Shown piece by piece: positions 1 to 45,581 of a DNA stretch of 45,581 nucleotides; position 1 is the first letter of the stretch, and every line of letters begins with the position of its first letter. Source of the DNA: Chitinispirillia bacterium (GTDB taxonomy: Bacteria > Fibrobacterota > Chitinivibrionia > Chitinivibrionales > Chitinispirillaceae); NCBI GenBank assembly GCA_009786415.1, contig WQTH01000005.1, positions 1-45,581 of the forward strand, in the 5' to 3' direction. Position numbers and translations under genes: made by a program. The notes under the pieces were generated by a model that saw only the letters and a program-made list of their open reading frames with translations, was not told where the DNA came from and made no database searches.

Positions 1-49
1 GGCTTCCGATCCAAGTTTTGGTACCGGCTGTTTGCTAAACTTTACCGGA

Positions 50-92
50 GGTGGACTTGCACCACCCTATATTACACGCGCCGAACTGGCGC
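50..92 (-). other. Two short hairpins just 3' of the FISUMP gene
   Basis: Two 5-bp inverted repeats follow the FISUMP stop codon on the minus strand: GCGCC/GGCGC at 78-92, two bases after the stop, and GGTGG/CCACC at 50-66. Neither is followed by a T-run, so they do not look like standard intrinsic terminators. They may be mRNA 3'-end structures or the start of an element lying outside the window. No gene is recognisable in positions 1-94. Confidence 0.35.
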
Positions 93-94
93 TA

Positions 95-1066
95 TTAGCC
101 CTTCAGGCAACGCACGCTATGCAGGGTCGTCTTGCCGCGGTTGTACCTGTACACGAAATCATATTCGTAGCTCATGTCCCGGAGCCAGGCATAGCTCGCA
201 CCGCGCTCCGTGGCGCTCCACCAGCGGCCGTAGTAGCCGGCATCGCCGAAGCTGCCAGCTGAGTAGCCGTCGCCGCAGGGCAGGGCCGAAAAGCCGTGTT
301 CATCGGTACCGTTCCCACCACCACTCCAACCTGACGTAGACTTCAACTTCGTTCCTGCGTTATTATCATAATCTCCTGACGCATTAGGATCAACATACTT
401 CACAAGAGTCTCCCACTCCGCATCACTCGGAACATGCCAACCGGATGGACAAATACCTTGAACCCCGCTGGGACTCAATGTTGAACTCGACGCTCCGTTC
501 ATCACCGTAGCCCAATCATACAAACGACCATAAGTATTACAGTTGGACTCCTGATTATTGTAACATACACTGCCACTTGCGTTATAATTCAAATTCTCTG
601 CCATCCACATCTGCGAGCCTATCGTTACAATACGATATTGTTTACCGTCACTGTCAGTTAAAGTATTTCCAGATATCGTGGCATTACCTCTATCCAATTT
701 GAAGTTAGCGGTAACGGTTGCATTACCGTTCACGGTAACGGATGTACTCGCACTTGTAGGGTCGACAATTGTACCACTACCACTCGTAATCATCCACCTA
801 TTGAATGTGTAACCGCTTGCCGGAGACGCTGTGATATCAACCACCGTTCCGGCAGTAATGCCCGATTGCGACGCAGGGCTAACGGTACCGGAGCCTGTAC
901 CGCTTGTATTTACGGTTAGCGTGTAGGTGGTGGCAGTGGGTTCGTACCCGCACGGATATCCATCCACGCAATCCGGCACCTCAACGCAGACGCACAGGAG
1001 AAGAGACAAAATACAGAATACGGCGCAGTATAATTTGCTTAGTGATTTTTTAATGTGTTGAGTCAT
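95..1066 (-). CDS. FISUMP-domain secreted protein with bacterial repeat domain
   Basis: This 323-residue protein is probably a surface or envelope protein of unknown ligand. It has an N-terminal hydrophobic export segment (about residues 10-27) rich in Cys but without a clean lipobox. A repeat domain of the InlB/Flg_new type follows (about 47-125, ending TVNGNATVTANF). The C-terminal Fibrobacter succinogenes major paralogous (FISUMP) domain is recognised by YRIVTIGSQMWMAENLNY, CPSGWHVPSDAEWETL, WWSATE and the terminal SVRCLKG. It sits 10 nt behind the CsgG/LpoB-like gene and is probably cotranscribed with it. Base composition changes inside the gene: about 42-48% GC over 361-660 but about 64% over 121-320. 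This suggests a mosaic origin by exchange with a paralogue. The family assignment is firm; the function is unknown. Confidence 0.9.
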   Translation of the reverse strand: MTQHIKKSLSKLYCAVFCILSLLLCVCVEVPDCVDGYPCGYEPTATTYTLTVNTSGTGSGTVSPASQSGITAGTVVDITASPASGYTFNRWMITSGSGTIVDPTSASTSVTVNGNATVTANFKLDRGNATISGNTLTDSDGKQYRIVTIGSQMWMAENLNYNASGSVCYNNQESNCNTYGRLYDWATVMNGASSSTLSPSGVQGICPSGWHVPSDAEWETLVKYVDPNASGDYDNNAGTKLKSTSGWSGGGNGTDEHGFSALPCGDGYSAGSFGDAGYYGRWWSATERGASYAWLRDMSYEYDFVYRYNRGKTTLHSVRCLKG

Positions 1067-1076
1067 TGGTCATCCC

Positions 1077-1892
1077 TTAAAAGAATATGTGAATGGTTAT
1101 CCCGCCAAGCAGGGCGGCTATGCCGATTGTGTATGCGATATTACGGGCGCTTGCTGATTTCCGGGCTCCGCTGTAATTATAGTCGTCGATTCTGTTTTGC
1201 GCGTTTGCGTTCTCTACAAAACCGTACGCGATTGCCCCGGCGCCAACGACGTCTAACCCTATCCCTAACCACAGTGTGGAACTCCCGGAAGATTTGGGCG
1301 GGGCGGCAATCGCCTCTGGTTTTGGCGTGGCTGCGGTTGGGGCGGCTACGGGCGGAGCGACTGGTTGTTGCGGAGCTGCCGCAACCGGTTGGCTCGCTTC
1401 CATGAATTTTTGGTACATTGCAACGCAGACAGCCTTACTTTTCTCCAAAAGCTCTTCAAGGTTCGCCGTGCGCACAGGTTCGGCGGTGGCTACAAGCATT
1501 CCGTATTCTGTCTCGTATATCTCTACGGTGAGCGTGTAGTTGTCCCGAAACTTGCTTATTATCCCGCGCACTATGTAGTCAGCACCTATTTTGATGCCGA
1601 GCGATATCACGCAGTTCTCCTCAGCGCATTCTTCAAGCACAGCCGAGCCCATAGACTGGACGGTTTCAGACGTCATTACGCTATATCGGTCCCGCGGAAG
1701 GTTGTTTACGGCTTCGCGGCGGATCTCATTAGTTATTAGCCTCACCTCGGCCTTGCTTATCTCGCTGGCCGCGCCGGACTGCTCGTCTATCTGCGTCTCT
1801 ACTACGGCAACGTTTCTTATCGGCACCTTGGGGCCTTGGGCAAAGGCCGTGGAGAATAGGAGCATTAATAGCAATAGGGCCAGCCTCTTCAT
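1077..1892 (-). CDS. Periplasmic CsgG/LpoB-like protein with C-terminal hydrophobic segments
   Basis: The 271-residue product begins with a clear signal peptide (MKRLALLLLMLLFSTAFA, cleavage before QGP). An alpha/beta domain of about residues 20-165 follows, with the pattern seen in CsgG/TolB-N/LpoB-like proteins (VAVVET, RYSVMTSETVQ, GADYIVRGIISKF, ETEYGMLVATAE). A Pro/Ala-rich linker (about 168-200) leads to two hydrophobic C-terminal stretches (STLWLGIGLDVVGAGAIAYG and IAYTIGIAALLGGITIHIFF) that could be membrane helices. An AGGA ribosome site precedes the start. LpoB-type proteins activate class A penicillin-binding proteins, but that role is only a suggestion here. The gene is first in a probable two-gene unit with the FISUMP gene. 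Confidence 0.75.
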   Translation of the reverse strand: MKRLALLLLMLLFSTAFAQGPKVPIRNVAVVETQIDEQSGAASEISKAEVRLITNEIRREAVNNLPRDRYSVMTSETVQSMGSAVLEECAEENCVISLGIKIGADYIVRGIISKFRDNYTLTVEIYETEYGMLVATAEPVRTANLEELLEKSKAVCVAMYQKFMEASQPVAAAPQQPVAPPVAAPTAATPKPEAIAAPPKSSGSSTLWLGIGLDVVGAGAIAYGFVENANAQNRIDDYNYSGARKSASARNIAYTIGIAALLGGITIHIFF

Positions 1893-1926
1893 TAAAAAAA
1901 TCCTGTCTTTGGAGAAATGATGTAAT

Positions 1927-1948
1927 TATATTATTGTTCTATAATATA
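1927..1948. promoter_or_regulatory. 8-bp AT-rich inverted repeat upstream of the CsgG/LpoB-like gene
   Basis: TATATTAT and ATAATATA form a perfect 8-bp inverted repeat around a 6-nt centre, 35 bp upstream of the minus-strand start at 1892. It lies where promoter or operator elements are expected and contains -10-like sequence on the minus strand. No regulator is identified. The rest of the 1893-2029 gap holds T-rich tracts and nothing else recognisable. Confidence 0.35.
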
Positions 1949-2029
1949 CCGGGAGGCTTGGAGGCAAGGCTTTTTTGGGATTTTTTTGGGGCGAAACAGG
2001 GCCATAGGGCGCCGGATTTTGCTGAGGGT

Positions 2030-2932
2030 TTACAGGTTGTTAATCTCATCAACCGAGAGCCCGGTCATTTTCGCGACTTTTTCTACGGGCATCCCGTCGC
2101 GTTTCATCTCTTTGGCGACTTCCGCTTTACCTTCCGCACGGCCTTCCGCCTTGCCTTCTGCCCGGCCTTCCGCCCGGCCTTCTGCCCGGCCCTTCGCACG
2201 CCCCCTCGCCCCTTCTTCCAGCATTAAGTTGTCGAGGTCGCACTGATTATCCTTAAAACGGTTGTAGGCCTCCCTCTCGGCAGGAGTCATTTTAAGGAAA
2301 TCTAATTTTTCGGCGGCCTCTGCTATGCCGGCGGCCGTGAAGTCGCTGCGGACAGCGGATTTTTTCAGCACATAGATCCACTCATCAAAGCGGCCGCGCA
2401 GGTGATCGTCGAACATATTGGGCAATATAAGGTAGTATTCTGGGTGGATATCTACCTTTGCGCCCGTACCGGCAACCGGGGCCTGCGCGAACGGAATATG
2501 CTCATCGTCAAAATGAAGCCCGCAGAAGCCGCCGAACTTGCCGGAAAAAAGGTATTCGCGTTTTGCGCCAAGGTCGTAGTAGGCGATGTTTATCGAATAA
2601 ACCTTTTTTATGTCGTACAACTTGCCCGTAGTAACCTGCTCGACTATGGCCTTGCTGACACCGAACAGTACCTTGCCGAAAAAGTCTATCAGCTGGTGGA
2701 ACTGTATCTCAAATACGGCTATCTCGCCGTCGTCTATGCGCGCCTTGAGGTCTACGCGGTTGGTCTTGCCACCCGGTTCGGCCTTGTTGCTTTCGCTTTC
2801 GAGGATGGTGTCGACCGTGACCTTCCGGCAGAGGAGCTCACTGAGGAAGCCGCTCAGAATGCCGAAATCGGCCTTATCACGCAGTATGTACTTCATCGCG
2901 TAGTCGAGTGAGACAATTGTGCGTTCTTCCAT
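2030..2932 (-). CDS. Rpn family recombination-promoting nuclease / PD-(D/E)XK transposase-like protein
   Basis: This 300-residue protein belongs to the Rpn/YhgA-like family, annotated as putative transposases and shown in E. coli to be nucleases promoting RecA-independent recombination. The opening (SLDYAMKYILRDKADFGILSGFLSEL) is typical of the family. The catalytic core is visible as Asp61 in RVDLKARIDDGE and Glu75-Ile-Gln77 in VFEIQF. The C-terminal region carries a run of Gly-Arg/Lys-Ala-Glu tetrapeptides (about residues 243-272), a common low-complexity feature of this family, followed by a short helix. An AAAGGG site precedes the ATG. It lies just downstream of the cytoskeletal cassette but after a gap of 142 nt, so it is likely independent. 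Such genes are often multicopy and mobile. Confidence 0.9.
   Translation of the reverse strand: MEERTIVSLDYAMKYILRDKADFGILSGFLSELLCRKVTVDTILESESNKAEPGGKTNRVDLKARIDDGEIAVFEIQFHQLIDFFGKVLFGVSKAIVEQVTTGKLYDIKKVYSINIAYYDLGAKREYLFSGKFGGFCGLHFDDEHIPFAQAPVAGTGAKVDIHPEYYLILPNMFDDHLRGRFDEWIYVLKKSAVRSDFTAAGIAEAAEKLDFLKMTPAEREAYNRFKDNQCDLDNLMLEEGARGRAKGRAEGRAEGRAEGKAEGRAEGKAEVAKEMKRDGMPVEKVAKMTGLSVDEINNL
2120..2205 (-). repeat. 12-nt tandem repeat coding for Gly-(Arg/Lys)-Ala-Glu units
   Basis: About seven imperfect copies of a 12-nt unit (gccttccgcccg on the plus strand) lie inside the Rpn-family gene and encode repeated GRAE/GKAE tetrapeptides. Copy number may vary by slippage without shifting frame, because the unit is a multiple of three. 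Confidence 0.85.
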
Positions 2933-3074
2933 GGGGCGCCCTTTCAGTTAGTCCGCCATATTATAAATATAATACAAAACGGGGCTCAAGTGGTTATTTT
3001 TCGGAAAAAACCGGGGGTTATAACTTTTCAAGCATTTATTGATTTATCCGGCGATTGATGGCTTTGTTCCCCCA

Positions 3075-4289
3075 TCAAAACACCACTTGCAGTACAACAA
3101 ACGCTATGGCCGCAACTATAACGCATATCACAACCGCTTTTTTCGCCGTAAACGGCGGCAGCGGGAGAAAAGAGGCCAGCCCCGACGGCGGTTTCGGTTT
3201 TCGCGGCGGCTGGGGGGCGGGCGCAGGGGCACTATTTACGTTTTTCAGCCTTTCCGTCGCCGCTGTTGCTATGCGGGAATCGGGGGGGCTGAGTTCTATT
3301 GCCGTTTCGTAATCAAGTATAGCTTTATCATACACTTCCTCTTTGTTATACGCGACGCCTCGGGCGAGATAGAGTTTAGCGTCCTCCGGGGTAATCCCTA
3401 TCGCCGCGTCGAAATCTTCTATTGCCATTTCGAACTCTTTTTTCCGCCCGTACGCAATGCCGCGCAAATAGTAGAGCGCCGCGTTATCGGGGGCTACCGC
3501 GAGCGCTTCGTTAAATGACGCCATTGCGCTGTCGAGATCATCGGCGTGCATATATGCCTTGCCGTGCATTACATGCGAATTGATATCGGGCGCCGCAATT
3601 CCGTTGGCGGCATGAGCCTCAAGAATATCTTTTTTTTCTAATCCCTTTACTACGTCAAGCGGGGTGCGGCCCAAATCGCATTTTACGTTAATATCCGCGC
3701 CTTGCGAAATAAGGTATTCCAAAACATCTATATTGGGGTTGCTCACAGCGGCGTGGTGCAGCGGCGTCCAGCCGTCGCTGTCTATCTCATTGACATTCGC
3801 GCCAACCCCCTCAATCAGCAGCTGCAGGTCATCTACAGTCCCGCTTTTGGCGGCCTCTATAATATTTATGGGATACCCCCCAAAAGATGCCCAGGGGTCT
3901 GCGGTATCAGGCGGGGTTTGAGCGGGCGGGGGCGGGACTGTTTTAGTACCCAAAGTACATCTGATGCGCGTAGGCTCTTCTACTTTCCAGTTGCCGTTCG
4001 GCAGGCGCTTAACTTTTCCTTTCTCCGTCGTTTTAATCTCTTTTATGCGGTCGCTCTTTTTCTTAGGAGGATTTTCCATGCTGCAAGCCGCCGGCTTTAT
4101 AAACTTGTCTACATCTTCAACCCACGCCATCACCTCTTTTGCAAGTTCGAAAACAGCTTCATCCTGCTTATCTGACGTATACACGAATTCATAATAAGAG
4201 ATACCCTCCTCGTACTCTTCGGAGTACTTGGTACCATTAAAAACGCCGTCGGCGCTCGGTACTGAAAGGTAAAAATTGTTAAATTTCAT
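3075..4289 (-). CDS. Tail-anchored ankyrin-TPR protein of the cytoskeletal cassette
   Basis: This 404-residue scaffold-like protein is last in the six-gene cassette, 15 nt after the coiled-coil gene. Residues 1-110 are a unique region. A Pro-rich linker (about 117-130) leads to two or three ankyrin repeats (about 138-232, including DGWTPLHHAAVSN and GRTPLDVVKG). Three TPR units follow (about 237-345, with ALYYLRGIAYGRKKEFEMAI and KLYLARGVAYNKEEVYDKAI). A second Pro-rich linker precedes a single C-terminal hydrophobic helix (about 384-404) that ends the protein. This arrangement predicts a tail-anchored protein with its repeats in the cytoplasm, probably docking partner proteins at the membrane. 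No enzymatic motif is seen, and the partners are unknown. Confidence 0.85.
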   Translation of the reverse strand: MKFNNFYLSVPSADGVFNGTKYSEEYEEGISYYEFVYTSDKQDEAVFELAKEVMAWVEDVDKFIKPAACSMENPPKKKSDRIKEIKTTEKGKVKRLPNGNWKVEEPTRIRCTLGTKTVPPPPAQTPPDTADPWASFGGYPINIIEAAKSGTVDDLQLLIEGVGANVNEIDSDGWTPLHHAAVSNPNIDVLEYLISQGADINVKCDLGRTPLDVVKGLEKKDILEAHAANGIAAPDINSHVMHGKAYMHADDLDSAMASFNEALAVAPDNAALYYLRGIAYGRKKEFEMAIEDFDAAIGITPEDAKLYLARGVAYNKEEVYDKAILDYETAIELSPPDSRIATAATERLKNVNSAPAPAPQPPRKPKPPSGLASFLPLPPFTAKKAVVICVIVAAIAFVVLQVVF

Positions 4290-4304
4290 CCACCTGTTTC
4301 CCCT

Positions 4305-4877
4305 TTAGGATATGCAATAATAGCGTATTTTAACTTTGTTTGTTATGCGCCATTTATCGCCCTCCAAAACAGCCTTGCCGCGCTCAATGGTCTCTACGCC
4401 GTTGTCTCTTTCGCCACACTGGTTCAACTGCTCGCAAAAGCTCTCCAAAGCGTCGGGGTTGCTGGAAAACTTTCTCACAACGCTATGTTTATCTACCACC
4501 GAAACGAAGGCTTCATTTTCATTGATTTTTTCGAAGCAATAGAGAGATATCCTGTCTAAAAACTCCGGCGAGGCGGTAGTTTTGAGAAAAACGCCCGCAG
4601 CCCCGTTGGCAAAGTAAAGGCACTCTTTTTTCGCCTCAACGGTATTTTGGCCGGAGTACTGCGGTTCCTGTCTTTCGATTGATGATACGGCAGGAGCATC
4701 ATATACGGGAGCCGATACGGCATCACCGCAGCTGCCGTTATCTCCGCCGGTGCCGGCCTCAAGGCGGGCGATTTTTTCTTCTATACACTGAACTCTTTTC
4801 TCCAACGCCTGAAAATACGTTCCGGCAGTGTTAAGGACTTTCAGGAAGTCTCCGGCGTTATTTGTTCCTTCAGCCAT
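4305..4877 (-). CDS. Small coiled-coil hypothetical protein of the cytoskeletal cassette
   Basis: I do not recognise the family. The product is about 190 residues. Residues 10-42 form a probable coiled coil (FLKVLNTAGTYFQALEKRV, then CIEEKIARLEAG). A low-complexity Ser/Ala-rich segment follows, and then an alpha/beta region (about 85-190) ending in VKIRYYCIS. The ATG at 4877 is preferred over the in-frame GTG at 4883 because AGGGGAG lies 7 nt upstream of it. The gene sits 12 nt after the stop of the actin-like gene and 15 nt before the ankyrin-TPR gene, so it is part of the same operon. It could be an adaptor for the large ATPase; this is inference from position and the coiled coil only. Confidence 0.75.
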   Translation of the reverse strand: MAEGTNNAGDFLKVLNTAGTYFQALEKRVQCIEEKIARLEAGTGGDNGSCGDAVSAPVYDAPAVSSIERQEPQYSGQNTVEAKKECLYFANGAAGVFLKTTASPEFLDRISLYCFEKINENEAFVSVVDKHSVVRKFSSNPDALESFCEQLNQCGERDNGVETIERGKAVLEGDKWRITNKVKIRYYCIS

Positions 4878-4889
4878 ATTCACGCTCCC

Positions 4890-7800
4890 CTATCTGGTCA
4901 TTTTCACGATTTGTTCCGACAACTCCAGAATAATGCTCTTTAACGGCATAAAGAAAGATGTTTCGGTAATTTCGTCGTTCACCGGCTGCCTTTCTTCATC
5001 TATGGGCTGGTTCCTGCCAATACTGTCTTTGAGCAGCCTATCAATAGATATTTTGCCGTTATTTTCATCGAGCGCGTTTTTCGCAAGCGCTGTTACGCTT
5101 TTGCTTATGCAGAAAAACTCCTCGAAAGAGTAGCTTTTATCGTCGTTGAGCTTAAAGAAAAATTTGTGAAAATCAACAAGTTCCCTCTTTATGCACTCAA
5201 GGCCATCCCGGTAGTCCGAGTATCTGAGCGATTTATCATACTCCCTGTCTTTTATGCAGGTATAGATTATGGAATCGGCGCTCTTGCTCTCTTTGCTGGC
5301 ATTTTCTATGTCTACTATGTTTGCCCTCAAACCGCCGTTGCAGGTAACCTCTTTGGGGTCTTTAACAAGAATAACCTCCAGATTCCTGTGTTCCAGACCA
5401 AGGTCTTTAAAGGCTTTTTGAGTAAAGTCATTAAGGTTCTCTTCGCTTCCGCCGCTCAAAATAGTCAACATTTTTGACGCGGTCCCGCTGAACATTAAAT
5501 ATTGCACGGCGATAGGTTTGCCGTCTTCCATCAAATTCTCGTGCTTTAATACCTTGGATATATGGTAGATCACGGCCATATAGAAATAAAGTATCAAAAA
5601 CTTCAAATCATCGCACTGGTGCAGCTGTTCGGTATAAGAGAGGTCGGCGCGCATCTTTCTGGATATATCTTTACCTTTTGCCCAAAAGTCTATGGATTTT
5701 TCTACGGAAAACAGAAAAGCGTTTATATCGGACGCTTTGGCCCTTTTGGGATTCCGCAAATCATTCAATATATCCCGCGGTTTGGGGTAGTCTTTAAGTT
5801 TGTCGGCAAAATAGTCGGCGAATCTGAGCACAAAGCCATTTTTGTCTGCGGCCTGCGCGGCATAGCCATCCCCGAAAAGAACGTCCCCCGCGAATTTGAA
5901 CGATGTCGTAGCCCTTAATTTCGCGTCCTGAAACACCGCGACGTCGGTTGTGCCGCCCCCTATATCTATGGATACTACCGCGCCGCCCAAAAAGTCTTTC
6001 TTGTCTTTTTCGGCAAAAAACGGCGCCAAAGACTCCCTGACCGAAACCAAATGGCCGCTCGGAACCCTCTCGCCCTTAAAAAAGTAGTCAGAAAAATAGG
6101 CATTCCACGTCTTTTCCAGCGTGGTTCTCTGCCCGCGGCCCATTGAACTGGGATAAAACCAAATTAAACGTGTCTCGCTCAATTTGCCGTTTTCAGACAA
6201 AACCTTAGCCTGTATAAGCATTATAATCTCTTCCAGATACGCGGCCATTTGCTTCCCCGCGTGTTCACTGCCGCTCCACTTAAGCGTGGTGGCTATGATA
6301 TTGCCGAATTGAGCGGTCTTTTCATAACCAAAGGGTATATTGCCCTCCTGCAGGGTATCCAGGCCGTCTCCGTCGTCCCAATCTTCATCGCGTATATCTT
6401 CATTATAGGCGATAGCAGTCCTTTGCGGGAATATGAAGATATTATCATCCTTACTGTCTCTCTTCCCGATCCGCCTCGGCACGAACTCTCTGTCTATCAA
6501 ATCTATTATGTTATCAGCGCCGCCGCCGCGTATGTTAAGCTCAGAGCCGGTTTCATCGTAAAGAGTGGCTATCGCGTCCCTCAGCTCAAACGCGCTGGGT
6601 TCGATATCTTCATTTACCTTGTACGCCACATAAGTGTTGGTATTCCCAAAATCCACCGCAAAGGTAAATTTGCTGGACCTGCTGTATGTAGGCCACTTGG
6701 GGACAATAAGCGCTTTTATATGCGGGTTGTTTATCTTGAGCTGAATAAGGTCAAATTCCCCCTTTATTTTATAATAATCCGAGGTGGAATCATACTTTTC
6801 GGTAGAATCCTTTTTATTAAAACGGCGCTTATAACCGGCGGAAAGGTTTTGCGTTACGGCATCCTGAGAGTAAAATTCAAGTTCATAATCCCGGTGCTGC
6901 AGATGCGCATCGGAATCTACAAGCTGTACGCGGTACTTAATATTAGCGTAATCGCCAACCTTTACAAACGGGAAGATGGTCGTCCCCACTTTTACATCTA
7001 CAATCATCCCGCCGTCGGGGCTTTTTTCATCAGGCGTCTGGTTCAAACCTCGGTTTTTATACGTCCTGTCAAATATTATATCTCCCTTGTAAGCCCTTTT
7101 CCCCTCTTTGTCAAGCGGGCCAACCGGAATTCTAAGCGTTACCTTAACATCGCCGTTGTTTTGGGGCGTTATGGCAAGCTTAGGCTTTTGCGGGTCGGTT
7201 TCGCCGTCCATCAGGTCTTTAATAGAAAAAAACCTGAAAAAATCTAAAGAGAGCGGCAGCATATAACCCTTAGAATCCTTATCCGCCCTGCAGCCTCCGG
7301 TATAAAAACGGTCTGATATGGGATAAAGCGTACGAACGATGTACGGCTCCAAAAAATCGCCAACAGTCAGGTAATACCCCTTTATATCTGAAAATCCGGG
7401 CATATCCCTCTTTTCCATAAACGGAGTATCCACCTTGGCCTCAACTGCAATAGACGGCATAAAAGATGTTGTTCTTAAATAAGCCCACCCCGTTTTCGAA
7501 AAGCCGTTTTGCAGCACCAGAGGGAGCCGCGTATCGGTATAATTTTTGCCCGCTTTTATAACGAAGTCGCTTTTTAGCAGGTCATCCTCTATGGCGCTCG
7601 GCTTTCCGACGCAAAGCCCAATGCCCAAAATGTCGACCGGGGTATTCCCGCCTCCGGTATTCAGCTGATAATATTCATTTTCGAAATCGGCAACCGTGGG
7701 CTTGCCGGCATAAATATCCGCAAACGTGTCGCTCTGTCTGAGGCTTTTTTCCGCATAATCAAACATGCAGCTTAAATTTTTCTTAACCGCGTCGGGAAGG

Positions 7801-8486
7801 TTAGACTTGCAAAGAGCAAGCAGGTAATAGAACCATCTTTGAAAATCGGGCGTACGCTTATACAGCGGCAAAGACTCTTCGCCAAAGGCCACGCGCCGTT
7901 CCGCCATGCACCTTATATCCAATTTGGAAAGATCCGCCGCGCTTGGGCAAAAAAGTGTAACCGGAGACGTGCACCCTATAACGTCTCTTCCGTATTTGAA
8001 TATGAAGATTTTCTTCATGTCGTCAAAATTATAAGTTTCCGCGTCCTGGCTCAAATAAAGGCTCAGCGATTCGGCGAAATCCCTGTGTTTTTTTGAGGAA
8101 CTTTTTTTAAGCTCATCTATGTGATTCGCGTCGCCGGACTTGCGCCATGTCAAGATTTCCAATTTGCCGCCGCGCGCCTGGCTGTCGAATATATATTCCG
8201 CCAAATCCAGAGTGTGCGAGACAATACGCTCGTCAAATTTGCCGGCTTTTATATCTTCGCCGCGGTCCGCTGTCAACTGCTCATTTTTTGTTATGTTTTT
8301 AAACGCCGTCTGAACCAGATCAAAGCGGGCAAAAGGGCTTGGAACAGCGGTTGGCATCTCCGTACGTTTGCCGCCGTCAGGGTCTTTTATTCTTTCAATC
8401 TGAAGTTCGTCATAGCCGGTCTCGCTGACCTGAAAAAAATCCGACTGCCCGTCTTTATCCGCATATTTGCCAAGTACATAGCTCAT
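4890..8486 (-). CDS. Large actin/Hsp70-like ATPase with a ~600-residue N-terminal extension
   Basis: The 1198-residue protein has a C-terminal actin/Hsp70-superfamily ATPase core. Phosphate-1 is AVDFGNTNTYVAYK (about 610-623), phosphate-2 is VSIDIGGGTTDVAVFQD (about 838-854) and the adenosine loop is YLMFSGTASKML (about 997-1008). All three key motifs look intact, so ATP binding is expected. Residues 1-600 resemble nothing I can name; they contain several alpha/beta-looking stretches but no signal peptide or membrane helix, so the protein should be cytoplasmic. Size and layout recall SrfB-type large actin-like proteins, but I cannot confirm that family. A GGAGGG site precedes the ATG, and the start overlaps the tubulin-like stop by 4 nt, implying translational coupling and matched dosage. 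It is distinct from FtsA and MreB. Confidence 0.85.
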   Translation of the reverse strand: MSYVLGKYADKDGQSDFFQVSETGYDELQIERIKDPDGGKRTEMPTAVPSPFARFDLVQTAFKNITKNEQLTADRGEDIKAGKFDERIVSHTLDLAEYIFDSQARGGKLEILTWRKSGDANHIDELKKSSSKKHRDFAESLSLYLSQDAETYNFDDMKKIFIFKYGRDVIGCTSPVTLFCPSAADLSKLDIRCMAERRVAFGEESLPLYKRTPDFQRWFYYLLALCKSNLPDAVKKNLSCMFDYAEKSLRQSDTFADIYAGKPTVADFENEYYQLNTGGGNTPVDILGIGLCVGKPSAIEDDLLKSDFVIKAGKNYTDTRLPLVLQNGFSKTGWAYLRTTSFMPSIAVEAKVDTPFMEKRDMPGFSDIKGYYLTVGDFLEPYIVRTLYPISDRFYTGGCRADKDSKGYMLPLSLDFFRFFSIKDLMDGETDPQKPKLAITPQNNGDVKVTLRIPVGPLDKEGKRAYKGDIIFDRTYKNRGLNQTPDEKSPDGGMIVDVKVGTTIFPFVKVGDYANIKYRVQLVDSDAHLQHRDYELEFYSQDAVTQNLSAGYKRRFNKKDSTEKYDSTSDYYKIKGEFDLIQLKINNPHIKALIVPKWPTYSRSSKFTFAVDFGNTNTYVAYKVNEDIEPSAFELRDAIATLYDETGSELNIRGGGADNIIDLIDREFVPRRIGKRDSKDDNIFIFPQRTAIAYNEDIRDEDWDDGDGLDTLQEGNIPFGYEKTAQFGNIIATTLKWSGSEHAGKQMAAYLEEIIMLIQAKVLSENGKLSETRLIWFYPSSMGRGQRTTLEKTWNAYFSDYFFKGERVPSGHLVSVRESLAPFFAEKDKKDFLGGAVVSIDIGGGTTDVAVFQDAKLRATTSFKFAGDVLFGDGYAAQAADKNGFVLRFADYFADKLKDYPKPRDILNDLRNPKRAKASDINAFLFSVEKSIDFWAKGKDISRKMRADLSYTEQLHQCDDLKFLILYFYMAVIYHISKVLKHENLMEDGKPIAVQYLMFSGTASKMLTILSGGSEENLNDFTQKAFKDLGLEHRNLEVILVKDPKEVTCNGGLRANIVDIENASKESKSADSIIYTCIKDREYDKSLRYSDYRDGLECIKRELVDFHKFFFKLNDDKSYSFEEFFCISKSVTALAKNALDENNGKISIDRLLKDSIGRNQPIDEERQPVNDEITETSFFMPLKSIILELSEQIVKMTR

Positions 8487-10063
8487 TTTTTCGGCCCTCC
8501 GGTTTTATCGTTTAGCCCGTATAGTTCGTCAAGAAGTTTGTGCGTGGCGCCATGAAATACATCCATCATCTTTTTCTCCGCGCTCCATGACTTCTTATCT
8601 TTAGCTAACATATTAAGAAATGTCTCAAGGTCCATATACGCAGGGGGTTTGGCCTTTGAAAAAAGCTTTGCGATGCCGGTTTTGGATTCTATATCTACGC
8701 CTTTTATAAAGGAGGCCAAATCGGCATTATCAGCCAGATTAAAAGGCGCGAAACCGCGGTTGTTATCATGCAATTCTACGAGCCATTCATGGAAATCGTC
8801 AAAAAACCTCTTCAAGTTGTCCCTATAAAAACCGTCTGTCAGGAAGCTGTCGTCTACCTCCGGCGGCTCCTTTTTCCACTCTCTTTTTTTGCCGCGGTAC
8901 TCCTCTTCCATATACTTCCTGAACAGGGCGAATTGAGAAAGTGGCATTGCCATAAGCCGTTGGGTTTCTGTTTTAAAATCAAAAAAGGTCGGGTTCGCAG
9001 TGTTCTCCTGAATGCTGAACTCATTGCAAACAGGGTATTTCGCCCTGCCTACGGCATTATCTCCGTCGGTATTTATTTCGCATTCTAAGCGATGATCATT
9101 CGCCGGTATGCTCAAAAAGTTTATAAGCGCAAGCGCTCCGGCCAATTCCACAAAGTGCGATTTGTTTTTTTGGCCGCCGTAACCGGGATCGTTATTATAG
9201 CTGTTTCCCGGATTGTCGCCAAGATAATACATTACGTTTACGGATTTGTTGCCGGTTACGTTTTTTCCGTAGTAATAGAGGGCGCTTTTGGTTTTTGCTA
9301 TAAAATCGGAGTAATTTATGGCGCTGTCGTCATTTTTTTCCAGTTTAAAATAGGGTAAAACGGAAACCGCGCCTATCTTTGCGGTTTTAAGGTTTATGGA
9401 AGCGTCGCCCTTGCCATCGCGGATATTCTTCAGCAGGCACGGGAAGCCCGCCGCTCCGGTACCGCCGAAAATGGAGGATATTATGAAAATGCGGTCATCG
9501 TTCTCCGGCTTAAAATTGCGCGCGAAAGCGTCAAAAATTTCAGATTCCACAATCTGGTTGAGCACCACGCTGCCCACATTGGGATTACCGACAAAACCGA
9601 TATCCATCTGTATGTCCAATAAATCGCAGTCTTCCCCGTTCTTGTTTTTTGTACTGCCGGAAAAGAGCAGCTCGGCAAGGGCCGCGTTTTCAGCGCCCAT
9701 ATTTCCGTGGTCGATATAGTCTCTGAACTTGTCTCCAGACCCGCTCAATCTGAACGTAAAGGTAGTTGTCGTGTCGGATTTATCGGGATCGCCGGATTTT
9801 AAATCTTCAAGCGTGTAGATTTTTGTCGGGAAAAAACCATTGGGATCGGAAATCTTTTTAACGTTCTTGTACCAATCCAGCATACGCACGGTTCTCTGCA
9901 AGTCTTCATTGCCGTAATGCGGGTCTATTATTATGGGAATAATATCAAAGTTGTTCTTTTCAGGCTTCACTCCGGACGCCAGCAAATGGGTTAAGGAGCG
10001 AAGCACCCTTGATCCGGTGCCGCCTATGGCAAAAACAAAACATTTCGGATTATTTTTCGACAT
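8483..10063 (-). CDS. Divergent tubulin/FtsZ-like GTPase
   Basis: The 526-residue protein has a tubulin-superfamily GTPase layout. The N-terminal nucleotide loop is FAIGGTGSRVLRSL (about residues 11-24), and the G-box signature is SSIFGGTGAAGFP (about 196-208), matching the GGGTG(S/T)G motif of FtsZ/tubulin with one change. Between them lie strand-rich segments such as FDIIPIIIDPHY, where tubulins place the acidic base-binding loop. The C-terminal half (about 300-526) is unlike FtsZ and contains helical segments. It fits the 'tubulin-like' (Tubulin_2 / FtsZ-like) families known from comparative genomics, which are proposed to remodel membranes; the function is unproven. TAGGAGGG precedes the start. 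The 4-nt overlap with the actin-like gene links the two NTPases. It coexists with a normal ftsZ at 29630-30976. Confidence 0.87.
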   Translation of the reverse strand: MSKNNPKCFVFAIGGTGSRVLRSLTHLLASGVKPEKNNFDIIPIIIDPHYGNEDLQRTVRMLDWYKNVKKISDPNGFFPTKIYTLEDLKSGDPDKSDTTTTFTFRLSGSGDKFRDYIDHGNMGAENAALAELLFSGSTKNKNGEDCDLLDIQMDIGFVGNPNVGSVVLNQIVESEIFDAFARNFKPENDDRIFIISSIFGGTGAAGFPCLLKNIRDGKGDASINLKTAKIGAVSVLPYFKLEKNDDSAINYSDFIAKTKSALYYYGKNVTGNKSVNVMYYLGDNPGNSYNNDPGYGGQKNKSHFVELAGALALINFLSIPANDHRLECEINTDGDNAVGRAKYPVCNEFSIQENTANPTFFDFKTETQRLMAMPLSQFALFRKYMEEEYRGKKREWKKEPPEVDDSFLTDGFYRDNLKRFFDDFHEWLVELHDNNRGFAPFNLADNADLASFIKGVDIESKTGIAKLFSKAKPPAYMDLETFLNMLAKDKKSWSAEKKMMDVFHGATHKLLDELYGLNDKTGGPKK

Positions 10064-10075
10064 AAACGCTCCCTC

Positions 10076-10552
10076 CTAACGCGGAATGGGGGTTGTATTG
10101 TAACAGTTCTTGCTCAATCTGCGCAAAAGCGGCGGCCAGCTCAAAATGGTAAATACAATAAAGCCAAAAATGCCGTTAACAAAAGCAAACATCCCAACTT
10201 CAGAGTAGTTAAAAATCACACTGATAAACTCCTCGTCACACCCATACGCATCCGCCCCGCCGCCCAAAAGCCCCCACAGCCTTATGAACGCGAAGGCGAA
10301 GTTAAAAACAAACGCGGAAGAGGCGAATATCCACCACCACTTGCATCCGTTAAAATTGACCCTGTCAATAATATGGTACTGCAAAACGTAAATAAACGCG
10401 GAACTTATAAGCATCACAAGGCCAAAAGATGTATACAGCGGCACACTGGTGTACGGGTCGGCGCAAAGGTCTTCTATGCCAGCAAGAAAGGCGGCCATGT
10501 TGTCTGAAAAAAACGGGTTCAGACCGAAGAGTTCGTAAATGTCACGAAACAT
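10076..10552 (-). CDS. Three-helix integral membrane protein of the cytoskeletal cassette
   Basis: No family is recognised. The 158-residue product has about three hydrophobic helices: roughly residues 40-60 (SFGLVMLISSAFIYVLQY), 73-92 (WWWIFASSAFVFNFAFAFIR) and 117-138 (VGMFAFVNGIFGFIVFTILS). An N-terminal region without a signal sequence precedes them, and a short basic tail (LLRRLSKN) follows. Three cysteines (29, 70 and 104) could matter if exported loops form disulfides. GGAGAAATAAAA precedes the ATG. The gene lies 2 nt behind the lipoprotein gene and 12 nt before the tubulin-like GTPase. This places it as a probable inner-membrane link between the external lipoprotein and the cytoplasmic NTPases; that role is inference. 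Confidence 0.8.
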   Translation of the reverse strand: MFRDIYELFGLNPFFSDNMAAFLAGIEDLCADPYTSVPLYTSFGLVMLISSAFIYVLQYHIIDRVNFNGCKWWWIFASSAFVFNFAFAFIRLWGLLGGGADAYGCDEEFISVIFNYSEVGMFAFVNGIFGFIVFTILSWPPLLRRLSKNCYNTTPIPR

Positions 10553-10554
10553 TT

Positions 10555-12078
10555 TTATTTCTCCAACTGTATATTAAGGTTAATCGTTTGCAGCGTATGG
10601 CGCTCATCCATGGAAATGGTCGGGTAGAAAGCTGAATACACCCCTCCCACTATATGCAAAAGCCCAAAAGTCTTGCTTTGTTCGGATACGTCATTCCTTA
10701 TCCGGGAGTCGTCTATGGAATTAACCTCTTTAACCCACGCGGGTATCCTGCCCATAACGGAGACCTTTACATCGCCCGACGTTACCCTTTCGGCAGTCAG
10801 GGAGATGCGGTGCTTGAAGTTTTTGGGCGGGCGGGCGTTTACGGTTAATTCGTAACCCTTAACGTGGTAATTGCCGGTATCGGCAAAGTACGCTGAATCC
10901 CTGAACGCGTCGTTAAAGTTCGCTTCCATTGTAAAATGGTAATTTGAGTTTCTTTTGGCCCTTTGCGCCTTGATTGAGCGGGTTTTATTATCAAACGAGT
11001 AGTTTTCCGACGCCACAATCCTGACCTCCGGATGCTTCTCCGCGGAAGCAGACTCAAAAATAAACCTCTCGCCCGTGAACCCGTTGCTGCTTAAAGTTAC
11101 AAACATCCTTTCATTTCTGGCTATTTGGGTCAGATGCAGAGGCGAACCTATGAACCATATATAGTAGGGCCTTTGGGCGACAAGCCTGCCCACGTTATCA
11201 CTCTTGCAGTTCCAGTAATTCCCGTCAAATTCGGACTCCATCTTCAATGCCAGCACCGCCAGATCCAACTCATCCGTTTTACGGGCGAACTTGACCCTTA
11301 TGCTGTTCCTCTGCTTTTCCAGATACTCGGCAACGTTTACCCCCTTGCCCGGACTGAAGATAAAATCGGCGGCCAAAACGGCTACGTTGTTTTTGTTTAC
11401 CGTTTCAAGGACGTGCCCGAAAATTACATCGAAGTCGGTGGTGCCGGTGTTGCCGCCGTTTTTCCTGCCGAACTCCATAAATTGATTGCGGTCTATCTTG
11501 TAGATGAAACTGTTCGCCGCGTCGAGATTGTCGTCTTTGACCGAATGGCTCACTTTCACGTTTACGTGGTTAAGGGTTATATCGCTGCCACGGAAACCGG
11601 ACTTCAAGTCTGCCAGAAGCCCGAAAAGGGCGTCCTGAAACTGGCTTTTGGGCTTTATATAACCGTTCATGTTGGCCGTATTCTTCACGAAAAAATTTAT
11701 ATTAAACCGCTCGGAAATTGGATCCATAACGCTGCGCCTGTCCTGCGTTATGCCGTTCCCCTCCAAAGTCCGGCAGATATGGTTAGCGATGGAATCCGTA
11801 TTTACCCGGCCTTCGGCGTCCTTCCATTTGGCCACGCGGGGATTTTTTGACTCGGAAACCCAATTTTTAAGGGAATCTATGTCTTCTTTGCTCAAAAAGC
11901 CGTCATTTTGGCGCAAATTCAGGATAGCATCGTTAAAAGGCTTCAGGGTGCCGGCGGATGACGCCTCTTTCTTATCGCCGCCGCAGCCGGCAAAGGCCAA
12001 CATGGAGAACGCCGCCAGCGCGGAAACGAGTTTCACGGGCGACAGCCAAATTCTGGCGCGAATTCTGCACTTGCTCAA
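10555..12078 (-). CDS. vWA-fold lipoprotein with degenerate MIDAS, first gene of the cassette
   Basis: This lipoprotein has the export segment KLVSALAAFSMLAFAGC, with the lipidated Cys at residue 32 of the start used here. Residues 120-310 look like a von Willebrand factor A fold: strand FNINFFV, then NTANMNGYIKPKSQFQDAL at the MIDAS position, TTDFDVIFGHVLE, and strand NNVAVLAADFIFSPG. The DxSxS motif is replaced by Lys-Asn-Thr-Ala-Asn, so metal binding may be lost. Residues 320-507 are beta-rich. I chose the TTG at 12078 because AGGGAGG lies 8 nt upstream and the signal peptide then has normal length; an in-frame ATG at 12111 lacks such a site. It heads the operon and is the only member expected outside the cytoplasmic membrane. 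Confidence 0.78.
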   Translation of the reverse strand: MSKCRIRARIWLSPVKLVSALAAFSMLAFAGCGGDKKEASSAGTLKPFNDAILNLRQNDGFLSKEDIDSLKNWVSESKNPRVAKWKDAEGRVNTDSIANHICRTLEGNGITQDRRSVMDPISERFNINFFVKNTANMNGYIKPKSQFQDALFGLLADLKSGFRGSDITLNHVNVKVSHSVKDDNLDAANSFIYKIDRNQFMEFGRKNGGNTGTTDFDVIFGHVLETVNKNNVAVLAADFIFSPGKGVNVAEYLEKQRNSIRVKFARKTDELDLAVLALKMESEFDGNYWNCKSDNVGRLVAQRPYYIWFIGSPLHLTQIARNERMFVTLSSNGFTGERFIFESASAEKHPEVRIVASENYSFDNKTRSIKAQRAKRNSNYHFTMEANFNDAFRDSAYFADTGNYHVKGYELTVNARPPKNFKHRISLTAERVTSGDVKVSVMGRIPAWVKEVNSIDDSRIRNDVSEQSKTFGLLHIVGGVYSAFYPTISMDERHTLQTINLNIQLEK

Positions 12079-12211
12079 AATCCAAACCTCCCTCGCTATT
12101 GCTGTTAGCATAGCAACCCGTTGCGAATACTTAGCATACAGCTAAGGCAGTGCCGTACCCCCAAAAAGCGATATTTTCAAGAGCCCAGCACACACCCCAA
12201 ACCGTATCAAT

Positions 12212-12249
12212 TATACTATATTATAGTATACGAACATAACGAAAAACAA
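12212..12249 (-). promoter_or_regulatory. Promoter and palindromic operator of the cytoskeletal cassette
   Basis: On the minus strand, TTGTTT (12244-12249) and TATAAT (12220-12225) are separated by 18 nt, a good sigma-70-type promoter pointing into the lipoprotein gene. The -10 lies inside the perfect inverted repeat TATACTATA-T-TATAGTATA (12212-12230). A protein bound there would block the promoter, so the palindrome is a candidate operator. The predicted leader to the TTG start is about 130 nt. The remaining gap to 12361 holds a GC-rich imperfect hairpin near 12337-12356, just past the propeller gene. Confidence 0.6.
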
Positions 12250-12361
12250 TTTTTTTTGCTATTTTCACATTCCGGGGCGGCAACAGCAGGGGCGCGTAAG
12301 GGGTATACGGCCTGTTTCAGGAGGATTTGAACTTCAGCGCCCGGCCAACCGGCGCCGGATT

Positions 12362-14629
12362 TCAGGGTTTAAGTATAATCTTGGTCCTCTTGCCCGACGG
12401 TTTGGCGACCGCAATATACGTTCCCGGCGCCAATCCGCGCCGCGGGGTCCAAATAGCCCGCCACTCATCCTCATTGAACCGCTGCGCGTCGGCCTTTGCC
12501 ACGAGCGCCCCGTTTACCGTGTAGACTGCCACGGAGGCGCGTTGCTCGAGTCCCTCGAACGTTATATGCTTTGCGCCGCGCTGGCTGCCTCCCACCGAAA
12601 ACACGTTGGGAAACGCGCGCAGCTCTTTACGGGATGCGGCTTTGCGCCCGCGGCCCACGTCCAAGTACGATATGCCCTCGTCGGTTACTATCCACAGACG
12701 TCCGCCCGCTCTGTCTAACGCGATGGAGAGCACCTCGTTAGACGGCAATCCGGACGACTCGTTGATCCACCTGCGCTCGTTAGTATTGAGGTCGAACCGC
12801 AAAATACCGTCCGTTACGGTGCTCAACCACAGCACGCTGCCCCTTACGGCCAAACTTGTGATGTTGGTGAGCGTACTGTCTACAGCCTCCGTCCTCACCG
12901 CGCCGCGCGCGACCCTCCGCAGACCGTTCGAGGCGGCTATATAAGTCGTACCGTCTTCCCCCGTTACAATTGCCTTGACTTCGCCGTAGTTGGGGAATGT
13001 GGCGTTTATTGTTATCCCGTTGGCCAGCGGGTTACCGTCATGGCTGAAGATTGTGAGGCCATTCTCTTTGTCGTAAGCGAATATCCTGCCGTCCGCATCT
13101 ACATTAAGCGCCGTTATGTTTTCGACCTTGTAAGGGGCCTCGGTGAAAAAGCGCCTGTAGCGGGCCCGCATTGGCTCGTGCTCAAGCGATAAGACCGGGT
13201 CGTAGCGCGGATCATAACAGAGGAGGCTGCCGTAGTCGCTACCCCATATAGAAACCCAAAGGTACCCGGAGGAGTCCCGCGCCAACGCGTCGGACTTGCC
13301 CCAAATAATGTATCCGGCGCTGTTTCGGATGTAGGCTATATCGCGGAAATCGGCATACCCTATTGCCAGCTGCCCCACCGTATTTCTAACCGGGTCTATA
13401 TGCTTTACGTTGCCTCCGCTCGTACCCGCCCAAAACGAGCCATCACTCCAAACGGCCCCCCCAAGCGCGGCTGCGTCGCCGACGTATCCGAACTGGTCCC
13501 GGTAGGTAACGTTATTGTACAGATGCCACCGCGAGCCGTCGAACCGGTAAATCCCGTTATGCCACTGTATGTTCAGGTGCGACGCCATAGGCAGGAACCA
13601 AACGTTGCCGTCGTTAGCGGAGAAAACGCGCGAGGCCCGCCGCAGCGTCATGCCGGTTTCCTCTATACGGTGCTGCACCGGCGGGAAATACAATCCCCCT
13701 TCGCCCATCTCGCCTGCCCATGAGTAATAAAAGCCTTCAAGAGACCCAATCCAAAGCCGCCTGTCGCCCTCGTTAAAAAGCTTCTGTATAGTGCCCCACG
13801 GCGTAATCCGCGCCCCGGGGAAACGCCTGCCGCCGTGCGTAAGCCACCCGCTGTCGGCGGCCGCTATCACATACCCAAAAAAATCGGCCGCAGGCGTGGA
13901 ATGAGCCGACAGGGTGTCGCCGGCGCGCACAAACGCCTGCACGGAGAGCGTGTCGCCGGAACGGACAACCCCCTTCACGGGATTGGTACGCCCGGTTTTC
14001 CAAATACCGGGATCGTAAAAATTCCGCTGGGATAGCGGGACTATATCCAAACTGTCCAAATAAGCGACCCCATCTTCGCATCCGAGCAGGAGCATACTCC
14101 CGTAAACATCTATCGTATTAACCCGCTGATTGGTGAAGTTAGCGATCCGCGCGGCGTTGCGCACGGCTACGCCCTTGACCGGGTCAAAGAGGCTTACCCC
14201 CTTGATAGTCCCTACGACAATCAATCCATCATGGCTATACAGGGAGGTGATGCCCCAGTCGGATATCTTATAGTTGGAGTATGTGGTAAACCGCCCTCGC
14301 GGCGTCATCCGGTAGAGGTACCCCTTGCGCGAGCCAATCCAGATGTTCCCATCGTCGTCGCGGCAGAGCGAGGTCAGATGGAGGTCGGGGAATATGCGGC
14401 TGTTGGCGAACATCTCGTGGGCGGCGGTATCTTTGAAATTGTGGAGACGAAGGCCCCCGCTCGTAGCCACCCACATAGTATCGCCCCACTTCAGGAAGTC
14501 GTTGGCGGTAACCGGAGAGCTGTAGCTGGTGATGTTTTCGGACGCAAAAAGAACCGGCGAGCAGCAAACGAGCGCCGCCAGAACGGTCTTGACGAGAATG
14601 TTTGTCTCAGGCTTAATCGGTATCTTCAT
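12362..14629 (-). CDS. Secreted two-component-regulator-type beta-propeller protein with C-terminal sorting-like domain
   Basis: The product is about 755 residues with signal peptide MKIPIKPETNILVKTVLAAL followed by a hydrophobic stretch ending in FASE. Repeated blade motifs of the Reg_prop type fill most of the protein (DDDGNIWIGSRKGYLYRM, DGLIVVGTIKGVSLFD, DSSGYLWVSIWGS, VRGSVLWLSTVTDGILRFD, RAGGRLWIVTDEGISYLD). The last 85 residues form a beta domain (VAVYTVNGALVAKA, LAPGTYIAVAKPSGKRTKIILKP) resembling the C-terminal type-A sorting domains of T9SS substrates. No histidine kinase or response-regulator domain follows, so this is probably an exported binding protein rather than a signalling kinase. 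I prefer the ATG at 14629 for its signal peptide; an in-frame ATG at 14671 is possible. The ligand is unknown. Confidence 0.85.
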   Translation of the reverse strand: MKIPIKPETNILVKTVLAALVCCSPVLFASENITSYSSPVTANDFLKWGDTMWVATSGGLRLHNFKDTAAHEMFANSRIFPDLHLTSLCRDDDGNIWIGSRKGYLYRMTPRGRFTTYSNYKISDWGITSLYSHDGLIVVGTIKGVSLFDPVKGVAVRNAARIANFTNQRVNTIDVYGSMLLLGCEDGVAYLDSLDIVPLSQRNFYDPGIWKTGRTNPVKGVVRSGDTLSVQAFVRAGDTLSAHSTPAADFFGYVIAAADSGWLTHGGRRFPGARITPWGTIQKLFNEGDRRLWIGSLEGFYYSWAGEMGEGGLYFPPVQHRIEETGMTLRRASRVFSANDGNVWFLPMASHLNIQWHNGIYRFDGSRWHLYNNVTYRDQFGYVGDAAALGGAVWSDGSFWAGTSGGNVKHIDPVRNTVGQLAIGYADFRDIAYIRNSAGYIIWGKSDALARDSSGYLWVSIWGSDYGSLLCYDPRYDPVLSLEHEPMRARYRRFFTEAPYKVENITALNVDADGRIFAYDKENGLTIFSHDGNPLANGITINATFPNYGEVKAIVTGEDGTTYIAASNGLRRVARGAVRTEAVDSTLTNITSLAVRGSVLWLSTVTDGILRFDLNTNERRWINESSGLPSNEVLSIALDRAGGRLWIVTDEGISYLDVGRGRKAASRKELRAFPNVFSVGGSQRGAKHITFEGLEQRASVAVYTVNGALVAKADAQRFNEDEWRAIWTPRRGLAPGTYIAVAKPSGKRTKIILKP

Positions 14630-14709
14630 AGTTAATAAAAATATATTATGTCCCGCTAATATAAAAATCAATACCTTAAAATATTGTTTTGACCTTTAAC
14701 CCGAATTCC

Positions 14710-14723
14710 GGCGCGGCCGCGCC
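14710..14723. other. Perfect 14-bp GC palindrome between recJ and the propeller gene
   Basis: GGCGCGGCCGCGCC reads the same on both strands. It lies between the recJ stop and the propeller gene start, about 80 bp upstream of the latter. It could be an operator or a strong hairpin at the end of the recJ transcript. No T-run follows, so intrinsic termination is uncertain. Confidence 0.4.
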
Positions 14724-14794
14724 TGCGTCATGTTAACTCTTTAATCAGGCAGCACGTCAGCCTCGCCCGCCGGGCAAATTAAGATTCATACAAC

Positions 14795-16510
14795 TCAGCC
14801 ACATTGTACCCCCTTAACGTTCATCTGCAGGCTGACTTTGCCGTTCCACTCGTTCTCCTCCAGCCCGAATACGACATTCACCGACTTGGATTTGCCGACC
14901 TCCGAGAATCGATCACCCATGTTGAAAGCTATGGCGTCCATTACCGCGTGTCCGGCTGTCAGCGACATTTTCAGGTGTTTTTGGCCCACAATCCTTGGCG
15001 GGTAGCGGTGCCTCAGGCCGCGACAAAAGAGGTTGGGGCGCATATTGCCGGGGCCGAAGGGCTCCATTTGGTTGATTATGCGCAAAAGTTTGGGTGTCAG
15101 CTCATCTATGGAAAGCTCCACATCGGCTGTAACTCTGGGCGCAAGGTCCTCTATGGATACTTTGGATTTTACAGTGGCGTTGAACTTTTCACGGAACGCA
15201 TCAATGTTATCGGCGCGCAGAGAGAGGCCCGCAGCGGCGGCGTGCCCCCCGTAGGCCTCAAGCAGATCCCGACACTCATCAAGCGCCTCTAAAAGATGGA
15301 AGCCGGAGACGCTGCGGCCCGAACCTTTGGCAAGGCCGTCTTCGCCTATGGATATAAGGATAGAGGGGCGGCTGAACCGCTCAACCACCTTGGAGGCGAC
15401 TATCCCTATAACCCCCACGTGCCAGCCGGGGTTCGCAACTACCAGCCCGTAGCACTCATCGGGGGCGCAGTTATCCTCCACCCACTTGAAGGCCTCCTCG
15501 GCGGCGAGGCTGTCAAGCGACCGGCGCTCAATATTCGCCTCCTTAAGCTCCGCGGCGTAGATAGCGGCGAGGGGAGCGTCATCGGTCAGCAGCAGCTCCA
15601 CCCCGCGGCGGGGATCTCCCAGCCGGCCTACAGCGTTTATACACGGCGACAACTGGAAAACCACCTGACCCGTCGATAAATTCTTGCCGGTAAGGCCCTG
15701 GGCCTCTATTAGCGCCCTGAGCCCGATAACGGACGTTTCCCGCATCCGCTTGAATCCCAGCGCCGTAATGAGGCGGCTCTCTCCGGTCATTGGAACGATA
15801 TCGGCTGCGGTGCCGAGCGCCGCGAGATCCAGCAGGTCTGCCCATAAATCGCTGCTGCGGCCCGTTATTTTCGCGAGTCCCTGACAAAGTTTGAGCGCAA
15901 CGCCTACGCCGGCCAGAGACTTATCGGGATAGGCGCACCCGCGCAGCTTGGGATCGATGATAGCCAGCGCCGGCGGCAAAACGTCCTTGGGCTCGTGATG
16001 GTCGGTGATTATAAGGTCTATGCCCAACGATGCCGCCAGCTCCGCCTCTTTACACGCGGTAACGCCGCAGTCTACGGTAATGATAAGCGCCGCGCCGCCC
16101 TCGGAGGCGCGGCGTATACCCATCTCAGACATCCCGTAACCCTCGTTCAGCCTGTGGGGCAGATAATAATCGCAGTCGCAGCCCAAACGCCTCAATACCC
16201 TGAGTAAAAGCGCGGTCGACGTAACGCCGTCAACATCGTAATCGCCGTATACAATGACTTTTTCCTTATTGTCAATAGCATGTTTTATACGATATGCCGA
16301 TTTTTCCATATCGGCGAAGAGAAACGGATCGTAAAAATTATCAACATCGGAGCGAAAAAAATTTCTGCACTCATCGTATGTCATTAGCTTCCGGCCAACA
16401 AGAATAACCGCGGCGGCAAGCGGGATGCCAAGCTCGTCCGCCAATCTCTGCGCGGCCGAGGCGTCAACATCCCTCAGGCGGATTATTTCCCGCAGGGCCG
16501 AAAAGCTCAT
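14795..16510 (-). CDS. recJ: Single-stranded-DNA-specific exonuclease RecJ
   Basis: RecJ degrades single-stranded DNA 5' to 3' in recombination (RecF pathway) and in base-excision and mismatch repair. The 571-residue length matches the family (about 560-580). DHH-family motifs are clear: VIVYGDYDVDGVTSTALLL (about 85-103), IITVDCGV (about 143-150) and the DHH box in IITDHHEP (about 167-174). Gly-rich C-terminal DHHA1 elements include AKGSGRSVSGFHL and YGGHAAAAGLSL, then an OB-like tail. The ATG overlaps the metG stop by 4 nt. It is the last gene of the ftsX-envC-holB-ricT-metG-recJ run. All visible catalytic Asp/His residues are in place, so it should be active. Confidence 0.96.
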   Translation of the reverse strand: MSFSALREIIRLRDVDASAAQRLADELGIPLAAAVILVGRKLMTYDECRNFFRSDVDNFYDPFLFADMEKSAYRIKHAIDNKEKVIVYGDYDVDGVTSTALLLRVLRRLGCDCDYYLPHRLNEGYGMSEMGIRRASEGGAALIITVDCGVTACKEAELAASLGIDLIITDHHEPKDVLPPALAIIDPKLRGCAYPDKSLAGVGVALKLCQGLAKITGRSSDLWADLLDLAALGTAADIVPMTGESRLITALGFKRMRETSVIGLRALIEAQGLTGKNLSTGQVVFQLSPCINAVGRLGDPRRGVELLLTDDAPLAAIYAAELKEANIERRSLDSLAAEEAFKWVEDNCAPDECYGLVVANPGWHVGVIGIVASKVVERFSRPSILISIGEDGLAKGSGRSVSGFHLLEALDECRDLLEAYGGHAAAAGLSLRADNIDAFREKFNATVKSKVSIEDLAPRVTADVELSIDELTPKLLRIINQMEPFGPGNMRPNLFCRGLRHRYPPRIVGQKHLKMSLTAGHAVMDAIAFNMGDRFSEVGKSKSVNVVFGLEENEWNGKVSLQMNVKGVQCG

Positions 16511-18174
16511 GATTGAGCCGCCGGCGTGAACAAGGCGTTCAGGTGGCTGTCATCTAACGGTATCACCAATTTTTCTACGGCGTTGATCCTGTGACCCGAC
16601 AGACTGAACCGGTAATCATCCCACCCCATTTGCAGCGACAGCTGACGCTCAAAGCCGGCGCTTATGCCCGGAGTCATCGGCTTGAGGTAAACTATCAACG
16701 CTTTTATCAAATTGACGCATGTTACAATAACAATCGCGGCGGCGTCCTTGTCCCCCGCCTTGATGGACTCCCACGGCTTGCTGTCCTGAAAATATTTGTT
16801 GCCGATACTGCCGAGCGCGTGGATCTTTTCAACAACGAGCTTGTTGTCGCCGCTCTCGTACCAGCCCGCTATCTCCTCCGCCGCCGACTCTATCTGCGAA
16901 GCTATGGCGTCATCCCATTTGGCGGCGGGAACCTGATTGTCAAAATACCTCTCGCAAAAAACCATCGAACGATGGTGCAGGTTGCCGATGTTGTTGACGA
17001 GCGTCGTGTTTACGCGCGTGATAAGCTCATCCTTATTAAGATCAAGGTCCGCGCTGTTAGGCGACAGTTTCGACCCGTAATAAAAGCGCAGGAACTCTGC
17101 GGCTTGCGGATGTTCAACTTTTTCGAGGTAATCGCGCGCCAGAATAAACGTCCTTCTGGATTTTGACATCTTCTCGCCCTGAATATTAAGAAAACCGTGT
17201 ATCCTCAAACTTGACGGCACGGCAAAATCTGAATTATCCAGCATCACCGGCCAAAAAAGCGCGTGGAAATAAACTATATCCTTACCTATAAAATGGACGA
17301 CCTCCGCCGGCGCGCCCTTTTTCCAATAATCCATAGCGCTGCCACCGTGATCCTTGCAGTACCGCTCGGTTGACGAGAGGTAACCGATGGGCGCGTCCAT
17401 CCACACATAAAAGAACTTGTTCTCGGTGCCGGGGATCTTAAAGCCGAAATAGGGGCCGTCCCTCGAAATGCACCACTCCTTGAGCCCTTCGTCTATCCAC
17501 GTCTTAACGAAATTCCTCATGTCGGACTGCAGCACACCGGGCCTGTTGATGAACTCGCGCAAAAAATCCTCACGCTTGGCAAGCTGTACGTAGATATGCG
17601 TAGACGACCGCATCTGCGGGGTGTTGCCGCAGATACCGCACGCCGGGTCGATGACATCGACCGGTTCATATGTCGCGCCGCATACCTCGCATACGTCCCC
17701 ATACTGTTTGGGCGCTTTGCATTTGGGGCAGGTGCCTGTTATGAATCTATCCGGCAGAAAGCGCTTGTCGTGCTCGCAGTAGTATTGGTTGATCTCTTTC
17801 TCGATAACAAGGCCGTTTTTACGCAAATTCTCGTATATCAACTCGGCATAATGCCGGTTTTCATCTGAATTGGTCGTATAATAGATATCAAAACTGATAT
17901 CGTACCCCGAATAATCCTTAACGTGGCTCTCGCGCGCCTTGCCTATCAGCTCCTCCGGCGTAATGCCCTGACGCAGCGCACTCAGTTCAATCGGCGTACC
18001 GTGGGTATCATCGGCGCATACATACAGCACATCGCGCCCGCGCAGGCGGTTGTACCGCGCGAAGATATCGGTTTGTACAGCCTCAAGCAGGTGGCCGAGA
18101 TGTATGTCGCCGTTTGCGTACGGCAGGGCACTTGTTATAAGTACGCGCCGGCGTTCGTTATTGTTAACTGCCAT
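16507..18174 (-). CDS. metG: Methionyl-tRNA synthetase
   Basis: MetG charges tRNA-Met with methionine. The class I signatures are present: SALPYANGDIHLGH (HLGH at about 25-28) and KMSKSR (about 335-340). The zinc-knuckle insert shows Cys pairs at about 149/152, 162/165 and 179/182, the doubled-knuckle form. The protein is about 555 residues and ends after the anticodon-binding helical domain, lacking the C-terminal EMAP/Trbp111-like dimerisation domain found in longer MetG proteins. Start 18174 is chosen over the ATG at 18180 because AGAGGGG lies 6 nt upstream of it and would abut the earlier ATG. It lies downstream of ricT after a gap of about 110 nt and overlaps recJ by 4 nt. Confidence 0.96.
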   Translation of the reverse strand: MAVNNNERRRVLITSALPYANGDIHLGHLLEAVQTDIFARYNRLRGRDVLYVCADDTHGTPIELSALRQGITPEELIGKARESHVKDYSGYDISFDIYYTTNSDENRHYAELIYENLRKNGLVIEKEINQYYCEHDKRFLPDRFITGTCPKCKAPKQYGDVCEVCGATYEPVDVIDPACGICGNTPQMRSSTHIYVQLAKREDFLREFINRPGVLQSDMRNFVKTWIDEGLKEWCISRDGPYFGFKIPGTENKFFYVWMDAPIGYLSSTERYCKDHGGSAMDYWKKGAPAEVVHFIGKDIVYFHALFWPVMLDNSDFAVPSSLRIHGFLNIQGEKMSKSRRTFILARDYLEKVEHPQAAEFLRFYYGSKLSPNSADLDLNKDELITRVNTTLVNNIGNLHHRSMVFCERYFDNQVPAAKWDDAIASQIESAAEEIAGWYESGDNKLVVEKIHALGSIGNKYFQDSKPWESIKAGDKDAAAIVIVTCVNLIKALIVYLKPMTPGISAGFERQLSLQMGWDDYRFSLSGHRINAVEKLVIPLDDSHLNALFTPAAQS

Positions 18175-18284
18175 AACCATCCCCTCTCAGAAGGATGCAT
18201 CCATATAAGGATACAGAAATTATTTTTGCGGATATTTTTCCGCCAACCCGCACATCCGTATAAAACAAAGATGCGAAAATGTCC

Positions 18285-19112
18285 TCACGGCTTAACGGCG
18301 TTTCCAGTCACTCCGCTTTGCAAATCTTCCGGTTCTAACCACTCCTGCGAATCGCCAAAGTGAACTAAGCCCTTATTTTGGAATATGTTGATGTAATTGA
18401 GCGTCCCTTCCTTGTTACCGTAGCGGATTCTCGACCCGACCGGCGGAAAAGTGCTGAATATCTCTATGTACATCTCATTCTCGTACCTCAAACAGCAGAG
18501 CAGACGGCCGCAGTTGCCGGATATTTTGGTAGGATTCAGCGCAATCTGCTGGTCCTTCGCCATCTGTGTAGTTATCTGCTCGAATTCGTTGAGGAATGCG
18601 TTGCAGCACTGCTTGCGCCCGCACACCCCGCAGCCGCTTATCCTCTTCGCCTCGTCGCGCACGCCTATCTGGCGCAGTTCTATGCGCGTGCGGTAGACCG
18701 ACGCCAGTTCCTTAACAAGCTCCCTGAAGTCTACGCGCTGCGCTGCGGTGAAGTAGAATGTGATTTTGCTGCCGTCGAACTGCATCTCTACGTCAACTAG
18801 CTTCATTTCTAGCTTGAAGTGCTTGATCTTCTCGCGGCACACCTTAAACGCGGCCTTCTCTTTCTCCTGATTTTTCTTCAGGACTTCGAGGTCGTTCTCC
18901 TGCGCCTTGCGGATGATGCTGCGCGTTTCGCCCTTGCCGCGCTTGAGCTTGACCAAAGAGCCTACGCATGAGGCCTTGCCCAAATCCTGCCCGCGCTCCG
19001 CCTCCACCACTATATACTCGCCCTCGAGGATTTCGAGGTCGTTGCGGTCTTTGAAGATCGCCTTGCGCTCGCCCTTGAAAACGACTTCCACCAGCTTACT
19101 GTTCTTTGCCAT
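18285..19112 (-). CDS. ricT: RicT/YaaT-like PSP1-domain protein
   Basis: This 275-residue protein carries the PSP1 C-terminal domain of the YaaT/RicT family. In Bacillus, RicT joins RicA and RicF in an Fe-S-containing complex that affects RNA processing by RNase Y and phosphorelay signalling. The conserved cysteines are visible as CGVCGRKQCC (C161, C164, C169, C170) and NCGRLLCCLRYE (C201, C206, C207). The region between them contains ELRQIGVRDEAKRISG, typical of the family. A GGAG site precedes the ATG, and the start overlaps the holB stop by 17 nt. The holB-ricT pairing near metG is also seen in Firmicutes, supporting orthology. No RicA/RicF partner gene is present here, so the complex may differ. 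Confidence 0.9.
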   Translation of the reverse strand: MAKNSKLVEVVFKGERKAIFKDRNDLEILEGEYIVVEAERGQDLGKASCVGSLVKLKRGKGETRSIIRKAQENDLEVLKKNQEKEKAAFKVCREKIKHFKLEMKLVDVEMQFDGSKITFYFTAAQRVDFRELVKELASVYRTRIELRQIGVRDEAKRISGCGVCGRKQCCNAFLNEFEQITTQMAKDQQIALNPTKISGNCGRLLCCLRYENEMYIEIFSTFPPVGSRIRYGNKEGTLNYINIFQNKGLVHFGDSQEWLEPEDLQSGVTGNAVKP

Positions 19113-20505
19113 TCAGCATCTCCATTAGATTACACGCAAAATTTACCATAACCATCATGGGGTTCCCTCTGGCCTTAAACGCGCCCAAAGCATTCTGACA
19201 AAGCGACAAATATCGCTCAATGTCGTTCGCCGCGACGGTTTTCGGGAGGCCAATCTGATAAGAGGTCCCCAAACTAATATAATTCATTGACGCGCCGAAT
19301 TTCTCAAAAAACGCAAACCTCATAAGTTGGATGAGACAGTTTAGCGTTTTCTGGCACAGCGCCGTGGCCGAAGCGGAATCTCCGGATGCGAGACGCTCGG
19401 CGGCCTGCGTCGCCCCGTCCCAATTGCCGCAAAGGGCATCGTTCCACAGGGCTGCGGCATATTCATAAAACTCCTCCCGTGCATCCTCGTACTCCTCAAT
19501 CGCTACGCCGAGAGAACCGCAAACAGATGCGGTTTCGACCTTGGGATCGGGCGTAATCGGGATATTTGGCTCGATTTCGGGGGTGATATCCGCGTTAATG
19601 CCTTCTTTGACGACCGGTTCCGCATTACTGCCTGCATCGGTACCGGCGGGCGTATCCGTACCGGCCGCCCCCCCGAACAGGTCATTGCCAAAGAGGTCGT
19701 TCCCGAACAGATCGTTATCCGAAGCGCTGTTTTTGCCCCCTTTTTTACCGCCTTTCCTGACTTCTTTCTTGACAAACGTAATAACTTCAGGTTCCTCGGT
19801 GACAACCTCCTCCCGCCGCCCCGGCCCTATGGCGCCAGCACGAACCCGCTTATAAAGCTCGGACTTGATGGTATCCGGCGGCAGCAGGGCGAACCGCATT
19901 GTCTGGCAGCGCGACAGTATGGTCTGCAAAACGGAGTGCGGCTTATCCGTCAAGAGTATCATAACGGTCCCCGGCGGCGGCTCTTCCAGCGTTTTGAGCA
20001 TCGCGTTGGCAGCCATGTGGCTCATGGTATCAACCCCGTCTATGATCACCGCGTTTGCCGGCCCCTCGGTCCCGCCGCGCATTATCGCGCTGTTTGCCTC
20101 GCGTATCCAGTCTACGGGTATGCTCGGCGGGCCGCTGTACTGCGGGAGCCTGTACGGGTCGCCGATACGCCGCTTCGCCTCCGCCCCGGCAAACGCCCAC
20201 CCCTCGTCGGAGAGGGAGCCGCCATCCTTCTTGTGCTCGTTTTGGAGGAACAGCGGCATTATAATATGAAAATCGGGATGCGAGTACGAGGCGACCTTTT
20301 TGCAAGCGGGGCACACACCGCACGGGCGCGCCTCGCTGTGCCGGCACAAAAGCGCCATGGCGATATCAAGAGCCGCCGCGAACTTGCCCGTACCGCGCTC
20401 TCCGCAAAACAGATACGCATGGCCGAGCGCCCCGACTTGAAACGCCTGCCCGATAACGCTTTTAACACGGTTCTGCCCGACTAACTTATTCCATTGTAAT
20501 ATCAT
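19096..20505 (-). CDS. holB: DNA polymerase III delta-prime subunit with a repeat-bearing insertion
   Basis: This is a clamp-loader subunit of the delta-prime type. The AAA+ domain begins WNKLVGQNRVKSVIGQAF and has the nucleotide loop GERGTGKFAAA, whose Thr/Ser after Lys is replaced by Phe, as expected for a subunit that does not hydrolyse ATP. Zinc-binding cysteines lie in CRHSEARPCGVCPACKK, and the arginine-finger motif is LSRCQTMRF. At about 469 residues it is well over 100 longer than usual. The excess is a low-complexity insertion (about 225-320) containing NDLFG repeated three times, then Pro/Thr-rich sequence. The ATG at 20505 is chosen because it overlaps the envC stop as ATGA; an in-frame GTG at 20517 is less likely. 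Confidence 0.92.
   Translation of the reverse strand: MILQWNKLVGQNRVKSVIGQAFQVGALGHAYLFCGERGTGKFAAALDIAMALLCRHSEARPCGVCPACKKVASYSHPDFHIIMPLFLQNEHKKDGGSLSDEGWAFAGAEAKRRIGDPYRLPQYSGPPSIPVDWIREANSAIMRGGTEGPANAVIIDGVDTMSHMAANAMLKTLEEPPPGTVMILLTDKPHSVLQTILSRCQTMRFALLPPDTIKSELYKRVRAGAIGPGRREEVVTEEPEVITFVKKEVRKGGKKGGKNSASDNDLFGNDLFGNDLFGGAAGTDTPAGTDAGSNAEPVVKEGINADITPEIEPNIPITPDPKVETASVCGSLGVAIEEYEDAREEFYEYAAALWNDALCGNWDGATQAAERLASGDSASATALCQKTLNCLIQLMRFAFFEKFGASMNYISLGTSYQIGLPKTVAANDIERYLSLCQNALGAFKARGNPMMVMVNFACNLMEMLNGKEQ
19672..19716 (-). repeat. 15-nt tandem repeat coding for three NDLFG units inside holB
   Basis: Three consecutive 15-nt units each encode Asn-Asp-Leu-Phe-Gly. The units differ mostly at third codon positions, so the peptide repeat seems to be conserved beyond the DNA repeat. 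The core Asp-Leu-Phe resembles the end of the beta-sliding-clamp binding motif (QL(S/D)LF). Confidence 0.85.
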
Positions 20506-21851
20506 TTTTCCAGCCACTCCTCCGGATTCAACGACTCAATCATCTTTTTAATCTTAAAATTCAGCCTCGGCCCGCTGTACGTCCCACCAGACCTGCCGAC
20601 CTCCTCCCCCATTGCCACTTTCTGGTCCTGCTTTACGCTCACCTCGTCGAGGTTCGCGTATATCGTATAGTACCCGCCGCCGTGGTCGAGGAGCACGAAC
20701 CTCCCCAAACCGCGCATGGAACTGACCACCGCCGTCCCGTGCGCCACGCTTTTTACGGATGACCCCCGCACTGCGGCAATATCTATGCCATCATTAACGG
20801 TAACCGTCCCATAAACAGGGTGCACCACCCTGCCGAACCTGCCTATTACCTCACCCCGCAACGGCCACGCCAGTTTTCCTTTTCTTTTCTCGAAGTTGAT
20901 GAGCGCCTGCCGCTCATCCTCCTCCCTCGCAGTCTTTCTTCTCGTCTCAAGGAGCTTTATCAACTCGTTAAGCTCACGGTGCGCCGCCTCAAGCTCCACA
21001 ACCATCGCCTCCGACGCGCCCCTCTTCGTGCGGACCTCGTCAAGCAGCGTACGGCGCATAAGTTCTTCGTCTACCAGCGCCAGCTGCTCCTTGCGCTTGT
21101 CCTCCAAAAGCTTAACCAACCCCGCCTTGTTCTCCTCCTGCGCACTCCTCTTATCGTTTACCTCGGCGATGCCGGTGTGAATGGACGCCGCAAGCTGCCT
21201 GTCGTATCGATTCAGGTCCTGAAAATAGCGCGCGCGGTTGACAAACTCCGTCGGGTTCCTTACCGAAAGGAGCATCTGCAACTGGCTGATCTCGCCACTC
21301 ATATACGCGTTGCGCAGCCGTTTCTTCATAAGTTCCCGCGCGCTGCCCAAATCGGACTCCGCCCGCACAAGCGAGTCAGCCAGCACCGCTATCGCCATTT
21401 CCGTCGTGTCAATCTGCCCCTGCACGAGCGCCATATACCGCCTCGACGCGTTGACGTTCCGCTCTATCTGCTCCAAGCGGCTAAGGTAGTTCCCCTCCTC
21501 GCTCTGCAGCCGCCTTACCGCCGTGCGGCCCTGCTCAAGCACCGCCCTTATGGAGTCGAGCGCGGCCTGCGTCTGCTTTATCTCCCTATCCACGCGTGAC
21601 ACCGCCGATTCTGCGGCTTTGCCCTGCTGCGGTGCAGCTTTCTGCGAAGCCTTTTGCGGCGTACCCTTCGCCGGCGCTTTCTGCTGCGGCTTTTGAAGCG
21701 CTTTTTGCTGCGTACTGTCCTGCTGTTTCTGCAAAGACTTCTGCTGCGCCCATAGCGGAGCGGCGCCTATCACCGAGGCGATAAGCGCTGCCGCGGCCGC
21801 AAGGCGCGCTAAACCAGAAATTTGCGCACCGCGAGCCAGCTGCCGAGCCAC
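20502..21851 (-). CDS. envC: EnvC-like murein hydrolase activator with degenerate LytM domain
   Basis: EnvC-type proteins sit in the periplasm, bind FtsX and activate cell-separation amidases. The protein has a signal peptide (LARLAAAAALIASVIGAAPLWA, from about residue 13), a Gln/Lys/Ala-rich linker, long coiled coils (about 85-320) and a C-terminal LytM/M23 domain. That domain has lost its zinc ligands: HxGxD is NDGID, the YGH loop is YAN, and HxH is Arg-Leu-Asn. So it should be an activator, not a peptidase. The GTG at 21851 is chosen because AGGGG lies 10 nt upstream and it gives a normal signal peptide; it overlaps ftsX by 43 nt. Its stop overlaps the holB start. The ftsX-envC pairing strongly supports the assignment. 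Confidence 0.9.
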   Translation of the reverse strand: MARQLARGAQISGLARLAAAAALIASVIGAAPLWAQQKSLQKQQDSTQQKALQKPQQKAPAKGTPQKASQKAAPQQGKAAESAVSRVDREIKQTQAALDSIRAVLEQGRTAVRRLQSEEGNYLSRLEQIERNVNASRRYMALVQGQIDTTEMAIAVLADSLVRAESDLGSARELMKKRLRNAYMSGEISQLQMLLSVRNPTEFVNRARYFQDLNRYDRQLAASIHTGIAEVNDKRSAQEENKAGLVKLLEDKRKEQLALVDEELMRRTLLDEVRTKRGASEAMVVELEAAHRELNELIKLLETRRKTAREEDERQALINFEKRKGKLAWPLRGEVIGRFGRVVHPVYGTVTVNDGIDIAAVRGSSVKSVAHGTAVVSSMRGLGRFVLLDHGGGYYTIYANLDEVSVKQDQKVAMGEEVGRSGGTYSGPRLNFKIKKMIESLNPEEWLEK

Positions 21852-22660
21852 CCGAAATACACCCCTATCAATATGATTAACGGTAAATAGGAAAAATACC
21901 AGTTTATTGATATATGCGCCAGAAACACCCGCGCTGCAACCATCGCGCAGATACATAGCACGCTGCCTATCAACCCCTGCAGCATCCCCTCAAGCAGAAA
22001 CGGCATCTTGATGAACAGGTCGGTCGCGCCTACATAGTGCATATTCCTCACTAAATCCCTGCGCGCGTATATAGTGAGTTTTATGGTATTGGAAATGATG
22101 GAGTGCAGCGCGAGCATGATGATAAGGCCGGCCGCCAGCGATATGACATAGAACCGGTCGCGCAGCCGCGTTATCGTATCAAGCCACTCCTTGGAGTAGC
22201 GGATATCCACAATGCCCGAAAGCGCCAATATCTTTTCGCGCAGCGCGGCGACGGCGTCCGGCGACTGGCTATTTTCGTGCAGCAGTATATTAAGCGACGC
22301 GGGGAACGGGTTTTCGTTTACCGCCTCAAGCATCTCCCTTCCGTAAAGCGTCTCAAAAACGGTCCACGCGCTGTCTTTGCTTATAAAAAAAATCCCCTTG
22401 ACACCGGACATCTTACTCACCGTGTCGATAAGCGACGCATGAGCAGACGAATCAACAGACGCGGACTCGCTCAGGTAAACCACAACATCGGCGCTGTCGC
22501 TCGTGCGCCTGAGAACCTCGTCAATATTCATGAGGCCGATAAACACGCCGCAAATAAGGAACAGCGTCGCCGTGATGGTCATAATGGAAACGAAGGTCAT
22601 CAGCTTGGCCTGATAGAACCCACGAAACGCCTCGACGATAAAATATAAGATTTTTCTCAT
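21809..22660 (-). CDS. ftsX: Cell division protein FtsX
   Basis: FtsX is the membrane half of the FtsEX complex, which controls septal peptidoglycan hydrolysis through EnvC or other partners. The 283-residue protein has the expected layout: a first membrane helix (about 20-45, MTFVSIMTITATLFLICGVF), a large periplasmic loop (about 45-165, with DEVLRRTSDSADVVVYLSE), and three more helices near 172-192, 220-245 and 255-275. The FtsX permease segment SIISNTIKLTIYARRDLVRNMHYVGATDLFI is characteristic. No ftsE ATPase gene is adjacent on either side, which is unusual because ftsE normally lies directly upstream. No clear Shine-Dalgarno precedes the ATG; an inverted repeat occupies that leader. Confidence 0.93.
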   Translation of the reverse strand: MRKILYFIVEAFRGFYQAKLMTFVSIMTITATLFLICGVFIGLMNIDEVLRRTSDSADVVVYLSESASVDSSAHASLIDTVSKMSGVKGIFFISKDSAWTVFETLYGREMLEAVNENPFPASLNILLHENSQSPDAVAALREKILALSGIVDIRYSKEWLDTITRLRDRFYVISLAAGLIIMLALHSIISNTIKLTIYARRDLVRNMHYVGATDLFIKMPFLLEGMLQGLIGSVLCICAMVAARVFLAHISINWYFSYLPLIILIGVYFGWLGSWLAVRKFLV

Positions 22661-22672
22661 GGTATTTGATAT

Positions 22673-22696
22673 GGATACGGCCCAAAATCCGTATCC
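22673..22696 (-). promoter_or_regulatory. Hairpin or operator in the ftsX leader
   Basis: GGATACGG and CCGTATCC form a perfect 8-bp inverted repeat with an 8-nt loop, 13 to 36 nt upstream of the ftsX start on the minus strand. It overlies the area where a ribosome site and promoter are expected. It could be an mRNA hairpin limiting ftsX-envC translation or a DNA operator. The rest of 22661-22845 is AT-rich, with a TATAAT on the minus strand near 22750 as a possible -10. Confidence 0.45.
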
Positions 22697-22845
22697 GTAC
22701 TTATCTGTTTGCCGATATCAATAATAATATAAATTCAATCGATTAAACATTATATCTGTGCCGCAGTGCGGGTATAATATTTAATCGTGTCTTCAATAAT
22801 CACCGGCCATAAATAAAACGCGCCGGCGCAGTCAACGGGCAGCCA

Positions 22846-24666
22846 TCAATGAACTCTCATAAATCCCGTTTCCGTAACTTTCATTATCAACACCTCGCTG
22901 TTCGCGCCCGTCTGCGGATCGAACGTTACCATACCAGAAAGCCCGCTGTACCCCTGCACGGCGGCGAGCGCCTTTCTCATTTTGCCCACATCCGCCCCGC
23001 CGTTCTCGTTTATCAGCTTGACAATCAGCTGCGCGGCGTCGTAGCCCATCGCCGAGATGCGGTTGGCGTCGGAATTGAAGCGGGCCCTGTGCGCGGCATT
23101 GAAGTTTGTCCAGGCCTCGCCCGTCTGATCAATCTGGGGTCCTACAGATATTATGGCATTTTGCACGTAGCGCTTACCTTCCGTGGGCACACGCGGGTCG
23201 TCCCACCTGCCGGCGCCGAGCATCTGCGTGCGTATGCGCTGAAACACCACCTGCGGCGCGAGCTTCACCACATCCTCATAATTAAGCAGCGGCATAAAAA
23301 GCCCGCCCACGGCGAACGTGGTGTCGGCGTATCGAATGCTGTCGGCGCGGGTGACCTGAGTTATCCGCTGCATATTGCCCCGCTCAACCGCTATCGCCTC
23401 CAGGCGGCGCATGAGCAATCTGGAACGCAAACGCCGCAGTTCCTGGGTAAAATCGTGCTTGCCCTCATCAAAATACTCCTCGTGCACCGTCTCTATGCTG
23501 CGCCTGGAAAGCTCCTCCTTAAACGCCTCTGCCATAGCGTAGCCGAACCCACTGTTGGGAGCTATAATCGCGAACTCGCGCACATTGAGGTTCTCCACCG
23601 CGTACCTCGCGAGCTTGCGGGCCATCGCACCGAGCGTTACGTTCATCTGGAAGATGTTGTCGCCTATGGACGATATCCCGTCCTCGTTGGCGGTGGGGGT
23701 CAGCATCACAATATCTTTCCCCGAAAACATCGCCGCGCTGACTGCTGCGGTGTTGGAGAGGATGGGGCCTATGCAAAACTGCGCATGATCCTTCGTAATC
23801 AGCTCTTTAGACCTCTTCGCGGTCTCTACCGGGCTGCCCTTGGTATCGTACACTATAAGTTTAACGGGATTATGCGAACGCGCGTTGTGGTCGTCGAACG
23901 CGAGCTTGACCCCTTGCAGGATGAACTGCCCTATCTGCGCGTCCTCGCCGGTTATGGGCGCAAGGAGGCCTACCTGCACCGGAGCGCCCTTATGCTGATC
24001 CTTGGAAACCCTGCCCAAAAAATCCTTCACCTGCTCGGTGTAGCGCGAGCGCGGGTACATCCTGCGAAACTCATCGGCGCTGTTGCGGGCGCGCACCGTC
24101 TGACCCGACGCGAACAGCTTCTGTATCTCGTAAAAACGCACGATCTCAAGCAAAACGGCGTGCAGCTCACCCTTACTCGAAATGGTAGAAAGCTCGTCTA
24201 CACTTAACGACCGGCCGCATACGTTTTCGGCGTTAACAAGCGTCAGGTTGAACAAATCCGCCGAAAGGCCGAGGTTAAGCGCATTCGAGAACGATGTCAG
24301 CGCCTGCGCCGGTTTAGCCTGTCTGGCGTACGCCACCCCCTGAAGGTAGGCGAGGCGAGGCACAAACGGCGCGTCCGGGAACTGCTGGTTGTACATATCT
24401 ATCAGCCGGTGCACCTGCGCGTTCTCGCCCTTGCGCATATAGGCCTCGGCTATAAGCGGCACCAGCGTAAGCGACTCCGGGTCGCGCCCGTGGCGCCGCA
24501 GGTGCTCGCGGATCAAAACGATAGTGGAATCGTACTGCCCGGCGGCGTAAAACGCCCGCGCCTTGCGGAACAGCGGAGACCCCCCCTCCGGAATCCCGGC
24601 GGCATAAACACCCGCCGCGCTGAAAAGGCCTATCGCGGCAGCCATCAACAAATATTTTTTGGTCAT
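22846..24666 (-). CDS. LpoA-like TPR plus type-1 periplasmic-binding protein
   Basis: The product of about 606 residues has signal peptide MTKKYLLMAAAIGLFSAAGVYA, then helical TPR-like repeats (about 30-225; FRKARAFYAAGQYDSTIVLI, FPDAPFVPRLAYLQGVAYAR). A type-1 periplasmic-binding domain follows (about 230-606), opening VQVGLLAPITGEDAQIGQFILQG and containing VMLTPTANEDGIS and GYDAAQLIVKLINENGG. TPR plus Peripla_BP_6 is the architecture of LpoA, the outer-membrane activator of PBP1A. However, there is no lipobox, so it should be soluble in the periplasm. A substrate-binding role for an amino-acid ABC transporter is the alternative; no transporter genes are nearby. AAGGA 8 nt upstream decides the ATG at 24666 over the GTG at 24684. 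Confidence 0.85.
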   Translation of the reverse strand: MTKKYLLMAAAIGLFSAAGVYAAGIPEGGSPLFRKARAFYAAGQYDSTIVLIREHLRRHGRDPESLTLVPLIAEAYMRKGENAQVHRLIDMYNQQFPDAPFVPRLAYLQGVAYARQAKPAQALTSFSNALNLGLSADLFNLTLVNAENVCGRSLSVDELSTISSKGELHAVLLEIVRFYEIQKLFASGQTVRARNSADEFRRMYPRSRYTEQVKDFLGRVSKDQHKGAPVQVGLLAPITGEDAQIGQFILQGVKLAFDDHNARSHNPVKLIVYDTKGSPVETAKRSKELITKDHAQFCIGPILSNTAAVSAAMFSGKDIVMLTPTANEDGISSIGDNIFQMNVTLGAMARKLARYAVENLNVREFAIIAPNSGFGYAMAEAFKEELSRRSIETVHEEYFDEGKHDFTQELRRLRSRLLMRRLEAIAVERGNMQRITQVTRADSIRYADTTFAVGGLFMPLLNYEDVVKLAPQVVFQRIRTQMLGAGRWDDPRVPTEGKRYVQNAIISVGPQIDQTGEAWTNFNAAHRARFNSDANRISAMGYDAAQLIVKLINENGGADVGKMRKALAAVQGYSGLSGMVTFDPQTGANSEVLIMKVTETGFMRVH

Positions 24667-24756
24667 GATGGTAATCCTTATCACTATATATCAACCTGTT
24701 ATTATTGACATCGCAACATCACAAAATTACGTCCCGCAGCAATGCCGCACCCCAAA

Positions 24757-25239
24757 TCACTCCAGCACGTACCGTCCAAATTCGGCCGTGTCAACGGCAC
24801 GCACGCGCTCCCTGAGCTGCTCCGCCTCGGTCTGCCCCCGCTCAGAAGCCCGCTTCGCGAAAACCTCGTCGCGCACAAACAGCGGGGCACCGCACTTGAG
24901 CGCCAGCGCCACGGCATCGGCGGGGCGGCAGTCTATCACCTTGAGCGACAAGCCCGACTGAATGACGATGTACGACGAAAACACGCCCTCATCCGAGGCA
25001 TCGCTTATAACCACCCTGTAGAGCGTTCCGCCCAACTGCTCAATGGCGATTTTCACCAAATCTATGGCAAACGGCTTGTCGACCTGCACCTGCAGCGAAT
25101 GCATCGCAATCGCGTTCGCCTCGACAATATCAAGCGGAACCGCGACGGAACGCGCCCCGCTTATCTCCTTGAGTACAACCAAAGGCGTGCCCTTCTGCGT
25201 ATCGGCCGCAAATGACGATATCTCCACAGGTACCAGCAT
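24757..25239 (-). CDS. Bifunctional nuclease (BFN/DUF151) domain protein
   Basis: This protein of about 160 residues belongs to the BFN/DUF151 family, whose plant member has RNase and DNase activity; the bacterial role is poorly known. The typical core is visible: VVLKEISGARSVAVPLDIVEANAIAM, then VKIAIEQLGGTLYRVVISD, FSSYIVI and the strongly conserved VIDCRPADAVALALKCGAPLFVRDEV split across the C-terminal half. The ATG at 25239 is used because AGGGA lies about 9 nt upstream and the length then fits the family; a TTG-initiated form reaching 25302 would add a non-conserved extension. It is flanked by envelope genes in the same direction, but gaps of about 90 and 117 nt suggest separate transcription. 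Confidence 0.88.
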   Translation of the reverse strand: MLVPVEISSFAADTQKGTPLVVLKEISGARSVAVPLDIVEANAIAMHSLQVQVDKPFAIDLVKIAIEQLGGTLYRVVISDASDEGVFSSYIVIQSGLSLKVIDCRPADAVALALKCGAPLFVRDEVFAKRASERGQTEAEQLRERVRAVDTAEFGRYVLE

Positions 25240-25356
25240 CAGCACTTTTCCCTGACTGTTTTTAGGTATAATATCCCCAAATGATAAAATATATCGGGGC
25301 AAGGGGATACATGAAGATTTTTTTATTTGTGGCGATTATTTTGCCGCCGGGCAGGG

Positions 25357-26427
25357 TTACTCGTCGTCCTCGCCCATATCTATTTCCGGCCCGCCGATGC
25401 CCGCCGCGTCGTCGGCGTGGGTATCCGCCGGCGCCTGAGCATTCATGGGAGGGGTGGGGACGGAGGCCGAGACCACCTGTTTTTCGGCCTCCTTACCGCT
25501 CCTTATTATGAGCCTGCGGCCCACTTTAAGCGGTGTCCTTGTGGTGATGCCGTTCAGGCGGCAGAGGTTGACGGCGGTGGTGCCATGGCGCCGGGCTATG
25601 CTGCCCAAGTTGTCTCCCCTGCGTACTACATAATATACTGTTTTCCTGACTTCCGTCAAATACTCGAAGTTATCCCGCGTCAGCATCAGTGTATCGCGCT
25701 TAAGCGCATAGGTGTTGTCGAAGTCTATGATATACTCCGGGTTGAACGGCTCGCCGCAGTAGCGTATTTCGAAATGCAGGTGCGCGCCTGTGGAACGGCC
25801 GGTATTTCCGCCCAGACCCACGGCCTCCCCCGCCTTTATGTGCTGGTTTGGCTGGACCAAAACGCGCGACATATGCCCGTAGACCGTCTCAAGGCCATTG
25901 TGGTGGCGCACCACCGCCACGTTACCGTAACCGCGCCGGTCGAACTGTATCACGCGGACTATGCCGTCCAAAGCGCTGCGGAGGGTATCGCCCGTAGCGA
26001 GCTTTACGTCTATGCCGTAGTGCCACATATAGCGGCGCAGACCAAAACGCGACGTAACGTAATTTTTGATCGGGTGCACGTAGAATTTACCGTGCGCGGA
26101 GTCTACAAGCGGGATCTTTATAGTATCGCCGGGGCCGAGCGTCCTGTAGTCGAAGCGGCCGGAGTTTATGCGGTCGTTGCTCCAGGCAAACAGCGTGTCG
26201 ACCTGCATGATACTGTCTGCGTCGTAAAACAGCGAGCTGAAATCCTCCCCCTCCTCCTCGCGCAGCGCCGCCTGGGCGATGCTGTCGGCAGTAGTTTCAT
26301 CGCTGAACGCCAACGCGAAATCCACATCGCCGGCAGGGGTCGATGTGGCGAACGCCAACGCGGAGAGCGCCAGCAACAGGGCGACGACAGCCTTACGATA
26401 CATACAGCGAACGGTTTTCAGACCCAT
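25357..26427 (-). CDS. M23 family peptidoglycan endopeptidase with LysM domain
   Basis: The 356-residue exported protein is likely an active murein DD-endopeptidase. A signal peptide (YRKAVVALLLALSALAFA) is followed by an acidic linker and an M23/LytM domain (about 115-235). The zinc site is complete: WHYGIDVKL (HxGxD), YGHMSR and the AHLHFEIRY HxH motif. A LysM domain follows (about 262-310; YYVVRRGDNLGSIARRHGTT), which binds peptidoglycan, then a low-complexity acidic tail ending in GEDDE. This contrasts with the degenerate EnvC-like protein at 20502-21851. The ATG at 26427 has AGG close upstream; an in-frame ATG at 26403 would begin MYRKAVV and also give a good signal peptide. Confidence 0.92.
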   Translation of the reverse strand: MGLKTVRCMYRKAVVALLLALSALAFATSTPAGDVDFALAFSDETTADSIAQAALREEEGEDFSSLFYDADSIMQVDTLFAWSNDRINSGRFDYRTLGPGDTIKIPLVDSAHGKFYVHPIKNYVTSRFGLRRYMWHYGIDVKLATGDTLRSALDGIVRVIQFDRRGYGNVAVVRHHNGLETVYGHMSRVLVQPNQHIKAGEAVGLGGNTGRSTGAHLHFEIRYCGEPFNPEYIIDFDNTYALKRDTLMLTRDNFEYLTEVRKTVYYVVRRGDNLGSIARRHGTTAVNLCRLNGITTRTPLKVGRRLIIRSGKEAEKQVVSASVPTPPMNAQAPADTHADDAAGIGGPEIDMGEDDE

Positions 26428-26564
26428 TTACCTACAATTCCGTTAATCTGTTAAGAGCGATTTCGCCATTTAGAGCCTATATATATTATATATTATGTCC
26501 ATCAAATATTTCAAGTTAAAAATAAAAAAATTATCAATCCCCAATACGCACCCTTTTGCAAAAC

Positions 26565-26632
26565 AGCCAAAGCCGGAAGTAAAATACGGCCAAAACAGGA
26601 TGTGAAACACGGCCAAAGCCGGCAGTAACACC
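26565..26632. repeat. Three imperfect 23-bp tandem repeats
   Basis: Three head-to-tail units of about 23 bp start with (a/g)GCCAAA at 26565, 26588 and 26611. Units 1 and 3 share GGCCAAAGCCGG-like cores, while unit 2 differs (GGCCAAAACAGG). They lie 40 bp upstream of the pseudogene start, in a gap (26428-26672) that otherwise holds AT-rich sequence only. They may be an old upstream regulatory array or remnant of mobile sequence. Confidence 0.55.
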
Positions 26633-26672
26633 TGATTTTTATCAAAAATTACTCTATATTATATCTATAAAC

Positions 26673-26998
26673 ATGACACCGGAAACGCCTGAAAAGGGGG
26701 GGGTTATCATAAAAAAGGAGTATTTGTACCGTATACCGGATAAGGTTCCGGACTTCGCGCTCTCCGCGTCGGGAGCGGTACTGATTGAGGGGCCAAAATG
26801 GTGCGGAAAAACCCGAACCGCCGAGGAGAAAGCCGCGAGCGTACTCTATATGCAGGCCCCCCGGCCATACCGCCTCATACATGAAGGCCGTCGACACCAT
26901 GCCGTCGCTGCTCCCAATGGGGGATGTCCCGCGGCTTGATCGACGAGTGGCAGATGGCGCCAGTCATTTTGGACGCCGTAGGGTGCCTGCGGGAGTGA
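26673..26998 (+). pseudogene. Truncated and frameshifted DUF4143-type AAA ATPase
   Basis: The plus-strand reading frame from the ATG at 26673 gives KKEYLYRIPDKV and ASGAVLIEGPKWCGKT, the N-terminus and Walker A of the DUF4143/AAA_14 ATPase family. After VLYMQ, similarity jumps to the next frame (HTASYMKAVDTMPSLL), with a shift in a C-rich run near 26858. It jumps again to IDEWQMAPVILDAV after a one-base change near 26936. The stop is at 26996-26998, so less than a third of a normal gene (about 400 residues) remains and the DUF4143 domain is missing. A run of eight G residues lies near 26696. This is a decayed gene, and one of only two plus-strand coding remnants in the window. Confidence 0.82.
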
Positions 26999-27039
26999 CG
27001 CGGCAGATTAACGCCAACGCCTTACCGGACTTTTTATTT

Positions 27040-28770
27040 TTACCTTCTGTCAAGATACTCCGAAATATCCATGCCTCCATCATTATATTTCGGCGGCGGC
27101 GTGCCGCCGTATACCACCCATGCGCGGTCTACGGCGCGGTCGAAGTGGGTGGTGATATTCGCGTGGCCGATCTGGCCGACCAGCTCTGCTTTTATTATGG
27201 CTCTCAGCACAGGGCGCTGCACGCCGGAAAGTATCAGCGTTATCTTCTTTTTATTGCACTGAGCGGAAAAAAGCCGCAGTGCGTTTATACCCGAAGAGTC
27301 TATAATCGGAACGTTGCGCATACGCAGAATGCGTATCTTCATCAGCTTGCTCTCGTCCCCCACCGCCTCCTCGAACTTGAACGCGGTGCCGAAGAAGAAC
27401 GGGCCGTTGACTTCGTAGACATCGGTTTCAGGCGGCACCCTTTTGAGATCTTTCGCGTCGTCGTCGTAGCGGGACGCGCTCTCTTCGCTGCTGCTGCCGC
27501 TCAGTTCGCGGGATACCTCCGTAACGCCCGATACCTTGGCCATCTGCCGCATAAACAGCAGCACCGACAGCACCACCCCGGCCTGAATAGCCACTACGAG
27601 GTCGGCAAGCACCGTTAAGGTAAAAGTAATCAGGAGTACCGCCACATCGCTGCGCGGATTTTTCCACAGGGTTACAAACGTGCGCCACTCGCTCATGTTG
27701 TAGGAGACCATCACCAATATCGCGCCGAGCGCGGCGAGGGGGATATGCTTAACCCACTTTCCCAAAAAGAGCATAATGAACAGCACAACAACCGCGTGAA
27801 TAATACCGGCAATGGGCGTGCGGCCTCCGTTGCGGATGTTGGTAGCCGTTCGGGCGATAGCGCCCGTAGCCGGGATTCCGCCAAAGAGCGGCGAGACGAT
27901 GTTGGCGGCGCCCTGAGCCACAAGCTCCATGTTCGAGCGGTGCCTTTTTCCGCCGGTCATTCCGTCTGCCACAACCGCAGAGAGCAACGCCTCTATAGCC
28001 CCAAGCAACGCGATTGATATTGCCGGCGAGATGAGCGCCTGTATAGTGGCGAACTTGAGGTCGGGCAGCACAGGGGCTGGCAGCGTAGATGATATTTCGC
28101 CGAAACGGCTCCCGATAGTTTCAACATCCCAGCCCAAAATTTTTACCGCGGCCACCGCCGCGAAAATTGCTATGAGGGAACCCGGCAGCTTGCGGTTTAT
28201 TTTGGGCCATACGTTCAAAATCAGCAGAGAAAACGCGGCTATTACAGCAGCGTGCCAGTTCAAGTGGGTGATTGATTGAAAGTACATCGCCCATTTACCG
28301 ATAAAATCCCCAGGAAGTTTCTCTATGGAAAGCCCCAACAGATCCCTGATCTGCGAAGTAAAAATTACAACCGCGATTCCGCTTGTAAAACCCACAATAA
28401 CCGGATACGGGATGAACTTTATCACCGATCCAAGGCCGCTTACACCCATCGCCACCAATATCAGCCCCGCCATCAATGTAGCAGTAGCAAGCCCGCCTGT
28501 GCCGTACTGCTCGACAATACCGAAGAGGATGATGACAAACGCGCCGGTGGGCCCGCCTATCTGCACCCGGCTACCGCCCAGAAGCGAGATAACGAACCCC
28601 GCTACAACCGCGGTAATAAGCCCCTTTTCCGGCCCCACCCCCGACGCTATGGCAAACGCGATAGCCAGAGGTATGGCCACGATGCCAACAATAGTCCCGG
28701 CCGTAAGATCGGTCATGAACCGTTTGCGGTCATAGCCCTTAAGGCAATCCAAAATCATTGGGCGAAGCAT
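27040..28770 (-). CDS. SulP family anion permease with STAS domain
   Basis: This is an inner-membrane SLC26/SulP transporter of about 576 residues. The conserved SulP segment lies early (LTAGTIVGIVAIPLAIAFAI, then GGSRVQIGGPTGAFVIIL), with 10-14 hydrophobic segments to about residue 415. The C-terminal STAS domain (about 440-560) contains ILRMRNVPIIDSSGINAL, where DSSG is the usual anti-sigma-antagonist-like loop. Substrates in the family include sulfate, bicarbonate and dicarboxylates; the sequence alone does not decide. The start at 28770 is chosen because AGGA lies 8 nt upstream; a longer in-frame form to 28821 would overlap the HIT gene. It follows the HIT gene by 16 nt and is probably cotranscribed. 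Confidence 0.93.
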   Translation of the reverse strand: MLRPMILDCLKGYDRKRFMTDLTAGTIVGIVAIPLAIAFAIASGVGPEKGLITAVVAGFVISLLGGSRVQIGGPTGAFVIILFGIVEQYGTGGLATATLMAGLILVAMGVSGLGSVIKFIPYPVIVGFTSGIAVVIFTSQIRDLLGLSIEKLPGDFIGKWAMYFQSITHLNWHAAVIAAFSLLILNVWPKINRKLPGSLIAIFAAVAAVKILGWDVETIGSRFGEISSTLPAPVLPDLKFATIQALISPAISIALLGAIEALLSAVVADGMTGGKRHRSNMELVAQGAANIVSPLFGGIPATGAIARTATNIRNGGRTPIAGIIHAVVVLFIMLFLGKWVKHIPLAALGAILVMVSYNMSEWRTFVTLWKNPRSDVAVLLITFTLTVLADLVVAIQAGVVLSVLLFMRQMAKVSGVTEVSRELSGSSSEESASRYDDDAKDLKRVPPETDVYEVNGPFFFGTAFKFEEAVGDESKLMKIRILRMRNVPIIDSSGINALRLFSAQCNKKKITLILSGVQRPVLRAIIKAELVGQIGHANITTHFDRAVDRAWVVYGGTPPPKYNDGGMDISEYLDRR

Positions 28771-28786
28771 TTTAATTTTCCTGTTA

Positions 28787-29134
28787 TTATCCCGGCGGCC
28801 AGGAAAGTTCGCGCCCGCCAAGCACGTGTATATGCAGATGCGGCACGGTCTGTCCCGCTATTTCTCCTGAGTTCGCGACAAGCCTGTAGCCGTTTTGCAC
28901 AAGCCCGCACGCCTCAAGCGCCTTGCAATAGGCGTTCATCACCCCCCCAAAGACCTCCCCCATAAGGGGCGGCGGAATATCGTGCACACCGGGATAGTGC
29001 TTTCTCGGTATGGCGAGGAAGTGGAACGGCGCCTGCGGATTGATATCGCGGATGACAATAGCGTGCTCATCCTCATAGAGCTTGTCAGCCGGAATCTCCC
29101 CCCTGATGATTTTGCAAAAAATGCAATCGTCCAT
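28787..29134 (-). CDS. HIT (histidine triad) family nucleotide-binding protein
   Basis: The 115-residue protein is a HINT-branch histidine triad hydrolase, probably acting on nucleoside phosphoramidates. The catalytic motif HLHIH is present in TVPHLHIHVLGGRELSWPPG at the C-terminus. CIFCKIIRGEIPA at the N-terminus carries the Cys pair often seen in HINT proteins, and FLAIPRKHYPGVHDI is the usual central element. GAGGAGG lies 8 nt upstream of the ATG at 29134, which decides it over an in-frame codon at 29140. It sits between the FtsZ-tail protein gene (40 nt upstream) and the SulP gene. Confidence 0.95.
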   Translation of the reverse strand: MDDCIFCKIIRGEIPADKLYEDEHAIVIRDINPQAPFHFLAIPRKHYPGVHDIPPPLMGEVFGGVMNAYCKALEACGLVQNGYRLVANSGEIAGQTVPHLHIHVLGGRELSWPPG

Positions 29135-29174
29135 AAACAATACCTCCTCACCCGCAGAGGGTCTTAATATTAGA

Positions 29175-29423
29175 TTATTGTTGCCGCTTTCTCAAATATG
29201 TTGGCGCTTCAAACGCCTCATACACCCTGTAGCCGTCAACCGATCTGTAAAAGACATTGGCCGCGACCATCACCGGAAGCACATTTTTTGATTCTTCTTC
29301 CGGCTCCTGCGTTTGTGCCTGCTTTTGCTGACAATTTTTCAGCCATATCGGCACTCCCGCCGGAGTTTTTTTCTGTTCTGCGGCGCTTTCATCCATTATC
29401 TCCTCGTCAAGCGTAAAAAGCAT
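29175..29423 (-). CDS. 82-residue protein ending in a copy of the FtsZ C-terminal peptide
   Basis: I do not recognise the family. The small protein has an acidic N-terminus, a Gln/Glu-rich middle and a C-terminus, VYEAFEAPTYLRKRQQ, that closely matches the end of FtsZ encoded just upstream (EDIDTPTYLRKQQQ): 8 of the last 11 residues are identical. In FtsZ this peptide binds FtsA and other division proteins. Of the six final codons (stop included) that differ yet keep the same meaning, all changes are at third positions, which suggests selection on the peptide. The ATG at 29423 is chosen because AGGAGG lies 8 nt upstream. There is no signal peptide or membrane helix, so it should be cytoplasmic and could compete with or tether to FtsZ partners. 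Confidence 0.8.
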   Translation of the reverse strand: MLFTLDEEIMDESAAEQKKTPAGVPIWLKNCQQKQAQTQEPEEESKNVLPVMVAANVFYRSVDGYRVYEAFEAPTYLRKRQQ

Positions 29424-29481
29424 AGCCATTACCTCCTGTTGATAAGATAAGGGCACGGCACCGAGCCGTGCCCCAACCACG

Positions 29482-29615
29482 CAATAACCACACATCAACA
29501 CACACATTAGTACAGATACTGACATACATCAACAACATAACAACAATACGCATACTACTACACACACATCAATGCACATACAACTTCAACACGCATAACA
29601 ACATATCAACAAAAC
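29482..29615. other. Strand-asymmetric A/C-rich spacer after ftsZ
   Basis: The spacer between ftsZ and the FtsZ-tail gene is low-complexity, made of CAACA/CACACA-like words on the plus strand. Only 6 G residues occur in the 125 nt from 29491 to 29615, so the ftsZ transcript here is nearly free of C. No open frame with coding character is seen. A G-poor, C-containing plus strand is the composition of Rho-utilisation sites, so it might limit antisense transcription into ftsZ; this is speculative. Confidence 0.5.
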
Positions 29616-29629
29616 GGCACACCTGCCGC

Positions 29630-30976
29630 CTACTGCTGCTGTTTTCTCAAATACGTAGGCGTATCAATATCCTCCACGCCGCCATACACCTTCGGCGCGA
29701 AGTAGTCTGTGGTAGCGAACGGCGTCTTGAACCCCTTGTACTGCTCTTTCTTATCTATGGTTTCCGTTGCAACCGACGGCATTCTCACCGCAAACGCATC
29801 CGCCATAGCGGCTACCGGATTGAGGCTGCCCTGCGCCGCCATAACCGTTTCGGCTGGTGACTTGGGAGCTGTTGTCTGGGTAAGTTGCATATCGTTTTCG
29901 GTAAAGACGAGTTTTGTCTGCTCTACCTTCTCCTTAACGGGAGGCGGGAGCGCTACCTTTAGCGCTGCGGAGCCCTTCTCGTCCCTGAACATCTCCATAG
30001 ACTCATCGTTGAAACCGGTGGCGATAACGGTAACCTTGATCGCGCCTTCCATATCTTCATCAATAACCGCGCCGACAACGATATTCGTCTCCGAATCTTC
30101 GCCAACAGTTTCGTACGCTTTCTGCGAAGCATCGGCCAGTTCAAGCATGGCCATATCTCTGCCGCCGGTAAAGTTTATGATGAGTCCGCGCGCGCCGCAA
30201 ATATTTATATCATCGAGGAGCGGGCTGGAAATAGCGCTGTCGAGTGCCGTAAGGGCGCGGTCGCTGGTGTTGTCGCCCTCAGCGTAGCCGGTACCCATAA
30301 GCGCGTCGCCCATACCCTTCATAACGGTCCTCACGTCCGCAAAGTCAACGCTTATCAGGCCATCCCTCGTGATGATATCGGAGATGCCCTTCGTACCGTG
30401 ATACAGTACATCATCGGCAGTCTTGAACGCCTCAAGAATGGGCGTACTCCTGTCGATTATGGAGAGCAGCTTCTGGTTGGGAACTACGATTATGGTATCG
30501 GCGTGCTTCCGCAGCTCTTCGATGCCCTTCTTGTAATTCTTTTTGCGGATGAACCCCTCGAACTCGAAGGGGCGCGTTACAATGGCCACAGAGAGTATGC
30601 CGAGTTCGCGCGCGAGTTCCGCCACTATAGGAGCGCCGCCGGTACCAGTGCCGCCGCCCATACCCGCCGTGATGAATACCATGTCGGCGCCCACCAGAAG
30701 CTCCTTGACCCTCTCGCGGTCCTCTTCCATCGCCGCGCGGCCAATCTCAGGGCAGGTGCCGGCGCCCAGCCCGTTGGTCAGCTTTTTGCCGATCTGTATG
30801 CGCACGGGCGCGCGGTTGTGATTCAGCGCCATTTCATCGGTATTCACCGCGATGAAATCAACACCCGTAAGCCCGGCGTCTACCATGTGATTAACAGCGT
30901 TACCGCCGCCGCCGCCAACCCCGATAACCTTCAACTTCGCTACATTATCAAACTTCTCATCAAGCACAAACCGCAT
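29630..30976 (-). CDS. ftsZ: Cell division protein FtsZ
   Basis: FtsZ polymerises with GTP to form the cytokinetic ring. The 448-residue protein has the nucleotide-binding elements VIGVGGGGGNAVNHM (about 17-31), FIAVNTD and the tubulin signature GMGGGTGTGGAP (about 105-116). The catalytic T7 loop lies in SVDFADVRTVM, where the usual Asn-x-Asp reads Val-Asp-Phe-Ala-Asp. A linker of about 110 residues leads to the C-terminal peptide DIDTPTYLRKQQQ, a variant of the DIPxFLR motif that binds FtsA. GGAGG precedes the ATG. It is the last core gene of the dcw cluster, 28 nt after ftsA, and is followed by a long spacer and then the FtsZ-tail protein gene. Confidence 0.98.
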   Translation of the reverse strand: MRFVLDEKFDNVAKLKVIGVGGGGGNAVNHMVDAGLTGVDFIAVNTDEMALNHNRAPVRIQIGKKLTNGLGAGTCPEIGRAAMEEDRERVKELLVGADMVFITAGMGGGTGTGGAPIVAELARELGILSVAIVTRPFEFEGFIRKKNYKKGIEELRKHADTIIVVPNQKLLSIIDRSTPILEAFKTADDVLYHGTKGISDIITRDGLISVDFADVRTVMKGMGDALMGTGYAEGDNTSDRALTALDSAISSPLLDDINICGARGLIINFTGGRDMAMLELADASQKAYETVGEDSETNIVVGAVIDEDMEGAIKVTVIATGFNDESMEMFRDEKGSAALKVALPPPVKEKVEQTKLVFTENDMQLTQTTAPKSPAETVMAAQGSLNPVAAMADAFAVRMPSVATETIDKKEQYKGFKTPFATTDYFAPKVYGGVEDIDTPTYLRKQQQ

Positions 30977-31004
30977 TTACGCCTCCTTGTAAGAGTGTTT
31001 ATTT

Positions 31005-32429
31005 TTATTTGTTTTTATTCTTTTCTTCCGACGGCGCTGGTTCGGTAATAATATTCCATAAACCGCGCCCCACAGCCTTTATAGGATCAAAAAACGACCG
31101 GCCAGATTCGCCGCCCTCGTCTTTGGATGCAATCTCATTCTCCTTCGCTTTCGCGGCGAGTTCTTTCTGCGCTTTCTCCTCCTCAAGCGCTCTTACAGCC
31201 GCCCTCTTATCCTCCCTATCTTTCAACACGATGATATCATCCCACACGTACTTGCACAACCCGACAGCAGTAGAGAACACAGGCGAACTGACCATCTCTT
31301 CCATCCCGCCAATGCCACTGGGCTGACCGATCCTCACGGGGCGCTGAAAAACGCTCTCCGCCTTCTCTTTCATCCCCGCCAGCAGCGCGCCGCCGCCGGT
31401 AAGCATAATGCCGGCCCCAAGCTGGTCGTAGCGCTGCGTCTTCATAATCTCCCGCATGGCAAGCGACAGTATCTCCTCGACACGCGCCTCTATGACTCTC
31501 CCCAGCAAATCCCGCCCCGCCTCCTTATCATCGCGGCCTGTAAATCCAGGAATTATTATACGCTCGTCTTCCTTTACTAATGGCAAAAACGCGCATCCGC
31601 TCTCCTTTTTGAGTTTTTCAGCGCTCTCCACAGTACATCTCAAGACTTGCGCGACATCCCTTGTAATATTCTCCCCGCCCATTCCAACAATCGCCACATG
31701 GCAGATCTTGCCGCCAAAGTAAACTGCGATATCGGTCGTCCCGCCGCCTATGTCTACAAGCGCTACTCCCATGTCCTTATCATCCTGCGAGAGTACCGCC
31801 TCACTGGATGCCAAAGGTTCGAGCACAAGACGGTCCAGTTTTACCCCGGCCATCTCCACGCACTTCCTGATGGTCCGTACCTTCATGGTCTGAGCGGTGA
31901 TGATGTGGACATACGTAACAAGCATCTTGCCGTGCATACCGCGCGGGTTTGTGCACTCATGATCATCCAATATGTATGCCTGCGGTATGGCATGTATTAT
32001 CTCGCAGTTGTCCGGGAGCTGTATGTTCTCCGCGATATTCAGCGTCTGCTGTATATCATTCTCCGTTACATTTTCGGAGATAATAGCCTTCCCGTTGCTG
32101 GCCATAGACTTGATGTGTTCACCGGCAATGCCCGCCACCCAATAAGATATCTCTTCCGGTGCGTATGTCTTCGCGTGCTCCACCGCCTCCTTTATGGCCG
32201 CCACGGTCCTGTCCATGTCAACAACAACACCCTTGCGCAGCCCGCCAACAGATGAACACTTACCCTGGCCAAGAATCTCCAGTTTTTTGCCATCCTCGTC
32301 TATCTGGGCAATAACGCAGGCGACCTTCGTAGTCCCGATATCAAGCCCGGCGACAATGATTTTCTTCTCGGCCTTGACCCCGGCGGATACGTTCTCACCG
32401 AATTTGTTCTCTACCGTCTTGCTCTCCAT
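31005..32429 (-). CDS. ftsA: Cell division protein FtsA
   Basis: FtsA is the actin-family protein that anchors FtsZ to the membrane and activates the divisome. The product of about 474 residues has phosphate-1 VAGLDIGTTKVACVIAQ, phosphate-2 VALVDIGGGTTDIAVYFGG and adenosine loop GIMLTGGGALLAGM. The 1C domain (GKCSSVGGLRKGVVVD, YWVAGIAGEHIKSMAS) is present. The C-terminus keeps an amphipathic membrane-targeting segment (FFDPIKAVGRGLWNIITEP), after a charged linker of about 50 residues rich in Lys/Glu/Ala. AAGGAG lies 7 nt upstream of the ATG at 32429; a longer in-frame start at 32480 is unlikely. Order ftsQ-ftsA-ftsZ is canonical. Confidence 0.97.
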   Translation of the reverse strand: MESKTVENKFGENVSAGVKAEKKIIVAGLDIGTTKVACVIAQIDEDGKKLEILGQGKCSSVGGLRKGVVVDMDRTVAAIKEAVEHAKTYAPEEISYWVAGIAGEHIKSMASNGKAIISENVTENDIQQTLNIAENIQLPDNCEIIHAIPQAYILDDHECTNPRGMHGKMLVTYVHIITAQTMKVRTIRKCVEMAGVKLDRLVLEPLASSEAVLSQDDKDMGVALVDIGGGTTDIAVYFGGKICHVAIVGMGGENITRDVAQVLRCTVESAEKLKKESGCAFLPLVKEDERIIIPGFTGRDDKEAGRDLLGRVIEARVEEILSLAMREIMKTQRYDQLGAGIMLTGGGALLAGMKEKAESVFQRPVRIGQPSGIGGMEEMVSSPVFSTAVGLCKYVWDDIIVLKDREDKRAAVRALEEEKAQKELAAKAKENEIASKDEGGESGRSFFDPIKAVGRGLWNIITEPAPSEEKNKNK

Positions 32430-32527
32430 AAACACGCTCCTTTTTTGTTGACGACACAGTATAGCCATGTCATACATCATTATATACAGTCAACACCGTT
32501 TCACATCTCGCACCTAACGTAAAATAC

Positions 32528-33370
32528 TCACTTCTGCGCCAGCACAACCGCAATGTGGCGGTACCTCATATCTATACGCATCGGATCGCCCTCATCCTGC
32601 AACAACTTCTGCCTCAGCGATTTCACCCGAACCAGCTTATCCTCAATATCATCAGGGTCGAGCAGATACTCCGCCTCGCCGGACTTGAAAATCAGATTGA
32701 CCTCATCGCTGTTGCTGATGTCAATCTGTGATATTTGATTTAAGAAAGAGTCACCCAAATTACGGCTCGCCTTCATAACCCTGTTAAAAAACTCAATCTC
32801 ATGTTTAAGAGTATCGCTCTCCGGCGTACCTACAACCAAAAGCGGCAGAGCATCGTAATACCGTCCTGCTTCCGCAGGAAAGCGTACGCCATACTTGTCG
32901 ACAAGCGAGATCTTACCGCAGTGAACAAGGGCCACTGGCTTGCGCTCGGTAACCTTTATGGTTATATTCAACTGACGGCTCTGCCTGTCCTTGACTTTTT
33001 TAATGCTGACCTTCTCGATCGCCGGAATCTCCAACGCGATTTTTTCAACTGCGGCGCGGCTGTAAGGGCATGTGTCAGGCGCCATCAGCGGTTCAAGCGC
33101 CCGCCTGAGCGTATCCCGCACCGCCCCACTGCAGTTCGTTATACCGTTAATCTTTGCCGACACCCTCTTGCCAGCGTTTATAGACTCGGCGACAGAATCA
33201 AAGGCCAGCGGGCCGTGCAAAAAAACAACAACAGCCACCGACGCCGCAAACGCGATAACCAACGCGACCTTAACCGGCCTGCGAATTCTCCTCTTTCCGC
33301 TCCCAGCGGATTTTTCGGTGCGCTGTTTTGCGCCGGCTTGACTATTACCATTTTTTAATCGTTCAGCCAT
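32528..33370 (-). CDS. ftsQ: Cell division protein FtsQ
   Basis: FtsQ is a bitopic membrane protein linking the cytoplasmic ring with the FtsL/FtsB and FtsW/FtsI synthases. The product of about 280 residues has a basic cytoplasmic N-terminus (GKRRIRRPVK), one membrane helix (VALVIAFAASVAVVVFLHG) and a periplasmic POTRA domain (about 55-135; ALEIPAIEKVSIKKVKDRQ, ITIKVTERKPVALV), then the beta domain (KYGVRFP, DALPLLVVG). The ATG at 33370 overlaps the murC stop as TGATG, with GGGGGAG about 8 nt upstream. Sequence similarity to FtsQ is weak, as is usual, but topology and position leave little doubt. Confidence 0.92.
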   Translation of the reverse strand: MAERLKNGNSQAGAKQRTEKSAGSGKRRIRRPVKVALVIAFAASVAVVVFLHGPLAFDSVAESINAGKRVSAKINGITNCSGAVRDTLRRALEPLMAPDTCPYSRAAVEKIALEIPAIEKVSIKKVKDRQSRQLNITIKVTERKPVALVHCGKISLVDKYGVRFPAEAGRYYDALPLLVVGTPESDTLKHEIEFFNRVMKASRNLGDSFLNQISQIDISNSDEVNLIFKSGEAEYLLDPDDIEDKLVRVKSLRQKLLQDEGDPMRIDMRYRHIAVVLAQK

Positions 33371-34743
33371 CACACTGTCTCCCCCGCCCCGGCAAAGTTT
33401 CGGGCGATTTCCCAAATATCGCCGGCCCCCATGAATACGGCCAGATCACCGCTGCCAACCATACCCCTTAATTGATTCACAATATCATTCCTGTCGCGCA
33501 CGTAAAGCGCCTTTGCGCCGCCGGCGCTATTTATGCGGTCTACAATACCGCCGGCGTCCACGCCAGGAATCGGTAATTCGCGCGCCTTGTAAATATCCGT
33601 AACTATAACAACATCCGCGCCGCTCAATGACGACGCGAACTGATCCATAAAGTCGCGCGTACGCGAATACAGGTGCGGCTGAAACACGGCGGCAATCTTC
33701 CCATAACCGCGCCCGCGGGCAGCCTCAAGCGTAGCGCTTATCTCGCCGGGATGGTGCGCGTAATCGTCAACGACAGTAACGCCGTCAACCGTGCCGATAA
33801 CCTCAAAACGCCTCGCTACTCCCTGAAAACCGGAAACGCTCAATGACGCCGTCTCAAAATCAACGCCGATCTCACAGGCGGCAGCCAGCGCGGCCAGCGC
33901 ATTCCTTACGTTATGCGTACCGGGAATCCCGATAGACACACACCCAAGCAATTTACCCGTGCGCGATATGTCAAATGACGTCCTGCCGTTTTCAACTTTT
34001 ATGTTGACGGCGCGATAATCAGCACCCTCGTCAATACCATAGGTGATAACACTCCTGCGAATCCTCGGCAGCACACCGCGCACGCCATCATCATCAACAC
34101 AGGCGATAACCGCCCCGTCAAACGGCACCAGATCGGTAAACCGCACAAAAGTATCCTTGATATCATCAATATCCCTGTAGCAGTCGAGATGATCGGCCTC
34201 GATATTGGTGATGACGGCGATAGACGGGTACATCGCCAGAAACGACCTGTCATACTCATCGGCCTCGGCGACTATAATGTTACCGCGGCCTACAATAGCG
34301 TGCGAACCGGCGCTTTTTAGCATCCCGCCTACAAGAACCGTCGGAGACAATTTCGCGTCAGTCAACGCAGTCCCCACAAGCGATGTTGTGGTAGTCTTTC
34401 CATGCGTTCCCGAAACACAAACGGTAAAGTTCGACCGCATGATGTCGCCGAGAACCTCCGCCCTTCTGATAACCGGAATGTTATTGTCAACCGCATACTT
34501 CCGCTCCGGGTTATCCTCTTTGACCGCGCTCGAATAAACAAGCAGGTCGGCGCCGGTTATCAAATCAGGCTCGTGGCCGTGCTGCACCTTTATCCCCAAA
34601 TATCCCAAACGGCGCGTCGAATCAGATAAAGCCCGGTCGCTCCCCGTTACGGTATGCCCGCGCGAGAGCAAAACCTCGGCCAGCGGGCTCATACCCGCGC
34701 CGCCGATACCGACCATGTGGATTCTTTTTGAGAATTGTTTCAT
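33370..34743 (-). CDS. murC: UDP-N-acetylmuramate--L-alanine ligase
   Basis: MurC adds L-alanine to UDP-MurNAc in the cytoplasmic stage of peptidoglycan synthesis. The 457-residue protein opens with HMVGIGGAGMSPLAEVLLSRGHTVTGSD, the Mur N-terminal Rossmann motif. The ATP loop is SGTHGKTTTTSLV, and the central domain carries EADEYDRSFL and ITNIEADHLD. The C-terminal domain contains VDDYAHHPGEI and FQPHLYSRT, both typical of MurC. GGGGGAG precedes the ATG, which overlaps the ftsW stop by 4 nt. murG normally lies between ftsW and murC but is absent here. No ddl or murB fusion is present. Confidence 0.97.
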   Translation of the reverse strand: MKQFSKRIHMVGIGGAGMSPLAEVLLSRGHTVTGSDRALSDSTRRLGYLGIKVQHGHEPDLITGADLLVYSSAVKEDNPERKYAVDNNIPVIRRAEVLGDIMRSNFTVCVSGTHGKTTTTSLVGTALTDAKLSPTVLVGGMLKSAGSHAIVGRGNIIVAEADEYDRSFLAMYPSIAVITNIEADHLDCYRDIDDIKDTFVRFTDLVPFDGAVIACVDDDGVRGVLPRIRRSVITYGIDEGADYRAVNIKVENGRTSFDISRTGKLLGCVSIGIPGTHNVRNALAALAAACEIGVDFETASLSVSGFQGVARRFEVIGTVDGVTVVDDYAHHPGEISATLEAARGRGYGKIAAVFQPHLYSRTRDFMDQFASSLSGADVVIVTDIYKARELPIPGVDAGGIVDRINSAGGAKALYVRDRNDIVNQLRGMVGSGDLAVFMGAGDIWEIARNFAGAGETV

Positions 34744-36266
34744 GGCACGGCTCCCCCGGCTTCCGCTTTACGCACCTTTTTTCTCCGCTCTATCTGGCTC
34801 GATATGTTGAAGAGAATTCCAAGGCTCCACATCGTAAACAGCAGGTTCGTCCCGCCGTAGCTCAAAAACGGCATAGGTACGCCCGTAGCCGGCGCAAGGC
34901 GCGTAACCACCGCCGCGTGGAAGAGCACGTATACGGCAATCATAAACGTCAGCCCAAACGCGATAAATCGGCCGGAGCGGTCGGGCGCTTTAAGGGAAAT
35001 GCTGAAACCTTTGATAACGATAAGCGCAAACACCGTGAACAGCAGCATAATCCCCAAAAAGCCAAGTTCCTCGCCAAAGATCGAGAGCATATAATCGGTA
35101 TGCGGCTCCGGCAGGTGGAACTCCTTTTGCATTCCACGGCCAAGCCCCACGCCGCCAAAACCGCCGTTGCCCAGCGCCGCTTCCGACTGCATGGGCTGAT
35201 AATTGGCGCCCTGCAGATTCGCGGAGGGGTTAAGGAAATTTACAAAACGCTGAGCCTGATACCCGGCGCTTGCCGTGACGCTTTCCCATAAACCCTTCGC
35301 GGCGATGCCATCACCTGCGATATTTGCCGCCGCGATATGGCCACCGCTCCGCGGCCTGAATAAATAGAGCGCGCCCACAAGAGCGCTCATGCCGGTAAAC
35401 AGCAGAATGTGCCTGAACTTCGCCCCGGCTACAAAAAGCATCGCAAGCGCTATGATAAAAATTATGGAGGTCGTCGAAAAAGCCTTCCCCGCAACCACAA
35501 GGCCGCAGATAAGCGCTATGCCGATGTACGGGATGAACGGGCGCAGCCTGCGCAAATCAAATTCCCAGGCCTTGCGCTTCTCCTTAGTAAACAGAGCGCG
35601 TACCTCGCGCGCAATCTCGCGCGTGAAATCGGAAACGGTGGCGCGGAATTTATCGAGCTTAAACCACTCCCTGTTACAGACATTCGCCAAAAACAGTATG
35701 AGCGCCACCCGCGCGAAATCGGAAACCTGAAAAAAGAGGCCGTCGGTAATCCTTATCCAGCGGTGCACACCCTTTATGGGCGGCATAACGATCACATACA
35801 CCAGCAAACCAACCGCCACCATGAATATGAGGAACCAGTACCTGTTCAGTAAACGGTAGTTTATAAAAATAGAGATCAAAAAAACGGTCATGGCCAGAGA
35901 TACAAGCTGCATCTGCCGCACTACAAACTGCTCCGGGCCGCCATTCCTGTCCAACACCACGGCGGATGTTGCGCTGTCCACCATAATGATGCTGGCGCCG
36001 AGCAGCAGCATTACCAGCACAAACAGCCCTATATCATACCTTCTGTTCTTAACAAGCACTCCCAGCACGCCAAATACGGATGTAAGGAAAACTATCAGGG
36101 CAACCGACACGGGCTTAAGCTGGCGCAGCAGAAAATGCTCCGGGCCGCTGTCTTTATCCAGCGCCACGGCGGAGGTAATGCTGCGCACGGTAACAATGCA
36201 GGCAAGAACCAGCAGCGCTACCGCCACAAACAGCCCGATATCGAATTTGCCTTTATTGTTAAGCAC
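34740..36266 (-). CDS. ftsW: FtsW lipid II polymerase with duplicated N-terminal helix pair
   Basis: FtsW is the SEDS-family glycosyltransferase of the septum. The core is clear: VHRWIRI, VSDFARVALILFLA, AGKAFSTTSIIFIIALAMLFVAG, the long GFGGVGLGRGMQKEFHLPEPHTDYMLSIFGEELG region, and the closing GVPMPFLSYGGTNLLF. At about 508 residues it is roughly 100 longer than usual. The first two-helix unit (residues about 7-65) is followed by a second copy (about 76-134), 33 of 59 aligned residues being identical; this would give 12 rather than 10 helices. A basic insertion (FTREIAREVRALFTKEKRK) extends a cytoplasmic loop. The start is uncertain: GTG at 36266 (AAAGG 10 nt upstream) or TTG at 36272 overlapping the murD stop. 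Confidence 0.93.
   Translation of the reverse strand: MLNNKGKFDIGLFVAVALLVLACIVTVRSITSAVALDKDSGPEHFLLRQLKPVSVALIVFLTSVFGVLGVLVKNRRYDIGLFVLVMLLLGASIIMVDSATSAVVLDRNGGPEQFVVRQMQLVSLAMTVFLISIFINYRLLNRYWFLIFMVAVGLLVYVIVMPPIKGVHRWIRITDGLFFQVSDFARVALILFLANVCNREWFKLDKFRATVSDFTREIAREVRALFTKEKRKAWEFDLRRLRPFIPYIGIALICGLVVAGKAFSTTSIIFIIALAMLFVAGAKFRHILLFTGMSALVGALYLFRPRSGGHIAAANIAGDGIAAKGLWESVTASAGYQAQRFVNFLNPSANLQGANYQPMQSEAALGNGGFGGVGLGRGMQKEFHLPEPHTDYMLSIFGEELGFLGIMLLFTVFALIVIKGFSISLKAPDRSGRFIAFGLTFMIAVYVLFHAAVVTRLAPATGVPMPFLSYGGTNLLFTMWSLGILFNISSQIERRKKVRKAEAGGAVP
35865..36248 (-). repeat. Tandem duplication of the first TM hairpin inside ftsW
   Basis: Copy A is encoded by 36072-36248 and copy B by 35865-36041, with a repeat unit of 69 codons (207 nt). 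Both copies begin (F/Y)DIGLFV and share TSAV.LD...GPE.F..RQ....VS.A..VFL.S.F. Protein identity is 33/59, and several nucleotide blocks such as atcgggctgtttgtg are still nearly identical. Copy B joins directly to the canonical FtsW body, so copy A is the added unit. Confidence 0.9.
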
Positions 36267-36268
36267 CC

Positions 36269-37675
36269 TCAACACGCCTTTCGTGACGCTAATTCGTTTA
36301 CGGTTTCCCTGAACATCTCGCCCCTGTGCTCGAAGTTCTTGAACATATCGAAACTCGAACATCCGGGAGAGAAGACGACCCTGTCGCCGGCTGCCGCGAG
36401 ATTAAACGCGGTGCTGACGGCATCTTCAAGAGTTACGGTCTTGTGGATGGGGGCTATCCCCTCCCACTGCGACGACATCCTGTCCTTCGCCTCGCCAAGC
36501 AGTACTATATTTTTGACGGTGCTGCGCAGCGAATTGCCTATAACCGAAAAATCGCACCCCTTGTCCTTGCCGCCGGCAATGAGCTGTACGCTCTTGGAAC
36601 CGAAGGCGTTTACCGCGCACTCTATAGACTCGGCGGTAGTGGACTTGCTGTCGTTGTAAAATTTTATCCCGTTTATCTCTGTGACATACTCAAGCCTGTG
36701 CGGCAGGCCGGCAAAGTTACACAAACCGCGGGCGATACGCTCAGACATTGCTCCCCCCGCCAGCGCTATAGCGGCGGCGGCGCAGGCGTTTATATGATTA
36801 TGCCGCCCGCTGATCTTCATCCGCATAACATCGTCCAATATCTCCCCGCAACTCCCGTTAAACTGATAATGTATGCTGTTACCGGAAAGGAAAACACAGT
36901 CTTTATTGTTACTGCACTGCGTTCCGAACATAATTATATTTGTCCTTTTAGAAAGTTCTTTGGCCCATGATGACAAACGGACGTCATCACTGTTCAACAC
37001 CAGATACTCACTGCGCGTCAAATTATCAGCTATACGCAGTTTGGCATTGTAATACTCCTCCTCGCAGCTGTATCTATCCAAATGGTTTTTCATCAGGTTG
37101 ATAACAGAGGCGACTTTCGGCTTAAACCGGTCAATGGTTTCCAGCTGGAAACTTGATACTTCGGCTACGACGACCGCGTTACCCGAAAGATTCGGAGTGA
37201 CGCCGATCACCGGTGTTCCGATGTTGCCAACCAACGCTGTTTCAAAACCCGCGCCTGTCATGGCTGATGCCAGAAGCGACACCGTCGTGCTCTTGCCTGA
37301 TGACCCGGTGACCGCGAGGAACGGAGCCTTTGACACCCTGAAGCCAAGCTCCATTTCGGACCATACGGGGATGCCCTTTGCCGATGCCCGTACCAACACG
37401 TCAAGGTCTGAACGTACGCCGGGCGAGAGAATTATCAGCTCGCACGACAAAACCTTATCGCTGTGCCGATCCGATTCGCTCTCAACGCCATCAACATCCA
37501 AACCGCTGCCGCGCAGTATCCCGTCAAGACGCTCACGTGAACAGGTGTCGCTTATAAAAACAGCGCTGCCGCGGGCGCGGAAGTACTGCGCCGCAGCCAC
37601 GCCGCTTTTGGCGGCGCCGATTACGGCTACACGTCCCGGAGCTTTGCCGGCGATGTTGTCGAAGTCAATCCCCAT
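36269..37675 (-). CDS. murD: UDP-N-acetylmuramoylalanine--D-glutamate ligase
   Basis: MurD adds D-glutamate to UDP-MurNAc-L-Ala. The product of about 468 residues begins with a Rossmann-type motif (RVAVIGAAKSGVAAAQYF). The ATP loop is TGSSGKSTTVSLLASAM, and the central motifs VAEVSSFQLETI and NLMKNHLDRY are MurD hallmarks. The C-terminal domain has LPHRLEYVTEINGIKFYNDSKSTT split around residue 330 and LIAGGKDKGCDFS. The ATG at 37675 has GAGGGG 9 nt upstream, while a TTG at 37678 lies too close to the murF stop. It follows murF directly: mraY, which usually separates murF and murD, is missing. Confidence 0.97.
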   Translation of the reverse strand: MGIDFDNIAGKAPGRVAVIGAAKSGVAAAQYFRARGSAVFISDTCSRERLDGILRGSGLDVDGVESESDRHSDKVLSCELIILSPGVRSDLDVLVRASAKGIPVWSEMELGFRVSKAPFLAVTGSSGKSTTVSLLASAMTGAGFETALVGNIGTPVIGVTPNLSGNAVVVAEVSSFQLETIDRFKPKVASVINLMKNHLDRYSCEEEYYNAKLRIADNLTRSEYLVLNSDDVRLSSWAKELSKRTNIIMFGTQCSNNKDCVFLSGNSIHYQFNGSCGEILDDVMRMKISGRHNHINACAAAAIALAGGAMSERIARGLCNFAGLPHRLEYVTEINGIKFYNDSKSTTAESIECAVNAFGSKSVQLIAGGKDKGCDFSVIGNSLRSTVKNIVLLGEAKDRMSSQWEGIAPIHKTVTLEDAVSTAFNLAAAGDRVVFSPGCSSFDMFKNFEHRGEMFRETVNELASRKAC

Positions 37676-37678
37676 CAA

Positions 37679-39109
37679 TCAATACCCCTCAAACACTTTT
37701 TCAAGCCCAACGCCGCGGGACCCCTTTAAGAGGACGGTCTCGCCATCTTTCAATACCGAACGGCATACGTCAAGCGCGTCCGCTGAATTTTCCGCGATAA
37801 AAACCCTGTCGGGCGATATTCCCGCCTTGACCGCACCGTCCTTAACATACTGCGCGAACTTGCCGACCGCGATGATTTTTTGGACATCCGCTTTAACAAG
37901 TTCTTCACCCAGTTTCAGGTGGCACTTGCGTGTATACTGCTCAAGTTCATACATATCGCCGACAATCGCGGCCCTTTTGGTTTTCGCCGGCGTCACGTCC
38001 ACAAGATACTTTATCGCGTTGCTCATTGAAGACGGATTGGCGTTATAGCAGTCTACAATGAACTTCACGCCTTTCTTCGATTCCAACATTCCGCGCAGTG
38101 ATACGGGCTTGAGCGATGATATAGCCTTTTTGATGGCGGCATCGTCAACGCCGCACCTTTTGGCGATATATATGGCCGGCAGCGCGCAGTAGATGAAGTG
38201 GCGGCCCGGCATCGACAAAAAGTATTCCTCTCCGTCAACACAAAAACTAACGCCCTTCTCGCTGACATTGATCTTAGTGGCCCTTATATCGCACCCTGAA
38301 GATGTCCCAAACAGCACAGTCTTTAATTTGCGCTCAGCCGCGCCCTGCACCAGCCTACGGTCATCACCGTTAAGCAGCATAAACCCGTTCCGGCCCAGCC
38401 CTTCCGCTATCTCAAACTTGGCTTCCGCCGTATTCTCGATAGACCCGAACAGGCCAACGTGCGCGTAACCGATGTTTGTTATGACGGCGATATCCGGGCG
38501 GCAGATCTTTGTGAGCGGCCTGATCTCGCCGACATGGTTCGCACCCATCTCAAGAACAGCAACATACTCATCACCCTTAAACTTGAGGATGCTCTGGGGA
38601 ACGCCGATATGATTATTCCAATTAGTGAAGGTTTCACCAATGGAGACATTTTTGCCGGAGATTTTTATGTTCTTGAGCAGCTCCGAAATAAAGCTGCGCG
38701 TAGTCGTCTTGCCGTTTGAGCCGGTAATGCCTACGGTCAGAAGCCCCATCTCTTTACGGTAACGGGCGGCCATTTTCTGTATTGCCTTTAAGGTGTCGCT
38801 AACGACAATACACTTTTTGTGATATTTCGCCGGTATCACCTTAATCCCCTTTTTATCAACAATCGCCGCAATCGCACCCTGCTTAAAGGCGGCCTCTGCG
38901 TAGTGGTGGCCGTCGTCGGTATCGCTGCGCAGGGCGATAAAGACATCCCCCTCGCCTACCTTGCGCGAATCGTTCCATACGATGTTGACTTTACTCTTGC
39001 GGCCAAGCGCCGACATATCGGATTTGCCGCCGCCCCACTCGATAAGCGAACCGACCGTAAGCTCGGTTTTGCTGCCGGCCTGACACTCATGCCCAAGTTT
39101 ACTCTGCAT
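37679..39109 (-). CDS. murF: UDP-N-acetylmuramoyl-tripeptide--D-alanyl-D-alanine ligase
   Basis: MurF adds D-Ala-D-Ala to complete the UDP-MurNAc-pentapeptide. The product of about 476 residues has the N-terminal substrate-binding element VNIVWNDSRKVGEGDVFIALRS, the ATP loop GITGSNGKTTTRSFI, the central ATEWNNH-equivalent FTNWNNHIGVPQSIL, and EMGANHVGEI followed by ITNIGYAHVGLFGS. The C-terminal domain shows VDCYNANPSSMSNAI, a MurF hallmark. The ATG at 39109 is favoured by GGTGGAG just upstream and family length; a codon at 39160 would add a non-conserved extension. It overlaps the murE stop by 11 nt. Confidence 0.97.
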   Translation of the reverse strand: MQSKLGHECQAGSKTELTVGSLIEWGGGKSDMSALGRKSKVNIVWNDSRKVGEGDVFIALRSDTDDGHHYAEAAFKQGAIAAIVDKKGIKVIPAKYHKKCIVVSDTLKAIQKMAARYRKEMGLLTVGITGSNGKTTTRSFISELLKNIKISGKNVSIGETFTNWNNHIGVPQSILKFKGDEYVAVLEMGANHVGEIRPLTKICRPDIAVITNIGYAHVGLFGSIENTAEAKFEIAEGLGRNGFMLLNGDDRRLVQGAAERKLKTVLFGTSSGCDIRATKINVSEKGVSFCVDGEEYFLSMPGRHFIYCALPAIYIAKRCGVDDAAIKKAISSLKPVSLRGMLESKKGVKFIVDCYNANPSSMSNAIKYLVDVTPAKTKRAAIVGDMYELEQYTRKCHLKLGEELVKADVQKIIAVGKFAQYVKDGAVKAGISPDRVFIAENSADALDVCRSVLKDGETVLLKGSRGVGLEKVFEGY

Positions 39110-40586
39110 TTTTCTCCACCATCTTCCTGTAAAGGTTAATAACCTCTTCCCTGTCGTCAAAGTGATAACGGGTCCCGCAAATCTCCTGATACGTCTCGTG
39201 CCCCTTGCCGGCTATGACCACGCAATCTCCCGGTTTCGCGCTGCGCAGCGCGCTATTTATGGCTTCCCTGCGGTCCGCTACCACCGTATACGGGAAATCA
39301 AGCGGCATACCCTTCACTATCTCGGCGATAATCGCGTCCGGCTTCTCGGAACGCGGATTGTCCGACGTTACGACCGCCATATCGCAATTTTGGGCTACGG
39401 CTTTCGCCATAAGCGGGCGCTTCGTCCTGTCTCTGTCGCCGCCGCACCCGAATACGCAAATCAGGCGCCCAGACGTTAAATCGGAGGACGTTTTCAAGAT
39501 GTTGACAAGCGCGTCGGGCGTATGCGCGTAATCGACTATTACTGTGAACGGCGCGTCAATCTCCACCTTATCCATCCGCCCGGAAACTACTCGCGTCGCG
39601 GCAAGCGCGGCGGCAATTATTTCATGGCCGATGCCAAGAGAAAAAGCTCCGGCAATCATCGCCGTCATATTGTAGACGTTAAACGCTCCCCTCAATAAAC
39701 TTGTGAAGCCGTATTCGCACCCGTCATAAACAATATCAACGGCAGTCCCGCTCCAGTCACACTTACTGCCGGCAATCCTTACATCGGCATCTTCTGCCCT
39801 GCCATACGTCAACACCCTGCACATCCCCTTCAACTCCCCGGCAAGCCTCCCGCCGTACTCATCATCAACATTTATAACCGCGCAGCCACGGCCTTTCAGG
39901 TAATCAACAAAAATCAATTTTTTAGCCTGATAATAGTTCTCCATCGACCCGTGGAAATCCAAATGGTCCTGAGTCAGATTAGTCCACACGGCAACATCAA
40001 ACTCCATCCCGGCCACACGGTTAAGCGCGAGCGAGTGGGATGATACCTCCATTGAAATCGCCTTGGGCGTTACCTTCGCCTCGCTGATGAGTCTGAAGAT
40101 ATCGACAGACTCCGGCGTAGTATGCGTCGCGGCGACCCTTTCGCTGCCCAAACAGTTTTCTACCGTGCCAAACATCCACACGCGGTCCCCGCCCGCAAAA
40201 CAATCAAGCAGGTATTTGAACAGATACGCCGTAGTAGTCTTCCCGTTGGTACCCGTAACACCAACCGTTGTCATCCCCGGCAAATCAATGCCCCAAAGCG
40301 CCTTGCCCAAAACGCCCGGCGCTGTCCTTATATCCTTAACCACCGCGCAAGGGGCCGATATCCCCTCCTGACGATTTTCCGAAATCACCGCAGCCGCGCC
40401 GCTCTTTATCGCCGGTTCGATAAACGTATCGCCGTGAGCCTTTATACCCGGAATAGCCACATAAACCGCCCCCGGCCTGACACAGCGGGAGTCGTAGACT
40501 ACATCGCTGACAACCGGATTATCATCCCCGGCCCTCTCTACGACATTAAGTCCCGACGCGTTTAAGAGTTCGTTCAGGCGCATCAT
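39099..40586 (-). CDS. murE: UDP-MurNAc-L-Ala-D-Glu--meso-diaminopimelate ligase
   Basis: MurE adds the third residue of the stem peptide. In this protein of about 495 residues the motif DNPR (about 409-412, VTSDNPRSEKPDAI) is the signature of meso-diaminopimelate-specific enzymes, so the wall is predicted to be DAP-type. Other motifs are DSRCVRPGAVYVAIPG, ATP loop TGTNGKTTTAYL (about 111-122), THTTPES and ISMEVSSHSLALNRV, TNLTQDHLDFHGSMENY and VDYAHTPDAL. The start at 40586 (ATG ATG) overlaps the ftsI stop. The GKGHE element (IAGKGHETYQ) is intact. Confidence 0.97.
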   Translation of the reverse strand: MMRLNELLNASGLNVVERAGDDNPVVSDVVYDSRCVRPGAVYVAIPGIKAHGDTFIEPAIKSGAAAVISENRQEGISAPCAVVKDIRTAPGVLGKALWGIDLPGMTTVGVTGTNGKTTTAYLFKYLLDCFAGGDRVWMFGTVENCLGSERVAATHTTPESVDIFRLISEAKVTPKAISMEVSSHSLALNRVAGMEFDVAVWTNLTQDHLDFHGSMENYYQAKKLIFVDYLKGRGCAVINVDDEYGGRLAGELKGMCRVLTYGRAEDADVRIAGSKCDWSGTAVDIVYDGCEYGFTSLLRGAFNVYNMTAMIAGAFSLGIGHEIIAAALAATRVVSGRMDKVEIDAPFTVIVDYAHTPDALVNILKTSSDLTSGRLICVFGCGGDRDRTKRPLMAKAVAQNCDMAVVTSDNPRSEKPDAIIAEIVKGMPLDFPYTVVADRREAINSALRSAKPGDCVVIAGKGHETYQEICGTRYHFDDREEVINLYRKMVEKNAE

Positions 40587-42571
40587 TTTTTCACCACCGT
40601 TCCATAAAGCGTACACACCGCCGACGACGCGGCCTTTTCTCCCGGCGCAATGCTTTGCCTTGTAACAAACCCGCTGCCCACCGCGTACACCGGAATGCCG
40701 CTGGCGTTAAACAGGTTGAACGCGTCGCGCATATCCTTGCCCACGCCGTTCGGCACGATCCGCGCCGCGCTGTCAGCCGTAAAATCCGTATACAGCACAA
40801 CGCCGCCCCTCATAATGCTGCCGGCCGGCGGCGCCTGATGACGCACGATATCGCCGTCACCCGCGAACGTGTAGGTAAATTTCGCGGAGTCTAACCGCGC
40901 CGCCGCGCCGCGCCTTGTAAGCCCGCCAACCTCCGGAACAACCGTACGCCTGCTGCCGGCAATATTTCCGGTCGCCGTCGCCGGCTTGAGGTATTCGAGG
41001 TCGGGATGCGCTATAACCATCTCCATTATCCTTTTGAACGCCGGGGCGGCCGCCACGCCGCCGGTCTCACGGCCTGCCGGTTCGTCGAACACCACGCCGC
41101 ATAAGAGTTCGGGAGCTTCCGCCGGAAGAAAACCGATGAACGACGACCAGTGCCTGTCGTCCGTATATGTTTTCGTATGACTGTCCCACTTGCGGCTCGT
41201 ACCGGTTTTCCCCGCGACTCTTATACCGTCCATCCTTGCGCGCCCGGCGGTGCCTTCCCTGCTCTCCACCACATTTATCATCATATCGCGCAGATTAGCC
41301 GCGACCTCCGGCGGCATTACCGGGCGTACAGGCGACCTGGCCTCGGCGCTCTCTATAATTCTGCCCTCTTTGGTCTGAACCCTTTCGCTTATAACCGGCA
41401 GCAGCAGATCGCCGCCGTTCGCAACGCTCGCGTAGGCCCTCATCATCTGCAAAAGCGTTGCCATTACCTCGTAGCCCATAGCCCCTATCGCAGCTCTCGA
41501 ACGGTTCCCCGACCACTTGTCAGGCGGGTGCAAAACCCCCGACTCCTCGCCGTAAAAACGCTCGTGCGTCTTGGCGCCAAAGCCGAACCTGTCGATATGG
41601 CGATAAAACTGCTCATTGGTGAACTTGTTTGCGACCTGAGCGAGAACCACATTGCATGACATGGCTATAGCCCTCTTGAACGTAATCTCCTGCCCGTGCG
41701 GCGGCCAGCACTTTATGGGCCTTTCGCCGGGGATCTCAAGCGTGCCGTTGCAGTCAAAAACGGTGGAGTCGGTAACCACCTTCTCCCGCAGCGCAATGGC
41801 GGCGGTGATGACCTTAAAGGTTGAGCCCACCTCGTAGGCAACGCTGACGCAGCTGTTCTTCATGTCATCCTCCGAGGGTGGCTTTGACACGTTGGGATTG
41901 AATGACGGTTCGTTGGCCATCGCCAGAATTTTTCCGGTATTCGGTTCCATCACAATCGCCATCGCTCCCTTTGCGTTAAGCTCCCTGACTCTTTGCCTTA
42001 GCACATGCTGGACTATCTCCTGCATATGCTGATCTATGGTCAAATAAACATCATTCCCGTCCTGCGGCTCCTCGTTCAGCAAGCCGATCGTCTTGTACGC
42101 TCTCTGCCTGCCGTCTTTGCCGATCACCCTCAAACCGTCCACTCCGAGAAGGTGGTGGTCAAACGTGTACTCTATGCCGCTGCGCCCCAAACCTCCGGTA
42201 CCTACGAACCCGATAAGGTTGCCCGCCAAATCCTCTTTCGGGTACTTGCGGCGCATAACCAGATCACCGTCCGAAGTCCGGCGCGGAACGCTGGTCGTAA
42301 ACGAGCGCCCCTTGCGGTCGTATATATCTCCGCGCTTCGCGCCGATCTTTCTCTCCTGCTCAACCCGTTTCCTTATCACTTCCGCGTGCCTTTTCCCGTC
42401 TACAAGCTGTATCTTGACAAGCCTTGCCACCACAACCGAGAGAAACAAAGCCAGTACAAGTGAAACAATAACCAACCTCGCCCCGTACTGCCCTTCCATC
42501 AGTTTTCCCAAAAAAACCGCCCGCGCTGCAAAAGAAGACGCCTGCTTCGTTTTCTTCCGGGCCACTTTCAA
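40583..42571 (-). CDS. ftsI: Septal transpeptidase FtsI (PBP3) with C-terminal PASTA domains
   Basis: FtsI is the class B penicillin-binding protein that cross-links septal peptidoglycan with FtsW. The 662-residue protein has one N-terminal membrane helix (about 31-53). The transpeptidase motifs are all present: S250-Thr-Phe-Lys253 in VGSTFKVITAA, S305-Cys-Asn in AMSCNVVL and KTGT at about 455-458. The N-terminal pedestal is short. After about residue 550 two PASTA-like units follow (VPEVGGLTRRGAAARLDSA and VPNGVGKDMRDAFNLFNASG). The start is the TTG at 42571, overlapping the ftsL stop, or the GTG two codons later; the first fits the tight overlap pattern of the cluster. Confidence 0.95.
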   Translation of the reverse strand: MKVARKKTKQASSFAARAVFLGKLMEGQYGARLVIVSLVLALFLSVVVARLVKIQLVDGKRHAEVIRKRVEQERKIGAKRGDIYDRKGRSFTTSVPRRTSDGDLVMRRKYPKEDLAGNLIGFVGTGGLGRSGIEYTFDHHLLGVDGLRVIGKDGRQRAYKTIGLLNEEPQDGNDVYLTIDQHMQEIVQHVLRQRVRELNAKGAMAIVMEPNTGKILAMANEPSFNPNVSKPPSEDDMKNSCVSVAYEVGSTFKVITAAIALREKVVTDSTVFDCNGTLEIPGERPIKCWPPHGQEITFKRAIAMSCNVVLAQVANKFTNEQFYRHIDRFGFGAKTHERFYGEESGVLHPPDKWSGNRSRAAIGAMGYEVMATLLQMMRAYASVANGGDLLLPVISERVQTKEGRIIESAEARSPVRPVMPPEVAANLRDMMINVVESREGTAGRARMDGIRVAGKTGTSRKWDSHTKTYTDDRHWSSFIGFLPAEAPELLCGVVFDEPAGRETGGVAAAPAFKRIMEMVIAHPDLEYLKPATATGNIAGSRRTVVPEVGGLTRRGAAARLDSAKFTYTFAGDGDIVRHQAPPAGSIMRGGVVLYTDFTADSAARIVPNGVGKDMRDAFNLFNASGIPVYAVGSGFVTRQSIAPGEKAASSAVCTLYGTVVKK

Positions 42572-43002
42572 TTTTCCCCGTAAAAAAACTGCATAAAACG
42601 CGCAAACAACCCACCGTTCGCCCCCGACGGCCGCTCCGCGTCAAGCATTATAAACTCCTGCTGCCTCGGTTTCACGTATTTAAGCTCCCGCGCCATCGCT
42701 ATGTTCTCCACGCGCTCCAACTTCTCCAGCTGCTTGCGTATGGAGTCCTGCTTCTGGCGGTCGCTCTTCAAAATATCGAGCATCGACTCCTTAGCCTGAA
42801 TCTGCCTCTCGGTGTGCTTTACGTACCTGCTCGTTTGAACCGAGCAGAACGCCACCACGAACACGCACAGGGCAATGAACATATAGCGCGGCCAGCGGTC
42901 CGGCCTGCGCCTCGCGTCGCGCACACGCGCAGAGCTATCCGAGCCGTATATATCCCCGGCCCTCTTATCCGATGCCGTAACGTTCGTTGGAATATTATTC
43001 AC
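42568..43002 (-). CDS. ftsL: FtsL-like bitopic division protein
   Basis: This protein of about 144 residues lies in the ftsL position between rsmH and ftsI. It has a basic cytoplasmic N-terminus (RRRPDRWPR), a single membrane helix (YMFIALCVFVVAFCSVQ, about 40-57) and a periplasmic coiled coil (about 60-105; QIQAKESMLDILKSDRQ, IRKQLEKLERVE). That is the expected layout of FtsL, which forms the FtsQ-FtsL-FtsB complex and activates FtsW/FtsI. FtsL is too variable to identify by sequence alone, so position and topology carry the assignment. The GTG at 43002 overlaps the rsmH stop as GTGA and has GGGGG upstream. No ftsB gene is seen here. Confidence 0.85.
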   Translation of the reverse strand: MNNIPTNVTASDKRAGDIYGSDSSARVRDARRRPDRWPRYMFIALCVFVVAFCSVQTSRYVKHTERQIQAKESMLDILKSDRQKQDSIRKQLEKLERVENIAMARELKYVKPRQQEFIMLDAERPSGANGGLFARFMQFFYGEN

Positions 43003-43997
43003 AGGCACACCCCCGTACGTACAGCGACACGCAAGCGGGCGCTGCGGGCGCGCGGATTGCGCGATATCTCGCTATCAGACGCCGTTACCGCTTTCCTGTT
43101 TACGCGCCTTAAAAGAACCTGCTTGCCGCAAACGCAAACGGGCTGACGGGGCGGGCAGACGCACGCCTCTTCAGCCTTTCTGAAAAATTCTTTAACCATC
43201 CTGTCTTCAAGCGAGTGGTAGGAGATTACGGCAAGCCGGCCGCCTTCGGCCAAATATTTTACAGACTTGTCGAGGAACGTCCGCAGTTCATCCAGTTCGC
43301 CGTTCACGGCTATGCGCAGCGCCTGAAACAGCTTGGCGAGCGCCTGAATGTCCACGCGCGGGCCGTACTCGCGCGCAATGCAAGCTTTCAGGCCGGCGGA
43401 CGTAAGGATTTTTTCGTGCTTCATATAACCTTTGATGGCTCCCGCCATCCGTTGTGAATTTCTGATCTCGCCGTACTCTTTGAGCACACGGGCGAGCTCG
43501 TTCTCACCGCACTCTTCCAGAAACCGCGCCGCCGTTATACCGCCGCACTGATCCATTCTCATGTCAAGGGGAGAGTCTTCCATATACCTGAACCCCCGCT
43601 CCGGAACGTCAATCTGCCGCGACGATACACCAAGATCAACGAACAGCCCATGAACTTTCTCTATATCATGCTTTCTCAACACAGAATCGAACTCCGAAAA
43701 CCGCGCCTGCTCAAGAACCACCTCCGCGCCTATACCGTCAAACCCGGCACGCCGCGCGTTGTCCAAAGCCTCCCGATCCCTGTCGATTCCTATTAATACC
43801 GTCCTTTTTGATAATTCAGCAATGTCCGATGGCGCCTCCCGCACGGGTGGCCCACCCTCTCCCGCTATTGCCGCCGCAATCGCCCTGAAATGCCCGCCGC
43901 CGCCCAATGTGCCGTCGACATAAACACCGGCGCCGGCTACGAAAAGTTCCAATACCTCATTCAAAAGTACCGGAACGTGATACCCTGAACCGCTCAC
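42999..43997 (-). CDS. rsmH: 16S rRNA (cytosine1402-N4)-methyltransferase RsmH
   Basis: RsmH (MraW) methylates C1402 of 16S rRNA in the decoding centre. The 332-residue protein has YHVPVLLNEVLELF, the SAM-binding motif VYVDGTLGGGGHFRAI, LIGIDRDREALDNA, and LFVDLGVSSRQIDVPERGF. C-terminal elements include FQALRIAVNGELDEL and LAVISYHSLEDRMVKEFFRKAEE. A short insertion near residues 48-62 (GEGGPPVREAPSDIAEL) lies between the first two SAM motifs. The GTG start overlaps the mraZ stop by 4 nt, as in most dcw clusters. Confidence 0.97.
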   Translation of the reverse strand: MSGSGYHVPVLLNEVLELFVAGAGVYVDGTLGGGGHFRAIAAAIAGEGGPPVREAPSDIAELSKRTVLIGIDRDREALDNARRAGFDGIGAEVVLEQARFSEFDSVLRKHDIEKVHGLFVDLGVSSRQIDVPERGFRYMEDSPLDMRMDQCGGITAARFLEECGENELARVLKEYGEIRNSQRMAGAIKGYMKHEKILTSAGLKACIAREYGPRVDIQALAKLFQALRIAVNGELDELRTFLDKSVKYLAEGGRLAVISYHSLEDRMVKEFFRKAEEACVCPPRQPVCVCGKQVLLRRVNRKAVTASDSEISRNPRARSARLRVAVRTGVCL

Positions 43998-44458
43998 AGC
44001 CCCCCAAGCTCCGCCCCGACCGCGTAAAACGCCTCAGCAAAAGGTGTCGGATCACCCTTGCCGCCCGAAGCAAGGTACTCTTCGTGTTTCGCCCCGTCCC
44101 ACAGCTTTATATGGGATATATTGCCCACCAATTTCACCTCTTTTGTTATCCCTGCGTCTTTAATAAGGTCCGGAGCAAGCATGATACGCCCCTGAACATC
44201 AAGCGTGGCTTCGGTCAGGCTGCTGAAAATCGTCTCCTTGAACCAGTTATTCTTGATAGATTCGGGGAGCGCGACCAGTTTGGACTCGAATTTATCCCAA
44301 ACGTCCTTGGGATAAGCCCTCAAACACCCTTCAGGGGCGCATACGACAATAAAAGTCTCCTCAGCCTCGGGAGAGAGAGCCTTCCGGAACTTCGCCGGAA
44401 TGTTCACCCGCCCCTTGGCGTCGAGTTGACTGCCGTAATTGCCGCGAAAAGTTGCCAT
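43994..44458 (-). CDS. mraZ: Transcriptional regulator MraZ
   Basis: MraZ is a SpoVT/AbrB-fold DNA-binding protein that regulates its own dcw operon by binding short direct repeats upstream of itself. The product of about 154 residues has the two duplicated half-domains: GNYGSQLDAKGRVNIPAKFR (about 6-25) and EATLDVQGRIMLAPDLIKDAG. Between them is the family element FIVVCAPEGCLRAYPKDVWD. AAGGAG lies just upstream of the ATG at 44458; an in-frame start at 44479 would include the leader. It is the first gene of the dcw cluster, with three 10-bp repeats 13 nt before its start. Confidence 0.96.
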   Translation of the reverse strand: MATFRGNYGSQLDAKGRVNIPAKFRKALSPEAEETFIVVCAPEGCLRAYPKDVWDKFESKLVALPESIKNNWFKETIFSSLTEATLDVQGRIMLAPDLIKDAGITKEVKLVGNISHIKLWDGAKHEEYLASGGKGDPTPFAEAFYAVGAELGGL

Positions 44459-44470
44459 AACGCTCCTTAA

Positions 44471-44500
44471 ATTCCACACAATTCAACACAATTCCACACT
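44471..44500 (-). promoter_or_regulatory. Candidate MraZ operator: three 10-bp direct repeats
   Basis: Three perfectly phased decamers, attccacaca, attcaacaca and attccacact on the plus strand (GTGTGGAAT-like on the minus), occupy 44471-44500, downstream of the predicted mraZ promoter. MraZ of other bacteria binds direct repeats of a short G-rich box at about 10-bp spacing, so spacing and place fit. The box sequence (TGTGGAAT) differs from the E. coli TGGGN box. Confidence 0.65.
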
Positions 44501-44522
44501 TTTATGTCCTGACACTACTAAA

Positions 44523-44552
44523 TAATACCATTTCGGGACACAATTATGCAAA
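44523..44552 (-). promoter_or_regulatory. Predicted promoter of the dcw cluster
   Basis: On the minus strand TTGCAT (44547-44552) and TATTAT (44523-44528) are separated by 18 nt. Transcription would start near 44515, just before the three 10-bp repeats, so MraZ bound there could block elongation or initiation. No other promoter of comparable quality is seen for mraZ. Confidence 0.55.
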
Positions 44553-44571
44553 AAAAAAATGATTTTTTTTA

Positions 44572-44610
44572 GCCAAAACATAAAAATGTCGAAATTTTGA
44601 TGTTTTTGGC
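44572..44610. other. Long imperfect inverted repeat between divergent genes
   Basis: GCCAAAACAT (44572-44581) pairs with ATGTTTTTGGC (44600-44610) with one bulge, and an inner AAAAT/ATTTT pair extends the stem. It lies between the mraZ promoter and the divergent lipoprotein promoter. It could be a binding site or insulating hairpin. The following 44611-44740 is GC-rich with no credible gene. Confidence 0.4.
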
Positions 44611-44770
44611 GGTTTGGGAGAGGCCCGGCGGCGGTGGAAACCGTGCGGCCGGGCGCGGCGGGGAGAAATCCGCCCTGCCCCGCAATTCGGCGAAAGGGGG
44701 TGCGCCTGCGGGCTGCGCGGCACAAATAAGCGCCAAAACACCCAAAAAAACTATAAAATAAAGATATCTC

Positions 44771-44800
44771 TTGACACGTAGTAGTATTATATGGTATATT
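44771..44800 (+). promoter_or_regulatory. Sigma-70-type promoter of the plus-strand lipoprotein gene
   Basis: A consensus TTGACA (44771-44776) and TATATT (44795-44800) are separated by 18 nt. The start of the downstream gene lies about 60 nt past the predicted transcription start, and AAAGGGA near 44850 serves as its ribosome site. Confidence 0.65.
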
Positions 44801-44866
44801 ATTAATAGGATAACCGGCATTAACTTCATATAATATAAACTCTAACAAAGAAAGGGATCGATCTCC

Positions 44867-45581
44867 ATGAGCCGATCTTCTTGTAACAAAAATGCAGGTG
44901 CCGTCAAAGGCAAATTACTTTTGGGCGCGGCCGTCGCCGCCCTCTGCGCGATGACGCTGTTCGTTGTCTGCGGAGGCGATGACAAAAACAGTCCCAGCGG
45001 CCCCACCACATACACGCTGGCGGCCAGCGCCAGCCCTTCGAACAGCGGCAGCGTGTCCCGTAATCCCGACAAGGCAACCTATAACGCCGGCGAAGTGGTC
45101 ACCGTAACGGCCACAGCGTTCTCCGGCTACACGTTCCTCAACTGGGCGGGGGCGGTAGCAAATCCCACAGCCGCGACCACAACGGTCACAGTAAACGGGA
45201 ATATGGCTGTCACAGCCAACTTCTCGTCGACGACAGGCGGCAATGACCCCTGCGCCGGCGGCCCGACTGCGGCCTGCTGTGCGGTCAATTCGAGCTATCC
45301 GGGATGCGGTACCGGCACCGGAGCGAAATACTGCCGTTGGGACGGAGACCCCACAAATTGCTGGGAGATAGGCACCCAGTGGTCTGACGAGAATACCGCT
45401 ACAGAGGCGGCCTGCATAGCGGCTTACGGCGAAGTAGTCACAAATTGCAACACCGCGTCCACCTTACAGTACTGCGACTGGGGCGCTGGCGGCTGCTATG
45501 CGATAACCAACCCCAACTCACCGGCCGATCCGCCGAACAGCCACCTGACAAACCTCCAGAATTGCCAGAACAACGGCAGGG
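44867..45581 (+). CDS. Cys-rich lipoprotein with bacterial repeat domain (partial, runs off the window)
   Basis: An open frame from the ATG at 44867 stays open for 238 codons to the window end, so only the N-terminal part is visible. A hydrophobic export segment (LLLGAAVAALCAMTLFVV) ends in Cys-Gly-Gly-Asp-Asp, a probable lipidation site although Val rather than Gly/Ala precedes the Cys. An InlB/Flg_new-type repeat domain follows (about 50-120: YTLAASASPSNSGSVS, YNAGEVVTVTATAFSGYTF, TVNGNMAVTANF), closely like that in the FISUMP protein at the left end. The remainder is rich in Cys, Asn and Gly (CAGGPTAACCAVN, YCRWDGDPTNCW) with no recognised domain. It is divergent from mraZ and is the only intact-looking plus-strand gene. 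Confidence 0.82.
   Translation, partial: MSRSSCNKNAGAVKGKLLLGAAVAALCAMTLFVVCGGDDKNSPSGPTTYTLAASASPSNSGSVSRNPDKATYNAGEVVTVTATAFSGYTFLNWAGAVANPTAATTTVTVNGNMAVTANFSSTTGGNDPCAGGPTAACCAVNSSYPGCGTGTGAKYCRWDGDPTNCWEIGTQWSDENTATEAACIAAYGEVVTNCNTASTLQYCDWGAGGCYAITNPNSPADPPNSHLTNLQNCQNNGR

What the first reader, a model, noticed from the sequence alone, without database searches (positions are those of the whole stretch)
3075..12249. Operon pairing a tubulin-like GTPase with a giant actin-like ATPase and an envelope lipoprotein
Seen: six consecutive minus-strand genes with gaps of 2-15 nt or 4-nt overlap. They encode a lipoprotein, a 3-TM protein, a protein with the tubulin G-box GGTGAAG, a 1198-residue protein with all three actin/Hsp70 motifs, a coiled-coil protein and a tail-anchored ankyrin-TPR protein. 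Known: divergent FtsZ-like and SrfB-type actin-like families exist, with proposed membrane-remodelling roles, but function is largely unknown. Inference: a self-contained membrane machine in which two cytoskeletal NTPases act from inside on a lipoprotein outside through the 3-TM protein.
Basis: partly seen in the sequence, partly recalled or inferred. Interest (0 to 1): 0.9.

Follow-up and report, generated by a model that had tools for sequence, protein, structure and literature searches.

The report
Tubulin-actin operon in bacterial envelope
A set of neighbouring genes, kept in the same order across many Bacteroidota and Fibrobacterota, pairs a tubulin-like and a giant actin-like protein with membrane and lipid-anchored proteins (sometimes also an ion-driven motor and enzymes that cut DNA or protein), and is probably an undescribed envelope machine that guards the cell against invading DNA.

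Summary
In detail: six consecutive minus-strand genes (12111-3075), gaps 2-15 nt or a 4-nt overlap; only the 5' end given (12249) is wrong. A collection scan confirmed at least 567 relatives of the tubulin-like protein, mostly Bacteroidota. In a mapped set of 84 loci plus the window the order lipoprotein / 3-4-TM / tubulin-like / 1100-1200-aa actin-like / small-domain protein recurs (tubulin 84, actin 83, lipoprotein 79, TM 70, small-domain 68). The three large families co-vary (r = 0.93-0.98). AlphaFold gives an FtsZ/tubulin fold; nucleotide motifs of both NTPases are invariant; the lipoprotein resembles a vWA domain (weak). About a third of relatives add a Zorya-like motor (ZorB1 E = 2e-15). 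Many end in lipid-anchored proteases or nucleases sharing a tag after the lipobox. The cassette is patchy in the window's genus (2 of 8, different sites) and sits beside phage tail genes once, yet is fixed in Spirosoma (36/36), where divergent versions replace each other in one slot. Best reading: an undescribed envelope-spanning NTPase machine, most likely for defence against foreign DNA; housekeeping envelope work is the main rival. The window's copy has neither motor nor enzyme effectors. No description found in the held literature.

The parts
10555..12111 (-). Gene 1: envelope lipoprotein, 518 aa; lipobox Cys at 11983-11985; vWA-like core about residues 137-300 (11212-11703), MIDAS-like site degenerate here (FFVKNTANM) but ExSxSM in most relatives
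   Evidence: AF2 pTM 0.80; Foldseek: mostly vWA hits but none at E<=0.001; motif tally
10076..10552 (-). Gene 2: integral membrane protein, 3 predicted TM segments, no known family; homologue at the same place in 70 of 84 loci
8483..10063 (-). Gene 3: tubulin/FtsZ-like GTPase, 526 aa
   Evidence: AF2 pTM 0.91; FtsZ hits, best E 2.5e-5, prob 1.0
10004..10027 (-). N-terminal glycine loop (T1-like) of gene 3, IGGTGSRV; G14, G15, T16, G17, R19, V20 invariant in 52 sequences
9446..9469 (-). Tubulin signature loop (T4-like) of gene 3, FGGTGAAG; F199-A204 and G206 invariant in 52 sequences
4890..8486 (-). Gene 4: giant actin/Hsp70-fold ATPase, 1198 aa; about 600-aa N-terminal region of no known family, actin-type motifs in the C-terminal half
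   Evidence: (FtsA 21.6 bits, below cut-off)
6633..6653 (-). Actin phosphate-1 motif DFGNTNT
5943..5966 (-). Actin phosphate-2 motif DIGGGTTD
5472..5492 (-). Actin adenosine motif FSGTASK
4305..4883 (-). Gene 5: 192-aa protein, N-terminal coiled-coil-like stretch and C-terminal ~105-aa domain found only in genes of this operon family
3075..4289 (-). Gene 6: the same small domain (residues 5-110, E = 2e-15) + ankyrin repeats (144-212) + TPRs (about 236-341) + C-terminal TM (374-392); the sister species' copy carries a ~460-aa extension after the TM
12213..12229 (-). Palindrome ATACTATAATATAGTAT upstream of gene 1; possible operator or -10 region
   Evidence: sequence only; function not tested

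Best explanation
The operon encodes one envelope-spanning machine. Shown here: a fixed, co-evolving core (lipoprotein, small membrane protein, tubulin-like protein, giant actin-like protein, small-domain adaptor) that is transferred and replaced as a cassette; in about a third of relatives a Zorya-like stator-type motor pair follows, and in many a lipid-anchored protease or nuclease. Inferred: the two NTPases form a nucleotide-switched cytoplasmic assembly under the inner membrane; the membrane protein, the small-domain proteins and (where present) the peptidoglycan-anchored ion motor link it to a vWA-like lipoprotein in the periplasm; disturbance of the envelope by entering phage or other DNA triggers the assembly, and lipoprotein nucleases and proteases attack the invader. 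The most likely role is therefore defence at the envelope (about 0.5). In the window's version, which lacks motor and enzymes, the ankyrin/TPR tail-anchored protein would be the local output or adaptor (speculative).
For: Core order and co-inheritance. Nucleotide-binding motifs invariant. Tubulin fold. vWA-like lipoprotein. Motor pair: MotA_ExbB 27.1 bits (L032) and OmpA 31.8 bits (L031) above cut-off; ZorB1 E = 2.3e-15, ZorA2 E = 7.8e-10. Downstream enzymes: retropepsin-like, trypsin, SNase, DNA/RNA endonuclease, caspase families above Pfam cut-offs. Tag after the lipobox Cys in 18 of 37 downstream lipoproteins against 1 of 109 others in the same loci, over three unrelated folds. Accessory behaviour: 2 of 8 genomes of the genus, different sites in two sister species; 9 of 81; 15 of 295 in a class sample; beside phage tail and methyltransferase genes; a motor-type copy near a gene that looks like type I restriction HsdM, with IS-like genes (read by eye). 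Precedents: Kaur 2020 (PMC7159879) and Zorya (PMC11890865).
Against: All 36 Spirosoma genomes searched carry it, in the conserved slot where looked at, which looks like a lasting cell function. Fifty-seven of 84 loci lack the motor, and most Prevotella, Fibrobacterota and window versions show no enzyme effector. PADLOC found no known defence family in the five core proteins. The tag was noticed before it was counted and homologous proteins were counted repeatedly. No enrichment in defence islands was measured.
Confidence: 0.5

Rival explanations
1. Housekeeping envelope machine: the two NTPases and the membrane parts remodel the envelope or sort and export lipoproteins, with the tagged lipoprotein enzymes as cargo rather than weapons.
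For: Fixed in Spirosoma, 36 of 36, in one slot where examined; vertical-looking synteny in Prevotella (shared downstream genes); a shared tag right after the lipobox in unrelated enzymes looks like a sorting signal; vWA/OmpA/FtsZ-like operons were proposed for membrane remodelling (PMC2875224).
Against: Patchy in the window's genus (2 of 8) and in the genus of Mucilaginibacter L041 (9 of 81); different insertion sites in sister species; replacement by 27-35%-identical versions in one slot; prophage-side location; nuclease outputs.
Confidence: 0.33
2. Bacterial cytoskeleton for cell shape, division or gliding: tubulin-like and actin-like proteins form filaments tethered to the membrane.
For: Tubulin fold and actin motifs.
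Against: Absent from most relatives of the same genus or class; no T7-type catalytic loop identified by eye; a ~600-aa N-terminal region on the actin-like protein; effector and motor partners are not explained.
Confidence: 0.08
3. DNA partition system of a plasmid or prophage (TubZ/ParM-like).
For: Weak hit to a phage partition family (phrog_691, 24.9 bits); prophage-side copy; one relative on a record filed as plasmid.
Against: That hit covers only the 32-residue phosphate-2 region; no DNA-binding partner; lipoprotein and membrane genes nearly always linked; most copies chromosomal.
Confidence: 0.04

Closest known systems
FtsZ-like 1 (FtsZl1, Pfam Tubulin_2) systems of Makarova and Koonin 2010 (PMC2875224)
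   Same: Divergent FtsZ/tubulin GTPase in an operon with a vWA-type protein, membrane proteins and, in some cases, OmpA-family proteins
   Different: No FtsZl1-type extended coiled coil seen in the 526-aa protein and no P-loop GTPase or protein kinase identified in the operon; a giant actin-like ATPase is next door in nearly all loci; Tubulin_2 score below cut-off
GTPase-centric conflict systems with tubulin and HSP70, Kaur et al. 2020 (PMC7159879)
   Same: NTPase-based systems with tubulin, Hsp70-fold and vWA parts, TM segments and protease effectors
   Different: There tubulin and HSP70 belong to separate themes around DO-GTPase/GAP1, in Firmicutes and Actinobacteria; here one fixed core of tubulin + actin-like, no DO-GTPase or GAP1 identified, mainly Bacteroidota
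Zorya anti-phage systems (PMC11890865)
   Same: Motor pair with ZorA/ZorB-like sequences in about a third of the relatives; nucleases present in several
   Different: No ZorC, ZorD or ZorE seen; motor optional and absent in the window; enzymes are predicted lipoproteins
SrfB (PF07520) and FtsA/MreB/Hsp70 actin-fold ATPases
   Same: Actin-type nucleotide-binding motifs
   Different: No full-length similarity; ~600-aa N-terminal region matches no family

Membership tests
FtsZ/tubulin superfamily (gene 3) | FtsZ/tubulin GTPase fold | tested here: met
   AF2 pTM 0.91; listed PDB hits all FtsZ/tubulin/CetZ, E down to 2.5e-5, prob 1.0, but low TM (0.25/0.40)
FtsZ/tubulin superfamily (gene 3) | T1 glycine loop and T4 GGTGxG signature | tested here: met
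   Invariant in 52 sequences
FtsZ/tubulin superfamily (gene 3) | T7 catalytic loop for polymer-coupled GTP hydrolysis | tested here: inconclusive
   No NxDxxD-type loop recognised by eye after the presumed H7 helix
FtsZl1 / Tubulin_2 (PF13809) | Profile score above the curated cut-off | tested here: not met
   20.6 bits against 27; 4 of 6 diverse members match at E < 1
FtsZl1 / Tubulin_2 (PF13809) | Extended coiled coil after the GTPase domain | tested here: not met
   Model shows helices of up to about 23 residues in the C-terminal half, no long coiled coil
FtsZl1 operons | vWA-domain partner | tested here: inconclusive
   Mostly vWA hits by structure but E >= 0.015; ExSxSM and (S/T)D motifs in relatives; no Pfam vWA hit
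DO-GTPase/GAP1 conflict systems | DO-GTPase and GAP1 genes in the operon | tested here: not met
   No such family among the operon proteins scanned
Zorya | ZorA and ZorB motor pair | tested here: not met
   Absent from the window's operon; present in relatives (27 and 22 of 84 loci; ZorB1 E = 2.3e-15)
Zorya | ZorC/ZorD or ZorE | tested here: inconclusive
   Not in the window's six proteins; only a few relatives' downstream proteins were scanned with PADLOC
SrfB (PF07520) | Full-length profile match | tested here: not met
   10.4 bits against 27.1, 18 residues only
Actin/Hsp70 ATPase superfamily (gene 4) | Phosphate-1, phosphate-2 and adenosine motifs | tested here: met
   D612, G614, T618, D841, G843, G844, D848, S1000, G1001, S1004 invariant in 39 sequences
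Actin/Hsp70 ATPase superfamily (gene 4) | Actin fold of the whole domain | not tested
   Structure quota spent on genes 1 and 3; profile hits to FtsA/MreB/Hsp70 are weak (E 0.01-1)

The most novel reading that the evidence does not exclude
A new class of envelope immune machine: a tubulin-like GTPase and a giant actin-like ATPase form a switch that, through a membrane protein and optionally a Zorya-like ion motor, controls a periplasmic vWA-like lipoprotein and a set of lipid-anchored nucleases and proteases recruited by a shared N-terminal C-x-x-S-G-x-R/K-type tag.
Probability: 0.35. Interest if true: 0.92.

Novelty: new variant of a known kind. Interest (0 to 1): 0.8.

Why it matters
A tubulin-fold and an actin-type protein locked together in one envelope cassette, found at hundreds of loci including gut and oral Prevotella, appears to have no published description in the library searched. 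It links three threads (orphan FtsZ-like proteins, NTP-dependent conflict systems, Zorya-type motors) and makes the long-open question of what the divergent FtsZ-like proteins do directly testable: presence/absence pairs, naturally swapped versions in one slot, a tag and clear nucleotide-binding residues are all in hand.

Tried and rejected
Phages and viral contigs as main source: no phage record; a first viral scan with the two-sequence actin alignment found nothing, a later one with the tubulin family found three contigs. SrfB membership rejected. phmmer against PDB with single sequences gave no usable hit for the tubulin-like protein and weak FtsA hits for the actin-like one. Pfam vWA for the lipoprotein: none in 52 members. 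Partition system rejected. The PDDEXK_2 gene 142 nt downstream (2030-2932) was considered as a nuclease effector; it is absent from the same place in G005, so left out. A defence-island enrichment test was considered and not run (no fair background).
Full report
OBSERVATION. The six minus-strand genes are real: 12111-10555, 10552-10076, 10063-8483, 8486-4890, 4883-4305, 4289-3075, separated by 2, 12, -4, 6 and 15 nt. Pfam, NCBIfam and PADLOC give no family above cut-off for the first five proteins; gene 6 has ankyrin and TPR repeats. Weak hits point the right way: Tubulin_2 20.6 bits for gene 3, FtsA 21.6 bits for gene 4.

CONSERVATION. One other genome of the genus (G005) has all six genes (69-88% identity). 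Distant relatives (roughly 25-38% by BLAST) in another Fibrobacterota family and in a Prevotella record keep the order lipoprotein, membrane protein (not called in the Prevotella record), tubulin-like, actin-like. A scan of one genome per species confirmed at least 567 relatives of gene 3, of which 80 were kept, mostly Bacteroidota, with records titled Kapaibacterium, Leptospiraceae and Thermochlorobacter. In the gene-mapped set (84 loci plus the window) gene 3 is in 84, gene 4 in 83, the lipoprotein in 79 (71 at position -2), the membrane protein in 70 (69 at -1) and the small-domain protein in 68 (64 at +2); L095 failed the automatic mapping of gene 3. Pairwise distances of the three large proteins correlate at 0.98, 0.93 and 0.93 over 72 loci, against at most 0.18 in permutations. 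The set was chosen by similarity to gene 3 and is rich in Spirosoma and Prevotella. A second sample, the matches among 295 genomes drawn evenly from one class (15 matches; 14 fetched), shows the same order in 13 of 14 (one, L152, is a lone gene 3), with a MotA-like gene in 7. In the three most distant loci (L154-L156) a lipoprotein-sized gene and a small membrane-type gene still precede genes 3 and 4.

THE PARTS. Gene 3: AlphaFold2 on a 52-sequence alignment gives pTM 0.91; Foldseek's listed PDB hits are all FtsZ, CetZ or tubulin (best E 2.5e-5), with low TM-scores, so the GTPase half matches and the rest diverges. Both glycine loops are invariant; I could not recognise a T7 catalytic loop, so polymer-coupled hydrolysis is open. 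Gene 4: the three actin motifs are invariant in 39 sequences; profile hits to FtsA, MreB and Hsp70 are weak; its fold was not predicted. Gene 1: pTM 0.80; most of the top structural neighbours are vWA or vWA-like folds but none reaches E = 0.001; most members carry ExSxSM and (S/T)D where vWA domains carry the metal site, the window's copy is degenerate. Genes 5 and 6: a ~105-aa domain ends gene 5, starts gene 6 (E = 2e-15) and occurs in other operon genes such as one MotA-like protein; all 76 proteins with a match among 1265 scanned are operon genes, but the model was built from gene-5 relatives, so only the hits outside that group are independent.

OPTIONAL PARTS IN RELATIVES. Twenty-seven loci add a MotA/TolQ-type and 22 a MotB/OmpA-type gene; examples match PADLOC ZorA2 (7.8e-10) and ZorB1 (2.3e-15). 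Prevotella versions carry a zinc-ribbon membrane protein instead (24 loci). Downstream enzymes of the retropepsin, trypsin, staphylococcal nuclease, DNA/RNA endonuclease and caspase families pass Pfam cut-offs; many are predicted lipoproteins. Eighteen of 37 downstream lipoproteins carry S-G-x(0-2)-[RKH] within 12 residues from the lipobox Cys, against 1 of 109 other predicted lipoproteins in the same loci (Fisher 6e-12). I saw the pattern before counting it and many are homologous, so the p-value is too small; the sharing between three unrelated enzyme folds is the sturdier point.

DISTRIBUTION. In the window's genus 2 of 8 genomes have it; the flanking PorZ-like gene is in all 8, and in G005 that site has no operon while its operon lies on another contig beside a chemoreceptor-like gene. 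In the genus of locus L041 (Mucilaginibacter) 9 of 81 have it. In Spirosoma all 36 have it, but two versions with about 35% (gene 3) and 27% (gene 4) identity occupy the same slot between the same flanking genes. One Spirosoma genome has an extra motor-type copy near a gene that looks like HsdM (read by eye). One viral contig carries the five-gene core beside phage tail and DNA methyltransferase genes.

MECHANISM. Shown: co-inherited core, nucleotide motifs, tubulin fold, predicted membrane and lipid anchors, optional motor and enzymes, cassette-like transfer. Inferred: a nucleotide-switched cytoplasmic assembly coupled across the inner membrane to a periplasmic lipoprotein, triggered by envelope entry of foreign DNA. 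Zorya gives a precedent for a peptidoglycan-anchored motor that senses phage entry (PMC11890865), and Kaur et al. predicted conflict systems with tubulin, HSP70 and vWA parts (PMC7159879). Against: fixation in Spirosoma, and many versions without motor or enzymes, the window's among them. I put defence at 0.5 and housekeeping envelope work or lipoprotein sorting at 0.33.

KNOWN OR NEW. Makarova and Koonin (PMC2875224) described FtsZ-like/vWA operons without this actin partner; a 2023 survey set the Tubulin_2 group aside (PMC9871819). Seven searches of the held literature for the combination found no description; subscription papers and preprints are not covered. I rate it a new variant of a known kind.

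Noticed in passing
L157-L160 against L050-L065: In Spirosoma two deeply divergent versions of the whole operon occupy the same chromosomal slot with conserved flanks: cassette replacement.
   Followed up: partly
L036, L037, L040-L043, L053-L056, L064, L080, L145, L150: Lipoproteins of unrelated enzyme families share a CSxSGRR/CNxxSGxRK-type sequence right after the lipidated cysteine; possibly a new lipoprotein sorting or recruitment tag.
   Followed up: partly
window 2030-2932: PD-(D/E)XK transposase/Rpn-family nuclease gene 142 nt downstream on the same strand (Pfam PDDEXK_2, 58 bits); not at that place in G005.
   Followed up: partly
window 1077-1892: Small secreted protein whose N-terminal region and C-terminal hydrophobic segment recur in many copies, in different combinations, across the genus.
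   Followed up: no
window 12362-14671: PorZ-like protein (NCBIfam T9SS_PorZ 61.6 bits, cut-off 260) present in all eight genomes of the genus; its role outside Bacteroidota is unclear.
   Followed up: no
L003:1390-3993: The sister species' gene 6 carries a ~460-aa repeat-rich extension after the TM segment that the window's copy lacks.
   Followed up: no
L162:815-8116: The five-gene core lies beside phage tail-fibre and methyltransferase genes on a viral contig.
   Followed up: partly
L096, last gene: A 1097-aa gene close downstream of a motor-type operon in Flavobacterium akiainvivens looks like Cas9 by eye; not searched.
   Followed up: no
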